Below, one piece after another: positions 1 to 53,148 of a stretch of DNA of 53,148 nt. Under the pieces are notes generated by a model. That model searched no databases. It saw only the letters and a list, made by a program, of their open reading frames with translations, and was not told the origin of the DNA. Location: NCBI GenBank assembly GCA_015069505.1, contig SVIL01000002.1:1-53148 (forward strand). The letters are read 5' to 3'. Position 1 is the stretch's first letter, and the number at the start of each line of letters is the position of its first letter. This DNA comes from Clostridiales bacterium (GTDB taxonomy: Bacteria; Bacillota; Clostridia; Christensenellales; Borkfalkiaceae). The position numbers were made by a program, and so were the translations under genes.

Positions 1-639
1 GATAACCACGTTTGTTTCAATCTTAACGCCTAACTCTTTAAGCGTTTCAACTTCTTTTGCAACTATTTTCTTTGGCAAACGGAATTCAGGAATACCGTAA
101 ACCAACACGCCGCCCGCCGTATGCAAAGCCTCATATACGGTTACCTCATAACCCTTTCTTGCTAAGTCACCCGCACAGGTAAGCCCCGAAGGACCCGACC
201 CTACGATAGCAACTCTACGTCCGTTACTTTGCGGTTTAACGGGTGGTTTGGTAGCAAAATTGTTGTGCCAGTCGGCAACGAATCTTTCAAGCCTACCGAT
301 TCCAACGCTTTCGCCTTTAATCCCACGAATACACTTTGCTTCGCATTGTGTTTCTTGCGGGCATACCCTACCGCAAACTGCAGGCAACGAGGATGAATTT
401 GAAATTATTTGATAAGCCCCTTCAAAATCCCCTTCTTTAATTTTAGTAATAAATTCAGGGATATGTATTTTAACGGGACAGCCTTGAACACAAGGCATAT
501 TTTTACAGTTAAGGCAACGATTTGCCTCGTCAATCGCTTGTTCCTCGGTATAACCAAGTGCAACTTCATCAAAGTTGTGGGCACGAACTAACGGTTCTTG
601 CGTGGGCATTACGTTCCGTTTAAGAGACATATTAGCCAT
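1..639 (-). CDS. nfnB: NfnB, NADP-dependent transhydrogenase large subunit (partial)
   Basis: This is the N-terminal part of the NfnB/GltA-like flavoprotein; the rest runs off the left edge. NfnB works with NfnA to bifurcate electrons between NADPH, ferredoxin and NAD in the cytoplasm of anaerobes. The N-terminus has cysteine clusters typical of the 4Fe-4S domain (CLNCKNMPCVQGCP, then CGRVCPQETQCEAKC), followed by a dinucleotide fold (VAIVGSGPSGLTCAG). The ATG at 639 follows GGAGGTTAACTGAT and lies one base after the nfnA stop, so the two are translationally coupled. A glutamate synthase small subunit has the same domain order, but the nfnA neighbour favours NfnB. It is not in the ORF track because it is open at the edge. 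Confidence 0.88.
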   Translation of the reverse strand, partial: MANMSLKRNVMPTQEPLVRAHNFDEVALGYTEEQAIDEANRCLNCKNMPCVQGCPVKIHIPEFITKIKEGDFEGAYQIISNSSSLPAVCGRVCPQETQCEAKCIRGIKGESVGIGRLERFVADWHNNFATKPPVKPQSNGRRVAIVGSGPSGLTCAGDLARKGYEVTVYEALHTAGGVLVYGIPEFRLPKKIVAKEVETLKELGVKIETNVVI

Positions 640-640
640 A

Positions 641-1495
641 TCAGTTAACCTCCTTCTTGAAAAGATTACAACTTTCTTCGTAAGCGTGACGTTCAAAATC
701 AGAATACATTCTACCACGAGACATAGCTTCGTCAAAATCCACTTCGTACCCGTTAAAGTCAGGCCCGTCAACACACGCAAACTTGGTAACCTTTTTGCCG
801 TCAACGTTAAGCGTCAAACGACAACCACCGCACATACCCGTGCCGTCTATCATAATAGGATTCATCGAAACGGTAACGGGAACATCGAAAGGCTTTGCGG
901 TTGCAACGACGAATTTCATCATAATAAGCGGTCCTATCGTGATTATCATATCAAACTTTTCACCACCGTCAAGCATCTCTTTAAGCGGAACGGTAACGTT
1001 GCCGTGTCTTCCGTAACTACCGTCGTCAGTCATAACTATAAGTTTATCTGATGCAGCGGTAAATTCCTCTTCACAGATTAAAAGATCTTTGTTTCTAAAC
1101 CCGATTATGCTCGTAACCGAAGCACCTGCTTCATGCAAAGCCTCAGCGATAGGCATAGCGATAGCACAGCCAACGCCACCCCCAACTATACAAACCTTTT
1201 TAAGCCCGTCAAGATGTGTTGCTACGCCAAGCGGCCCAACGAAATCTTGAATATATTCGCCTTGCTCTTTATAAGAGAGTTTCTTTGTAGTGCCACCCAC
1301 GATTTGGAAAATAATCTTAACCGTGCCTGCGTTTTTGTTTACGCCCGCAACCGTTAACGGGATTCTTTCGCCGTCCTCGTCAACACGTAAAATGATGAAC
1401 TGACCCGGACGTGCTTTTGCTGCGACGAGCGGTGCTTCAATAGAGAGTTGCACTACCGTCGGATTTAAAATCTTTTTCTCAACAATCCTATACAT
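641..1495 (-). CDS. nfnA: NfnA, ferredoxin-NADP reductase-like small subunit
   Basis: This is the FAD and 2Fe-2S subunit of NfnAB (also annotated SudB or ferredoxin-NADP reductase subunit alpha). The N-terminal FAD-binding barrel shows RPGQFIILR and ERIPLT. The nucleotide-binding half shows IVGGGVGCAIAMPIAEAL. The C-terminus has the cluster-binding GTGMCGGCRLTL followed by FACVDGPDF. At 284 aa it has the family length. The ATG follows GGAGATGAAAA. It precedes nfnB with a one-base gap and follows the alcohol dehydrogenase, which suggests a redox-balancing group linking NADPH and ferredoxin to alcohol formation. DHOD electron-transfer subunits are homologous, but no pyrD is next to it. Confidence 0.9.
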   Translation of the reverse strand: MYRIVEKKILNPTVVQLSIEAPLVAAKARPGQFIILRVDEDGERIPLTVAGVNKNAGTVKIIFQIVGGTTKKLSYKEQGEYIQDFVGPLGVATHLDGLKKVCIVGGGVGCAIAMPIAEALHEAGASVTSIIGFRNKDLLICEEEFTAASDKLIVMTDDGSYGRHGNVTVPLKEMLDGGEKFDMIITIGPLIMMKFVVATAKPFDVPVTVSMNPIMIDGTGMCGGCRLTLNVDGKKVTKFACVDGPDFNGYEVDFDEAMSRGRMYSDFERHAYEESCNLFKKEVN

Positions 1496-1523
1496 TTTTC
1501 ATCTCCATATTAATCAAAATAAG

Positions 1524-1547
1524 GGCTACCGAAAAAAATCGGTAACC
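1524..1547 (-). terminator. weak hairpin between alcohol dehydrogenase and nfnA
   Basis: GGTTACCGA and TCGGTAGCC pair around a T-rich loop, followed on the minus strand by CTTATTTT. The weak U-tract suggests partial termination at most, so nfnAB may be read from the alcohol dehydrogenase transcript. Confidence 0.35.
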
Positions 1548-1576
1548 ATTATTTCAATTAGTTAGTTTATCTGTTA

Positions 1577-2794
1577 TTAGAAGTTAACTTCGGTATCGTA
1601 ATAACAACATTTAAGAAGTTTTTCCATTTCTTCAACGGAAATCTTGCGTGGGTTAGAACCCGTGCAAGCGTCTGCAACTGCGTTCTTAGCAATTTCAGGA
1701 AGTCTTTCAAGGAAAACTTTTTCAGGAACGAATCCGTTTTCCGTGGGAAGAGCGTCAAGACCATAGTTTTTAATGCATTGTGGAATATTCAACGCATCGT
1801 TCATACCACGAAGGTAAGCGATAAGGTTTGCAACCTTTTCGTCGTCGTTTTTGCCACCAAGACCCATATAGTCTGCGATTACGCCGTAACGTTTTTTAGC
1901 CGTTTCGTCTTTTGCGTTGAAAGCGATAACCTTAGGAAGGTACATTGCGTTTGCAGCACCGTGAATAATGTGTGCACCAAGATCTTCAAACACAGCACCG
2001 GTTTTGTGTGCCATAGAGTGAACGATACCGAGCAATGCATTAGAGAAAGCCATACCTGCAAGGCATTGTGCGTTGTGCATAGATGCACGCTTACTCATAT
2101 CGCCGTTGTAAGATGCAACGAGGTCGTCTTGTATCATCTTGATTGCAAAGATAGCAAGTGGGTCGGTAAATTCGCTGTTAGCGGTTGAAACGTATGCTTC
2201 GATTGCGTGAGTCATAGCGTCCATACCAGTATGTGCCGTAAGTTTTTTAGGCATCGTTTCAGCGAGGTCAGGGTCAACGATTGCAACGTCAGGTGTGATT
2301 TCAAAATCTGCAAGTGGGTATTTAATACCTTTCTTGTAATCGGTAATAACTGAGAAAGCAGTAACCTCGGTTGCAGTACCTGAAGTTGAAGGGATAGCAC
2401 AGAAACGTGCTTTTTTACGAAGTTCGGGAATACCGAATACTACGCACATTTGTTCAAAAGTAATTTCAGGGTATTCGTATTTAATCCACATAGCCTTCGC
2501 TGCGTCGATAGGCGAACCACCGCCGATAGCAACGATCCAGTCAGGTTGGAACTTAGCCATTGCTTCAGCACCTTTCATAACGGTATCAACAGAAGGATCC
2601 GGTTCAATACCTTCAAAAAGTTCAACTTCCATACCTGCTTCTTTTAAGTAAGCAACTACTTTGTCAAGGAAGCCAAATCTTTTCATTGAGCCACCACCAA
2701 CACAAACCATTGCACGAGTGCCTTTCAAATTTTTAAGTGCTTCTAACGCACCTTTGCCGTGATAGAGATCACGTGGAAGAGTAAAACGAGCCAT
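1577..2794 (-). CDS. iron-containing alcohol dehydrogenase
   Basis: This group III (iron-type) alcohol dehydrogenase interconverts aldehydes and alcohols with NAD(P)H in the cytoplasm. The N-terminal nucleotide-binding half has VCVGGGSMKRFG and AIGGGSPIDAAKAMW. The C-terminal metal-binding half has D/H residues in TAHTGMDAMTHAIEAY, SMAHKTGA and GAHIIHGAANAM. At 405 aa it is slightly long for the family. The start follows AAAGGAGAAAAGAT. It lies downstream of a same-strand LysR gene, with an operator-like region between them, and upstream of nfnAB. The exact substrate (ethanol, butanol, lactaldehyde) cannot be read from sequence. Confidence 0.93.
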   Translation of the reverse strand: MARFTLPRDLYHGKGALEALKNLKGTRAMVCVGGGSMKRFGFLDKVVAYLKEAGMEVELFEGIEPDPSVDTVMKGAEAMAKFQPDWIVAIGGGSPIDAAKAMWIKYEYPEITFEQMCVVFGIPELRKKARFCAIPSTSGTATEVTAFSVITDYKKGIKYPLADFEITPDVAIVDPDLAETMPKKLTAHTGMDAMTHAIEAYVSTANSEFTDPLAIFAIKMIQDDLVASYNGDMSKRASMHNAQCLAGMAFSNALLGIVHSMAHKTGAVFEDLGAHIIHGAANAMYLPKVIAFNAKDETAKKRYGVIADYMGLGGKNDDEKVANLIAYLRGMNDALNIPQCIKNYGLDALPTENGFVPEKVFLERLPEIAKNAVADACTGSNPRKISVEEMEKLLKCCYYDTEVNF

Positions 2795-2831
2795 ATCTTT
2801 TCTCCTTTCAAAAAATTTATTTTATGGTTGC

Positions 2832-2860
2832 ATTATAACACAATAAATATATCTTGTGAA
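2832..2860 (-). promoter_or_regulatory. SigA-like promoter of the alcohol dehydrogenase
   Basis: On the minus strand, TTCACA and TATAAT are separated by 17 bases and lie about 40 bases upstream of the start codon. Confidence 0.6.
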
Positions 2861-2898
2861 TAACCAAAAAGTTATATCGGTATTATACTTATCGATAT
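2860..2898. promoter_or_regulatory. candidate LysR operator
   Basis: Two inverted repeats adjoin the -35 box: ATATCG, 13 bases, CGATAT (2874-2898), and ATAAC, 6 bases, GTTAT (2860-2875). LysR regulators usually bind dyads with this kind of spacing just upstream of the -35 region of their target. Confidence 0.45.
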
Positions 2899-2941
2899 AC
2901 CCCGTATTTATTTGAATTTTCTAGGGATTTTGTCCTAATTT

Positions 2942-3862
2942 TTACAAATATTTACGCCTTGACGTTATTAATGCCGTAATAAATTGTTTGTCAAGTTTGG
3001 TAAGATTATACCCGTTTTTATAAATTAAAACGTCTTTATATACTTTTTTATCGTCAACACACTTCTTTTGAACGAGTCCGTATCTGTCAAGCGTTTTTTG
3101 AGGCACGGCACTACCCCACGTAAACGTTTTGGTGTTCTCTGCTAAAAGTTCAAACCGACCTGCCCTTTCAAATACATATATACGTTTATCAATATCTTCT
3201 AAAAATTCGTCCTTAATGATTTTAGATACGGGCAAGGACGGAACGTACGGGTCGGCGTAAACAATCTCAATAAATGGTATTAAATCGTCAACGCAAACGC
3301 TCTCTCGCGAAGCGAGTGGGTTATCCTTGCTCATAATAAGCACCTTTGAAAACTCTGAAATCATCTCGTAACAAAGCCCCTTTTCTTCAAGAGTTTCCTT
3401 AAAAAATTTATCATACTTTTCTAAGTAGCGGATAATACCGAGTGCATAGTCGTTATTAAGCACGTTATTTATGACCTGCCCCGAATTAGTTTCGTTATAA
3501 TAAAACTCGGCAGGTTTATACGTAATATCCTTTGAAAACTCGGTAAACGCTTCTGAAATATAACAAGCACGGGGTACGGAAATGGAAAACTTTTGTTTTT
3601 TAGAATACCCGTCCTTATAAATCTTTTCAACCTGTTCAATCTGTTTTAATATGCCTTGTGCATACTCGATTAACTCCTCGCCCTCTGGGGTCAAAACCAT
3701 ACCTTTTGCCGAACGACTAAAAATAGTAATCCCAAGGTCGGATTCAAGTTCTTTTATAGAACGGCTTATATTAGGCTGAGCGGTAAGCAAGGTTTCCGCC
3801 GCCTTGTTTAGTGACCCAAGTCGTGCAACTTCTACCGCATATTTAAGGTGCAAAATATTCAT
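2942..3862 (-). CDS. LysR-family transcriptional regulator
   Basis: The protein has an N-terminal winged helix-turn-helix (LKYAVEVARLGSLNKAAETL, then QPNISRSIKELE at about residues 28-39) and a C-terminal effector-binding half. At 306 aa it has the usual length. The start follows GGGGGTGGACTCGGT. It is transcribed in the same direction as the alcohol dehydrogenase-nfnAB block. The dyads in the 147-base gap to the dehydrogenase suggest that it regulates that block. The inducer is not evident. Confidence 0.92.
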   Translation of the reverse strand: MNILHLKYAVEVARLGSLNKAAETLLTAQPNISRSIKELESDLGITIFSRSAKGMVLTPEGEELIEYAQGILKQIEQVEKIYKDGYSKKQKFSISVPRACYISEAFTEFSKDITYKPAEFYYNETNSGQVINNVLNNDYALGIIRYLEKYDKFFKETLEEKGLCYEMISEFSKVLIMSKDNPLASRESVCVDDLIPFIEIVYADPYVPSLPVSKIIKDEFLEDIDKRIYVFERAGRFELLAENTKTFTWGSAVPQKTLDRYGLVQKKCVDDKKVYKDVLIYKNGYNLTKLDKQFITALITSRRKYL

Positions 3863-3891
3863 ACCGAGTCCACCCCCTTTTTACCTAATTG

Positions 3892-3920
3892 ATTATACCA
3901 CAAAATTTTATACTATTCAA
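3892..3920 (-). promoter_or_regulatory. SigA-like promoter of the LysR gene
   Basis: TTGAAT and TATAAT are separated by 17 bases on the minus strand, 30 bases upstream of the LysR start. Confidence 0.65.
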
Positions 3921-3954
3921 GCAGTTTTACATCATAAAAATACACCAAAATATT

Positions 3955-3981
3955 AAAACCCGACTTTGAAAGTCGAGTTTT
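3955..3981 (-). terminator. intrinsic terminator of the aminotransferase operon
   Basis: AAAACTCGACTT and AAGTCGGGTTTT form a stem with one G-U pair on the minus strand, just after the aminotransferase stop. Confidence 0.65.
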
Positions 3982-4000
3982 AACGTGGTTGCTTATTAAT

Positions 4001-5257
4001 TTACTTTAACGGATAGCGGTCACGAATAACTTGGAAGGCTTCTTTTGCGACCTCAACCGTCTCTTTAATATCTTCATCGGATAGCGATGCGTTAATAAAG
4101 TGGTTATGGTGGTTGGTAAAGAACACGCCGCGTTTAACGCACTCTGCTATCCATTGTTGGTGCATTACCAAAGACGGGTCGTCGGCGATTCGCAAATAGA
4201 ATAGTGACGGAACACCCGTTACGTGCAAGTCGAACCCGTATTCCTTAGCCGCGTCAATAAGCCCGTTTGATAAAGTCGTACCCTTTTCAATAAGCGTTTT
4301 GGGGCAATTAAGTTTTTTCATCTTTTCAATACAAGCAATCCCCGCAGCAAACGGTACTGCACTAAGCCAGTACGAACCCGTATAAGACATTGCGGAAACG
4401 GTGTTCTTTAAGAAATCCTTACCGCACAACGCACTCACGTTATAGCCGTTTGCAAGTGCCTTACAAAAACAGATAAGGTCTGCTTCAAACCCAAAATAAT
4501 GGTCTGACCCCGCAATATCCAAGCGGAAACCCGCTCTTACGTCGTCAACGATAAGCACCGTGCCCGACTGGGTACAAAGTTTTCTAACCTTTTGCCAAAA
4601 ATCCTTTGCGGGAAGTTCGTTATCCATAAAGTTGCCGTGCATATACGGTTGGCCGATAACTGCGGCGATTTGACCTTTGTTTTTCTCAAAGACCTCGGCA
4701 AGTTCATCAAAGTCGTTCCAGTCAACGTAAATATTATGCATAACGTCTTCTTCTATAACGCCCGTATAGTCTAACTTTTGCGTCCACGCAGAAACGCCGT
4801 GATAGTACCCCTTAAAAAACACTATCTTTTTACGGTGGGTATAAGCCCTTGCAACCCTAACCGCAAGCGAAGTCGTATCGTTGCCGTTCTTTGCAAAAAA
4901 CGCCCAGTCGGCAGATGCGACTGTGTCAACCAAAAGTTCTGCAAAGTCAATCATCTTGGTATTTGGCAAGGTCGTACAGTCCCCGATAGCACGTTGTTTT
5001 GCAGCGGCTTCGTCAACGTCGGGGTCGTTATAACCTAACACGTTAGGTCCGTACGCACACATATAGTCTATAAAGCGGTTGCCGTCCAGATCCCACAAAT
5101 AACTGCCCTGTGCCTTAGATGAAAACAACGGGAATGCCTCGATAGGCACGTAGCACCCTTCCGCAGGTCCTTGATGCCCGTAAATCCCCGACGGGATAAC
5201 CTTTACCGCACGCTCAAAGGCCTGCCTACTTTTAGTATAATCGTTTAACTTTCTCAT
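4001..5257 (-). CDS. class III aminotransferase, glutamate-1-semialdehyde aminomutase-like
   Basis: This PLP enzyme of fold type I resembles glutamate-1-semialdehyde 2,1-aminomutase. Visible elements are the cofactor-contacting VLIVDDVRAGFR and the Schiff-base lysine in LICFCKALANGYN. At 418 aa it has family length. The start follows GTAGGGGGTAAGGATT. It is the second gene of a two-gene operon, 12 bases after the SCP2-like gene. No heme-pathway genes lie beside it, so a true HemL role is doubtful and another aminotransferase reaction is more likely. The substrate is unknown. Confidence 0.85.
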   Translation of the reverse strand: MRKLNDYTKSRQAFERAVKVIPSGIYGHQGPAEGCYVPIEAFPLFSSKAQGSYLWDLDGNRFIDYMCAYGPNVLGYNDPDVDEAAAKQRAIGDCTTLPNTKMIDFAELLVDTVASADWAFFAKNGNDTTSLAVRVARAYTHRKKIVFFKGYYHGVSAWTQKLDYTGVIEEDVMHNIYVDWNDFDELAEVFEKNKGQIAAVIGQPYMHGNFMDNELPAKDFWQKVRKLCTQSGTVLIVDDVRAGFRLDIAGSDHYFGFEADLICFCKALANGYNVSALCGKDFLKNTVSAMSYTGSYWLSAVPFAAGIACIEKMKKLNCPKTLIEKGTTLSNGLIDAAKEYGFDLHVTGVPSLFYLRIADDPSLVMHQQWIAECVKRGVFFTNHHNHFINASLSDEDIKETVEVAKEAFQVIRDRYPLK

Positions 5258-5269
5258 AATCCTTACCCC

Positions 5270-6025
5270 CTACGCAAGATACACTGCAACTCTATCCAAA
5301 ATTCTGTTTAGGTTGTCCATTTGTGAAATCATACCGCAAATTCTAATCTTCCCTTCGCCCACGGCGACGAGTGAATTGATTTTGCCGTCGAAAAGGTCCC
5401 TCGCAACCTCAAAACTTCCAAACGTCATCTTTGAAAAGAAAGGTTCACTAACTTTATGCATAGTGGTAAGTTTATGGTCTTTCACACGGATACCTACCGT
5501 AACTTCGTCCGCAATAGACAAATGCACGTCCCCATCAACCATACTTGATGCGGAAACCTTAGAAACGTAATCGTGGTTACCGAGTTGCGTAGCCGCCGCC
5601 CCTATCACGTGAAGCATAAGGGTGGTGGATTTTCTATGGAAATCTTTATCCTCTAACCTTTCAGGTTCAGGGCGTAAATACGCCGTTAAAACGTCCGTCA
5701 ATTTGGTAAAGTTTTTGAGCAAAAATCCAAGGTGGAACAACCCTTTTACGGGCATCGGGGTCGCCGTGCCGTCAATAAGCCCGTTGAATTTTGCACAAGA
5801 CGAAAAGTAAAGGCGAATAGTACAACCTTTAAGCCCCTCTTTCATCTCCGCCTTACCACTTTCAAAAAACAAGGTTGCCTTGGGTCCGTCTTTAACGTCA
5901 AAACCTATGGAAATCTTTTTATCCCCGACGATAGTCCTTGCGGACTCGTCAAGTTCAAGTAGCGTTGGAATAGCCCCTAATATCGCAAACAAATTGCAAT
6001 ACGCTAATGCTTTCGTATCCTTCAT
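5270..6025 (-). CDS. SCP2-like sterol/lipid-binding-fold protein
   Basis: The 251-aa protein ends in a segment resembling the SCP2 sterol-carrier fold (FEVARDLFDGKINSLVAVGEGKIRICGMI), and an earlier stretch (TIRLYFSSCAKFNGLIDGTATPMPVKG) has the same pattern, so two SCP2-like units are possible. SCP2 domains bind hydrophobic ligands. No signal peptide or membrane segment is seen. The track starts at a TTG eight codons upstream, but the ATG at 6025 is preferred because AAAAGGAGAGAATT lies directly before it. It is co-transcribed with the aminotransferase, so it may present or sense that enzyme's substrate; this is inference. Confidence 0.65.
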   Translation of the reverse strand: MKDTKALAYCNLFAILGAIPTLLELDESARTIVGDKKISIGFDVKDGPKATLFFESGKAEMKEGLKGCTIRLYFSSCAKFNGLIDGTATPMPVKGLFHLGFLLKNFTKLTDVLTAYLRPEPERLEDKDFHRKSTTLMLHVIGAAATQLGNHDYVSKVSASSMVDGDVHLSIADEVTVGIRVKDHKLTTMHKVSEPFFSKMTFGSFEVARDLFDGKINSLVAVGEGKIRICGMISQMDNLNRILDRVAVYLA

Positions 6026-6066
6026 AATTCTCTCCTTTTTAAGCAATCGTAAATTTAGGTAGTTTT

Positions 6067-6094
6067 ATTATACCATTTACACGAAAAAAATCAA
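6067..6094 (-). promoter_or_regulatory. SigA-like promoter of the SCP2/aminotransferase operon
   Basis: TTGATT and TATAAT are separated by 16 bases on the minus strand, about 40 bases upstream of the ATG. Confidence 0.65.
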
Positions 6095-6144
6095 GCGGTT
6101 TTTTAAAACGCCACGATTTTTTTGACAAGACTTTTTCCAACTTT

Positions 6145-6178
6145 CCCATTAGCAGGTCAGTTAACTTGACATAATGGG
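6145..6178. promoter_or_regulatory. nested palindrome, candidate operator
   Basis: CCCATTA and TAATGGG form outer arms, GTCA and TGAC inner arms, around GTTAAC. The element covers the -35 box of the plus-strand promoter and lies in the gap between divergent operons. Confidence 0.5.
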
Positions 6179-6195
6179 GGTAATTAGTATATAGT
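6166..6195 (+). promoter_or_regulatory. SigA-like promoter of the TVP38-PlsC operon
   Basis: TTGACA and TATAGT are separated by 18 bases (TATATA with 16 bases is an alternative reading). The -35 box sits inside the palindrome at 6145-6178. Confidence 0.6.
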
Positions 6196-6259
6196 ACCTT
6201 GTGTATTATGCGTAAATATCTTGCCCTTTTGATTAAAAAATAAAGGTGTGTGGGTAAAA

Positions 6260-8176
6260 ATGACTAAAAAAGTAAAAATATTTTCTTTTATAGCGTTTAT
6301 CGTCGTTTTTATGGGGCTTTTGGTCTTTATGTTTTCGGGCGAAAATTTTGAGATTGTAAAAAGCCTTTTTAGGGACGATTTATCTGAATCGGAATTTAAA
6401 AGTTTATTGCAAAGTTTTGGAATCAAAGGCAGTATAACCTTATCTATACTTTCAATGCTTCAAGTGGTTTTGACCTTTCTACCCGCTGAACCGGTGCAAG
6501 TGCTTGCGGGAATTGGTTACGGGTTTTGGCACGGCGGGGCGATATGCTTAGTTGGCGTTATCTTGGGCAACACCGCAATATACGTCCTATTCAAGATTTT
6601 TGGGGACAGGCTTATCGATTATTTTAAGAAAAATATCGAAATTGATTTCAACAAACTAAAAACTTCAAGTAGGGTGGCGTTGATAATATTTATCCTTTAT
6701 TTTCTGCCAGCTATCCCCTACGGGCTTATTTGTTTTTTTGCGGCATCACTACAAATAAGATATCCACGATATATAATATTGACGACACTCGGGTCTATTC
6801 CGTCTATCCTGATAGGCGTTGGGCTTGGGCATTTGGCAATAGCGTCAAGTTGGATTCTGTCCCTTATCGTGTTCGGGGTTTTAGTCGTGATTTTGGTAAT
6901 CCTGGCCATATACAGAAAGCCACTATTCAAAAAGATGAACGCTTTTATAAACAACCTTCACAAAGAACACACCTCGGATACGACGGTTAAACGCCCCAAC
7001 CCGTTTGTTCTGTTCTTTTACAATTTGGGCGTAAGATTTTTTATCTCGACCAAAGTAAAACTTAAATACACTGAAAAGGTAAAACTAAAATCCCCGTCCA
7101 TAGTGCTTTTAAACCACCAAACGTTTTTTGATTTTATGTTTGCGTCAAAAGCGTTAAAGGGGAATAACGTCCACTTTATGATTGCAAGGCTTTACTTTTA
7201 TAAAAAGTTATTTGCAAACGCCGTAAAATCTTGTGGGCATTTTCCAAAAAGTATGTTTACCTCCGACGTGGAAAACGTTAAAAATTGTTTGACAGTTCTT
7301 AAAAACGGCGGAATCTTAGGGTTTATGCCCGAAGCAAGGCTTTCTACGGTCGGTAGGTTTGAAGATATCCAAGAATCCACAATTAAGTTTATTAAAAAGA
7401 TGGGCGTACCCGTCTATACTTTAAGGTTTAACGGCAACTATTTCGTCCGCCCAAAATGGTCAAAGGACTTCCGCAAAGGCGGGATTTCCGAAGTGGAAGT
7501 TTTTGAAGTCGCCACCCCTGAGCAGTTAAAGGATATGACCGACTTAGAACTTAGAGAAAGGGTGGAAACGGCACTTTATTACGATTCGTTTAAGTGGCTT
7601 GAAACAAAGCCTAATATCCATTACAAATCCAAAACCATAGCCGAAGGGTTAGAAAACGTGTTGTTTAGGTGTCCGTCTTGTGGCAAAGAACTTACGATTA
7701 AAACGGATAAAAACAGAGTGTATTGTTCAGAGTGCAACTTATCCGCCACCCTAAACGATAGATATTCGTTTGATAATCAAAAGCCATTTAGCAATTTTGC
7801 CGACTGGTACGACTGGCAAAAAAAGGTGTATGAATCCGAGATTTTATCCACTCCCGACTATACACTTTCCGAACACGTCAAACTCTTTCACGGGTGTAGA
7901 AACGGAAAGACCTTCGTTGAAGAAGTCGGCGAAGGACAATGCACTTTCAACCTAAACGGCTTGACCTATAAAGGGACGGATAACGGCGTAGAAGTGGAAA
8001 AGTTTTTCCCTATGACAATCGTTTACAGATTACTGTTCGGTGCGGGCGAAAATTTTGAAATCTACGACGGGAAACAAATATACTACTTCGTTCCTGATGA
8101 TAAAAGAAGTTGCGTAAAATGGTACGTCGCAAGTGAAATTCTAAAAAACCTAAGTGAAAAACAAATTCAAGGATAA
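6260..8176 (+). CDS. TVP38/DedA-like membrane domain fused to PlsC acyltransferase and zinc ribbon
   Basis: Three modules are joined. Residues about 1-220 are a multi-span TVP38/TMEM64 (VTT) membrane domain with the loop LPAEPVQVLAGIGYGFW. Residues about 240-430 are a lysophospholipid acyltransferase domain with the HX4D motif HQTFFD (near residue 286) and MPEARLS in place of the usual FPEGTRS. A zinc ribbon follows (CPSCGKE and YCSEC) with a C-terminal tail. It probably acylates lysophosphatidate or a related lipid at the membrane, while the VTT part may move lipids. The ATG at 6260 follows AAAGGTG; the GTG at 6248 would bury that site. It heads an operon with the YfcC and MATE genes. Confidence 0.85.
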   Translation: MTKKVKIFSFIAFIVVFMGLLVFMFSGENFEIVKSLFRDDLSESEFKSLLQSFGIKGSITLSILSMLQVVLTFLPAEPVQVLAGIGYGFWHGGAICLVGVILGNTAIYVLFKIFGDRLIDYFKKNIEIDFNKLKTSSRVALIIFILYFLPAIPYGLICFFAASLQIRYPRYIILTTLGSIPSILIGVGLGHLAIASSWILSLIVFGVLVVILVILAIYRKPLFKKMNAFINNLHKEHTSDTTVKRPNPFVLFFYNLGVRFFISTKVKLKYTEKVKLKSPSIVLLNHQTFFDFMFASKALKGNNVHFMIARLYFYKKLFANAVKSCGHFPKSMFTSDVENVKNCLTVLKNGGILGFMPEARLSTVGRFEDIQESTIKFIKKMGVPVYTLRFNGNYFVRPKWSKDFRKGGISEVEVFEVATPEQLKDMTDLELRERVETALYYDSFKWLETKPNIHYKSKTIAEGLENVLFRCPSCGKELTIKTDKNRVYCSECNLSATLNDRYSFDNQKPFSNFADWYDWQKKVYESEILSTPDYTLSEHVKLFHGCRNGKTFVEEVGEGQCTFNLNGLTYKGTDNGVEVEKFFPMTIVYRLLFGAGENFEIYDGKQIYYFVPDDKRSCVKWYVASEILKNLSEKQIQG

Positions 8177-8182
8177 GTTTAT

Positions 8183-9631
8183 ATGAGAAATGAACCCCAA
8201 AACGTAAAAAAAGAAAAATCTTTTAGTTCTATAAATTTAAAGTCCTTTATTTTAGTAAGCGTGATTTTAGTGGTTATAGTTGCCATTGCGGGAATAATCA
8301 CCAACTTTATTCCGCAAGGACATTACCAGTACGACCAAGACGGCAAAATCATCCCCAACACCTTCGTTTACGGAAGCATACAAGGCATTGCATTTTGGCG
8401 TGTAATCACCGCCCCCGTGAGAGTTTTCGCCAGCGAGGACGCACTTACTATAATAATGATTTGCTTGTTCTTATTAGTTATGAGCGGTGTTTTCAATATT
8501 ATGGAAAAGACCAAAGGCGTTCAAGTTCTAATAAGCAAAAGCATAACTAAATTTTCACAAAAAAAGTTTTTGGTTATACTTATCACCGTATTCTTTTTTA
8601 TGGTGTTCGGCAGTTTTTTCGGGATGTTTGAAGAACTCGTTACCCTGCTACCTATAATACTTATATTTATGTTATCCATGGGTTTTGATACGTTAACGGG
8701 GCTTGGCGTATGTATGCTATCCGCTTGCTTTGGGTTTGCGGCGGCTATAACCAACCCGTTTTCGGTAGGGCTTGCGTCGAATCTTGCGGGCACACCCGTA
8801 TTTGAAGGCGTATGGCTCAGAATCATATTTTTCGTTTTGGTTTTTGCCATACTTTGCACCTTTTTACTCTTGCACGTAAAAAAGATTAGCCGTAACCCCG
8901 AAAAGTCTTTGACTTTTGAGATGGATAGAGAAAAATTAAAATCGCTAAACCTTTCAAATCAAAACATCCCCAACGAAGGCAAAATCTTTAAAACCTACGC
9001 AATATTTTTTAGCATACAATTAGTGGTGCTTATTTTGGTTGCGACTATCCGTGCCATATCCGACTACGCAATTCCTATTCTTGCCGTAACCTTTTTGGTG
9101 GGCGGAATAGTATCGGGGCTTATAGTCAGCGAGAAAAAATCCAAAGTGTTTATCGACTTTCTAAAAGGCACCGTTGGTATGCTTCCCGCAGTAGTTTTGT
9201 TAGCGGTTGCGTCCTCGGTCAAACTTATTTTAGTTGAAAGCAATATAATAGATACCATAATGTACACCGTAATAACCGCACTTAGCGGGAAAGACAAGTT
9301 CGTGTGCATCTTGCTTATCTATTTTTTAATACTATTCTTGCAAATTTTTATAGGTTCAGCATCGGCAAAGATAATGCTTATAATGCCCATAATCTTACCT
9401 ATCTGCACCTCGCTGGGGCTATCCCCCGCACTGGTAATTTTAACCTATTGTATGGCGGACGGCTTTACGGATATGATTATCCCCACCAACCCCATACTTT
9501 TATTAGGACTATCCTTTGCGGGCGTTTCTTACGGGAAATGGATAAGGTGGACGTGGCTACTGCAACTAATACTGTTCTTGACGACTATTTTAGTTCTATT
9601 CTTTGCGGTAAGCGTAGGATACGGGCTATAA
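8183..9631 (+). CDS. YfcC/DcuC-family membrane carrier
   Basis: This is a polytopic inner-membrane protein of 482 aa with about 12 hydrophobic segments. It resembles the YfcC branch of C4-dicarboxylate or basic amino acid anaerobic carriers (ITNFIPQGHYQ after the first helix; GSFFGMFEELVTLLPI and GSASAKIMLIMPI as re-entrant-like repeats). It starts six bases after the acyltransferase fusion with AAGGAT as ribosome site. The substrate is unknown; family members carry dicarboxylates or amino acids. Confidence 0.82.
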   Translation: MRNEPQNVKKEKSFSSINLKSFILVSVILVVIVAIAGIITNFIPQGHYQYDQDGKIIPNTFVYGSIQGIAFWRVITAPVRVFASEDALTIIMICLFLLVMSGVFNIMEKTKGVQVLISKSITKFSQKKFLVILITVFFFMVFGSFFGMFEELVTLLPIILIFMLSMGFDTLTGLGVCMLSACFGFAAAITNPFSVGLASNLAGTPVFEGVWLRIIFFVLVFAILCTFLLLHVKKISRNPEKSLTFEMDREKLKSLNLSNQNIPNEGKIFKTYAIFFSIQLVVLILVATIRAISDYAIPILAVTFLVGGIVSGLIVSEKKSKVFIDFLKGTVGMLPAVVLLAVASSVKLILVESNIIDTIMYTVITALSGKDKFVCILLIYFLILFLQIFIGSASAKIMLIMPIILPICTSLGLSPALVILTYCMADGFTDMIIPTNPILLLGLSFAGVSYGKWIRWTWLLQLILFLTTILVLFFAVSVGYGL

Positions 9632-9682
9632 AAAACTTATATATAAATTACTACTATGTGTTTTTGGAAAGATAAAGTTTTT

Positions 9683-11059
9683 ATGAAAAAGGTTTTGCTT
9701 CTATCCGTGCCGATAGCAATCCAAAACCTTATAACCTCAATACTTAATATTTTTGACCAACTTATGGTCGGGTGGTTACCCACCAACGCCGACAACTGCT
9801 TGTCGGCGGTTCTTTTGTCCAACCAAATCGTCTTTATCTTCCAAATAATCCTTTTTGCGGCGAGCAATACCGCAATAATCTTTATAGCACAGTACACCGA
9901 AAGCAACAACTATAAAAAAATCCCACCGACTATGGGCTTTTTGCTAATAGTAGGCGGAATAATATGTTCGATATGCACGCTGCTTTGTACGGCTTTTCCT
10001 TCTCTCGTAATCAGTATATTTTCGCCGAGCGTAGAATATAAAGCCCTTGCTACCGAGTTTTTAAGCGTGGTTGGGTTCAGTTTTATACCTATGGCGTTTT
10101 CGGTTATGCTAAACTTTTCAATGCGTGGGATACGCCGTATGAAACTCGGGCTATTCTCTAACGTAGTTGCGGTAGTTTGCAACGTAATACTAAACTACCT
10201 TTTTATGTTCGGTGGCTTAGGAATCCCCGCAATGGGCTTCATCGGTGCTGCGTACGGCACTATTCTGTCGAGAATAATAGAGTTTATAATTATGATAGTG
10301 GGCGTAATAGTCCTTAAATACCCCCTACTTGCATCCCCAAAAAAGATGTTCTGCTTTACCAAAAAATTCGTAAAAAAGTACTTCAAAATGTTTTTCCCTA
10401 TACTCTGCAACGAAATCTTTTGGGTGCTTTCGGGAACGGTGTACCTATACGTGTATGACAAACTGCCCGATAGCGAAGTCGTTCTTGCCGCAATGAACAT
10501 CGCACAAAGCGTGGATAAAATCGTGTCCGTTGCGATGATAGGCGTAGGCAGTGCCGTAGGCGTGGTAATCGGCAACACCATAGGCGAACATAACGGCGAA
10601 AAGTTGCGTGACTACTCAAAAAAGAGTTGGTGGTTTTCGGTTGCGGTCGGAATTTTTGTCGGGCTTTTAACCTTTGTAGGTGCGTTTTTCGTCCCATCCT
10701 TCTTTACCGAAGTCAGCCCACTCGCCCGCCATACCTCAAAAATCCTCTTGTTCCTTTTCGGAATAACCGCCGTGCTTCGCAGTATAAGTTTTATGGCGGT
10801 GGTCGGAATTTTACGATCGGGCGGGGATACGACCTTTTGTATGCTTATGGAAACCCTACTCATATGGCTGGTTTCCGTACCGCTCGTATTCCTTTTCGGG
10901 CTTGTTTTCAAGTGGAATATATACGCCCTTTACGCACTGACGAACGTCAGCGAACTTCTAAAATGCATCGTCTTTACCTACCGTGTTAAAGGTGATAAAT
11001 GGATTAAATTCAAAGTGGATAAATCCGTCCCCGAAACACAACCCGCCAAACAAAATTAA
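9683..11059 (+). CDS. MATE-family efflux transporter
   Basis: This is a polytopic membrane protein of about 458 aa with the MATE pattern: VPIAIQNLITSILNIFDQLMVG at the N-terminus and an internal repeat in the second half (GVGSAVGVVIGN). Such exporters move drugs or metabolites out in exchange for Na+ or H+. The track starts at 9656, but the ATG at 9683 follows GGAAAG while the upstream ATG has no ribosome site. It is the third gene of the operon and ends at a strong terminator. Confidence 0.9.
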   Translation: MKKVLLLSVPIAIQNLITSILNIFDQLMVGWLPTNADNCLSAVLLSNQIVFIFQIILFAASNTAIIFIAQYTESNNYKKIPPTMGFLLIVGGIICSICTLLCTAFPSLVISIFSPSVEYKALATEFLSVVGFSFIPMAFSVMLNFSMRGIRRMKLGLFSNVVAVVCNVILNYLFMFGGLGIPAMGFIGAAYGTILSRIIEFIIMIVGVIVLKYPLLASPKKMFCFTKKFVKKYFKMFFPILCNEIFWVLSGTVYLYVYDKLPDSEVVLAAMNIAQSVDKIVSVAMIGVGSAVGVVIGNTIGEHNGEKLRDYSKKSWWFSVAVGIFVGLLTFVGAFFVPSFFTEVSPLARHTSKILLFLFGITAVLRSISFMAVVGILRSGGDTTFCMLMETLLIWLVSVPLVFLFGLVFKWNIYALYALTNVSELLKCIVFTYRVKGDKWIKFKVDKSVPETQPAKQN

Positions 11060-11070
11060 ACTAAACACAA

Positions 11071-11107
11071 ACCACCCTATCCTAAACGACGGATAGGGTG
11101 GTTTTTT
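11071..11107. terminator. bidirectional terminator between MATE and P-II-like genes
   Basis: CCACCCTATCC and GGATAGGGTGG form an 11-bp stem followed by TTTTTT on the plus strand. It also lies just after the minus-strand P-II-like gene. Confidence 0.85.
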
Positions 11108-11113
11108 ACAACG

Positions 11114-11446
11114 TTAATTTTTAGATTTTTCAATCCCAACAACACTTTCAACGGGCATAGAAAACGCTATGCCTTGCCCCTCGGTATTAAGCCCGCCCGA
11201 CTTATATATTGCGTGAAGTACGGCGTCTTTGATATCCTTTTTCACAAGTATCATAAGCACTTCTTTTTCAGGATGAACGTTTATATGGAAAAACTTTTCC
11301 GACTCAGGGTTAGCCGTGCCGTGTGCCTTAAAAACCGTTCCGCCCTTAGCACCGACCTCTTTTGCCGCATCCATAACCGTTTCGGCAAAACCTTCGTTTA
11401 TTATGCAAAATATAAGTTCAAACTGCAATTCATTATTTTCCGTCAT
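11114..11446 (-). CDS. P-II-like signalling protein (second copy)
   Basis: The 110-aa protein has the ferredoxin-like P-II fold pattern: ELIFCIINEGFAETVMDAAKEVGAKGGTVF and, near the end, GGLNTEGQGIAFSMPVESVVGI. P-II proteins sense small effectors and control transporters or enzymes. It lacks a recognisable T-loop uridylylation motif. AAAGGAG inside the upstream gene serves as ribosome site, and the stop and start are one base apart. Its partner is the DUF1538 membrane protein upstream, and the gene is tightly coupled to a second, divergent P-II-like gene. Confidence 0.82.
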   Translation of the reverse strand: MTENNELQFELIFCIINEGFAETVMDAAKEVGAKGGTVFKAHGTANPESEKFFHINVHPEKEVLMILVKKDIKDAVLHAIYKSGGLNTEGQGIAFSMPVESVVGIEKSKN

Positions 11447-11447
11447 A

Positions 11448-11861
11448 TCAATTCTCCTTTACCGTAAGCCTATTGTCGCTTAAAAACCCATACGCCAAAA
11501 CCCCGATTATACTCGATAGCGGCAAGGTATAAGCAATTCCCTTTCCGTTTTTAACCGTTCTAAACTTTTCCTCTAACACCGAACAAACTTCTGCAGCCAT
11601 ATCCTCTCTAATCGTGCTGAATATCACCGCCTTTTGAGAGCCTGCAAGCCCGAGCAATGAAAGCATCTCTGCATTAGCCGTCCCCTTTGCGGGAACGATG
11701 GTTTGCATATTAACCCCGTAGCCTTGAATCAAGTCAGCGTAATATTCCGCCTTGTTCCTATTCACAACGGTAACTAACAACTTCAACTTTTTAACGCCGT
11801 CAGTCGTGGGTTTTTGCTTTTTTAAGTTTTTTGGTTTTTCAACCTTTTTTCTATTCTCCAT
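11448..11861 (-). CDS. P-II-like signalling protein (first copy)
   Basis: This is a 137-aa protein with a basic N-terminal tail of about 30 residues (ENRKKVEKPKNLKKQK) and then a P-II-like domain (KLLVTVVNRNKAEYYADLIQG, GKGIAYTLPLSSIIGVLA). The ATG at 11861 follows GGGTGAGAAGT; the track start is eight codons longer and overlaps the DUF1538 stop. The downstream P-II-like gene begins one base after its stop. Two dissimilar copies beside one transporter suggest a heteromeric or two-input control of the DUF1538 protein; this is inference. Confidence 0.78.
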   Translation of the reverse strand: MENRKKVEKPKNLKKQKPTTDGVKKLKLLVTVVNRNKAEYYADLIQGYGVNMQTIVPAKGTANAEMLSLLGLAGSQKAVIFSTIREDMAAEVCSVLEEKFRTVKNGKGIAYTLPLSSIIGVLAYGFLSDNRLTVKEN

Positions 11862-11871
11862 ACTTCTCACC

Positions 11872-13398
11872 CTAACTAAAATCAATTATCTGCTCGTCGT
11901 CATCGGTTATTATCCGCTTCATAACGGCACGCTCTTTCATTTTAGCCTTGATAATTGCCCTAAACCCTAAACTTTGTATAGTTATAAGCGGGGTCATCGC
12001 TACCATCGCCACCACGCCAAACGCAAGACTTAAAACTTGTGACTCACCGCAAAGCGACATGCAAGCACCTATTACTAACGGCAGTATAAAACTCGACGTC
12101 AACGGCCCCGATGCAACGCCACCCGAGTCAAACGCTATCGCCGTGTAAATCTTAGGCACGAAAAACGATAACCCCAAAGACAATAGGTAGCCTGGCACTA
12201 TATAGTATAAAATCGAAAACCCAAATATCATCCTAATTATCGAAAGACCTATGGAAATTCCCACGCCGATAGACAGTGCAATCAACATCGCTTTTTTAGA
12301 TACCGAACCGCCCGTTACCCTTTCAACTTGTTTAGTAAGCACGTGTACCGCGGGTTCGGCAAGCACCACGACGCAACCTATCAAAACACCGAACACCACT
12401 AAAAGCACGGGGCTTTCTTTGGCGAGTGCCGTGCCAAGTTTATTGCCTATCGGCATAAACCCAACGTTTACGGCAAGTAGGAATATAACTAACCCAAAAT
12501 AGGTACAAATTATCCCGATTGTCATTTGTTTTAATTTCTTTTTAGGAAGTTTTAGCACGAATATTTGCAAAATGATAAAGAACAGTACTATCAACGCAAG
12601 CGAGATAAAGACTTCGCCAAAAACGCTTAGTACGGTTTTGGGAAGGTTTTCCCCGATAGCGGTGGATATAGAATAGTCAGGCGTGTTATACGACGGCGTG
12701 CCGTTAGAGAACAACGCCAAAAACACCACCGCAATTATAGGTCCTATTGAACAGAGAGCAACAAGCCCAAAACTGTTTTCGTTAGAGTTTTTGCCCCCGA
12801 CTACCCCTGCAATACCCACGCCGAGAGCCATTATAAACGGCACGGTTATGGGGCCCGTGGTAACCCCGCCCGAATCAAACGCAAGGGGTAAAAAGGCTTC
12901 TTTGCCGTTCTCAAAAAGAATTGCACACGTTGAGAATAAGGCTAAGTAAAAGAACAAAAGCAGCATAGAAAGGCTTTTATGAAAGACGATTTTTAGCACC
13001 GCCACGAGTAGCAGTACCCCCACGCCTACGCCTATGACGGCAGTAAGCACCGTTCCGTCGATAACCCCCGCCACTTGTGAGGCAAGAACGGTTAAGTCGG
13101 GCTCTGCAACGGTTATTAAAACGCCCATAATAAAGCATATGGAGAGCAGTACGGATACCTTTTTAGTCCTCGTTAAACCCGACCCGACTTGTTCGCCCAT
13201 CGGGGTCATTGAAAGTTCGGCACCAAGGTTAAAAAGTGCAATGCCCACCACAAGCATTAAAACGCAAACACCAAAAACCAACGTCTCGGTCAGCGTTACG
13301 TCAACCAAAGGCGTCAATGACAAAATAAATACTATTACCCCAACTGGCAGCACTGAAAACAATGCCTCTTTGAGTTTTGAAAGTAGTATATAGCCCAT
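11872..13398 (-). CDS. DUF1538 family membrane protein
   Basis: This is a 508-aa polytopic membrane protein made of two homologous halves. Each carries a matching signature: FDSGGVTTGPITVPFIMALGVG in the first half and FDSGGVASGPLTSSFILPLVIG in the second, an inverted-repeat transporter design. Further paired motifs are VTVAEPDLTVLASQV and VVLAEPAVHVLTKQV. The function is unknown, and transport is inferred from topology and from the two P-II-like partners downstream. The start follows AAGGAGAAACGCAA. Confidence 0.88.
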   Translation of the reverse strand: MGYILLSKLKEALFSVLPVGVIVFILSLTPLVDVTLTETLVFGVCVLMLVVGIALFNLGAELSMTPMGEQVGSGLTRTKKVSVLLSICFIMGVLITVAEPDLTVLASQVAGVIDGTVLTAVIGVGVGVLLLVAVLKIVFHKSLSMLLLFFYLALFSTCAILFENGKEAFLPLAFDSGGVTTGPITVPFIMALGVGIAGVVGGKNSNENSFGLVALCSIGPIIAVVFLALFSNGTPSYNTPDYSISTAIGENLPKTVLSVFGEVFISLALIVLFFIILQIFVLKLPKKKLKQMTIGIICTYFGLVIFLLAVNVGFMPIGNKLGTALAKESPVLLVVFGVLIGCVVVLAEPAVHVLTKQVERVTGGSVSKKAMLIALSIGVGISIGLSIIRMIFGFSILYYIVPGYLLSLGLSFFVPKIYTAIAFDSGGVASGPLTSSFILPLVIGACMSLCGESQVLSLAFGVVAMVAMTPLITIQSLGFRAIIKAKMKERAVMKRIITDDDEQIIDFS

Positions 13399-13420
13399 TT
13401 GCGTTTCTCCTTACCCATAC

Positions 13421-13449
13421 ATAATAACACAGTAAGTCTTGCAAAGCAA
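13421..13449 (-). promoter_or_regulatory. SigA-like promoter of the DUF1538 operon
   Basis: TTGCTT and TATTAT are separated by 17 bases on the minus strand, 23 bases upstream of the start codon. Confidence 0.6.
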
Positions 13450-13452
13450 GTT

Positions 13453-13483
13453 TATAAAAAAATAAGGGAAAAAATCTTCCCTT
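13453..13483 (-). terminator. intrinsic terminator of the GDSL hydrolase gene
   Basis: AAGGGAA and TTCCCTT form a stem followed by ATTTTTTT on the minus strand. Confidence 0.75.
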
Positions 13484-13499
13484 AAAGTTTTATTATTTA

Positions 13500-14135
13500 C
13501 TATTCGCCCAAACACTTTTTTATGGACCCCACCACCGAAGCCGCCAAAAGTTTATAACCATCCTCTAAAAAATGTACGCCGTCAAGGTTGCGGTTAGATA
13601 TCGGGATATCTTTAAGCACGCCAAAAAGGTCGTCCTTTTGCCAGCCGTACGTCACGCAGAGTTTATCCACCATCTCGTTACGTTCTTTGACCTTTATATC
13701 CCAGTCGGGGTTTTTTCTTTCCAACCCGTTAACGTAAACGTCGGTAACGGTCGCAAGAATTATTTTAGATTTATCGGCGTAGTTTATAAGCAAATCTTTA
13801 ATTCCGTCGAAGTAGTCAGTCCCGCTCAAAAAATAGCCGTGTAGCCCGTTGTTAAAGTGTATTATATCATAGTTACTGTCGCTTAAAAAGGCACTTACGC
13901 TACGCTTAAAGGTCTTGCTGTTAACCGTGTAAGAGGTCGCAAGATAATCCACGTACGCTCGCCCTTTAAGCATTTCCTTAACCATATTAAAATACCCTTC
14001 GGTTATAGAATCCCCAACCAAAGCCACCCTTTTAAGGTCTCGTCCGTTCGCATCCTCGCACCAAAGCCTAAGCCACTCGATATCTTCCTTTTCCGTCCTG
14101 TTTGACGGCGAAAAATCAAAAGTAATATTTCCCAT
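13500..14135 (-). CDS. SGNH/GDSL-family hydrolase
   Basis: This 211-aa esterase-type protein has block I VALVGDSITEGYF (nucleophile Ser), the glycine/Asn region FNNGLHGYF, and the C-terminal catalytic pair in DGVHFLEDGY. Such enzymes deacylate esters on lipids, sugars or peptides. No signal peptide is seen, so it is probably cytoplasmic. AGAGGTGGACT precedes the ATG. It lies after the sigG terminator and ends at its own terminator. The substrate is unknown. Confidence 0.88.
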   Translation of the reverse strand: MGNITFDFSPSNRTEKEDIEWLRLWCEDANGRDLKRVALVGDSITEGYFNMVKEMLKGRAYVDYLATSYTVNSKTFKRSVSAFLSDSNYDIIHFNNGLHGYFLSGTDYFDGIKDLLINYADKSKIILATVTDVYVNGLERKNPDWDIKVKERNEMVDKLCVTYGWQKDDLFGVLKDIPISNRNLDGVHFLEDGYKLLAASVVGSIKKCLGE

Positions 14136-14153
14136 AGTCCACCTCTTTTAGCG

Positions 14154-14216
14154 GAAAAGAAAACCCCACCGCCAAATATAAAATCTAGTTAAGATAATTA
14201 TATTTTAGTGGTGAGG
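14154..14216 (-). terminator. intrinsic terminator after sigG
   Basis: A long stem pairs CCTCACC with GGTGGGG and AAAATATAA with TTATATTT, followed by TTTTCTTTT on the minus strand. Confidence 0.7.
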
Positions 14217-14238
14217 ATTTGTCAATTCTTTTTTTATT

Positions 14239-15015
14239 TTACGCCCTAATAAGGTCTTTAATTTCTTTTAACGCAGTTTTTTCTAAACGAGAAACTTGTG
14301 CTTGCGATATGCCAACCATATCGGATATTTCCGTCTGCGTTTTGCCCTCGTAATACCTAAGTTTGATAATCTTTTGCTCACGCTCGTTAAGTTTTGAAAG
14401 TGCGGTATTAAGTGCCACCCTTTCCGTCCAAGATTCGTCCGTGTTCTTTTCGTCGCCAAGCTGGTCAAGAAGCAAAAGTTCATCCCCCGACTTATTATAC
14501 ACAGGCTCGTAGATAGAAACGGTATCGGATATAGCGTCAAGTGCGTACACCACTTCGGAAAGTTTAACCTTCATTTCCTCGGCTATTCTTTCGATAGTCG
14601 CTTCTTTGTCCTGCTTTTCAAGTTCGCTCCTGGTCTTTAACGCTAGGTACGCCGTGTCCCGAATACTTCTTGCAATCCTAAGCGAATTCTCAGCCGAACG
14701 CAGGTGTTTTTTTATCTCACCTACTATTAAAGGCACTGCGTACGTTGAAAATTTAACCTCGTAACTTAAGTCAAAATTCTCCATCGCCTTGATTAAACCT
14801 ATGCACCCCGATTGAAACACGTCGTCAAAGTTAGTGCGTTTTGCCCAAAACCGTTTAATCACCGACAAAACCAGTCGCATATTCGCCACCACGAATTCCT
14901 CTCTCGCACGCTCGTCCCCCTCTTTAATACGCCTTAAAAGGCTTAAAGACGCTTCTTCTGTAATCCTTGGAAGACTGCTTGTGTCAATCCCGCAAATAAC
15001 TACTTTACTGCTCAT
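14239..15015 (-). CDS. sigG: RNA polymerase sigma factor SigG (late forespore)
   Basis: SigG drives late forespore transcription in endospore formers. The 258-aa protein starts with the typical KVVICGIDTSSLP, has region 2 (NMRLVLSVIKRFW, DDVFQSGCIGLIKAMENFD, KFSTYAVPLIVGEIKKHLR), region 3, and region 4 with a helix-turn-helix (KTQTEISDMVGISQAQVSRLEK). The ATG follows AAGGGGGGAAT. In Bacillus and most Clostridia it lies directly after spoIIGA-sigE; here about 3.2 kb of SipW-cassette DNA lies between them. It has its own terminator. Confidence 0.95.
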   Translation of the reverse strand: MSSKVVICGIDTSSLPRITEEASLSLLRRIKEGDERAREEFVVANMRLVLSVIKRFWAKRTNFDDVFQSGCIGLIKAMENFDLSYEVKFSTYAVPLIVGEIKKHLRSAENSLRIARSIRDTAYLALKTRSELEKQDKEATIERIAEEMKVKLSEVVYALDAISDTVSIYEPVYNKSGDELLLLDQLGDEKNTDESWTERVALNTALSKLNEREQKIIKLRYYEGKTQTEISDMVGISQAQVSRLEKTALKEIKDLIRA

Positions 15016-15043
15016 ATTCCCCCCTTATTATGTACGGTAGGTG

Positions 15044-15076
15044 AATAAAGTATCGGCAATTAAAAAATTTTTATAC
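15044..15076 (-). promoter_or_regulatory. possible SigF-type promoter of sigG
   Basis: On the minus strand GTATA is followed, 14 bases later, by GCCGATACTT. These resemble the SigF -35 (GYWTA) and -10 (GGNNANANTW) elements, though the spacing is about two bases short. sigG is SigF-controlled in other sporeformers. Confidence 0.35.
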
Positions 15077-15107
15077 AAAAAAATCCCCCAACGAAAAAGT
15101 GGGGGAT
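15077..15107 (-). terminator. terminator of the SipW cassette, before sigG
   Basis: ATCCCCCA and TGGGGGAT form a strong stem followed by TTTTTTG on the minus strand. It separates cassette transcription from sigG. Confidence 0.85.
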
Positions 15108-15123
15108 AAATTTGATTTAGTTT

Positions 15124-16203
15124 TTATAGCCCTGCGATAATGTTATCAAGGGTATTATTTGTAGTTGAACGCCACGTATCGGTATCGAAAGACCCTGAAC
15201 CCATCCAACCGTCATATCTCTTAATAGTAGCCGTTCCAGCATACATATCGCCGAGTTGAACCCATATATCACCATCGTCGAAAGAGGTAAATACGGAAAC
15301 GTAAACCGGTGCTTTTGCCGTGCCGAACCAACTATTGTTTTCTAAGTCATCGGTCGTCATATAGATAGAGAGTTCATTACCCTCTGCGTCGCCCGTCGTC
15401 GTGTCGCCGTCGATGTTTTCGCGTTTAATAATAATTGTAACTTCCGTATCAACGCCGTCGATGTTAAGTAACAAGTTACCTTGGAACAAATCTTCAAGCA
15501 ATTCAATATCGTTTTCACTTGCACCGCCAACGTTTCCTATATAAGAATCGTCGTGACGGTCGTTGTTAGCATAGTCGTCCATTTGGTCTAACAAAATATC
15601 CAAAGTACCCTCTTGCGATATTTCATTGATAATATCGTTGAACTGACCTAACGCACCGCTTACCGCAACTTCTTCTAATTCAGGAAGTTCGTCTAACGGG
15701 GTAAACTCAAAAGTGACAATGGAATCCAAAACCTTATTCGACGAAACGTTCTTTTTATATCCGTAAGTCGCCTCAAATTCCAAATAACCATTAGGTTGGA
15801 TTTCATCCCCGTGCCTAAGGTCTGGCAAAGCGACGATTATATCTTGATTGCTATAATTTTCTGTAAAATATTTTACTGCGTTGAACGCATATATCTCTGA
15901 GGTTTTATTGTAAACAGTCAAATTAACCTTAGCATACGATTGAATATTGTTAGCAAGGGTTACTTTGGTATTAAAGTTTGTCTTTTGATACCCGTTAATA
16001 ACCATTACGCCACTGCTCTCGTTTAGAACGACAGCATCCGTTATATACACCCCGTCGGCAAGCGTCATTTCAACGCCAAAAGACTTGGTTATGTTTTCGG
16101 GCGGCAAGGCGTATTGCCACGTAGCGTAAACCCCGCCAACGGATAGCATGCATACGGAAATAATAAAAACAGAGAGTATGCGAAAAATCTTTTTACTTAT
16201 CAT
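15124..16203 (-). CDS. secreted protein with SipW-dependent signal peptide (second substrate)
   Basis: This 359-aa exported protein begins with a basic region and hydrophobic stretch ending in SVGGVYATWQYA, the pattern of SipW-dependent signal peptides. The mature part looks beta-rich and acidic (SENDIELLEDLF, DGDTTTGDAEGNEL) and has no recognised domain. The ATG at 16203 follows GAGGTG; the longer track start is rejected because it lies inside sipW. It overlaps the sipW stop by 11 bases, so the two are translationally coupled. It is probably a TasA-like matrix or surface protein by analogy only. Confidence 0.8.
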   Translation of the reverse strand: MISKKIFRILSVFIISVCMLSVGGVYATWQYALPPENITKSFGVEMTLADGVYITDAVVLNESSGVMVINGYQKTNFNTKVTLANNIQSYAKVNLTVYNKTSEIYAFNAVKYFTENYSNQDIIVALPDLRHGDEIQPNGYLEFEATYGYKKNVSSNKVLDSIVTFEFTPLDELPELEEVAVSGALGQFNDIINEISQEGTLDILLDQMDDYANNDRHDDSYIGNVGGASENDIELLEDLFQGNLLLNIDGVDTEVTIIIKRENIDGDTTTGDAEGNELSIYMTTDDLENNSWFGTAKAPVYVSVFTSFDDGDIWVQLGDMYAGTATIKRYDGWMGSGSFDTDTWRSTTNNTLDNIIAGL

Positions 16204-17416
16204 CTTGCACCTCTGATTTCGCCTCAGTAGGGTGTTCAAGTTGATAGAATTTTTGCTCTAAGACTTCAAGCACGCTTTGGGTATGCTTGTCCGAAATTAA
16301 CTTAAAACGCATAGGATAAAGTTTGTACCCTTTATGCCCTGACACGTCAAAGAACACGTATTTAGAGTACTTGTACTCAACGTGGTCGGTTGCGACGTAA
16401 ACCATAACCGTCTTACCCGTAATACGAATAATCGCCACGGGCTTGCCGTTTTGCTTGTACCTACGCTTTTCCATACTCTCTACGACTGCTACGCCGTCCT
16501 TAGACTTAATAAGCCCTTCGACAAGGTTAAACCTTGCAAACATCTCTTTAGAAAGCCCTTTGAGCCGCTGCTTAAAGTTAAGACGTAACTTTTTGCGTTT
16601 AATTTTAACGTCAACTTGGTCGTCAGCGACGGCAACCTGAAAACTTGGGCAAAGGATTAAAAATCTGTTATATCTTGCCTTAGAAATAGCGTTTTCAAGT
16701 AGTGGCGTGATAATCATTGCCGCTACGACAAGGATTATGCAAAGCCAACCTGCCGGGGATTGCATAAAAGTTATAAAACTACCTATCATAGGTATTCTTT
16801 GCCCGCGATAAATACCCTTTATTTGAGAATATCTAACGGGGAACCTATCCGGAGTTTCAACAGCGTCACCTTGGCAACGGAACCACCGCTCGTTTGGGTG
16901 GGCTTCGTTCGGCTCTTCAATCTGAACGATACGGTGAATAACGTGAACGCCGTCAACTTCATACACGACTATATCAAAAACTTTAAGATCAAACTCTGAC
17001 GGTGCTTGATATGTAAAAATCAAGTCGAAAGTTTGAATATGGTCGTTCAAATTATTTTCGACCAAATAGGTGTTCTTTTCGTGTTTTTTAGACATTGACG
17101 CACTGTTTACAACTTTTAGCGTTGGGACGCTTTCTGAAAAGATTTTGTCACGGAAACCTAAAGTTATAGAAAAAATGAAAACAACGCAAAGAATGCTACA
17201 CAAAAGTATGGACACTACAAAATCAATGCCCTTACATTTTTTAGCCTTTCCTTGTGTTGCTAAAAATTCTTCTTTAATTTTTTCGTCTTCCGTGCCTGAA
17301 TTAATCAGTTTAAAAGTCAATTTGACGATGCTTGTCAGCATAAACACTGACAAGCCCGTCAACATAATAAACACTATAAGGCACAGAATAAACGTATAAA
17401 CGTTATAACTGCTCAC
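16193..17416 (-). CDS. sipW: SipW-type signal peptidase I with long C-terminal extension
   Basis: SipW-type (ER-like) signal peptidases cleave a special class of export signals. After two N-terminal membrane spans (about 8-35 and 64-86), the catalytic domain shows NSASMSKK (Ser107) and HVIHRIV (His161 in place of the bacterial Lys), then RCQGDAVETPD. A further span lies at about 222-243. About 160 basic, apparently cytoplasmic residues follow, unlike the short SipW of Bacillus (about 190 aa). The start is GTG with TTAGGA six bases upstream. It is flanked on both sides by genes for proteins with matching signal peptides. Confidence 0.88.
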   Translation of the reverse strand: MSSYNVYTFILCLIVFIMLTGLSVFMLTSIVKLTFKLINSGTEDEKIKEEFLATQGKAKKCKGIDFVVSILLCSILCVVFIFSITLGFRDKIFSESVPTLKVVNSASMSKKHEKNTYLVENNLNDHIQTFDLIFTYQAPSEFDLKVFDIVVYEVDGVHVIHRIVQIEEPNEAHPNERWFRCQGDAVETPDRFPVRYSQIKGIYRGQRIPMIGSFITFMQSPAGWLCIILVVAAMIITPLLENAISKARYNRFLILCPSFQVAVADDQVDVKIKRKKLRLNFKQRLKGLSKEMFARFNLVEGLIKSKDGVAVVESMEKRRYKQNGKPVAIIRITGKTVMVYVATDHVEYKYSKYVFFDVSGHKGYKLYPMRFKLISDKHTQSVLEVLEQKFYQLEHPTEAKSEVQDDK

Positions 17417-17450
17417 GTCAATCCTAACCTAATCTAACAAGTAATCCCGA

Positions 17451-18104
17451 TTAAGCGTTTGGTTTGATGTTTGTAATCCTTAAACTGAAAGAAAGTGCTG
17501 CACCTTCGTGGGTTAAGCAACCCTTAAAATCATCAAAATCGTCATAAGTAGGAAGACTGAAAGTTCCAATCTTGATAGAGGTAAGCAAAAGTTGGGTTAT
17601 ATCGCAGGCGATCTTTTCATTTCCGCCGATAGTAATTTTTGAGAATACACCGTCACAAGTTTGGTCGGTAGAACCAATCTTACCGATTTTAAGTGCGTTT
17701 GCTGCACCGTTACCATCAACGTACTCGAAAATTTGAGTGTTGCCATACTTGTAGTTTGCAAGTGCGTCGCCGTCGGTAAAGTAGAAATAGGTATCAATAC
17801 CGTTTGCGTTGATGTCATCAGTAGAGTTTGCGTTTGGCGTAAATACCAAATAAATGTTGCCGTTAGCCCTTAAAACTGCGTCGTAATCGTTTTCTGCTTC
17901 TTGGTCAACCTTGAACGCTGTCAAAGTATCAGTCATTTCGATAGAGTATGAACCGACAGCACCAGAGAAGGTATAATCCATACCAACTGAAAGATTAACG
18001 TCGTGTTGGATTGCTGCGTCTATGTTACCATAAGACCAAGTTGCGTAAACACCGCCGATGGTTACGCAGAGTATCATTGCGATAAGTGCACTAAGTTTCT
18101 TCAT
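17451..18104 (-). CDS. secreted protein with SipW-dependent signal peptide (first substrate)
   Basis: This 217-aa exported protein has the signal MKKLSALIAMILCVTIGGVY followed by ATWSYG, matching the SipW-type signal of the other substrate. The mature part is beta-rich and acidic with two cysteines in the second half (TCDGVF, IACDIT) plus GCLTHEG. No domain is recognised; by length and context it is TasA/camelysin-like. The start follows AGAAGGAGAAAAAATT. It is the first gene of the cassette and is driven by a consensus SigA promoter, so it is likely made in vegetative cells and not only in sporulation. Confidence 0.82.
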   Translation of the reverse strand: MKKLSALIAMILCVTIGGVYATWSYGNIDAAIQHDVNLSVGMDYTFSGAVGSYSIEMTDTLTAFKVDQEAENDYDAVLRANGNIYLVFTPNANSTDDINANGIDTYFYFTDGDALANYKYGNTQIFEYVDGNGAANALKIGKIGSTDQTCDGVFSKITIGGNEKIACDITQLLLTSIKIGTFSLPTYDDFDDFKGCLTHEGAALSFSLRITNIKPNA

Positions 18105-18146
18105 AATTTTTTCTCCTTCTAAAAAAGAATTTTTTAAGTGAGAAAA

Positions 18147-18175
18147 ATTATACCCCCCACCGCACTTTTTGTCAA
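18147..18175 (-). promoter_or_regulatory. consensus SigA promoter of the SipW cassette
   Basis: TTGACA and TATAAT, both perfect, are separated by exactly 17 bases on the minus strand, about 43 bases upstream of the first substrate gene and downstream of the sigE stop. Confidence 0.88.
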
Positions 18176-18250
18176 TAGTTTTTTATAAAAAAATTTATTT
18201 TTTAACGTAAGTTAATACCTATTCAATATATGCTTAACGTTAAAAGCCCG

Positions 18251-18958
18251 TTACACCATTTTTGAGAACTCTTTTTTAAGACGAGCGATAATCTTTTTTT
18301 CCAAACGAGATATATAACTTTGCGAAATCCCCATTTTATCCGCAACTTCCTTTTGCGTGAGTTCGTCTTTGCCGTAAAGCCCGTACCGCATAACCATAAT
18401 TTCACGCTCTCTGTCGTTCAGTTTTTTAAGGGCTTCTTTAAGCAAATCCATTTCCACGCCGTTCTCTATCTTTTTATACACCACGTCGTTATCCGTACCC
18501 ATAACGTCAGACAAAAGCAGTTCGTTGCCTTCCCAGTCGGTATTAAGCGGTTCGTCGAAAGAAACTTCGCTTTTAATCTTGACCGTACGCCTTAGGTGCA
18601 TTAAAATCTCGTTCTCAATACACCTTGAAGCGTACGTGGCAAGTTTTATATTCTTTTCAAGGTTATAAGACCCCACCGCCTTAATAAGCCCTATCGTGCC
18701 TACGGACACTAAGTCGTCAAGGTCCACCCCCGTATTCTCAAAACGGCGTGCGATGTACACCACAAGCCTAAGGTTGTGTTCTATAAGTTCGTCTTTAACC
18801 CCCGTCTCACCGCTACTAAGTCTTTCAAGCATTACCGATTCTTCTTCGGGGGTGTAAGGGCTTGGCAACGTTTCGCCACTGCCCATGTACCGAAGCATAT
18901 TCTCGGACAAAGAAAATTTGTTAAGAAACATTTTTATCGTCTCGGTTAAGTTTAGCAT
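18251..18958 (-). CDS. sigE: RNA polymerase sigma factor SigE (mother cell)
   Basis: SigE is the early mother-cell sporulation factor, made as a precursor and cleaved by SpoIIGA. The 235-aa protein has an N-terminal pro-region, then [10 protein letters not shown], region 2 ([49 protein letters not shown]), and region 4 with the helix-turn-helix [20 protein letters not shown]. It starts at 18958 after GGAGAAGGATT and overlaps spoIIGA by 38 bases. Confidence 0.95.
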
Positions 18959-19742
18959 AATCCTTCTCCAACGCGGGGTGTAATATTACGCCGTAGCCCG
19001 TCCCCACGCTATTTTTTGCCACGCCAAGCGTTACCTTATTATATATATTCTCGTGGCCGTCGAAATATATCTTTATCGAATTAATCGTTATCGCCATCAT
19101 AGTACTCTTTCCGCTGACCGTAGAAAAGGTAATGCGTTTTATCTTTGGCAACGTATCACCGCTAAAAAGTTCTTTTGCCACCCGTTTATCGCACACTATC
19201 ACGGGTGTATCCCCATCGTATAACATATTCCCCGTGTCCATAAACCCGTCGGTCACAACCACTCTTCCCCCCAAAGAAAGTTCGCATTTATATACGTTTT
19301 GCACTACGGCTTTCCGTGAATAAATATACTTTATCACCGCAAGCACGATTTTTAGTATGGCGTAGGCGGGCAATATCATCAAGCCTATGGAAAGTTCTGA
19401 GGAATAGTTTAGCCCGATTAAGTTATACACGGCGATTATCCCACCGCCGGTTAGGGTGGTTAAACAAAAAAATATAAGCGTACACACGTAGTACTCTTTT
19501 TTGGTCTTAAACTTGCCCGAAATCAGCGTTAAAAGTAGCCCGAAAAGTATTTTTATAACCGCCGTCCCAACGCTACCTAAACGGATAAGCGGATATATTA
19601 GGGCGAAAACACTGCCCAAAAATGCACAAAATAAAAGCCTGCCCTTACTTGACGGAATATTTGTCAAGTGAAAGGTGGCTTTTAGAAACAGATAATCTAA
19701 AACGAAATTATCGATTAAAACGTATTCGATATATACCGTCAT
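18921..19742 (-). CDS. spoIIGA: SpoIIGA, sporulation sigma-E processing peptidase
   Basis: SpoIIGA is the membrane protease that activates pro-SigE in the mother cell. The N-terminal half (residues 1-140) has five hydrophobic segments, and the C-terminal half carries an aspartic-protease-like motif, [12 protein letters not shown] with Asp169. At 273 aa it is slightly shorter than the Bacillus protein. It overlaps sigE, as in other sporeformers. Upstream lies the hemW stop; no clear promoter or Spo0A box was resolved in the 87-base gap. Confidence 0.93.
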
Positions 19743-19829
19743 CGTTAAGCCCCCGTGTCCATAAATGGTATCACAAAAAGCCTAACGCAAAAGGGGTTTT
19801 TTTGACGGATATGAAGTATTTTTTGGCGA

Positions 19830-20942
19830 TTATTTTAGCATAAACGCTAATATTATATCGTTCTGCACGTAAAGGTATTCGGGCTTAATTTTTAAGGTTT
19901 CGCCGTCAAAACTTAAAAACTGCGATTTGTCCTTTAAAGGCTTAGCGTACTTTTTACTAAATTCAACGTTAAATTCTTTCTCAAACTCTTTTACGCTTAT
20001 CCCGTTTTCAGTCCGCAACCCAAGCATAATAAACTCAAACTCTGCGTCCTCGCCCTCAATTTCGTCCGACGATATTTCGGGCATAACGTTTAGTATTACG
20101 GCGTTAACGTACTCGTCAATCTTAAAGGTGTTGGTAAATCTTCTGCCGTTGATAAACGACGAAGCCGAAACACCGCAACCGATATACTCACCACGCTTCC
20201 AGTAGTTTAAGTTATGCTTAGACTCGTAGCCCAGCATCGCAAAGTTAGAGACCTCGTACCTATTAAATCCTTTACCTTTAAGGTATTCAACTACCCCGTC
20301 GTAGACATCGGCAACCTCATCGTCGGATAGAAGTTCGCCGTTTAGGTAGTCGGTGTAAATGGGCGTACCCACCTCAGGTGTAAGTGCGTAAACGGACAGG
20401 TGTTTTGCCCCACCGCATATTGCAAGTTCTATGCTCTTTTTAACTTGGTCTATCGTTTGACCTTTTAGACCAAGCATAATATCCGCACTGATATTTTCGC
20501 CCTTCAAAAGGTTACAACACTCTAAAAAATCTTTTGCGGTATGCACTCTGTTAAGGTTTTTAAGTTGGTCGTCGTAACCCGTTTGCAAACCTATACTAAA
20601 CCTATTTATCCCCACGCTTTTATACGCTTCAATCTTCTCTTTATCGACCGTACCAGGGTTGATTTCAATAGTGATTTCCGCATCGGGGGTAAGGTTGAAC
20701 TGCTTTTTTACTTGACGCACCGCACCCAAAATATACTCGCTTTTAACAAAAGACGGGGTGCCACCGCCTATATATAGGGTGGAAAAGGTCTTGTCCTTTA
20801 ACTGCTTGCCCCGACCTTCAAGTTCACGGTACAGGCACGCAAAATAACTTTCCACCTTGCCCACTTCTTTCGGGTAAGACGCAAAATCACAATAGGTGCA
20901 TTTTTGTTTGCAAAATGGTACGTGTATATATATTCCACTCAT
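19830..20942 (-). CDS. hemW: HemW, radical SAM heme chaperone
   Basis: HemW is related to oxygen-independent coproporphyrinogen oxidase but acts as a heme-binding radical SAM protein. The 370-aa protein starts MSGIYIHVPFCKQKCTYCDF with the CX3CX2C cluster ligands, then LYIGGGTPS and the HemW C-terminal domain (LNYWKRGEYIGCG). The track adds 35 residues upstream that overlap lepA; the ATG at 20942, one base after the lepA stop, is chosen as homologues begin there. It is coupled to lepA, a common Firmicutes arrangement. Confidence 0.92.
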   Translation of the reverse strand: MSGIYIHVPFCKQKCTYCDFASYPKEVGKVESYFACLYRELEGRGKQLKDKTFSTLYIGGGTPSFVKSEYILGAVRQVKKQFNLTPDAEITIEINPGTVDKEKIEAYKSVGINRFSIGLQTGYDDQLKNLNRVHTAKDFLECCNLLKGENISADIMLGLKGQTIDQVKKSIELAICGGAKHLSVYALTPEVGTPIYTDYLNGELLSDDEVADVYDGVVEYLKGKGFNRYEVSNFAMLGYESKHNLNYWKRGEYIGCGVSASSFINGRRFTNTFKIDEYVNAVILNVMPEISSDEIEGEDAEFEFIMLGLRTENGISVKEFEKEFNVEFSKKYAKPLKDKSQFLSFDGETLKIKPEYLYVQNDIILAFMLK

Positions 20943-20943
20943 A

Positions 20944-22755
20944 TTAGTTATCGTTATCCGTTTTAAGAATTGATATAAACGCTTCGCTTGGGATTTCAAC
21001 CGTCCCGATAGAACGCATTTTCTTTTTACCTTCTTTTTGCTTCTCAAGAAGTTTCTTCTTTCTGGTTACGTCCCCGCCGTAGCACTTAGCAAGCACGTCC
21101 TTTCTAAACGCTTTGACCGTTTCTCTTGCTATAATCTTTCCGCCAACCGCCGCTTGTATAGGGATTTCAAACATTTGGCGTGGGATTACGTCCTTTAACT
21201 TCTCTGCAATTTGACGACCACGTTCGTACGCTTTGTCCTTATGCACGATAATAGATAGTGCGTCGCAAACCTCGCCGTTAAGTAGCATATCAAGTTTTAC
21301 AAGACTGCTCTTTTGGTATCCGCAAGGCTCATAGTCGAACGAAGCGTAACCCTTAGTGCGGGATTTAAGGCTATCAAAAAAGTCGTAAATAATCTCGTTA
21401 AGCGGCAAGATGTACTTTAATTCCACACGGGTCTTATCAAGGTACACCATATCCTTATAAACGCCACGCTTGTACTGGCAAAGTTCCATAATTTGCCCCA
21501 CGTATTCAGGCGGCGTAAATATGCTTGCCTTGATAATGGGTTCTTCCATATAATCGATTTCGGTCGTCGGCGGTAGCCTTGACGGGTTCTCAACCGAAAA
21601 CTGCTCGCCGTCAGTCTTATATACCTTATACGAAACGGACGGGGCGGTGGTTATGATTTCAAGGTCGAATTCTCTCTCAATACGCTCTTGAATAACGTCC
21701 ATATGCAAAAGCCCCAAAAATCCACACCTAAACCCAAACCCCAACGCTGCGGAATTATCAGGTTCAATGGATAGTGCGGCATCGTTCAACTTCAATTTAA
21801 GCAATGCGTCCTTTAAGTCGTTAAACTTGCTTCCGTCAAGCGGGAACACGCCTGAGAATACCATCGGTAATGCCTTTTTATACCCGTCAAGTGGTTCTTT
21901 TGCGGGTCTTGACGCTTCGGTAATGGTATCGCCGACCGCCGTGTCCTCAATGCTTTTAATACTTGCGGCAATGTACCCAACTTCACCCGCAGAGAGTTTG
22001 TCTTTTGCCGTCATCTTTGGCGAAAACACGCCCACTTCGGTTACGTCAAACTGCTTGTCCGACATAAACGTTTTAATCCTTGTGCCTTGCTTAACTTCGC
22101 CGTCCATAATCCTAACAAAGCATATTACCCCCTTAAAGTTGTCGTAGTAACTGTCGAATATTAGTGCTTTAAGCGGTGCCGAGTCGTCCCCTTTGGGGGC
22201 GGGGATTTTATGGATAATTTGTTCTAAAACGTCCTCAACGTTAAGCCCCGTCTTTGCCGAAATCCTCGGTGCGTCGGTGGCGTCTATCCCCAAAATTTCT
22301 TCAAGTTCCATCGCTGCATCGTCTGGGCGTGCGGATAAAAGATCCATCTTGTTTATGACGGGCATAATCTCTAAGTCGTTGTCGATAGCAAGGTATGCGT
22401 TTGCAAGCGTTTGGGCTTGTATGCCTTGGGTTGCATCCACTATAAGAATTGCACCCTCGCAAGCCTTTAACGACCTTGAAACTTCATAGGTAAAGTCAAC
22501 GTGACCGGGGGTGTCTATAAGGTTAAACGTGTATTCGTTGCCGTCTTTGGCTTTATAGAACATCCTAACGGGGGTAAGTTTTATGGTTATACCCCTTTCA
22601 CGCTCTAAATCCATAGAGTCCAAAAGTTGGTCTTCCATATCACGCTCAGAAACTTGACCCGTCTTTTCCATAAGGCGGTCGGCAAGCGTGGACTTACCGT
22701 GGTCGATGTGGGCAACTATACAAAAATTGCGAATTTTACTTTTATCAATTGACAT
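20944..22755 (-). CDS. lepA: LepA (EF-4), ribosome-associated GTPase
   Basis: EF-4 is a translational GTPase that acts on stalled or assembling ribosomes. The 603-aa protein has the G motifs [17 protein letters not shown] and NKMD, EF-G-like domains, and the LepA-specific C-terminal end ([19 protein letters not shown]). It is the first gene of a lepA-hemW operon. The start codon is preceded by AGG at nine bases. Confidence 0.97.
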
Positions 22756-22800
22756 AAATTACCTATTGTACTACAATAATTTTTAGAATACGATTTTTTC

Positions 22801-22831
22801 TTGTTTTTTAGTATATACTAAAAAGTATAAT
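22801..22831 (+). promoter_or_regulatory. promoter with perfect 20-bp palindrome upstream of glycerophosphodiesterase
   Basis: TTTTTAGTATATACTAAAAA (22805-22824) is a perfect palindrome directly before TATAAT (22826-22831). It fills the spacer after a weak -35 (TTGTTT, 19 bases). It lies in the divergent gap with lepA and is a candidate repressor site. Confidence 0.5.
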
Positions 22832-22860
22832 TTTGCAAGCAAATTAAAAAAGGTGATTAT

Positions 22861-23574
22861 ATGAGAATTTCTAAAAACAGTTGGCTTATTAATCGCCCTA
22901 TCGCCCACCGTGGGCTTTGGGGGAACGGAATAGTTGAAAACACCCTTGCCGCTTATCAAAACGCTATCGACAACGGCTATCCCATAGAAATTGACGTTTA
23001 CTGCACCAAGGACGGACACCCCGTAGTGTTCCACGATAAAACGCTGGTGCGTATGACGGGGCAAGACGGGTTTATTTTTGACAAGACGTTAGACGAACTT
23101 AAAGCCCTAAAAATACTCGGCACTACTGAGTCTATCCCCACCTTTAACCAAGTGCTTGAACTTTGTGAAAACAAGACCCCCCTTCTTATCGAACTTAAAG
23201 ACCAACCAGACAAGTCGTACGTGGAAAGGGTGGTTAAACGGCTTAAAGAGTATAAGGGCGAATTTGCCGTGCAGTCCTTTAATCCGCTGATTATTAATAA
23301 AATCAGAAAACTTGCACCCGAATTTATTAGGGGGATTTTAGCCACCAACGTCGCAGAAGAAGAAAGCAAGTTTACGCAATACGTCGTAAAGAATATGCCA
23401 CTTAATTTTTTGATTAAACCCGATTTTATAAGTTACTACTACGGGGGTATCCCGCTTAAAAAAGGCAAACTAAAAGATAAACCGCTTATTTGTTGGACGG
23501 TTACCGATAAAGAAATTTACCAAAAAGTTAAGCCGTACGTAAACAATATTATTTTTGAAAATTTTATACCTTAA
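22861..23574 (+). CDS. glycerophosphodiester phosphodiesterase
   Basis: The enzyme hydrolyses glycerophosphodiesters to glycerol-3-phosphate and an alcohol. The 237-aa protein shows the catalytic motifs in order: IAHRGLWGNGIVENTL, IEIDVYCTKDG and VVFHDKTLVRMTG, then the barrel end (CWTVTDKE). No signal peptide is present, so it is probably cytoplasmic, recycling phospholipid head groups. The start follows AAAGGTGATTAT. It ends at a hairpin shared with the converging Rho_N gene. Confidence 0.93.
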   Translation: MRISKNSWLINRPIAHRGLWGNGIVENTLAAYQNAIDNGYPIEIDVYCTKDGHPVVFHDKTLVRMTGQDGFIFDKTLDELKALKILGTTESIPTFNQVLELCENKTPLLIELKDQPDKSYVERVVKRLKEYKGEFAVQSFNPLIINKIRKLAPEFIRGILATNVAEEESKFTQYVVKNMPLNFLIKPDFISYYYGGIPLKKGKLKDKPLICWTVTDKEIYQKVKPYVNNIIFENFIP

Positions 23575-23580
23575 AACGAA

Positions 23581-23607
23581 AAACACGCTAAAACTTAGCG
23601 TGTTTTT
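23581..23607 (+). terminator. terminator of the glycerophosphodiesterase gene
   Basis: AACACGCTAA and TTAGCGTGTT form a stem followed by TTT. The last codons of the converging minus-strand gene lie inside the hairpin. Confidence 0.75.
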
Positions 23608-23963
23608 GTCAATATGTCTATAAGCCTTTTCTTCACGTCGTCAAAAAGGTCGTAGATTTCCTTTATTATGTCTAATTCTTTGCCCGCAAAATCAATTTTA
23701 ATTACCGTTTCCGTTTTAGGGCTTTCGTCCCCGTTCAAAATATCTTCAATAACCTTTTTTACCGATTCACTTTTGGGTTTTTCTAAGCGTGGTCTTCCAC
23801 GGTTAGTAAATTGTGGGCTAACCACGTGGTTTGCAACGTTTATTATAGCCCCTATCAAATCCTCTTTTTTTAGCATAGTTGGTGCTTTTACACCTAAATT
23901 ACTGCCTATCTCTCTCAAATCCGAAAGTTTATAATCCCAAAGGTCGTAAATATTAAAATCCAT
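23595..23963 (-). CDS. Rho N-terminal-domain (SAP-like) protein with AT-hook-like motif
   Basis: The 122-aa protein has an N-terminal Rho_N-type nucleic-acid-binding helix bundle (residues about 8-45: YKLSDLREIGSNLGVKAPTM then KKEDLIGAI), a linker with the AT-hook-like NRGRPRLEKP (about 56-65), and an acidic helical C-terminus that may oligomerise (ELDIIKEIYDLFDDVKKRL). It probably binds RNA or DNA. The track start is 25 codons longer; the ATG at 23963 follows GTGGGGGATT and starts after the attenuator hairpin. The upstream structured RNA suggests strong transcript-level control. Its target is unknown. Confidence 0.72.
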   Translation of the reverse strand: MDFNIYDLWDYKLSDLREIGSNLGVKAPTMLKKEDLIGAIINVANHVVSPQFTNRGRPRLEKPKSESVKKVIEDILNGDESPKTETVIKIDFAGKELDIIKEIYDLFDDVKKRLIDILTKTR

Positions 23964-23976
23964 AATCCCCCACATT

Positions 23977-24010
23977 AAAACAAAAAGTGCGTCAACCGAG
24001 GTCAACGCAC
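23977..24010 (-). terminator. intrinsic terminator (attenuator) before the Rho_N gene
   Basis: On the minus strand GTGCGTTGACC and GGTTGACGCAC form an 11-bp stem with two G-U pairs, followed by TTTTTGTTTT. It ends 14 bases upstream of the ATG, just before the ribosome site. Confidence 0.85.
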
Positions 24011-24033
24011 AAAAACGCAAACCCCCATTAGTC

Positions 24034-24178
24034 GCCAAACCAATTTAATGTGAAAGGTGTTACCATATCTACATTTTAGGAATTTGCATTTTATCAAATT
24101 CAAATATAGACATAGCAATAAAAATATATTCCCTAAAAAAGAAAATACACCTTTTCACGTTTATTAAATTGATTTGGC
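24034..24178 (-). ncRNA. candidate structured leader RNA or sRNA upstream of the Rho_N gene
   Basis: The minus-strand transcript folds in nested stems: a 16-bp closing stem (GCCAAAUCAAUUUAAU with AUUAAAUUGGUUUGGC), a stem of GUGAAAAGGUGU with ACACCUUUCAC (one base bulged), an internal loop of 31 bases opposite 2, a 12-bp stem (CUAUGUCUAUAU with AUGUAGAUAUGG, three G-U pairs) and a 7-bp hairpin (GAAUUUG, 8-base loop, CAAAUUC). Non-Watson-Crick positions are G-U on this strand and A-C on the other, which indicates direction. A SigA promoter predicts transcription to begin at 24178, the first paired base. With the terminator it would be about 200 nt. I recognise no known class. Confidence 0.72.
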
Positions 24179-24184
24179 ACAATC

Positions 24185-24213
24185 ATTATAGCACAAATAA
24201 AACTCTTTTTCAA
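24185..24213 (-). promoter_or_regulatory. SigA promoter of the structured RNA
   Basis: TTGAAA and a perfect TATAAT are separated by 17 bases on the minus strand; the expected start, seven bases on, is the first base of the closing stem. Confidence 0.8.
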
Positions 24214-24225
24214 GTTTTTCTGTAA

Positions 24226-24261
24226 ATAAAACGAAAACTCGGCTTTTATCAAGCCGAGTTT
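24226..24261 (-). terminator. terminator after the broken cupin gene
   Basis: AAACTCGGCTT and AAGCCGAGTTT form an 11-bp stem followed by TCGTTTT on the minus strand. Confidence 0.75.
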
Positions 24262-24298
24262 ATATAGTTCAATAGTCGCAAAATTTAGTTTTTAGGGT

Positions 24299-24583
24299 TT
24301 ATAACATTTTTTCGATATCGGGGTTATAAGCGTAGTGTTTTAGCATTACGATAGGCTCGGTACTGCTTGTATTGACTATCTTAACACCCTTCTTTGCAGC
24401 CGTCTCGGTTACAAAAAATTCGTCGCTGGTAAGTTCGCCGTATCTGATAAGCGTAGGCGTTTCCATTTCCCAACCGTCTATCTTGCCCTTGCCTTGGATA
24501 AGAATAAAAATCTCCTTATCATTTGATTTAAAACATCATCTTTCCGCCCTTACGGGTGCAAAACCTTTCTGATATTTACCTTT
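24299..24583 (-). pseudogene. degraded small cupin-like gene
   Basis: In one minus-strand frame the translation reads GKYQKGFAPVRAER, stop (TGA at 24536-24538), CFKSNDKEIFILIQGKGK, and then 60 further residues to DIEKML and TAA. The segment after the stop looks like a conserved small cupin-type protein. An in-frame TAA lies just upstream with no start codon between, and no ATG follows the TGA until well inside the domain. A good promoter and terminator still flank it. It is too fragmented for the ORF track. Selenocysteine decoding is unlikely because no start codon serves the frame. Confidence 0.6.
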
Positions 24584-24611
24584 ATTTTAGCACTTTATAT
24601 ACGATTGTCAA
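24584..24611 (-). promoter_or_regulatory. SigA-like promoter of the broken cupin gene
   Basis: TTGACA and TAAAAT are separated by 16 bases on the minus strand, immediately before the pseudogene. Confidence 0.6.
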
Positions 24612-24698
24612 TGTCTTGTCGTAAATAAAAACTGTATTTACGTTCATTTTGAAAAATAAGGTCAAAAATGATAAATTTTCCGTCAATTACGGTTTGTT

Positions 24699-25076
24699 TT
24701 AGGCTTTCACGTTGACGGATATCACACCTGCAATAAGCCCCACTACTCCGCCAAACGCTAAATCTATCAAAAACGAAAGACCCATATCCCAAGTTCCGCT
24801 CAGTAGCGAAAAAATCAAAAACACAAGCGTTAAACCGAGCGTGCCTATCAAGATGCCTTTAAGAAACCCCAACTTACCCCTAATCGAAAAAAAACACCCC
24901 AAAAACACCGCCAAAGTTTTTATAAACTGGTTTACCCCTTTGATTACACCGCTTTGCAGATTAGCCGTTTTTACCACGATAGAGAAAATAAGGACTGCCA
25001 CAAGGCTTATTATCAACGTCAAAAACGCACCCGAAAAAACGGTAGTAAAAAAACTTTTTTCCATATTTTTTTGCAT
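24699..25076 (-). CDS. TIGR04086-family small membrane protein
   Basis: This is a 125-aa protein with four predicted membrane helices, including FSGAFLTLIISLVAVLIFS, FLKGILIGTLGLTLVFLIFS and FGGVVGLIAGVI. Proteins of this kind are common next to yajC in Firmicutes; the function is unknown. The ATG at 25076 is preceded by AGGGG, which lies in the 3' arm of the hairpin after yajC. A start four codons later (25064) is possible. The track start 13 codons upstream falls inside the hairpin and is rejected. Confidence 0.78.
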   Translation of the reverse strand: MQKNMEKSFFTTVFSGAFLTLIISLVAVLIFSIVVKTANLQSGVIKGVNQFIKTLAVFLGCFFSIRGKLGFLKGILIGTLGLTLVFLIFSLLSGTWDMGLSFLIDLAFGGVVGLIAGVISVNVKA

Positions 25077-25120
25077 AAAAAACCCCTGCATACTTTTTAC
25101 AACTAATGTATGCAAGGGTT
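25077..25120 (-). terminator. terminator after yajC overlapping the next ribosome site
   Basis: AACCCTTGCATAC and GTATGCAGGGGTT pair (one mismatch or bulge) and are followed by TTTT on the minus strand. The AGGGG in the 3' arm is the only plausible ribosome site for the TIGR04086 gene. Confidence 0.75.
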
Positions 25121-25137
25121 TAATTTTTAAGAACTTA

Positions 25138-25557
25138 TTATTTATCGCTTTCAGTTTCAGCGGCGGGTTGTTCTTCTGCCTTTGGTGCTTCGCTTACGGC
25201 TTCCTTCTTTCCACCGTCAGCAGGTGCGGTTTGGTAAATTGCAACCTTGTCAAAACGGATATAGTCACTACTGTCGTCTAAGCCCGTTCTCAAAACGAAA
25301 GTGTTGTCAGAATCACGGATTTCAACGATAAACCCACAAATACCACCGATAGTCTTTACTCTATCGCCGACCTTTATAGAGTCAACCATATTTTGTGCTT
25401 CTTTTTGACGCTTTTTGTTGCTGATAGTTTGCCATATGAATAGCCCTATAATAGCAACGACCAAAACTATCATTATGATAATGGTGCCTATGTTGTTGCC
25501 CGCATCACCCTTGTCGGCTGAACCCGTTGCAACATCTTCTAATAAATTAAAAATCAT
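25138..25557 (-). CDS. yajC: YajC, preprotein translocase accessory subunit
   Basis: YajC associates with SecDF in the membrane. The 139-aa protein has one N-terminal span (IGTIIIMIVLVVAIIGLFIW), then SNKKRQKEAQNMVDSIKVGD and VKTIGGICGFIVEI, the YajC signature. An acidic, low-complexity tail (SEAPKAEEQPAAETESDK) is added at the C-terminus. It follows queA-tgt, the usual Firmicutes order. RBS: AAGGAGACGAGAAAA. Confidence 0.93.
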   Translation of the reverse strand: MIFNLLEDVATGSADKGDAGNNIGTIIIMIVLVVAIIGLFIWQTISNKKRQKEAQNMVDSIKVGDRVKTIGGICGFIVEIRDSDNTFVLRTGLDDSSDYIRFDKVAIYQTAPADGGKKEAVSEAPKAEEQPAAETESDK

Positions 25558-25585
25558 TTTTCTCGTCTCCTTTTTTATTTATTAT

Positions 25586-25614
25586 ATTCTAATCTAAAAC
25601 CGCCTTAAAATCAA
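25586..25614 (-). promoter_or_regulatory. SigA-like promoter of yajC
   Basis: TTGATT and TAGAAT are separated by 17 bases on the minus strand, about 30 bases upstream of yajC and just past the tgt stop. Confidence 0.55.
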
Positions 25615-25625
25615 GCGTTTTAGTA

Positions 25626-26753
<1,128 letters not shown>

Positions 26754-26856
26754 CTAAATCAAAATTGAAAATTAATTGAATTTTTTGTCAAATTTTATCG
26801 ACTTTTTTCTACAACCACAGTTGGTTTTAGAAAGGGTAACCGCAACATAATGAAGT

Positions 26857-27879
26857 TTATAAAATCAACATACTGTCGCCGAAAGAGAAAAACCTATACC
26901 TCTCTTTAACCGCCGTCTCGTAAAGTTCCAAAGTCTTTTCCCTTGACGACAATGATGAAACCAACATTATCAGCGTGGACTTCGGCAAGTGAAAGTTCGT
27001 GATAAGTGAATCCACGCACTTAAACTTATAGGGCGGATATATAAAAATCTCGGTATTAGCCTTTACGGGTGCAACAAATCCATTCTCATCCGCCGCACTC
27101 TCTAACGTCCTAACGCTCGTAGTACCGACGGCTATTATCCGCCTACCCTCACGCTTAGCACGGTTAATCTTCTCGGCGTTTTCCTCGTCAATCTCGTAAT
27201 ACTCAGAGTGCATATGGTGTTCGGTAATATCGTCGCTCTTTACAGGTCTAAACGTACCTAACCCCACGTGTAACAGCACGTCGGCAATCTCAACGCCCAT
27301 ACCTTTTAACTTGTCAATCAATTCGGGGGTAAAGTGTAGCCCCGCCGTGGGGGCAGCCGCCGACCCGTCCACCTTTGCATAGACGGTTTGGTAACGGTCT
27401 TTATCCTTTAACTTTTCGGTTATATAAGGTGGCAACGGCATCTCGCCAAGCCTATCGATAATGTCCTCAAATACACCCTCGTAAATAAACTTTACACGCC
27501 TACTACCCGCTTCTTCAATGATAGACTTAACCTCTAAACTCAAATCTTCGGATATAGTAAGTTTTGCACCCACCCTTGCTTTTTTGCCGGGCTTCACAAG
27601 GACTTCCCACTCGGTAAGGTCAAACCTTTTCAAAAGCAAAATTTCCACCTTCGCACCGTTCGGGGTATATGCAAACATACGTGCAGGCAAAACCTTGGTG
27701 TTGTTCCTAACCAAAAGGTCGCCTTCTCTTAAAAATTCGGCAATATCGCAAAAGTGTTTGTGATAAACCTTATCCGCCTTTCTATCATACACCAAAAGCC
27801 TTGAACTATCCCTTGGATATACGGGGGTTTGGGCTATCAATTCTTCGGGAAGATAATAATCAAAGTCACTTGTTTTCAT
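26857..27879 (-). CDS. queA: QueA, tRNA preQ1(34) S-adenosylmethionine ribosyltransferase-isomerase
   Basis: QueA converts preQ1-tRNA to epoxyqueuosine-tRNA with SAM. The 340-aa protein shows [47 protein letters not shown], and the C-terminal [15 protein letters not shown]. The ATG follows AGGAATTTGG. It sits between ruvB and tgt, the conserved ruvAB-queA-tgt-yajC arrangement. Confidence 0.96.
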
Positions 27880-27887
27880 CCAAATTC

Positions 27888-28898
27888 CTACTCCGTATCC
27901 TCTGGTGGCGTAAGCCCTACGTGCTTGTAGCCGTCTTTAAGAAGCACTCTGCCCCTCGGCGTTCTCGCAATAAACCCAAGTTGTAATAGGTAGGGTTCGT
28001 AAACGTCCTCAATGGTATTTGCATCTTCGTTAATAGTCGCCGCAATAGTATCAAGCCCACAAGGCCCGCCCTTAAATTTAGTCGCCATAGTGGTAAGAAT
28101 ATTTACGTCCGTTTGGTCAAGCCCAAGTTCGTCTATATCAAGCATTTTAAGGCTACCCTTTGCGTCCGACAATTCCACCGTTTTATGCCCTTTTACGATA
28201 GCGTAATCACGCACACGGCGAAGCAATCTGTTGGCTATTCTGGGCGTGCCACGGCTACGCTTTGCAACCTCAACAGCCGCACTTTCCTCTATCGGTATAT
28301 TAAGTTTTTGTGCCGAACGAGTGACTATTTCGGTAAGTTCTTCAATAGAATAAGTTTCAAGTTTCAAAAGCACCCCAAACCTATCCCTAAGCGGTGCGGA
28401 AAGCATGCCCGCCTTAGTGGTTGCCCCGACAAGCGTAAACTTTGGCAGTGGTAATTGAACGTTCCTTGCAGACGGCCCTTTACCTATGATAAAGTCCAAA
28501 GTATAATCTTCCATTGCGGGGTATAAAATTTCCTCAACGGTATGGTTTAACCGATGAATTTCGTCTATAAACAAAACGTCGTTTTCGTTAAGGTTAGTGA
28601 GAATTGACGCAAGGTCGCCAGACCTCTCTATCGCAGGGCCGCTGGTAACCTTTATTTGAGTACCAAGTTCGCTTGCTATAATATGTGCAAGCGTGGTCTT
28701 GCCAAGTCCTGGTGGGCCGTAAAGCAACACGTGGTCAAGAGCGTCTTTACGCATCTTAGCGGCGGTTATGCACACGGCAAGGTTGTCCTTAACCTTTTCT
28801 TGCCCCACGTACCCGTCCATAGACTTAGGTCTTAAAACGTTCTCGACTTCTACGTCGTAATCATTTTTCGTGCTTGTAACTAATCTTTCGTCTTCCAT
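27888..28898 (-). CDS. ruvB: RuvB, Holliday junction branch migration ATPase
   Basis: RuvB is the hexameric AAA+ motor of branch migration. The 336-aa protein shows Walker [12 protein letters not shown], Walker [11 protein letters not shown], sensor GATTKAG, arginine-finger region APLRDRFG and the C-terminal winged helix ([17 protein letters not shown]). The gene lies seven bases after ruvA in the ruvC-ruvA-ruvB operon. Confidence 0.97.
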
Positions 28899-28905
28899 AC
28901 TTACC

Positions 28906-29502
28906 CTATTTGATATGCTTTAACGCATACGTCATAACTTCTTCAATCGTCTTAGAGCCGCTCGACAACGCCTCTTTTACCGCCCTAATGCACTCTGCCT
29001 TAGTAAAGCCTAAGCCCATAAGTGCAACTATTGCGTCTTGGTTGTCCGCTTCAAAATTCTTATCGGTATCAACCATAATAATCTCGCCCGTTTCCGTATC
29101 CACTTCGGTTATCTTTTCACGAAGTTCAAGTATGATACGTTCGGCGGTTTTTTTACCTAGCCCCTTTACCTTTGAAAGGCTTTTTACGTCTTGCGTAGCA
29201 ATGGCAAGTGAAAGTGACTTTAAGTCCATATTTGAAAGCACCGTTATGCCCATTTTGGGACCCACACCCGACACGGTTATTAGTTTTAGGAACATGTTTT
29301 TTTCTTCGGCATTTATAAACCCGTAAAGAAAAACCCCGTCCTCTCTAACCGCCATATAGGTATATACTTCACCCGCACCGTCGTTTACGAGTTTTGCGTA
29401 AACGGACGAAGAACAGTTGACCTCGTACCCCACGCTATTGACTTCCAAAAGCACCGTGCCGTTTGAGTGGCTTAAAACCTTTCCTTTTAAATATCCTATC
29501 AT
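28906..29502 (-). CDS. ruvA: RuvA, Holliday junction-binding subunit
   Basis: RuvA tetramers hold the four-way junction for RuvB. The 198-aa protein has the OB-fold start [10 protein letters not shown], two helix-hairpin-helix motifs ([12 protein letters not shown] and [15 protein letters not shown]) and the flexible C-terminal RuvB-binding domain ([20 protein letters not shown]). RBS: AAGGTGTGATAT. Confidence 0.96.
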
Positions 29503-29512
29503 ATATCACACC

Positions 29513-30007
29513 TTAAATACTGAATAATTTACCGAATTTGTTAGTCTGTGCATGGCACAAAGCGACCGCTAATGCGTCAGCAGCGTCGTCGGGGCGAGGA
29601 ATACTGTTTAGCCTTAGCAAGGTCTTAACCATATGTTGTATTTGAATTTTTTCCGCCCGACCGTAACCCGTCAACGCTTGTTTTATTTGCAGAGGGGTAT
29701 ATTCAAAAATATTCCCACACTCTTTAACCGCCGTTAGAAGCACCACCCCTCTTGCGTGTGCCACGTTAATACCCGTAGTCACGTTCTTTGCAAAGAAAAG
29801 TTCCTCAATGGCGATTTGGTCGGGTTTATACTTTTCAATAATTTGCTTAACGCCCTTTTCAATCAAACAAAGTCTAACGGCAAGATTTTCCGTCTTAGGG
29901 GTGGACACTATGCCGTAATCAAGCATTTCGGCACGCCCACGTTTATCCGTTTGTATTACCCCGTAACCGAGCGTTGCAAGTCCAGGGTCAAATCCTACTA
30001 TTATCAT
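29513..30007 (-). CDS. ruvC: RuvC, Holliday junction resolvase
   Basis: RuvC cleaves Holliday junctions symmetrically. The 164-aa protein has the acidic residues in VGFDPGLATLGYG, AIEELFFAKN and RPDDAADALAVAL, the family pattern. It is the first gene of the ruvCAB operon. A SigA promoter places the start of transcription within about two bases of the ATG and no spaced ribosome site is visible, so the mRNA may be leaderless. Confidence 0.96.
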   Translation of the reverse strand: MIIVGFDPGLATLGYGVIQTDKRGRAEMLDYGIVSTPKTENLAVRLCLIEKGVKQIIEKYKPDQIAIEELFFAKNVTTGINVAHARGVVLLTAVKECGNIFEYTPLQIKQALTGYGRAEKIQIQHMVKTLLRLNSIPRPDDAADALAVALCHAQTNKFGKLFSI

Positions 30008-30015
30008 ACCTATAC

Positions 30016-30044
30016 ATTGTACTTTAATTTGCGATAAAAGTCAA
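30016..30044 (-). promoter_or_regulatory. SigA-like promoter of ruvCAB
   Basis: TTGACT and TACAAT are separated by 17 bases on the minus strand; the predicted start lies 0-2 bases before the ruvC ATG. Confidence 0.7.
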
Positions 30045-30069
30045 TAATTTCTTAACACACCTTGGTCAA

Positions 30070-30104
30070 AAGAAACCCCAAGACTTTTAATAAAGCCTTG
30101 GGGC
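30070..30104 (-). terminator. intrinsic terminator after the HtrA-like gene
   Basis: GCCCCAAG and CTTGGGGT form a stem with an inner CTTT-AAAG part, followed by TTCTTTT on the minus strand. Confidence 0.75.
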
Positions 30105-30122
30105 AATTAAACCGCAATTTAT

Positions 30123-31361
30123 TTATAGATAATAACCCGTATCACAGAAACGAACTTCTCTTATTGCAAGCGTTATCGTGGAATCATTAAATGCCCCGTA
30201 ATGCCTTACTACAAGCACCAAATTATCGCCGAACGAAAGCGAATTGTAAATTTCATTAAACGCTTCCATCGTGTTTACCGCCTGCCCGTTAGCCGTCTTG
30301 ATAACGTCGCCCTTTTGCAATCCGCAGTACGCCGCAATTCCACCACTAACAACACTCGTTACCTGTAGGTTATTTGAATTGTTGACCGCAAGGGTAAACC
30401 CTAAGGCTTGACGCCTACCCGAAACGTAACCATAGTTATACGGATTATCGTTTTTAGTGCCTATAAGTTGTTTTGCGATATTTATAAAACCCGTATCGGT
30501 CGTCTCGTCATCGGTGACTTTATACGGTATAGCGTAGTTAACGCCAGACCAACAAGTTTCGTCTTCCAAATCAAGGTCCATACCGCCGTTAGTTATGCCG
30601 ATAAGTTCGCCGTACATATTGAAAAGTCCACCGCCCGAACTGCCGTGCCATATATCAACGTTTATGCCAAATACGTTTACCGTGCCAAAAGAGAAGGTCG
30701 CTTCCCTATTGATGTATGCGATATGCCCCGCCGAGAAGTTCCCAGGTAATTTACCCGTGGGGTTGCCGATTGCAAAGACTTGTTCACCCTTTCTCACGCT
30801 ATAATTATTTGTCGGGGCAACCTTTGCCTCAACGATGTTTAAGTCGCTGTTTTGGGGCAATGTAAGTTTAAGCACCGCCACGTCGGACGCTTCGTCACCA
30901 CCAACGAGATTAACTGCGTTGCCCGTATATATCTTACTGCCGATTTCCCCCGTAAACGCATAGTCGGTATCGTAACCTTCGTCGGTAAAGTTAAGCCCCG
31001 CCTCGTCAGGGACGTAAACCGTTATATCACCCGTCGAACTTATAACGTGATGACAGGTTATAATGTAATATTCGTTGGGTTTATCGTCCTCAACTTCTAT
31101 AATAGTGCCCGAACCGTAGCCGGCAGTAGTGCCGTTGACTATCTTTATAGCCACCGAAGCCCTATCGACCACGGCAACGGCGTCGGCGTAAGAAGTATAA
31201 GGCGTTCTAGCCCCATCTACCATACCAAAAGAAACGTTCTTACCCGCTTGTAACGAATTATCAAGACGCCCTTTGCTACTAATAAATTGACAACCCGTAG
31301 CCATAACGCAAATAACCATTGCGATTACTATTGCTAATAACGAATTTCTTAACTTTTTCAT
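30123..31361 (-). CDS. HtrA-like trypsin-fold serine protease lipoprotein with PDZ domain
   Basis: The 412-aa protein starts with a lipoprotein signal (hydrophobic run, then lipobox VMATGC, Cys24), so it is probably anchored outside the membrane. The protease domain shows His in YIITCHHVISS, Asp in ASDVAVLKL and the nucleophile in WHGSSGGGLF (HtrA usually has GNSGGP). A single PDZ domain follows (SVVSGGIAAYCGLQKGDVI). It probably degrades misfolded envelope proteins. The ATG at 31361 follows AAGGAGAATTTG; the track's GTG start lies in that site. Confidence 0.9.
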   Translation of the reverse strand: MKKLRNSLLAIVIAMVICVMATGCQFISSKGRLDNSLQAGKNVSFGMVDGARTPYTSYADAVAVVDRASVAIKIVNGTTAGYGSGTIIEVEDDKPNEYYIITCHHVISSTGDITVYVPDEAGLNFTDEGYDTDYAFTGEIGSKIYTGNAVNLVGGDEASDVAVLKLTLPQNSDLNIVEAKVAPTNNYSVRKGEQVFAIGNPTGKLPGNFSAGHIAYINREATFSFGTVNVFGINVDIWHGSSGGGLFNMYGELIGITNGGMDLDLEDETCWSGVNYAIPYKVTDDETTDTGFINIAKQLIGTKNDNPYNYGYVSGRRQALGFTLAVNNSNNLQVTSVVSGGIAAYCGLQKGDVIKTANGQAVNTMEAFNEIYNSLSFGDNLVLVVRHYGAFNDSTITLAIREVRFCDTGYYL

Positions 31362-31513
31362 CAAATTCTCCTTCACGTAAAAATTTGTTATGTTTATTTT
31401 ACCACACTTTTCTTAATTTTTACTTAAAATAAAAAAAATTTTTTGGATTTATTTAAAATATTTATCTTTCTACTTAATTAGACCGTTTACCTTGCCGTTT
31501 TGTTGGGCAAAAA

Positions 31514-31549
31514 CAAAAAAAAGGACAAAATTTATAAAAAACTTTGCCC
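31514..31549 (-). terminator. intrinsic terminator without an obvious upstream gene
   Basis: GGGCAAA and TTTGTCC (one G-U pair) form a stem followed by TTTTTTTT on the minus strand. It may end a small RNA or back up yebC termination. Confidence 0.55.
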
Positions 31550-31677
31550 TTCTATCCCGTTAAAGCACGGGATAGATATTAATTGTATTTACTAAATACC
31601 ATTTATCTTACCGTACTTAAAACGGATTTATTTTAACGACGATAATTTTTTTGGTATTCTATACGATAATTTTCATT

Positions 31678-31730
31678 AAAAAAGAAATACCTTACCGCCG
31701 ATAATACTATTTTGGGCAAGTAAGGTATTT
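31678..31730 (-). terminator. terminator after yebC
   Basis: AAATACCTTAC and GTAAGGTATTT form an 11-bp stem followed by CTTTTTT on the minus strand. Confidence 0.7.
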
Positions 31731-31754
31731 TTATGCAACTAAACAAAAAATTTT

Positions 31755-32492
31755 TTATTCTTCTTCGTCATCGGGCAAATCAACATTATGATATACGTTT
31801 TGAACGTCGTCCAAATCTTCTAACGCATCTACGAGTTTTTGGAACTTCACAAGGTCTTCACTGCTAAGCGTTATTTTATTTTGCGGAAGCATCTCTATTT
31901 GTGCTTCAAAGAAGTTAAGCCCCTTGCTTTCAAGATACTTTCTAACCGTCGAGAAGTCCGAAACAGACGTGTGTACTACGAAAGCGTCGTCTTCGGTTAT
32001 AAAGTCGTCCGCACCCGCTTCTAAAGCGTATTCCATGATAACGTCTTCTTCCATATCGGGCGTACGTTCAATAACGATTACGCCTACGGTAGAAAAGGTA
32101 AAGGATACGCAACCTGCGTTTCCAAGCGTTCCGCCGTGTTTACGCATTGCCGTACGAACGTAATCAACGGTACGGTTTTTGTTGTCGGTAAGTGCCTTGA
32201 TTATAACCGCACTACCGGACGGACCGTACCCTTCGTAAGTCAATTCTTCGTAATTATCACCGGAAAGTTCGCCCGCTGCCTTTGCAATACATCTTTTAAT
32301 GTTGTCGTTAGGCATATTAACGGACTTTGCCTTTGCAATAGCATCGGCAAGTTTAGAGTTGGTTTCCGGGTCGGGATTGTTTTTAGCCGCAACCGCAATT
32401 TCTCTACCAACCTTGGTAAAAATTTTGCCCTTTACTGCATCGGTTTTTGCTTTTTTTGCAGCGATGTTCGCCGCATGGCTGTGTCCTGACAT
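31755..32492 (-). CDS. yebC: YebC/PmpR-family protein
   Basis: YebC-type proteins are DNA-binding regulators or, in recent work, translation factors that ease polyproline stalling. The 245-aa protein shows the signature MSGHSHAANIAAKKAKTDA, the GREI-type VGREIAVAAK, LADAIAKAKSVNMPNDNI and YEGYGPSGSAVI. It lies 12 bases after the SpoU-type methyltransferase, in one operon, and ends at a terminator. Which of the two roles applies cannot be told from sequence. Confidence 0.95.
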   Translation of the reverse strand: MSGHSHAANIAAKKAKTDAVKGKIFTKVGREIAVAAKNNPDPETNSKLADAIAKAKSVNMPNDNIKRCIAKAAGELSGDNYEELTYEGYGPSGSAVIIKALTDNKNRTVDYVRTAMRKHGGTLGNAGCVSFTFSTVGVIVIERTPDMEEDVIMEYALEAGADDFITEDDAFVVHTSVSDFSTVRKYLESKGLNFFEAQIEMLPQNKITLSSEDLVKFQKLVDALEDLDDVQNVYHNVDLPDDEEE

Positions 32493-32504
32493 TGAAATAT
32501 TCTC

Positions 32505-33236
32505 CTATCGTGAATTTTTTAAGTTATACATTATAATCCCCGCCGATACGGCAGCGTTAAGGCTTTCCATACCGTTTTCCATAGGGATTTTAACAGTTCT
32601 TGATGCAAGCGACCGCATTACGTCACTAACACCGTTTGCTTCGTTTCCGATAACCAGACAAAAATCACCGTCAATACGGGTGTTAAACACGTCCTCACCG
32701 TCCATATCCGCAATTATTATAGGCAGGTTTATAAGAGATTTTAATTCATCTCTACTACCTATATACGGCTTAATACGGAACAGCCCGCCCATACTCGATC
32801 TAACGGCTTTTGGATTAAACGGGTCGGCAGAATCCGCCAAATATATTTCAGTATATCCCGATGCCGCAGCGGTACGAATTATCGCACCCACGTTGGACGG
32901 GTCCGAAACGCCGTCTAAAAACACGCACGATTTTTTTGGGGGTTCTATTTTAATCACGGGCTTTTTTACAACCGCAAGCACCCCTTGTGGATTAACCTCG
33001 GTACTTATCGACGAAAACACGTCGTCGGTAGTAGATTCAATCCTGTCACAAGTGGCGTTTATCTTCGTTAAAGCCCTTTCCGTACCCACGATGCACAAAA
33101 TATCTTGACCGCTAAAAAAAGCCTCGTCAACCGACTTTATCCCCTCAACAACGTAGCGGGAAAGTTGGTCACGATTTTTTTTATCGCTAAGCGAACGGAT
33201 TTCTTTTATTAAAGAATTTTGCCTTGACGTTATCAT
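32505..33236 (-). CDS. SpoU/TrmH-family RNA 2'-O-methyltransferase
   Basis: The 243-aa protein has an N-terminal substrate-binding region (RYVVEGIKSVDEAF) and the SPOUT knot with the three family motifs: DPSNVGAIIRTA, VIGNEANGVSD and IPMENGMESLNAAVSAG. It probably methylates 23S rRNA or a tRNA ribose; the target is unknown. The start has no clear ribosome site and lies ten bases after the rplT terminator, so it may depend on read-through or an unseen promoter. Confidence 0.92.
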   Translation of the reverse strand: MITSRQNSLIKEIRSLSDKKNRDQLSRYVVEGIKSVDEAFFSGQDILCIVGTERALTKINATCDRIESTTDDVFSSISTEVNPQGVLAVVKKPVIKIEPPKKSCVFLDGVSDPSNVGAIIRTAAASGYTEIYLADSADPFNPKAVRSSMGGLFRIKPYIGSRDELKSLINLPIIIADMDGEDVFNTRIDGDFCLVIGNEANGVSDVMRSLASRTVKIPMENGMESLNAAVSAGIIMYNLKNSR

Positions 33237-33248
33237 CTTAATCGAAAT

Positions 33249-33274
33249 AAAGCCTACTTTTTATGGTAGGCTTT
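33249..33274 (-). terminator. terminator after rplT
   Basis: AAAGCCTAC and GTAGGCTTT form a 9-bp stem, then ATTTCG on the minus strand; the U-run is poor, so termination may be partial. Confidence 0.55.
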
Positions 33275-33283
33275 AAATTAATA

Positions 33284-33637
33284 CTATTTCAAGTTTGCTT
33301 TTGCGGTTTCGCAAAGTGCTGCGAAAGCAGCTGCGTCGTTTACGGCGATATCTGCAAGAACCTTTCTGTTAAGGGTAATACCTGCGTTCTTCAAACCGAA
33401 CATAAACTTGCTGTATGAAAGACCTGAAAGTCTTGCTGCTGCATTGATTCTGGCAATCCAAAGTGAACGGAAATCTCTTTTCTTTGCCTTTCTGCCGATG
33501 TAAGCATATTTTTGTGCCTTCATTACGGCTTCTCTTGCAACTCTGTATCTCTTACTTCTACCGCCCCAGTAACCTTTAGCGAGTTTTAAAATTTTCCTAC
33601 GCTTCTTTACGGCGTTAACACCTCTTTTAATACGCAT
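33284..33637 (-). CDS. rplT: 50S ribosomal protein L20
   Basis: The 117-aa protein matches L20 ([52 protein letters not shown]). It is the last gene of the infC-rpmI-rplT operon and in Firmicutes represses that operon through the leader. RBS: GGAGAATTTGAATT-like AAGGAGAATTTGA. Confidence 0.98.
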
Positions 33638-33657
33638 AATTCAAATTCTCCTTTAGC

Positions 33658-33855
33658 CTATTTATTGTAAATCAGCGTTTGAATAGTCTTTTGCTGAGTC
33701 TTATCGACGTATGCACCGTCGCATAAATTGTTCTTTCTCTTTCTGTCTTTCTTGGTAAGAATATGGTTCTTGCCTGAGCAAGCCCTTTTAATCTTGCCGT
33801 TTGCGGTTACGTTAAAACGCTTTTTAGCCGCACTTTTGGTCTTCATTTTAGGCAT
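33658..33855 (-). CDS. rpmI: 50S ribosomal protein L35
   Basis: The 65-aa protein has the L35 pattern ([31 protein letters not shown]). It is between infC and rplT. Confidence 0.98.
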
Positions 33856-33885
33856 TTGTTCACCCTCCGTTAGTTAATATTTAAG

Positions 33886-34398
33886 TTACGCTTTTTGAGG
33901 CACTAACATCATCCAAATGTTTCTGCCTTCGGTAAGCGGTTTCTTCTCCATAGTTCCGTAGTCTTTTACGATTTCATAAAAGCGTTCCATAACCTCAACA
34001 CCAAGGTTTGCGTGTGCCATCTGTCTGCCACGCATTCTTATAGAAACCTTAACCTTGTTGCCTGCCGCTAAAAACTTTTGCGTTTGCTTTGCTTTTACGT
34101 TAAGGTCACCCACGTCGATAGTCATCGATAACCAAACTTCCTTAATCTCAACTACTTTTTGGTTCTTTTTTGCTTCTTTCGCACGTTTAGTTTGTTCAAA
34201 CAAGAATTTGCCGTAATTCATTATCTTGCATACGGGCGGTTGTGCGTTGGGGGATATTTTAACCAAGTCTAACCCCTTGTCTTCAGCGATTTCAACTGCT
34301 TCCCTAGGACTCATTATCCCAAGTTGTGCACCGTCGTCACCGATTACCCTAATCTCTCTATCCCTTATTTCCTGATTGATTTGATGTTCTTTTTTAAT
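33886..34398 (-). CDS. infC: translation initiation factor IF-3 with AUU start
   Basis: IF-3 governs start-codon and initiator-tRNA selection. The protein shows INQEIRDREIRVIGDDGAQLG, the linker and VRMRGRQ-like SIRMRGRQMAHANLG in the C-terminal half. Homologues begin right before KKEHQINQEIR, which corresponds to an ATT codon at 34398, preceded by GAGAGGTACAAAACC; this gives 170 residues, the usual length. AUU starts in infC are known for autoregulation. The track start (34473) would extend the protein through an attenuator hairpin and has no ribosome site. Confidence 0.92.
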   Translation of the reverse strand: MKKEHQINQEIRDREIRVIGDDGAQLGIMSPREAVEIAEDKGLDLVKISPNAQPPVCKIMNYGKFLFEQTKRAKEAKKNQKVVEIKEVWLSMTIDVGDLNVKAKQTQKFLAAGNKVKVSIRMRGRQMAHANLGVEVMERFYEIVKDYGTMEKKPLTEGRNIWMMLVPQKA

Positions 34399-34571
34399 GG
34401 TTTTGTACCTCTCTGGTAAATTTACGGGGCAACCCCGCTTAGAACAAAAAATGGTTGCTTTTAGATAAAGCAACCACGATTAACACGAAAAATACCCCTA
34501 AAATAAGGAATTTTTGGTATTGAGCCGATTAGCGTTTGCCGTCGGCGAGAAGGGTTACTTCTTCTTTAAGC
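34399..34571 (-). promoter_or_regulatory. infC-rpmI-rplT leader region
   Basis: The about 170-base leader holds several pairing elements: GCCGA/TCGGC, AATACC/GGTATT, the terminator hairpin, and CGGGG/CCCCG (34425-34437) before the ribosome site. This fits a regulatory leader bound by L20 with alternative folds, inferred from known L20-dependent systems. Confidence 0.65.
34446..34475 (-). terminator. attenuator hairpin in the infC leader
   Basis: GGTTGCTTT and AAAGCAACC form a 9-bp stem, then ATTTTTTG on the minus strand, about 50 bases upstream of the infC start. It matches the L20/IF-3 leader attenuation known in Firmicutes. Confidence 0.8.
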
Positions 34572-34577
34572 CATCTT

Positions 34578-34606
34578 ATAATACAACTTTTTATCTTCTT
34601 TGTCAA
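34578..34606 (-). promoter_or_regulatory. SigA promoter of infC-rpmI-rplT
   Basis: TTGACA and TATTAT are separated by 17 bases on the minus strand, opening a leader of about 170 bases. Confidence 0.75.
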
Positions 34607-34618
34607 ACGTTTTTTCGT

Positions 34619-35824
34619 TTATTTTTGAATTTTTTTCTTACCCGTTTCGCTAAACTCAAAATCCCTAAACATTTCTACTATGGCGTTTTGAGTATCCTTC
34701 GTAGCACTATTAAACGCACTGATTTCAACGTTTGCTTTCTTTACGGACTTCTTTATCCCCTTTTTAAATAATAGCCCAAACCATCTTCTAACCTGATAAA
34801 ACGGGAAAAGTACGGGGCATTTTTTTAAGGACGGATAACTACAACACAATTCGTTATATGTCGGAAAAACTCTGCCGAGAATATATTTAAACTTACTCTT
34901 TTTGGTAGATGCCAAAGCTATTTTATTCTCTAATCCGCCGTATATAGACCCGTTAAAGATGTACTTTTCCATTTCCTTAACAATGTTCGTTTGCTCACAG
35001 TCATCAAACCAACTTCTTGAAAGCGTAATTGCCGAATAGCCGAACTCTTCAATTCCACACTCTTTAAGCGTTTTGTCAAGTTTGTCTTCATCGTATCCCA
35101 TTTGACTTTCAATAATCCAAAGATCAACAACAGACCTTACGCCACAGCCCCCTAAAATAAAATGCTTTGCCATATGGAATAGCATATACGCCACGAAAAC
35201 TTCTCTTTCCATTTCATAGCGATATCCTTTTGCTGTCGAACGTTCCCAAACGGACGCAAAAAACTTATCCGCTTTTGCCGTTATACCGTCATCTTCGTCT
35301 TTAAGTCTAAAATGCAACTCTAAATGGGTATTTGACGGCGAAAACAAAGATACATCGTGTGAATCTTCACTATGTTTTTTGTAACCTTTTTGCTCTATCA
35401 ATAATTTGGTAGCTTTTTTTACGTCTTGTTTTTTTACCAAAATATCGATATCGCAACTCGTACGCATTTCTGGGCGAGGGTAATACGCCCTAATAACCGA
35501 CCCCTTTAACGGCATATAAGGGATTTCATTTTGTTCAAAAAACTCACAAAGGGCGTTTAATTCATATTTTAAGCGTTCGTATCTAAACACCGCAAGGCTT
35601 TGTTGCTTTAAGAAAGCACCTTTGACTTCTGCCGATAATTCTACCTTGTTGCGAATAAGCGTATCACCTACGATATGTGCAACGTCATGTTTTTTAGAGA
35701 GAGAATAAACTTGCATTAAAATATCGGGCGTAAGTTTATTTTTTACGCCCGAATCAAGTTCGCCACCCACAAGTTCACACTTTAAGAGTGCTTTTATTAT
35801 GCCACTAACCTCTTCTCTATCCAT
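34619..35824 (-). CDS. nucleotidyltransferase-family protein (NTP_transf_5-like)
   Basis: The 401-aa protein has the polymerase-beta-like nucleotidyltransferase core seen in uncharacterised family members: MPLKGSVIRAYYPRPEMRTS then CDIDILVKK with the paired aspartates, and later LELHFRLKD. The activity is unknown; relatives occur in polysaccharide or kanamycin-type nucleotidyltransferase groups. It is the last of three genes downstream of degV. RBS: the start lies 34 bases after the DUF1508-repeat gene. Confidence 0.78.
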   Translation of the reverse strand: MDREEVSGIIKALLKCELVGGELDSGVKNKLTPDILMQVYSLSKKHDVAHIVGDTLIRNKVELSAEVKGAFLKQQSLAVFRYERLKYELNALCEFFEQNEIPYMPLKGSVIRAYYPRPEMRTSCDIDILVKKQDVKKATKLLIEQKGYKKHSEDSHDVSLFSPSNTHLELHFRLKDEDDGITAKADKFFASVWERSTAKGYRYEMEREVFVAYMLFHMAKHFILGGCGVRSVVDLWIIESQMGYDEDKLDKTLKECGIEEFGYSAITLSRSWFDDCEQTNIVKEMEKYIFNGSIYGGLENKIALASTKKSKFKYILGRVFPTYNELCCSYPSLKKCPVLFPFYQVRRWFGLLFKKGIKKSVKKANVEISAFNSATKDTQNAIVEMFRDFEFSETGKKKIQK

Positions 35825-35858
35825 TTTTCACCCTACTAACAACGTTTAAAACGTGCTA

Positions 35859-37058
35859 TTATTCCACTTCAACTACCGCCGTATAAGCAAAACGACGAAC
35901 GGATTCCAACGCACTTATGCAAGAATCCAACGAATCGTATGCTTCACCGATACAGATTACCGATTTTTGTGAATTGCGAAGTTTGTAATAAAACCTTCCA
36001 AACTTATCCTTGTCGATAATAAAATTACCGTCAAACGAATTCTTTTTAACCGACTCAATAGCCGTAGTAGCCGTCTTTTTAGTTGCAACCGCTTCCGTAG
36101 CAAGCATAAGTTGACCGTTAGATGCGTATAGTTTTGCCGAATACTTGCCGTCGTCGTTAGCCTCAACCTTCCACTTTCCGTTAAGACCCTTCTTAACTTC
36201 GTAGCCTTCAACCTTTAACGGGGTATATTCAATATATTTTGCACCTTCGCTAACACCTTGTGCAACGGGCGAATCCTTTGCGATACGCTTAACCGATTCA
36301 ACTGCCTTTAAGCACTGGTCGTTTGTCTTGTAAATTTCACCCACGCAAAGCAACCTATTGTTTGCGTTTTTAAGTTTGTAGTAAAAATTGCCTGCCTTAT
36401 CTTTATATATGATAAAAGTACCGTTTTCTACGCAATTTTTAATGGTTTCAACCCCTGCCCTTGCACCTTCTTCTGATGCGTAAATCTCACTTGACAACAT
36501 AACTTCACCGTTAGATGCAAGAAGTTTAGCCATATATTCTTTATCTTTTTTGAACTCAATAACCCATTTGCCAACAAGCCTTCTTGCGGGCTTTTCATCC
36601 GCTTTCTTGGGTGCGGGTTTACTAACTTCAGCCTTCTTCACTTCCGCCTTTTTGGTCGCTACGGGTTTAGCGGTTTCCTTTTTAACGGGCTCCGCCTTTT
36701 TCTCTTCAACGACTTTTTCTTCTTTAACTTCTTCCTGTTTCGGTTCTTCCACAGGTTCAGGTCTTCTCGGCGGATAAGAAAGCATAACTGCTTCGGGAAC
36801 GGGTTCTCTCTTAACCTCAACGACTTCTTCGGTAACTGCGGGTTCTTCTTCCTTTACGGCTACGGGTGTCGGTTCAACCTCAACCTCTGCCTTAGGGGTA
36901 ACTTCAACCTTATTCTTTTTAGTCTTTTTGCTAAGTACGACCGTCATAATTATAATAAGTACTAAAACGACTACACCGCCCACGATAACTAAAAACAATG
37001 GCAAGTTTGCCGAAATCCAACCTATTACACTGTTAAAAAATTGTGTTATTGCTTCCAT
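35859..37058 (-). CDS. membrane-anchored protein with four DUF1508-type repeats
   Basis: The 399-aa protein has one N-terminal membrane span (NLPLFLVIVGGVVVLVLIIIMTVVLSKKT), a long charged proline-rich linker (PEPVEEPKQEEVKEEKVVEE), and two paired repeat blocks: WVIEFKKDKEYMAKLLASNG then FYYKLKNANNRLLCVGEIY, and WKVEANDDGKYSAKLYASNG then FYYKLRNSQKSVICIGEAY. DUF1508 (YegP) folds are small two-repeat domains of unknown function. The linker may reach into or through the wall if the C-terminus is outside; topology is not decided. It is in the degV operon. Confidence 0.8.
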   Translation of the reverse strand: MEAITQFFNSVIGWISANLPLFLVIVGGVVVLVLIIIMTVVLSKKTKKNKVEVTPKAEVEVEPTPVAVKEEEPAVTEEVVEVKREPVPEAVMLSYPPRRPEPVEEPKQEEVKEEKVVEEKKAEPVKKETAKPVATKKAEVKKAEVSKPAPKKADEKPARRLVGKWVIEFKKDKEYMAKLLASNGEVMLSSEIYASEEGARAGVETIKNCVENGTFIIYKDKAGNFYYKLKNANNRLLCVGEIYKTNDQCLKAVESVKRIAKDSPVAQGVSEGAKYIEYTPLKVEGYEVKKGLNGKWKVEANDDGKYSAKLYASNGQLMLATEAVATKKTATTAIESVKKNSFDGNFIIDKDKFGRFYYKLRNSQKSVICIGEAYDSLDSCISALESVRRFAYTAVVEVE

Positions 37059-37079
37059 CTTCTTATATCCTCTCTAAAA

Positions 37080-37922
37080 TTATTCTCCATCGTTGAAATA
37101 AATAATGCCGAGCGTATTTTCACCGCAGTGACTGGTTACGGTTGCCCCTGCCGTTGCCTCGTAAACGTTCTTAAATCCGGCAGACTTACAAGCGTCGGTA
37201 GCTTCCTTAACCATCTCTGGCGTAGCCGACGAATAGGTAATAAGCACTCTTTCAAGGTCGGGGGTACACTTTTCCGCCAAAATCTCTTGACAGTACTGTG
37301 CGATAACCTTACTCATTGATCCACGGTATTTTTTATCCATACCCATCTTGCCGTCCTTTAAGGCAATCCTCGGGCGGATTTTAAGTATATTAGCACCCAA
37401 AAGTTGCAAACTTGAACATCTGCCACCCTTGAATAGATAATCAAGCCTTTCAACCACGAAAGATACTTGTAAATTTTCCCTTCTTTTTGCCACCTTTTCA
37501 GCAACTTCCTTAGCGGAAAGCCCTTGGGAAGCAAGTTCACGTGCATAGATTGCCAAAAGCCCTATACCCGTAGATAACGAAAGACTATCTACAACGTAAA
37601 CGTCTTGCAAGTTGTTTGAAGCCCTCGTTGCGTTTCCGCAAGAAGAAGATAACCCGCTAGACAAAGCAATGTGAACGACTGCGTCATAGTCCTTCTTTAA
37701 CGTCTCAAAATACTCGGTATATTCAAACTCGTTGAGAGCGGTGGTTTTTGGAAGAACGCCGGTTGCCTTAACGAATTCAAATATTTCCGAAGTAGAAATC
37801 GTGCCGTCTTTGACTTCGTTATCACCCAAAATAACGGTGTATGGGATCACCTTTATATCGTACTTTTCAAGCAATTCTTTTGGTAAATCGTTCGTTGACT
37901 CAACGGATACTGCAATTTTCAT
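37080..37922 (-). CDS. DegV-family fatty-acid-binding protein
   Basis: DegV/FakB proteins bind fatty acids and present them for phosphorylation by FakA. The 280-aa protein has VSVESTNDLPKELLEKYDIK, the ligand loop region TSEIFEFVKATGVLPKTTALN, SLSSGLSSSCGNA-like ALSSGLSSSCGNA and GAGATV-like ATAGATVTSHCGENTLG. The ATG at 37922 follows GGAGAGTCATTG; the track begins one TTG earlier. It is first in an operon with the DUF1508 and nucleotidyltransferase genes. Confidence 0.92.
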   Translation of the reverse strand: MKIAVSVESTNDLPKELLEKYDIKVIPYTVILGDNEVKDGTISTSEIFEFVKATGVLPKTTALNEFEYTEYFETLKKDYDAVVHIALSSGLSSSCGNATRASNNLQDVYVVDSLSLSTGIGLLAIYARELASQGLSAKEVAEKVAKRRENLQVSFVVERLDYLFKGGRCSSLQLLGANILKIRPRIALKDGKMGMDKKYRGSMSKVIAQYCQEILAEKCTPDLERVLITYSSATPEMVKEATDACKSAGFKNVYEATAGATVTSHCGENTLGIIYFNDGE

Positions 37923-37963
37923 CAATGACTCTCCTCATGTAGTTATTACTAATAAACGTAAGT

Positions 37964-37992
37964 ATTTTATCATATTAAAAGAGTTAAGACAA
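37964..37992 (-). promoter_or_regulatory. SigA-like promoter of the degV operon
   Basis: TTGTCT and TAAAAT are separated by 17 bases on the minus strand, about 40 bases upstream of the start. Confidence 0.6.
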
Positions 37993-38041
37993 GTTTTTTA
38001 TTAAAAAAAGACTAATAATAAAATAAAATTTTGCTTTTTAC

Positions 38042-38071
38042 TTGCTTTAAGCGTACCATTTGTTGTATTAT
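38042..38071 (+). promoter_or_regulatory. SigA-like promoter of aspS
   Basis: TTGCTT and TATTAT are separated by 18 bases, about 30 bases upstream of the start. Confidence 0.55.
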
Positions 38072-38101
38072 TTATAGGTAAAAAGTTTAGGAGAAGAACT
38101 T

Positions 38102-39439
38102 ATGGACAAAATAAACGGAAATTTAACCACTTCGTCCGTATCGTACGAAGATTTTAAGGCAAACGACGGCAAGGTCGTATCTATCCACGGCTATATCCAC
38201 AGAATTCGTGAGATGACGGGGTTTGCTTTCGTTATAATCAGAACGGCAACCGAAACCGTGCAATGCGTTTACGCACCTGAATTTTCGGACTATCGTTGGG
38301 ACGAACGCCTTTGCGAAGAAGCGTGCGTTAGAGTTACGGGTAAGGTCGTAGGTAGCCTTGACGCAAAAGGCAACGAAAGGTTTGAACTTCAAATCCACGG
38401 TATTGAGATTTTATCTTTACCCGCAGAAGGGCTTCCTATCGTCATCAATAAAAAACAACTTGACAATATCCAACTAAATACTATTTTGGACTTACGCCCG
38501 ATTTCTATGCGTAACCCCAAAGAAAGAGCGATATTTAAATTACAAGAAGGTATCCAACGTGGGTTTAGAGAGTATCTAATAAGCCAAAACTTTACCGAAA
38601 TCCATTCCCCCAAAATCAACTTTGCGGGTGCAGAGGGCGGTACTAACGTATTCAAACTCGACTACTTTGGCAAACAAGTTTACCTCGCTCAATCCCCTCA
38701 GCTTTACAAACAAGCCTTGGTCGGCGTTTACGAAAGAGTGTTTGAGATTGCCCCCGTTTTCCGTGCCGAACACCACGACACTTCAAGGCACTTAAACGAG
38801 TATATCTCTATGGACTTTGAAATGGGCTTTATCAACGGCTTTGAAGACATTATGAATATGGAAACGGGTGCGTTGAAATATATTATGAACCTTCTTAAAA
38901 CCGAATACAAAAAAGAGGTTGAACTTTTAAGAGCGGATATCCCCGAAATTACGGACATCCCCGCCATAAAGTTTATGGACGCAAAAAAAATCATCATGGA
39001 AAAGTTCAAGTATAAACCTACCGATATGAAGGACTTTGACCCCGAAGAAGAACAACTTTTGGGCAAGTATGCTAAGAAGGAATTTAACAGCGACTTTATC
39101 TTTATAACCCATTACCCGTCAAGGAAACGTCCTTTCTATACGATGGACGACCCGAGCGACCCCGAATACACGTTGTCTTTTGACCTTTTGTTTAGGGGTT
39201 TAGAAATTACGAGTGGCGGTCAACGTATCCACGACTACAATATGCAAGTGGAAAAGATGATTAAGTGCGGCATGAATCCCGAAGAATTTGAAACGTATCT
39301 TATGTTACACAAATACGGTGCCCCACCCCACGGCGGTCTTGGTCTTGGTCTTGAAAGACTTACCATGCACCTTTTGGGTTGCAAAAACGTACGTGAAGCA
39401 ACGATGTTCCCACGTGATATTAACCGTGTTACCCCTTAA
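38102..39439 (+). CDS. aspS: aspartyl-tRNA synthetase, archaeal/eukaryal type
   Basis: The enzyme charges tRNA-Asp (and, if non-discriminating, tRNA-Asn). The 445-aa protein lacks the large bacterial insertion domain (bacterial AspRS is about 590 aa) and matches the archaeal-type layout: an OB anticodon domain (IHGYIHRIREMTGFAFVIIR), then class II motif 2 in FEIAPVFRAEHHDTSRHLNE and motif 3 in PPHGGLGLGLERLTM. Such AspS2 forms occur in some Clostridia and usually coexist with a GatCAB system. RBS: AGGAGAAGAACTT. Confidence 0.93.
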   Translation: MDKINGNLTTSSVSYEDFKANDGKVVSIHGYIHRIREMTGFAFVIIRTATETVQCVYAPEFSDYRWDERLCEEACVRVTGKVVGSLDAKGNERFELQIHGIEILSLPAEGLPIVINKKQLDNIQLNTILDLRPISMRNPKERAIFKLQEGIQRGFREYLISQNFTEIHSPKINFAGAEGGTNVFKLDYFGKQVYLAQSPQLYKQALVGVYERVFEIAPVFRAEHHDTSRHLNEYISMDFEMGFINGFEDIMNMETGALKYIMNLLKTEYKKEVELLRADIPEITDIPAIKFMDAKKIIMEKFKYKPTDMKDFDPEEEQLLGKYAKKEFNSDFIFITHYPSRKRPFYTMDDPSDPEYTLSFDLLFRGLEITSGGQRIHDYNMQVEKMIKCGMNPEEFETYLMLHKYGAPPHGGLGLGLERLTMHLLGCKNVREATMFPRDINRVTP

Positions 39440-39457
39440 ACCTTACGTAAAAAAATT

Positions 39458-39485
39458 ACACCCCCAAATTTTGGGGGTGTTTTTG
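39458..39485 (+). terminator. terminator after aspS
   Basis: ACACCCCCAA and TTGGGGGTGT form a stem followed by TTTTT. Confidence 0.85.
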
Positions 39486-39523
39486 TATAAAATTTTACGT
39501 CAATTCCAAAACGCTTGGTACGT

Positions 39524-39556
39524 AAAAAAAGAACACCTATTGTTTAGGTGTTCTTT
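39524..39556 (-). terminator. terminator after tRNA-Thr
   Basis: AAGAACACCTA and TAGGTGTTCTT form an 11-bp stem, followed by TTTTT on the minus strand; it also works on the plus strand. Confidence 0.75.
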
Positions 39557-39557
39557 T

Positions 39558-39633
39558 TGGAGCTACTGAGCGGATTCGAACCGCTGACCTGCTGATTACG
39601 AATCAGCTGCTCTACCGACTGAGCCACAGTAGC
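39558..39633 (-). tRNA. tRNA-Thr (anticodon CGT)
   Basis: A complete cloverleaf: acceptor GCTACTG/CAGTAGC, D arm GCTCAGTCGGTAGAGC, anticodon arm GCTGA-TTCGTAA-TCAGC (anticodon CGT), T arm with GGTTCGAATCC. CCA is encoded (TCCA at the 3' end). Confidence 0.93.
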
Positions 39634-39667
39634 GTTAATACGGGCAACTTATTCAAGTTACCCGATT

Positions 39668-39696
39668 ATATTAGCATAAATTAAAAAAAATATCAA
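39668..39696 (-). promoter_or_regulatory. SigA-like promoter of tRNA-Thr
   Basis: TTGATA and TAATAT are separated by 17 bases on the minus strand; a hairpin CGGGTAACTT/AAGTTGCCCG lies between it and the tRNA. Confidence 0.5.
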
Positions 39697-39724
39697 CGAA
39701 TTTTAAGATGTTTTTTATTTTTTA

Positions 39725-40513
39725 TTAGTCTTTTATAAGTTCTTTGATTTTTGGGGCGACTTCTTTGCCGATTTCATACCCTTTTTCAAACGCCATATCC
39801 ATACCCTTAAACTTCAACTGGTTCATATCACCGAGGTCTGGGAAAACCATAATGTCGGGTTTGTACTGTTTCATCTTATACTTTGACAACTGACTGTCCA
39901 TTATATCGTACGCCCTAAAAAGCATTGAAAACATATGGTGTTTTTTATGTTGGGGTCTAACCTTTCCAAGCACGTCCACGGCAACGATGACTTCCGCACC
40001 CATTTTTCTAACCTCTTTAACGGGTACGCGTGTGGTGACACCGCCGTCCACAAGCGACATATCGCCGATGTTGAAAGGCTCGAAAATCATAGGGATAGTT
40101 GAACTTGCCGCAACGTAATCCACCACGTTTTTGTCCCCACTAATCGCCAAAGGATTGCCCGTATTAAGGTCGGTAACTATCGCACTGAACGGAATTTTTA
40201 GGTCGTTAAAAGTTTTGTCACCCAAAAAAGACTTAAGCTTCTTTTTCATTCTCGTAGTACGGGACAACGCACCCTGCCCAAGCGGATTGAGAGTCAGCCC
40301 AAAAATCTCATTAAATTTAAGTTTCATTACTTCATTAAACATATCGTCAGGCTTCATCCCTGCGGCATAGCAAGACCCGACGACGCTACCCATAGAACTA
40401 CCCGCGATAAAATCGGGGACAATCCCCTCTTCGTCCATCGCTTTCAAAAACCCGATATGAGAAACGCCACGGCTTCCGCCTGCACCTAATGCAAAACCTA
40501 ATTTTTTTGACAT
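39725..40513 (-). CDS. patatin-like phospholipase
   Basis: The 262-aa protein has the patatin features: oxyanion GAGGSRGVSHIGFL, nucleophile elbow AGSSMGSVVGSCYAAG and the catalytic-dyad Asp in SLVDGGVTTRVP. It probably hydrolyses lipid acyl esters in the cytoplasm or at the membrane. It lies eight bases after the alpha/beta hydrolase gene, in one operon. Confidence 0.93.
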   Translation of the reverse strand: MSKKLGFALGAGGSRGVSHIGFLKAMDEEGIVPDFIAGSSMGSVVGSCYAAGMKPDDMFNEVMKLKFNEIFGLTLNPLGQGALSRTTRMKKKLKSFLGDKTFNDLKIPFSAIVTDLNTGNPLAISGDKNVVDYVAASSTIPMIFEPFNIGDMSLVDGGVTTRVPVKEVRKMGAEVIVAVDVLGKVRPQHKKHHMFSMLFRAYDIMDSQLSKYKMKQYKPDIMVFPDLGDMNQLKFKGMDMAFEKGYEIGKEVAPKIKELIKD

Positions 40514-40521
40514 TTTATAAC

Positions 40522-41376
40522 CTACCTTTCTAATACTTTTAATTTTAATCCCCTATTTTCTAACCATTGACAAGAAAGCACAAACCAGTTTTCGACGTGC
40601 GTGTTTATTAGGTCGGGTCTGTTTGGAAGAGCCGTCTTTAACTGTGCCAAAGATAGCCCGTGCGGACCGTTATCGAATACGTGAAGTTCAAACGGCACGT
40701 TCGCCTTCTTATATGCCATCGCCATATACAAACTGTTTTCACTTGGCACGATATTATCGTCAGCCGTACACCAAATAAACGCAGGTGGGCAAGATTCCGT
40801 AACCTTATATTCAAGAGAGAGATATTTCACAAGTTCTTCATTGCCACCACAAAGATTATGGAACGAACCCCTATGTGCCTTTCCGCCAGAAGTGAGTACC
40901 GCATACGATAAAACGACGGCATCGGGACGGCAAAGTTTTGCTCTTTCGCCTAACGCATCTTTAACCACTTGTTCGGCGTTTAACGTGGCAAGCATTCCAC
41001 ATAAATGTCCGCCAGCCGAAAAGCCGATAGCGGCAACCATATCCTTATCAACATAATATTTATCGGCGTTTTCTTTTATATACGCCATTGCCATACACGC
41101 TTCGATAAGTTGTGAAGGGTATTTTACGGGTGCAATCGAGTAATCCAAAGAGAAAGCGTTAAAGCCGTTGTTCATATACGCCAACGCAACCGGTTCTTTT
41201 TCACGGTCGGCAACCGCACCGTACCCGCCACCCGCTATAACGAGTATTGCAGGGCGAATTCTTTTAATACCTTCTTGACAAGTATCGTATTGAATATAAG
41301 TGTTAAGATAACCTTCGCCGTGTTCAGGACGAGTAAGCCCAAAATATTCGTATAAATCTATCCTTTCCGAATGCAT
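40522..41376 (-). CDS. alpha/beta hydrolase, carbohydrate-esterase-like
   Basis: The 284-aa protein resembles the BD-FAE/acetyl-xylan-esterase group: oxyanion-side VIAGGGYGAVADREKEP, nucleophile GFSAGGHLCGML and C-terminal DNGPHGLSLA with the histidine. No signal peptide is present. The ATG at 41376 follows AGAGAGGATTATTT; the longer track start lacks a site. It and the patatin form a small esterase/lipase operon. The substrate is unknown. Confidence 0.88.
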   Translation of the reverse strand: MHSERIDLYEYFGLTRPEHGEGYLNTYIQYDTCQEGIKRIRPAILVIAGGGYGAVADREKEPVALAYMNNGFNAFSLDYSIAPVKYPSQLIEACMAMAYIKENADKYYVDKDMVAAIGFSAGGHLCGMLATLNAEQVVKDALGERAKLCRPDAVVLSYAVLTSGGKAHRGSFHNLCGGNEELVKYLSLEYKVTESCPPAFIWCTADDNIVPSENSLYMAMAYKKANVPFELHVFDNGPHGLSLAQLKTALPNRPDLINTHVENWFVLSCQWLENRGLKLKVLER

Positions 41377-41443
41377 AAATAATCCTCTCTTCTCTATTTT
41401 TCTAGTATTGTAGCACAAAAAAATTTGATTTTCAATAAATATG

Positions 41444-41472
41444 TTGAAAGTTTTTTTAGTTTATGATAAAAT
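41444..41472 (+). promoter_or_regulatory. SigA-like promoter of the DUF6062 gene
   Basis: TTGAAA and TAAAAT are separated by 17 bases; the predicted start is exactly the A of the ATG. Confidence 0.75.
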
Positions 41473-41478
41473 ATTTTT

Positions 41479-42156
41479 ATGGCATATCATATTGACACAG
41501 GTCTTATAAAAGACAAGTTTAAGGTGGACTGCGAATGCCCACTTTGCGAGATTAAACAAATAGTAGAAGAACAGTTTTTGTACGAGTTTTTGAACGACGC
41601 CGTTATGGAAGAAAACACACGGCTTAAAGTCAACGCTTTGGGGTTTTGCGAAAAGCATTTTAATATGCTTTATTCAAGGCAAAACAAGTTGTCCGTGGCA
41701 CTGCAAATTTCCACGAGGGTGGATACCATTTTAAAAACCGTGCAAGAAGTCAAAAACGTAAAACACGCGGTTAAGCAAGCCGAGGCACTTGATAAAATGT
41801 CAAAGACTTGTATTATTTGCGACTTGGTGCAAGACAGTATGGTAAAATACTATAAAACCGTCGCCCAGATGTTTTCTAAGGAAGAAAACTTCTTTAAGAC
41901 GCTTATCGGCACGAAGGGTTTTTGCCTAAACCACTACGCCGAACTTTTAAGGTTTTCGTCTTATGCCGGCGGTATGGCAAAAGAATACGTTGAGGTTTTA
42001 TCTGGCGTTCAAAAACGGAATATGACGAGGCTTCAAGAGGAATTAAAAGGGTTTTGCTTAAAACACGATTACAGAAACGCTTTATCCCCACTCGGCAAAT
42101 CCGAAACGGCACTCCCCCGTATGAGCGTAAAACTCTACGGCAAAGAAGAAAAATAA
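41479..42156 (+). CDS. DUF6062-family cysteine-rich protein
   Basis: The 225-aa protein has repeated zinc- or metal-binding-like motifs: ECPLCEIK, GFCEKHF, TCIICDLV, GFCLNHY and GFCLKHDYRN, the pattern of DUF6062 proteins of Firmicutes. The function is unknown. No ribosome site precedes the ATG; the promoter geometry predicts a leaderless mRNA. It converges on engB at a shared terminator. Confidence 0.82.
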   Translation: MAYHIDTGLIKDKFKVDCECPLCEIKQIVEEQFLYEFLNDAVMEENTRLKVNALGFCEKHFNMLYSRQNKLSVALQISTRVDTILKTVQEVKNVKHAVKQAEALDKMSKTCIICDLVQDSMVKYYKTVAQMFSKEENFFKTLIGTKGFCLNHYAELLRFSSYAGGMAKEYVEVLSGVQKRNMTRLQEELKGFCLKHDYRNALSPLGKSETALPRMSVKLYGKEEK

Positions 42157-42167
42157 CTAAAATATAT

Positions 42168-42207
42168 AAAAGACCTACGGAATTATCTTTCGTAGGTCTT
42201 TTTTTGT
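42168..42207. terminator. bidirectional terminator between DUF6062 and engB
   Basis: AAAAGACCTACG and CGTAGGTCTTTT form a 12-bp stem with U-runs on both strands. Confidence 0.85.
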
Positions 42208-42208
42208 T

Positions 42209-42799
42209 CTAAATATCCTCTTGTAAATGCACCGCTTTATCAATTATGTCAAGCAGTTGTTCTTTGCCGTAACCCGTTTCGGCACTGGTTGCGGTAATAT
42301 CGGCAAACCCCACCCTAAGTTCGGTCGCAATCTCTTTTACCCTTGGCTTAATCTTGGACTTGCCAAGTTTATCCGCCTTGGTTGCCACGAGTGTAAACGG
42401 GATTGCGTAGTGGTATAGATAGTTTATCATCATCTTATCGTCAGAGGTTGGGTCGTGCCTAATATCCACAAGGGATAAAAGCAAATTGATTTTTTGAGTA
42501 GCAAGAAAACTTTCCATCAAATTAGACCACTTCGCCTTTTCTTCCTTGCTAACCTTTGCAAATCCGTATCCCGGCAAATCGGCTAAAATAAACTCGCCAA
42601 AATCAAAATAGTTTATAAGCCTCGTCCTACCTGGGGTAACCGAAGTCCTTGCAAGTTTTTTTTGGTTTGCAAGCATATTTATAAGCGAACTTTTGCCCAC
42701 GTTAGACTTGCCCGCAACCGCAATCATCGGCTTATCCGTAGCCAAAAAGTTATTCGCACTCGCCACCGAAGTTATAAATTCTGCCTTGGTAATTTTCAT
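42209..42799 (-). CDS. engB: EngB/YsxC, ribosome-assembly GTPase
   Basis: EngB acts in 50S subunit assembly. The 196-aa protein shows G1 AGKSNVGKSSLIN, the switch TPGRTRLIN, DLPGYGFA, and TKADK. It is the last gene of a uvrC-cof-lon-engB operon, 18 bases after lon; lon-engB adjacency is common in Firmicutes. Confidence 0.97.
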   Translation of the reverse strand: MKITKAEFITSVASANNFLATDKPMIAVAGKSNVGKSSLINMLANQKKLARTSVTPGRTRLINYFDFGEFILADLPGYGFAKVSKEEKAKWSNLMESFLATQKINLLLSLVDIRHDPTSDDKMMINYLYHYAIPFTLVATKADKLGKSKIKPRVKEIATELRVGFADITATSAETGYGKEQLLDIIDKAVHLQEDI

Positions 42800-42817
42800 A
42801 ATCGTTTAACCTTTATT

Positions 42818-45181
42818 CTAAAAATTTATCGCCGTCCTAAACACTAAGTCCACGTCGTCCGCCTTGATAAACTGTATGTCCTTGCGAATTTCTTCGGGGA
42901 TTTCAACGATATCCTTTTCGTTATCTTTTGGGATTATTATGGTCTTTATACCGTTCCTATACGCCGCAAGTGCCTTTTCCTTTAATCCGCCTATCGGAAG
43001 CACCTTGCCACGCAAAGTAATTTCACCCGTCATAGCCACACTCTTTTTAACCGACTTGCCTATGAACGCCGAAAGTATCGCAGTCGCCATAGTAATACCC
43101 GCACTCGGTCCATCCTTTGGCGTTGCACCTTCGGGAACGTGGATATGAATATCCGTGTTTTCAAACCTTGCGGGGTCTATACCGTACTTAACCGCGTTAG
43201 AGCGTATATAACTTATCGCCGCCCTTGCGGATTCCTTCATAACGTCGCCGAGTTTACCCGTCAAAAGTATTTCACCCTTACCGCTGTAAAGCCCGACCTC
43301 TATGGTCAAAGTTGTTCCACCGACCGCCGTCCAAGCAAGCCCCGTGGTTGCACCCACTTCGTCCTTTTCAAGCGTGATATCCCTAACGTGTTTCTTTACG
43401 CCGAGGTAAGAGAACACCGACTCTTTATCCACGACTTGTTTTCTAAGACGCTTATTTCCAGCGACTTTTGTCGCAACCTTTCTTACCACGCTACCTATTT
43501 CACGCTCTAAGTTTCTAACGCCCGCTTCCATAGTGTAACTTTCAATAATCTCTCTAATACCCTCGTCGGTAAACTCAACCTTCTTTTCAGTAAGCCCGTT
43601 GTTTTTAATCGCCTTGGGGATAAGGTACCTCTTTGCGATTTGCAACTTTTCCTCGTCGGTATAGCCGTTGAGTTCGATAACTTCCATACGGTCTAAAAGC
43701 GGGTACGGAATAGTATCCAAAGAATTTGCGGTCGTTATAAACATAACCTTTGAAAGGTCGTACGGGATTTCCATATACCTATCACGGAAAGTCGTGTTTT
43801 GTTCGGGGTCTAAGACTTCAAGCAATGCACTTGCTGGGTCGCCGTGCATATCAGAAGATAGTTTATCAATCTCGTCAAGCAAGAACACGGGGTTATTTAC
43901 GCCCACGTTTTTAAGCCCGTAAATAATCCTACCCGGCATTGCCCCTACGTAGGTACGCCTATGCCCACGAATTTCCGCTTCATCCTTTACGCCCCCCAAA
44001 CTCATCCTAACGAACTTTCTGTTAAGTGCCCTTGCGATACTCGTCGCAACCGAAGTTTTACCAACACCGGGAGGGCCGACGAAACAAAGGATAGGTCCTT
44101 TTATCTGTTTGGTAAGTTGAAGCACCGCAATATATTCTACGATTCTTTCCTTTACCTTTTCCAAACCGAAATGGTCGCTATCAAGCACGGCTTTTGCGTC
44201 ACTTAAATTATCCGTATCCACGGTACACTCGTTAAACGGCAGTTCTTTAAGCCAGTCAAGATAGTTTAAGATTATGGAATAATCGGGGGATGAAGGATTT
44301 ATTTTATCAAGTCTTGCGATTTCCTTTAACGCCTTATCTTCAATATCCTTAGGCAATTTTTTAGCCTTTATCTGCTCGATAAGTTCGTTACTCTCGTCAA
44401 TATCGTCGCCAAGTTCGGTGCGAATAGCCTTTATCTGCTCTCTTAAATAAAACTCTTTTTGGCTTTTGTCGATATTTTGACGAACGGTCGTGGAAATCTT
44501 TTTCTCTATCTTTGCGATTTCAAGTTCCTTTTCATAAAGTTTATCAAACGCTTTAAGCCTTTCAATAGTATCGTCAAGTTCCAAAATCTTTTGAACTTCT
44601 TCATCGTGCAAAGTCAAGGTGGATAATGCAGCGTCAACAAACCCGTTCGGGTCCTTGATATCTACTATCGCCGAAATCATATCCTTGGTTATGCGTTTAT
44701 CGAATAAAGAGTATTCGTAATAGGCGTTCTTTGCCACCCTAAAATAGGCTTCAACCTCGGTTTCCGTTGCGTCCGTCTTATACTCGCTACGCTTAACTTC
44801 CACCAAAAAATAGTCCTTGTTATCGTAAAACTTAGTTATTTTTGCACGGTACAACGCCTGCACGGTAACCTTGGTGTTTCCACCCGGCACTTTTGCCGTG
44901 CGGTTAAGTTTTACTACCACACCGACCTTACACACGTCCTTTCTCGTCGGCGTGTCGATAAACGGATTTATCTGTGCGGATATAAAAAGCCTGTTGCCGT
45001 AAAGTCCGCACGCTGATAGTGCGGCAAGAGAAACGGGTCTGCCCACGTCAAAATTAAGCACGGCGTTTGGCAATAACACCTTCCCCCTCAACGCAATAAG
45101 CGGCAAAGTTTCCGACTTTATCGGCTCTACTATTTCTTCAATTTCTTCTAATTCCGTTAGCCCTAATTCTTTATCTTCCAT
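42818..45181 (-). CDS. lon: Lon ATP-dependent protease (LonA)
   Basis: Lon degrades damaged and regulatory proteins. The 787-aa protein has an N-terminal substrate-binding domain (TLPLIALRGKVLLPNAVLNF), a coiled-coil, AAA+ motifs (GPPGVGKTS, FLLDEIDK) and the protease domain with the Ser-Lys dyad (PKDGPSAGITM). It has the usual length and no membrane span, so it is LonA. It follows the HAD gene by eight bases. Confidence 0.98.
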   Translation of the reverse strand: MEDKELGLTELEEIEEIVEPIKSETLPLIALRGKVLLPNAVLNFDVGRPVSLAALSACGLYGNRLFISAQINPFIDTPTRKDVCKVGVVVKLNRTAKVPGGNTKVTVQALYRAKITKFYDNKDYFLVEVKRSEYKTDATETEVEAYFRVAKNAYYEYSLFDKRITKDMISAIVDIKDPNGFVDAALSTLTLHDEEVQKILELDDTIERLKAFDKLYEKELEIAKIEKKISTTVRQNIDKSQKEFYLREQIKAIRTELGDDIDESNELIEQIKAKKLPKDIEDKALKEIARLDKINPSSPDYSIILNYLDWLKELPFNECTVDTDNLSDAKAVLDSDHFGLEKVKERIVEYIAVLQLTKQIKGPILCFVGPPGVGKTSVATSIARALNRKFVRMSLGGVKDEAEIRGHRRTYVGAMPGRIIYGLKNVGVNNPVFLLDEIDKLSSDMHGDPASALLEVLDPEQNTTFRDRYMEIPYDLSKVMFITTANSLDTIPYPLLDRMEVIELNGYTDEEKLQIAKRYLIPKAIKNNGLTEKKVEFTDEGIREIIESYTMEAGVRNLEREIGSVVRKVATKVAGNKRLRKQVVDKESVFSYLGVKKHVRDITLEKDEVGATTGLAWTAVGGTTLTIEVGLYSGKGEILLTGKLGDVMKESARAAISYIRSNAVKYGIDPARFENTDIHIHVPEGATPKDGPSAGITMATAILSAFIGKSVKKSVAMTGEITLRGKVLPIGGLKEKALAAYRNGIKTIIIPKDNEKDIVEIPEEIRKDIQFIKADDVDLVFRTAINF

Positions 45182-45189
45182 CTTTCACC

Positions 45190-45993
45190 TTATAAGCAAT
45201 ACTTTTCTATCAAAACTTTTATGGGATGCTTTTCAAACGGCACGGTAACTTCGTCCGCCACCGCTTTAAGTTCTTCACGACCGCTTCCCACGGCAACGCC
45301 GTACCACTCACCATCTACGAGTAATATATCGTTAGTGCTGTCCCCGACCGCCATAACTCTCTCTAACGGTATATTATAATACTCGGCGATAGCCCTGACT
45401 GCGTTACCCTTACTTGAAGTGGATTTTATAACTTCAACAAAGTTATTTACACCGCTGTTAAAGATAAGATCTTCGCCAAAAACGTTGGGGTACTCTTTCA
45501 TTATCCGTTCAACTTCGGGGTCTGTAGTAACACCACCGAGTTTTGAAATCGTCCCCTTGGTCGTTCTTAAAAACTCAACCATATCGTCAACTTTTACGCC
45601 TTTGATTTTCAAATCTTTTTCGTAAATATCCACGTACACGTTCCCTTCGTCATAATACAGCACGTCGTCCACGTCCGCACAGACGAGAGCACCGTCCTCT
45701 ACAAACTTTTTAGCAACGGCGGTTGCGGTAGCGTTGTCAATTCCGTCGTTAAAAATCACTTCACCCGTTGCCATATCTTTAATCATAGCACCTTGATATG
45801 CAGCGACAAGGCACTTTAAGTCGTACATATCGCACACAATCTTTGCCGAACACATCATTCTGCCCGTGGCAATGGCAAACTTTCCGCCCTTTGCCAAAAA
45901 CTTTTTTATAGCGTCAACAACGCTCGGGTCAATAATGTTAGGCACCACGCCAAGCGTTCTGTCAAAATCCGAAACAATCAAATCAAACTTCAT
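45190..45993 (-). CDS. Cof-type HAD hydrolase
   Basis: The 267-aa protein shows motif I VSDFDRTLG, motif II in AIATGRM and motif IV MAVGDSTNDILLV. Such enzymes dephosphorylate sugar phosphates, flavins or other small metabolites. It abuts uvrC with no gap and is in the uvrC-lon operon. The substrate is unknown. Confidence 0.92.
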   Translation of the reverse strand: MKFDLIVSDFDRTLGVVPNIIDPSVVDAIKKFLAKGGKFAIATGRMMCSAKIVCDMYDLKCLVAAYQGAMIKDMATGEVIFNDGIDNATATAVAKKFVEDGALVCADVDDVLYYDEGNVYVDIYEKDLKIKGVKVDDMVEFLRTTKGTISKLGGVTTDPEVERIMKEYPNVFGEDLIFNSGVNNFVEVIKSTSSKGNAVRAIAEYYNIPLERVMAVGDSTNDILLVDGEWYGVAVGSGREELKAVADEVTVPFEKHPIKVLIEKYCL

Positions 45994-47817
45994 CTATCTT
46001 AAACCTTCTTTATTTAGTACTTCTATAATCGTATCCGCAAGTGCTTCGCCTATCCCCTCGACCGTAACCAACTGTTCTTTGGTCGCCAAGGCTATACCGC
46101 CCACGTCCTTAAACCTTTCAAGCAAGGCTCTTTTTTTAACCTTTCCAAGCCCTCTAACGCCGTCTAATACGGACGATAACGCTCGCTTGCCCCTAAGACT
46201 TCTGTGATAGGTTATCGCAAAGCGGTGGGCTTCGTCACGCAGTCTTATCAACATCCTCAAACAGTAATCGCTTTTTGATAGCACGACGGGGTCTTTTGAT
46301 TTTAAGGTAAAAATTTCTTCTTCTCTTTCTGCAAGAGAGATTAAGTCTATGTCACTGACACCTAGCCTTTCAAAGACCTCGCAAATAGCAGACAGTTGTC
46401 CCTTGCCGCCGTCTATAACCATAAGGTCGGGCTTGGGGAATTTTTCAGGGTCGGTTTTAAGCCTTTCAAACCTACGCTCTAAAACTTCTTTCAGACTCTT
46501 AAAGTCGTCCGCACCCTCAACGGTTTTAATCTTAAACCGCCTATAAGACTCTCTATCCGGCTCGCCGTCGTTAAACACGACCATACTGCCCACCTTATCC
46601 ACACCGCTAATGTTAGATATGTCGTAACACTCTATACGCTTGGGGTAGTTTTTAAGGTTAAGTATTTCTTTTAATTTTGCACAAGCCGATACGGTCATAT
46701 CGTCTTTATGCTTAATCTTATCGACTGCGACTTCAAGGTGTTCGGACGCGTTTACGCCAGCCATATCTAAAAGTTGCCGTCTTACACCCTGTTTTGCGTG
46801 TATAATCGTTAGGTCTTTATCAAACTTGTCCTTAAAATATTTTTCTAAAACAGACGAGTCGTCAAGTTCTACTTCGGTGATAACCTCTTCGGGGAAGTCG
46901 TCAGATTTGTCGTAATACCTTAGCATAAACTCTTTCAACGCTTCGGCGTCGCTCTCGTGGATACTGTTGAACGAAAAGTTTTTTCCGCCAAGCATCCTTC
47001 CGCTACGAACGACCAAAAGGCTAACCGCCATATAAATCCCGTTTGAACGGCAAGCGATAACGTCCGCCGATATAAACTTATTTAAAGCCGTCAAACGTTT
47101 AAGTGCAATCTTATCCAAACTAAAAAGATTTTCACGGTATTTTAAGGCGAGTTCAAATTCCTCGTTCATACTTGCGGAAAGCATTTTTTGTTTAAGCAAA
47201 TCCTTAGCAAGCGTTACGTCCCCCGCCAAAAAGTCCATCGCCCTATCCACGCTTTTTAGATACTCTTCTTTATCAACCGCCCCACTGCATGGTGCGGTAC
47301 ACTTTTTTATGTGATAGTTAAGGCAAGGTTTAAGCGGTTTTTTGGGGTCTAAAACCTTCTCGCAAGGGCGTACACCAAACGCAAGATTTAAAAGTTCAAT
47401 AACCGATCTAACCGAAACACCACCCATATACGGCCCAAAATATTTTGCACCGTCTTTTTTTATCTTTCTAGTAACCTTAAACGTAGGGAACGCTTCCCTT
47501 AAATCCACACGGATATATGGATAAGTCTTATCGTCTTTAAGTAAAATGTTATATCTTGGCTTATGTTTTTTTATAAGATTATTTTCTAAGGAAAGAGCGT
47601 CGATTTCACTCGGGGCGATTATATAGTAAAAGTCGGCGACGTTAGATACCATCGCCATAACTTTGTCGGTTTTTACACTATTAAAAAAGTATTGCCTTAC
47701 ACGGTTTTTAAGGTTTTTGGCTTTACCGACGTAAATTATTTGCCCGTCCTTATCAAGCATAACGTACACGCCGGGCTTGTCGGGTAATAGTTTTAACTTA
47801 TCATCTAAAACACTCAC
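45994..47817 (-). CDS. uvrC: UvrC, excinuclease subunit
   Basis: UvrC makes both incisions in nucleotide excision repair. The 607-aa protein has an N-terminal GIY-YIG domain (KPGVYVMLDKDGQIIYVGKAKNLKNRVRQY), a UVR helix pair, an RNase-H-like endonuclease domain (RIECYDISNISG, MVIDGGKGQL) and C-terminal HhH motifs (VRGLGKVKKRAL, VEGIGEALADTI). The start is GTG with AAAGG directly adjoining it. The promoter places transcription at that G, so the mRNA may be leaderless. Confidence 0.97.
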   Translation of the reverse strand: MSVLDDKLKLLPDKPGVYVMLDKDGQIIYVGKAKNLKNRVRQYFFNSVKTDKVMAMVSNVADFYYIIAPSEIDALSLENNLIKKHKPRYNILLKDDKTYPYIRVDLREAFPTFKVTRKIKKDGAKYFGPYMGGVSVRSVIELLNLAFGVRPCEKVLDPKKPLKPCLNYHIKKCTAPCSGAVDKEEYLKSVDRAMDFLAGDVTLAKDLLKQKMLSASMNEEFELALKYRENLFSLDKIALKRLTALNKFISADVIACRSNGIYMAVSLLVVRSGRMLGGKNFSFNSIHESDAEALKEFMLRYYDKSDDFPEEVITEVELDDSSVLEKYFKDKFDKDLTIIHAKQGVRRQLLDMAGVNASEHLEVAVDKIKHKDDMTVSACAKLKEILNLKNYPKRIECYDISNISGVDKVGSMVVFNDGEPDRESYRRFKIKTVEGADDFKSLKEVLERRFERLKTDPEKFPKPDLMVIDGGKGQLSAICEVFERLGVSDIDLISLAEREEEIFTLKSKDPVVLSKSDYCLRMLIRLRDEAHRFAITYHRSLRGKRALSSVLDGVRGLGKVKKRALLERFKDVGGIALATKEQLVTVEGIGEALADTIIEVLNKEGLR

Positions 47818-47823
47818 CCTTTA

Positions 47824-47852
47824 ATTATAACCTATTTCCCGTGATTTTACAA
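47824..47852 (-). promoter_or_regulatory. SigA promoter of the uvrC operon
   Basis: TTGTAA and TATAAT are separated by 17 bases on the minus strand; the predicted start is the G of the uvrC GTG. Confidence 0.75.
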
Positions 47853-47874
47853 GCAAATTTACAAATGCCTTACC

Positions 47875-48210
47875 TTAATACCCCAAAAACTCTACGCCCT
47901 TTAACAGCACGTCGTTAAGCGTTTCGCTTCTAAGCGAATAAAAAACCACCTTGCCCTGCCGTTTGGTCTTTACGGCGTTAAGGTTTTTTAATAACCGTAA
48001 CTGGTGCGAAACGGTGGTTTGGTTTAACTTTAACAGCGTCGATAGGTCGGACACACACATCTCGGATATAGCAAGTGCCGATATCATTTTAAGGCGTGTA
48101 TAATCTGAAAATATGGAAAAGAACCCCACCAAATCGTCAAGGATTTCCCCCTTAGGTACGTAATCGTCTATCATCGCTTGCAGTCTTTTGTCAAGTAAAA
48201 CTTCTTTCAT
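47875..48210 (-). CDS. ArsR-family helix-turn-helix regulator
   Basis: The 111-aa protein has a winged helix-turn-helix (FSDYTRLKMISALAISEMCV then LSTLLKLNQTTVSHQLRLLK) as in ArsR/SmtB repressors. Only the helix cysteine in SEMCVSD hints at metal sensing; the signal is unknown. No resistance genes adjoin it. The ATG at 48210 follows GGTGA; the track uses a GTG three codons upstream. A dyad upstream (48229-48247) suggests autoregulation and control of the divergent small ORF. Confidence 0.88.
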   Translation of the reverse strand: MKEVLLDKRLQAMIDDYVPKGEILDDLVGFFSIFSDYTRLKMISALAISEMCVSDLSTLLKLNQTTVSHQLRLLKNLNAVKTKRQGKVVFYSLRSETLNDVLLKGVEFLGY

Positions 48211-48228
48211 TTTTTTCACCGTCCTTGC

Positions 48229-48247
48229 ATATGATAATTGTGCATAT
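48229..48247. promoter_or_regulatory. candidate ArsR operator
   Basis: ATATG, 9 bases, CATAT is a perfect inverted repeat between the arsR start and the divergent small ORF. Confidence 0.45.
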
Positions 48248-48338
48248 ATATTAACAAATAAATGGTGTAAATATTTTTAGAATAAAAGACTAAAAATGCT
48301 TTATTTTATTATATTTTGACAAAAAGGGGGTTTAAGAT

Positions 48339-48485
48339 ATGTTTTCAAACAATATTACGCTTATCGCATTGCTTTTACTACTGCTAAACAATAACACCAT
48401 AAACACTACGCAATTACTCTTGTTACTCGCCCTGCTTTCTACAACAGGCAACAACTGTTTTTGTAACGGAAACACAAATTTATAA
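48339..48485 (+). CDS. 48-residue hydrophobic small protein
   Basis: This ORF is below the length limit of the track. The start has AAAAAGGGGGTTTAAGAT upstream. The protein has two leucine runs (LIALLLLLLNNN and QLLLLLALLS) separated by a polar Asn/Thr stretch, and a polar tail with a CFC motif (NNCFCNGN). The composition resembles small hydrophobic spore or membrane-associated peptides of Clostridia, but no family is recognised. A terminator follows it. No clear -10 was found within its 120-base upstream region besides AT-rich stretches. Confidence 0.5.
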   Translation: MFSNNITLIALLLLLLNNNTINTTQLLLLLALLSTTGNNCFCNGNTNL

Positions 48486-48492
48486 TGAAATA

Positions 48493-48522
48493 GAAAAAAG
48501 GCAGTTCAATTTGAACTGCCTT
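48493..48522. terminator. terminator between the small ORF and gapA
   Basis: AAGGCAGTTCAA and TTGAACTGCCTT form a 12-bp stem, followed by TTTTTT on the minus strand and ATTTTT on the plus strand. Confidence 0.8.
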
Positions 48523-48544
48523 AATTTTTAACTTTTACGAAACC

Positions 48545-49567
48545 TTAGATTTCAGAGAAGAACTTAATCGTTCTAACCATTTGGCTGGTGTAAGAGTTTT
48601 CGTTGTCGTACCAAGATACAACTTGTACTTGATAGGTGTCGTCGTCGATTTTGCTAACCATAGTTTGGGTTGCATCGAAGAGTGAACCAAACTTCATACC
48701 GATAACGTCTGAAGAAACGATTTCGTCGGTGTTGTAGCCGAAAGATTCAGTAGCTTGTGCCTTCATAGCAGCGTTGATACCTTCTTTGGTTACGTCCTTA
48801 CCCTTAACGACTGCGATAAGGATGGTGGTTGAACCGGTAGCGGTAGGTACACGTTGTGCAGCACCGATAAGTTTGCCGTTGAGTTCAGGGATAACGAGAC
48901 CGATTGCCTTTGCAGCACCCGTGCTGTTAGGAACGATGTTCATTGCACCTGCTCTTGAACGTCTCTTATCACCCTTTCTTTGTGGGCCGTCAAGAATCAT
49001 TTGGTCACCGGTGTAAGCGTGTACGGTGGTCATGATACCTGATTGAATAGGAGCGTAATCGTTGAGAGCCTTAGCCATAGGAGCAAGACAGTTGGTGGTG
49101 CAAGATGCAGCAGAAATAATCTTGTCGTCAGCGGTTAAGGTGTTGTGGTTTACGTTGTAAACGATAGTGGGAAGGTCGTTACCTGCAGGAGCAGAGATAA
49201 CAACTTTTTTAGCACCTGCGTCAATGTGAGCTTGTGCTTTTGCTTTACTGGTATAGAAACCCGTGCATTCCAAAACTACGTCAACGTCGTATTGAGCCCA
49301 TGGGCATTCAGCAGCGTTTGCACACTTAGAAATTTTGATTTCCTTTCCGTCAACGATGATTGAATCTTCGGTAGATTCAACGGTGTGACCTTGTGCTACG
49401 TAGTTACCTTGCATGGTGTCGTATTTGAGAAGATGAGCGAGCATTTCAGGACTGGTAAGGTCGTTAATAGCTACGACTTCATAACCTTCTGCACCGAACA
49501 TTTGTCTGAAAGCCAAACGACCGATACGACCAAAACCGTTAATTGCAACTTTTGTTACTTTTGACAT
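48545..49567 (-). CDS. gapA: glyceraldehyde-3-phosphate dehydrogenase
   Basis: The glycolytic enzyme oxidises glyceraldehyde-3-phosphate with NAD. The 340-aa protein shows the Rossmann start [16 protein letters not shown] and the catalytic cysteine in [12 protein letters not shown], then HAYTGDQ. The codon choice is biased as in highly expressed genes. RBS: GGAGGACATCTAAA. Confidence 0.98.
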
Positions 49568-49609
49568 TTTAGATGTCCTCCAAATTTGTTTTTTTGATTT
49601 TTCCTAAAT

Positions 49610-49638
49610 ATTATATCCTTTTAACACTTTTAAGTCAA
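49610..49638 (-). promoter_or_regulatory. SigA promoter of gapA
   Basis: TTGACT and TATAAT are separated by 17 bases on the minus strand, about 40 bases upstream of the start. Confidence 0.75.
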
Positions 49639-49651
49639 ATATTTTTAAGAC

Positions 49652-50767
49652 CTATTTTAAATTTTCGGGGTTTAAGCACTGTAAATCGGCAGGAACGAAC
49701 AATCCGTCACGCCTAATAAGTTCATCGTCGATATAAATATCCCCACCGCCGTACTCTTTGGTCTGGATAAAAACCAAGTCCCAGTGCACTGCGGAAACGT
49801 TCCCGTTGTCGCAGTCGTCGTAGCAACAGCCCGGGGTAAAGTGTATCGACCCGGATATTTTTTCATCGAATAGTATATCCCCCATCGGTTTGACTATATA
49901 CGGGTTTACACCAAACGCAAATTCGCCGACGTACCTTGACCCCTCGTCCGTATCCAAAATTGCGTTTAATTTATCGGTATAGTTAGCCGAAGCCTCTATT
50001 ATCTTTCCGTCCTTAAACTTTAAGCAAACGTCTTCAAACTTTACGCCCTGTTCAACCGACGGTGCGTTGTAGGTTATAACCCCGTTTACGCTATTCTTTA
50101 CGGGTGCGGTGTAAATTTCGCCGTCGGGTATATTCCTTTCGCCCGAACACTTTTTACTGCCTATACCCTTAATTGAGAAGGTTAAGTCGGTATTTCGCCC
50201 CGTTATCCTAACCTTATCCGCCTTGTCAAGCCTTACTTTAAGTGCGTCCATCGCCCTATCCATTTTGGAATAGTCAAGGTTGCAAACGTTAAAGTAAAAA
50301 TCTTCAAAAGCGTCGGTACTCATCCCCGCTTGTTGTGCCATACCTTGATTGGGGTATCTTAGCACCACCCACTTGGTCTTTTTAACCCTTATCTCGTGGT
50401 GAACGGGGTGTGAATAAAACTCGCTTTCCACACGCATATTGTCCTTAGGCACGTCGGATAATTCATTGCAGTTTTCCCCGCCCCTAACGCCTATATACGC
50501 GTCCATTTGGGACATTCTTGCCCCGTCAAACTTAGCCCTGAGTTTTGCAAGACTTTCGGTCTGTCCCATCAAAAGTTCTCTCGTAACCCTATTGTCATAG
50601 AGTTCCACGAAAGGGTTCGCACCGACCTTGTACGCCTCTTTGATTAAGGCGTTTACAAGCATATAGTCAATGCCTTTGGCTTCGATAAGCAAGTTCTCAC
50701 CCGCTTTTAGCGAACAAGAGTAGTTTATGAGATTATAAGCGAGTTTGTCAATTCTAACGTCTTTCAT
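49652..50767 (-). CDS. M29-family aminopeptidase
   Basis: The 371-aa protein resembles the M29 (aminopeptidase T/PepS) metallopeptidases, which bind two metals and remove N-terminal residues. Visible elements are GERNIPDGEIYTAP and the C-terminal HFTPGCCYDDCDNGNVSAVH, with Asp and His in the family's metal site. It is probably cytoplasmic and used in peptide turnover. RBS: AATAGGTGTGATAA. It ends before the gapA promoter. Confidence 0.88.
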   Translation of the reverse strand: MKDVRIDKLAYNLINYSCSLKAGENLLIEAKGIDYMLVNALIKEAYKVGANPFVELYDNRVTRELLMGQTESLAKLRAKFDGARMSQMDAYIGVRGGENCNELSDVPKDNMRVESEFYSHPVHHEIRVKKTKWVVLRYPNQGMAQQAGMSTDAFEDFYFNVCNLDYSKMDRAMDALKVRLDKADKVRITGRNTDLTFSIKGIGSKKCSGERNIPDGEIYTAPVKNSVNGVITYNAPSVEQGVKFEDVCLKFKDGKIIEASANYTDKLNAILDTDEGSRYVGEFAFGVNPYIVKPMGDILFDEKISGSIHFTPGCCYDDCDNGNVSAVHWDLVFIQTKEYGGGDIYIDDELIRRDGLFVPADLQCLNPENLK

Positions 50768-50856
50768 TTATCACACCTATTTTTACAGTATTTTTAATTA
50801 ATTATACAACCAAATATAAAATTTATAAAGTATTTTTGATTAAATTTAAAATTTAT

Positions 50857-50885
50857 TTGCCATTTTGACAAAAAGGTTATATAAT
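50857..50885 (+). promoter_or_regulatory. SigA promoter of fba
   Basis: TTGCCA and TATAAT are separated by 17 bases, about 80 bases upstream of the start. Confidence 0.7.
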
Positions 50886-50971
50886 GTATTTGTCAAAGTT
50901 TGGACATATTCCCAAATTTTTTGATAAAAAGTTAAAAAAATTTTTTTATATATTATTGGAGGAGAACTACT

Positions 50972-51967
50972 ATGGCATTAGTAAACTCAAAGAAAATGTT
51001 TGAACAAGCCTACAAAAACGGCTACGCTATCGGTGCTTTCAACGTAAACAACATGGAAATCGTTCAAGGTATCACCGAAGCTTGTAAAGAAGAAAACGCA
51101 CCTGTTATCTTACAAGTTAGTAAGGGTGCAAGGGCTTACGCAAACCACACTTATTTAGTTAAACTCGTTGAAGCAGCTGTTATCGAATGTCCTGACATTC
51201 CGATCGTACTTCACCTTGACCACGGCCCCGACTTTGAAACCTGTAAGGCTTGTATCGACGGTGGCTTCACCTCTGTTATGATCGACGGCTCACACCTTCC
51301 TTTTGAAGAAAACGTTGCTCTTACCAAGAAAGTCGTTGACTACGCTCACGACGTTGCTGCAAGAGGCAGATATATCACCGTTGAAGGCGAACTTGGTACT
51401 CTCGCAGGGATTGAAGACGACGTTAAAGTTGAACACGGTGCTGAATCTTACACCAAACCTGAAGAAGTTGTTGAATTCGTTAAGAGAACGGGTGTTGACT
51501 CTCTTGCTATCGCTATCGGTACTTCTCACGGTGCTTACAAATTCAAACCTGAACAATGCACCAGAAACGAAAAAGGCATCCTCGTTCCACCGGCACTTCG
51601 CTTTGATATCTTAAAGGCTGTTGCTGCTGAACTCGGCGACTTCCCGATCGTTTTACACGGTTCTTCTTCCGTTCCACAAGACTACGTTAAGATGGTAAAC
51701 GACAACGGCGGTAAAATGCCCGACGCTATCGGCGTTCCCGAAGAACAACTTCGTGAAGCAGCAAAACTTTCAGTTTGCAAAATCAACATCGACTCTGACT
51801 TGCGTCTTGCTATGACGGGTACTATCAGAAAGTTCTACAACGAACACCCCGACAAGTTCGACCCCAGAGAATATTTAAAACCTGCACGTGCTAACATCAA
51901 AGAAATCGTTAGACATAAACTCATCAACGTTTTGGGTTGTGCTGGCAAAGCAGACGAATGCAAATAA
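50972..51967 (+). CDS. fba: fructose-bisphosphate aldolase, class II
   Basis: The zinc-dependent aldolase splits fructose-1,6-bisphosphate in glycolysis. The 331-aa protein shows metal ligands in LHLDHGPDFETC and VEGELGTLAGIED, then IGTSHGAYKF and LHGSSSVP. The codon use is unusually biased, as in highly expressed genes. RBS: TTGGAGGAGAACTACT. It ends at a very strong terminator. Confidence 0.97.
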   Translation: MALVNSKKMFEQAYKNGYAIGAFNVNNMEIVQGITEACKEENAPVILQVSKGARAYANHTYLVKLVEAAVIECPDIPIVLHLDHGPDFETCKACIDGGFTSVMIDGSHLPFEENVALTKKVVDYAHDVAARGRYITVEGELGTLAGIEDDVKVEHGAESYTKPEEVVEFVKRTGVDSLAIAIGTSHGAYKFKPEQCTRNEKGILVPPALRFDILKAVAAELGDFPIVLHGSSSVPQDYVKMVNDNGGKMPDAIGVPEEQLREAAKLSVCKINIDSDLRLAMTGTIRKFYNEHPDKFDPREYLKPARANIKEIVRHKLINVLGCAGKADECK

Positions 51968-51986
51968 TCTTTTGATTAAACCCATA

Positions 51987-52022
51987 AACCCCCTTGGCAA
52001 AAAGCCAAGGGGGTTATTTTTT
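51987..52022 (+). terminator. strong terminator after fba
   Basis: AACCCCCTTGGC and GCCAAGGGGGTT form a 12-bp stem followed by ATTTTTT. Confidence 0.9.
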
Positions 52023-52032
52023 AGACAAATAG

Positions 52033-52062
52033 AAAAGCATCTTGAAATTCAAGATGCTTTTT
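52033..52062. terminator. second terminator, serving the PfkB-family gene
   Basis: AAAGCATCTTGA and TCAAGATGCTTT form a 12-bp stem; on the minus strand it is followed by TCTATTTG and on the plus strand by TTG. Confidence 0.65.
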
Positions 52063-52065
52063 GTA

Positions 52066-52992
52066 TTAAAGTTTTTCAACCGTCAATTTTGTATAAATTT
52101 CTTCGTACTTATCTCTATGGAAAAGATTAGTTCCGCTCGTCGTAATAGCCGCAGTCCCCGCCGCAACGCTACGCTTTAACAGTTCACCCATAGGCACGCC
52201 TTTCTCTAACTGAACGCAAGTAGCGGCAACCATACAGTCGCCCGCACCTACGGTAGAGTTTACCGCAACGGACGCCGATTTACAATAATAACTTTCGCTA
52301 CCGTTAGTAAGCACCGCACCGTCGGCACCTAAGGAAACAAGCACGTTCTCCGCACCCGCGTTTACGTACTTTAACGCCGCCTTAACGATGTCCTTCTTAC
52401 TGCTAACCATTTGTCCTGAAAACTCTTCAAGTTCTTTAAGGTTAGGTTTAACAAGATATACGCCACCGCTCTTTAATGCGGATAGAACGTTATCCTTTTC
52501 TGCATCGACGATTTTTTTGACCCTCGACGGAATAACCGACAAGACTTCGTCATAAAACTCAGGGAACACGCCACTCGGCAAACTTCCACTCATAACCACT
52601 ATGTTGCAGTCTTCGGAAAGTTTTTTAACAAGGTCGATAAGTTCCAACTGTTTTTGCCTTGAAACGGTCTCGCCACGGTCGTTGATTTCAGTAAGCATCG
52701 ACCGCTTATCTATAATCTTGTAATTAACCCGTGCCGCACCGTGGTTGTAAACGAAGTTATGTTTAACGCCTTCCTTTTCAAGCGATTGCTCGAACATCTT
52801 TGCGTGGTCGTCAAACATAAACCCCGTAGTGGTTACCGATTCCCCTAATCTCGCTATTCCCTTAGCCACGTTAAGTGCTTTTCCGGAATAGGTTTCCACC
52901 TTGTTCCTTACCCTGTTAAGCATCCCCACGTTAAGGTTATCAAGTTCAATAGTACAATCGATGCTCGGATTAGGACAAATTGTAAGTATCAT
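52066..52992 (-). CDS. PfkB-family sugar kinase, 1-phosphofructokinase-like
   Basis: The 308-aa protein has the N-terminal NPSIDCTIELDNL, the GKALNVAKGIARLG loop, and the C-terminal GAGDCMVAATC with the catalytic Asp. The pattern is that of 1-phosphofructokinase (FruK) or tagatose-6-phosphate kinase (LacC). FruK is favoured by the glycolytic neighbours, but no fru PTS gene is in view. It follows an EF-G gene by about 20 bases. Confidence 0.88.
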   Translation of the reverse strand: MILTICPNPSIDCTIELDNLNVGMLNRVRNKVETYSGKALNVAKGIARLGESVTTTGFMFDDHAKMFEQSLEKEGVKHNFVYNHGAARVNYKIIDKRSMLTEINDRGETVSRQKQLELIDLVKKLSEDCNIVVMSGSLPSGVFPEFYDEVLSVIPSRVKKIVDAEKDNVLSALKSGGVYLVKPNLKELEEFSGQMVSSKKDIVKAALKYVNAGAENVLVSLGADGAVLTNGSESYYCKSASVAVNSTVGAGDCMVAATCVQLEKGVPMGELLKRSVAAGTAAITTSGTNLFHRDKYEEIYTKLTVEKL

Positions 52993-53012
52993 TTATAAAA
53001 ACAACTCCTTTT

Positions 53013-53148
53013 TTAATCTTTCTTAGCATCCGCAATAATCTTGTCTTGTGCTGAGAAAGGCACTTCTTCGTAACGCAAGAATTCTGCGGTAAAACTACCT
53101 CTGCCTTGCGTCATACTGCGAAGATCAGTAGCGTATTTAAGCATTTCG
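53013..53148 (-). CDS. fusA: elongation factor G (partial, C-terminal end)
   Basis: Only the last 44 residues are in view: [20 protein letters not shown] and [20 protein letters not shown], a clear EF-G C-terminus. The N-terminus lies off the right edge. Whether it is the main EF-G or a second, EF-G-like copy cannot be told. Confidence 0.85.

Follow-up and report, generated by a model that had tools for sequence, protein, structure and literature searches.

A family of structured leader RNAs with a predicted terminator switch before single genes of gut Clostridia

Our analysis revealed that the structured RNA ahead of a short Rho_N-domain gene in a Borkfalkiaceae genome is one copy of an uncatalogued RNA switch family, which occurs in many gut Clostridia and stands there before single, diverse genes. 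Judged from its sequence and predicted pairings, the element is probably a cis-acting transcription attenuator, i.e. a riboswitch-like 5′ leader of the one gene behind it. This reading, which the original prediction had offered in riboswitch-like or protein-responsive form, is strengthened by covariation in homologous copies, by an antiterminator and a pseudoknot, and by a consistent placement 15-60 nt before genes.

Structure and family of the leader RNA

The window, i.e. the whole stretch of DNA that was analysed, comprises positions 1-53,148 of contig SVIL01000002.1 (Clostridiales bacterium, Borkfalkiaceae; GCA_015069505.1). A SigA-type promoter (TTGAAA, 17 bases, TATAAT) had been proposed to start transcription at base 24178, where a 16-bp stem begins, and sequence and fold agree with this: the predicted start on the minus strand is base 1 of P1, and the other copies read carry a TTG..-TATA(A/C)T promoter at the equivalent place. 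The 202-nt RNA from 24178 to 23977 has an MFE of -72.4 kcal/mol, compared with -37.1 +/- 3.7 kcal/mol for shuffles (z -9.7). The second stem, the further stem and the apical hairpin of the originally proposed fold were recovered, while its asymmetric internal loop came out at about 30 nt against 1 and not at 31 against 2, with a small hairpin inside. An intrinsic terminator does precede the ribosome site of the Rho_N gene, but with 10 bp instead of 11, and it ends 18 nt before the ATG of that gene at 23963 (Table 1). A terminator-like hairpin (AAACTCG(A/G)CTT...AAG(T/C)CGAGTTTT and close variants) is located at 24230-24260 of the window; comparable hairpins lie just upstream of the promoter at L036, L041, L051, L053, L059, L060 and L064, so that many copies of the element in this genus have such a hairpin ahead of them.

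Table 1. Features of the leader RNA and its surroundings, in window coordinates.
Feature	Position	Strand	Basis
-35 box TTGAAA	24208..24213	-	sequence
-10 box TATAAT, 17 nt from -35 box	24185..24190	-	sequence
Whole leader RNA element, type I	23982..24178	-	fold z -9.7; covariance model match; two paralogues in genome
P1 5′ strand, 16 bp with 24034-24049	24163..24178	-	fold and covariation
P1 3′ strand	24034..24049	-	fold and covariation
P2 5′ strand, partner 24050-24060	24147..24158	-	fold of window copy only
P2 3′ strand	24050..24060	-	fold of window copy
Small U-rich hairpin within the large one-sided loop	24129..24145	-	fold; conservation weak
P3 5′ strand, partner 24062-24077	24102..24116	-	swap test, 120 type I copies
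P3 3′ strand	24062..24077	-	swap test
P4 apical hairpin GAAUUUG-AUAAAAUG-CAAAUUC	24080..24101	-	fold; equivalent hairpin of type II covaries
Pseudoknot, apical half, AAAAUGCAAAUUCC	24079..24092	-	type I: invariant; type II: covaries with linker
Linker GGGGUUUGCGUUUU, pairs in pseudoknot (other half) and in antiterminator (5′ half)	24012..24025	-	swap tests, energies
Terminator 5′ strand and loop, capturable by linker (antiterminator)	23998..24008	-	energies, swap tests
Intrinsic terminator, 10 bp and U5	23982..24010	-	fold, alignment, energy
GGGGG, likely ribosome site	23967..23971	-	sequence
Downstream gene; product of 122 aa, Rho_N domain at N-terminus	23595..23963	-	ORF; PF07498, E 7.5e-6

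That the element belongs to a large family had been missed earlier. Its own genome holds three copies in total, and the two further ones, 72% identical over the 3′ half, stand before the genes of a protein predicted to be membrane-anchored and of one similar to EcoRI-type methylases; they fold alike (z -7.5 and -9.8) despite differing stem sequences. The search pattern AAATGCAAATT-N(50-80)-GTTTGYGTTTT yielded 32 matches in 18 of 44 congeneric genomes (reversed control: 0), and a covariance model found matches in 34 of the 44, with up to seven copies per genome. The 159 bits reached by the window copy are expected by construction, the copy being part of the model. Across the order the pattern occurred in 36 of 396 genomes from 21 genera and across the class, in a patchy manner, in 19 of 391, and among 399 genomes drawn from the whole phylum, the window's genome alone matched (0 of the 398 others). 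The matching records, among them Borkfalkia, Christensenella and Pumilibacter, are MAGs of Clostridia and come from many families of the class. We distinguish type I, which includes the window copy, measures about 190-225 nt and has GAAUUUG-AUAAAAAUG-CAAAUUCC as apical sequence and GGAGUUUGCGUUUUU as linker, from type II (about 130-180 nt), in which the layout is kept and the apical and linker sequences are different. Tandem copies, two or three in a row, were seen at L065 (three copies; 1411-1603, 1745-1951 and 2091-2284), at G010:C8:38085-38566, at G483:C95:5779-6185 and at L215 (2667-3232).

Ten viral contigs matched the pattern, four of them also the covariance model, and on the virus-labelled contigs L265, L268, L269 and L271 true elements precede a lipoprotein or zinc-ribbon gene. 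A single phage record (L315, MT835503.1:468-531) gave a partial match to the linker/terminator part, and a plasmid search with one copy as query gave no match. With just these few contigs and one partial phage match, an interpretation as a phage element was set aside.

The original prediction had recognised no Rfam class, and the Rfam search agrees: nothing in the window exceeded a gathering threshold, the matches at E<=10 were chance hits to snoRNA, miRNA and similar models, and among 20 homologous loci only neighbouring tRNA and tmRNA genes matched. No description was found in the literature, where an unnamed prior listing among the 3161 candidates reported by a human-microbiome screen (PMC8040213, accessible in part) is possible.

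Covariation and the predicted switch

Since RNAalifold on MAFFT alignment A2 recovered only the pseudoknot pairing and the terminator, P1 was specified in the model by hand. Across copies 98.5% of the P1 cells are paired and nine of its 12 pairs show changes on both sides, so that covarying pairs, proposed originally as a check on homologous copies, are indeed present. The covariation score of the whole structure was 0.299, compared with 0.124 for shuffled alignments (0/500) and at most 0.048 when slid. In swap tests, the statistics of which ignore the relatedness of copies, P3 of 120 type I copies reached a pairing score of 24.3 versus 13.0 +/- 0.3 with flanks swapped (0/1000). For type II, the same test gave 18.0 versus 13.8 +/- 0.6 for P4 (0/3000), 27.9 versus 22.4 +/- 0.75 for the pseudoknot of apical segment and linker (19 unique linkers; 0/3000) and 16.8 versus 11.8 +/- 0.8 for the antiterminator formed by the linker and the terminator 5′ strand (18 unique linkers; 0/5000), a helix of up to 13 bp, e.g. 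AUUGAGAGAUGCG/CGUGUUUCUCAAU at L280. The antiterminator effect was smaller in the whole set, which is mostly type I (12.86 versus 12.34 +/- 0.09; 0/2000), because type I linkers hardly vary. For type I alone the case for a conserved antiterminator is weaker and draws mainly on predicted energy, CUUCGG loops being common in terminators.

Four mutually exclusive helices form a chain of P4, pseudoknot (14-17 bp), antiterminator and terminator, in which each excludes the next. The choice of the linker between the apical loop and the terminator 5′ strand had gone unnoticed before. Predicted energies in the window are -15.5 kcal/mol for the terminator and -16.6 kcal/mol for the antiterminator; the corresponding values are -15.9 and -16.5 kcal/mol for the type I set and -14.9 and -15.4 kcal/mol for type II. 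Such near-equal energies are the usual mark of a terminator/antiterminator attenuator. Shuffling of the linker changed the predicted antiterminator from -16.5 to about -8.5 kcal/mol, and the pseudoknot duplex of the window was predicted at -18.3 kcal/mol with loop costs left out.

Sequence comparison shows the helices, the way in which they exclude one another and the constant place of the element ahead of genes; from these we infer how the switch would operate in cells and which state would be on. RNA polymerase would start at 24178 and make P1 to P4, and the linker, which follows just after P1, would then find two partners, the apical loop or the terminator 5′ strand. With a free apical segment, the linker would go into the pseudoknot, the terminator would fold and transcription would stop; with this segment bound or sequestered in P4, the linker would take the terminator 5′ strand and transcription would read through into the gene. 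That the pseudoknot corresponds to the off state is suggested by the pairing exclusions and by the order in which the segments emerge. As to the input, our best guess is that a global factor acts in trans and recognises the conserved loop of P4, since the same switch precedes many unrelated, lipoprotein-rich accessory genes and no conserved core resembling an aptamer is seen in its interior. A trans-acting RNA carrying the linker sequence was considered as well and rejected, as only three matches outside of elements were found in the genus, all coding-like.

Genes behind the element and alternative explanations

A ribosome site and an ORF in the same orientation follow 136 of 153 copies at a median gap of 20 nt, and the order and orientation of promoter, RNA, terminator and gene were constant in the copies read. 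For about a tenth of the copies no convincing ORF follows closely, and some tandem copies precede another copy. The cargo includes BspA-type leucine-rich repeats, Rho_N, EcoRI-type methylases, zinc ribbons, DUF4236 and a TIR protein, and many cargo proteins are without family match. Lipoprotein signals, detected with a simple lipobox pattern, are enriched (36 of 114 cargo proteins versus 15 of 373 background ORFs; P 3e-14). Anti-phage defence was considered as a common theme and dismissed, the matches being scattered. Helical proteins of about 75-77 aa (M(R/K)KK.TNE...) recur directly behind both element types (L036, L140, L206, L275, L276, L278 and L294).

Rho_N is a favoured, recurring cargo in the genus of the window and not a general partner of the element. 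Eight of the 13 short Rho_N genes in relatives are located directly behind an element of type I, type II or an intermediate form, and neighbouring genes are shared only within two locus pairs, from which we conclude that the association came about, or was retained, in several contexts. Rho_N accounts for only six of 116 cargo proteins, all from this genus among those inspected. A short Rho_N gene was found in 11 of 30 element-bearing and in none of seven element-lacking congeners (P about 0.06, by hand), and its absence is weak evidence here because several genomes are incomplete. Some short Rho_N genes free of the element (L130, L131, L133 and L135) adjoin a divergently oriented XRE-like repressor gene, an arrangement that resembles the switches of prophages or integrative elements.

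Autoregulation of the leader by the short Rho_N protein, which would then also control the other copies, is suggested by this frequent adjacency and by the RNA binding of Rho_N domains in Rho. We nevertheless consider it improbable, and unsupported as a function of the family as a whole: most copies precede unrelated genes, the regulator gene is not constantly behind the leader, 19 of the 30 element-bearing congeners (some of them incomplete genomes) have no short Rho_N match, and other short Rho_N genes are found beside the XRE-like gene instead. A stand-alone sRNA, 6S-like or other, with the downstream gene under its own control, would explain the own promoter and terminator and the terminated leader of about 200 nt that is to be expected. 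This earlier suggestion now seems very unlikely, since the antiterminator is conserved, at least three copies occur per genome, and genes with a ribosome site start so close to the terminator that they leave no room for a separate promoter. The element shares size and a long closing stem with 6S RNA, but differs in being multi-copy, in its terminator switch and in the gene directly behind it, and the 6S covariance model gave no match at E<=10.

At the DNA level, the element might be a repeat or a cassette end for the exchange of single genes, given its accessory and variable cargo and its real copies in a few virus-labelled contigs. Two genomes of the set, G007 (L124, G007:C6) and G019 (L127, G019:C64), are of interest in this respect: at the same locus their promoter/P1 5′ and P1 3′/linker/terminator blocks are near-identical and the downstream DNA is closely similar, while the RNA interior barely aligns and the Rho_N proteins are only 36% identical. 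Judged by sequence, the interior and the gene of this mosaic look as if they had been replaced or had changed very fast. However, compensatory changes maintain the RNA helices, including mutually exclusive ones, the genes are in constant orientation, no plasmid matched the one-copy query, and an unsystematic look noticed neither a shared 3′ boundary nor a recombinase, all of which makes a DNA-level module very unlikely. A small-molecule riboswitch, with a metabolite or second messenger as the ligand of its interior or pseudoknot fold, is a possible reading that we hold with some reserve. It would account for the leader position, the terminator/antiterminator platform, the tandem copies and the presence of several copies in one genome, in front of diverse genes of which a third have lipoprotein signals. 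Unlike known aptamers, though, type I has its invariant bases mainly in P1, P4/pseudoknot, linker and terminator and hardly any in P2/P3, which vary in sequence and length. This makes a classical ligand pocket in P2/P3 unlikely; a better fit would be an interior that can be exchanged, or an input that acts at the apical hairpin, and a small-molecule pocket may be located at the pseudoknot.

Comparison with known leaders and implications

The attenuator that we propose has counterparts among known systems. Fluoride, ZTP and preQ1 riboswitches are of the terminator type and contain pseudoknots. Like these, the element is a 5′ leader whose pseudoknot competes with the pairing that decides on an intrinsic terminator; in contrast to them, it is a rod of about 200 nt with no conserved ligand core seen and no Rfam match, it serves many unrelated genes, and its pseudoknot is predicted to favour termination. 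By analogy, it would work like a terminator-controlled riboswitch, possibly one of the small-molecule class. A genome can contain several c-di-GMP riboswitches, which precede surface-protein and other genes and are sometimes arranged in tandem. The element is similar in all three respects but is of other size and fold and does not match their Rfam models. In autogenous leaders of the ribosomal-protein type and in ANTAR-type antitermination leaders, a protein decides between terminator and antiterminator, and one leader type serves many genes. The same could apply here, with the difference that no constant regulator gene stands behind the element and that a rod with a pseudoknot takes the place of dual hairpins.

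A further, rather speculative idea is that P1, the apical loop, the linker and the terminator form a shared platform for an exchangeable P2/P3 rod, by which genes would be tied to different inputs or, alternatively, to one new global signal over surface lipoproteins and accessory genes across Clostridia. The search for the signal would be testable, as the carriers include at least one that is recorded as a strain rather than a metagenome bin, Pumilibacter intestinalis CLA-AA-M10. With well over 150 copies read and none of them represented in Rfam 15, the family would constitute a new class of cis-regulatory RNA. Its hosts are mostly uncultured gut Clostridia (Christensenellales and relatives), in which the design of the switch can be read from sequence and the element would mark a regulon where surface lipoproteins and accessory genes abound.
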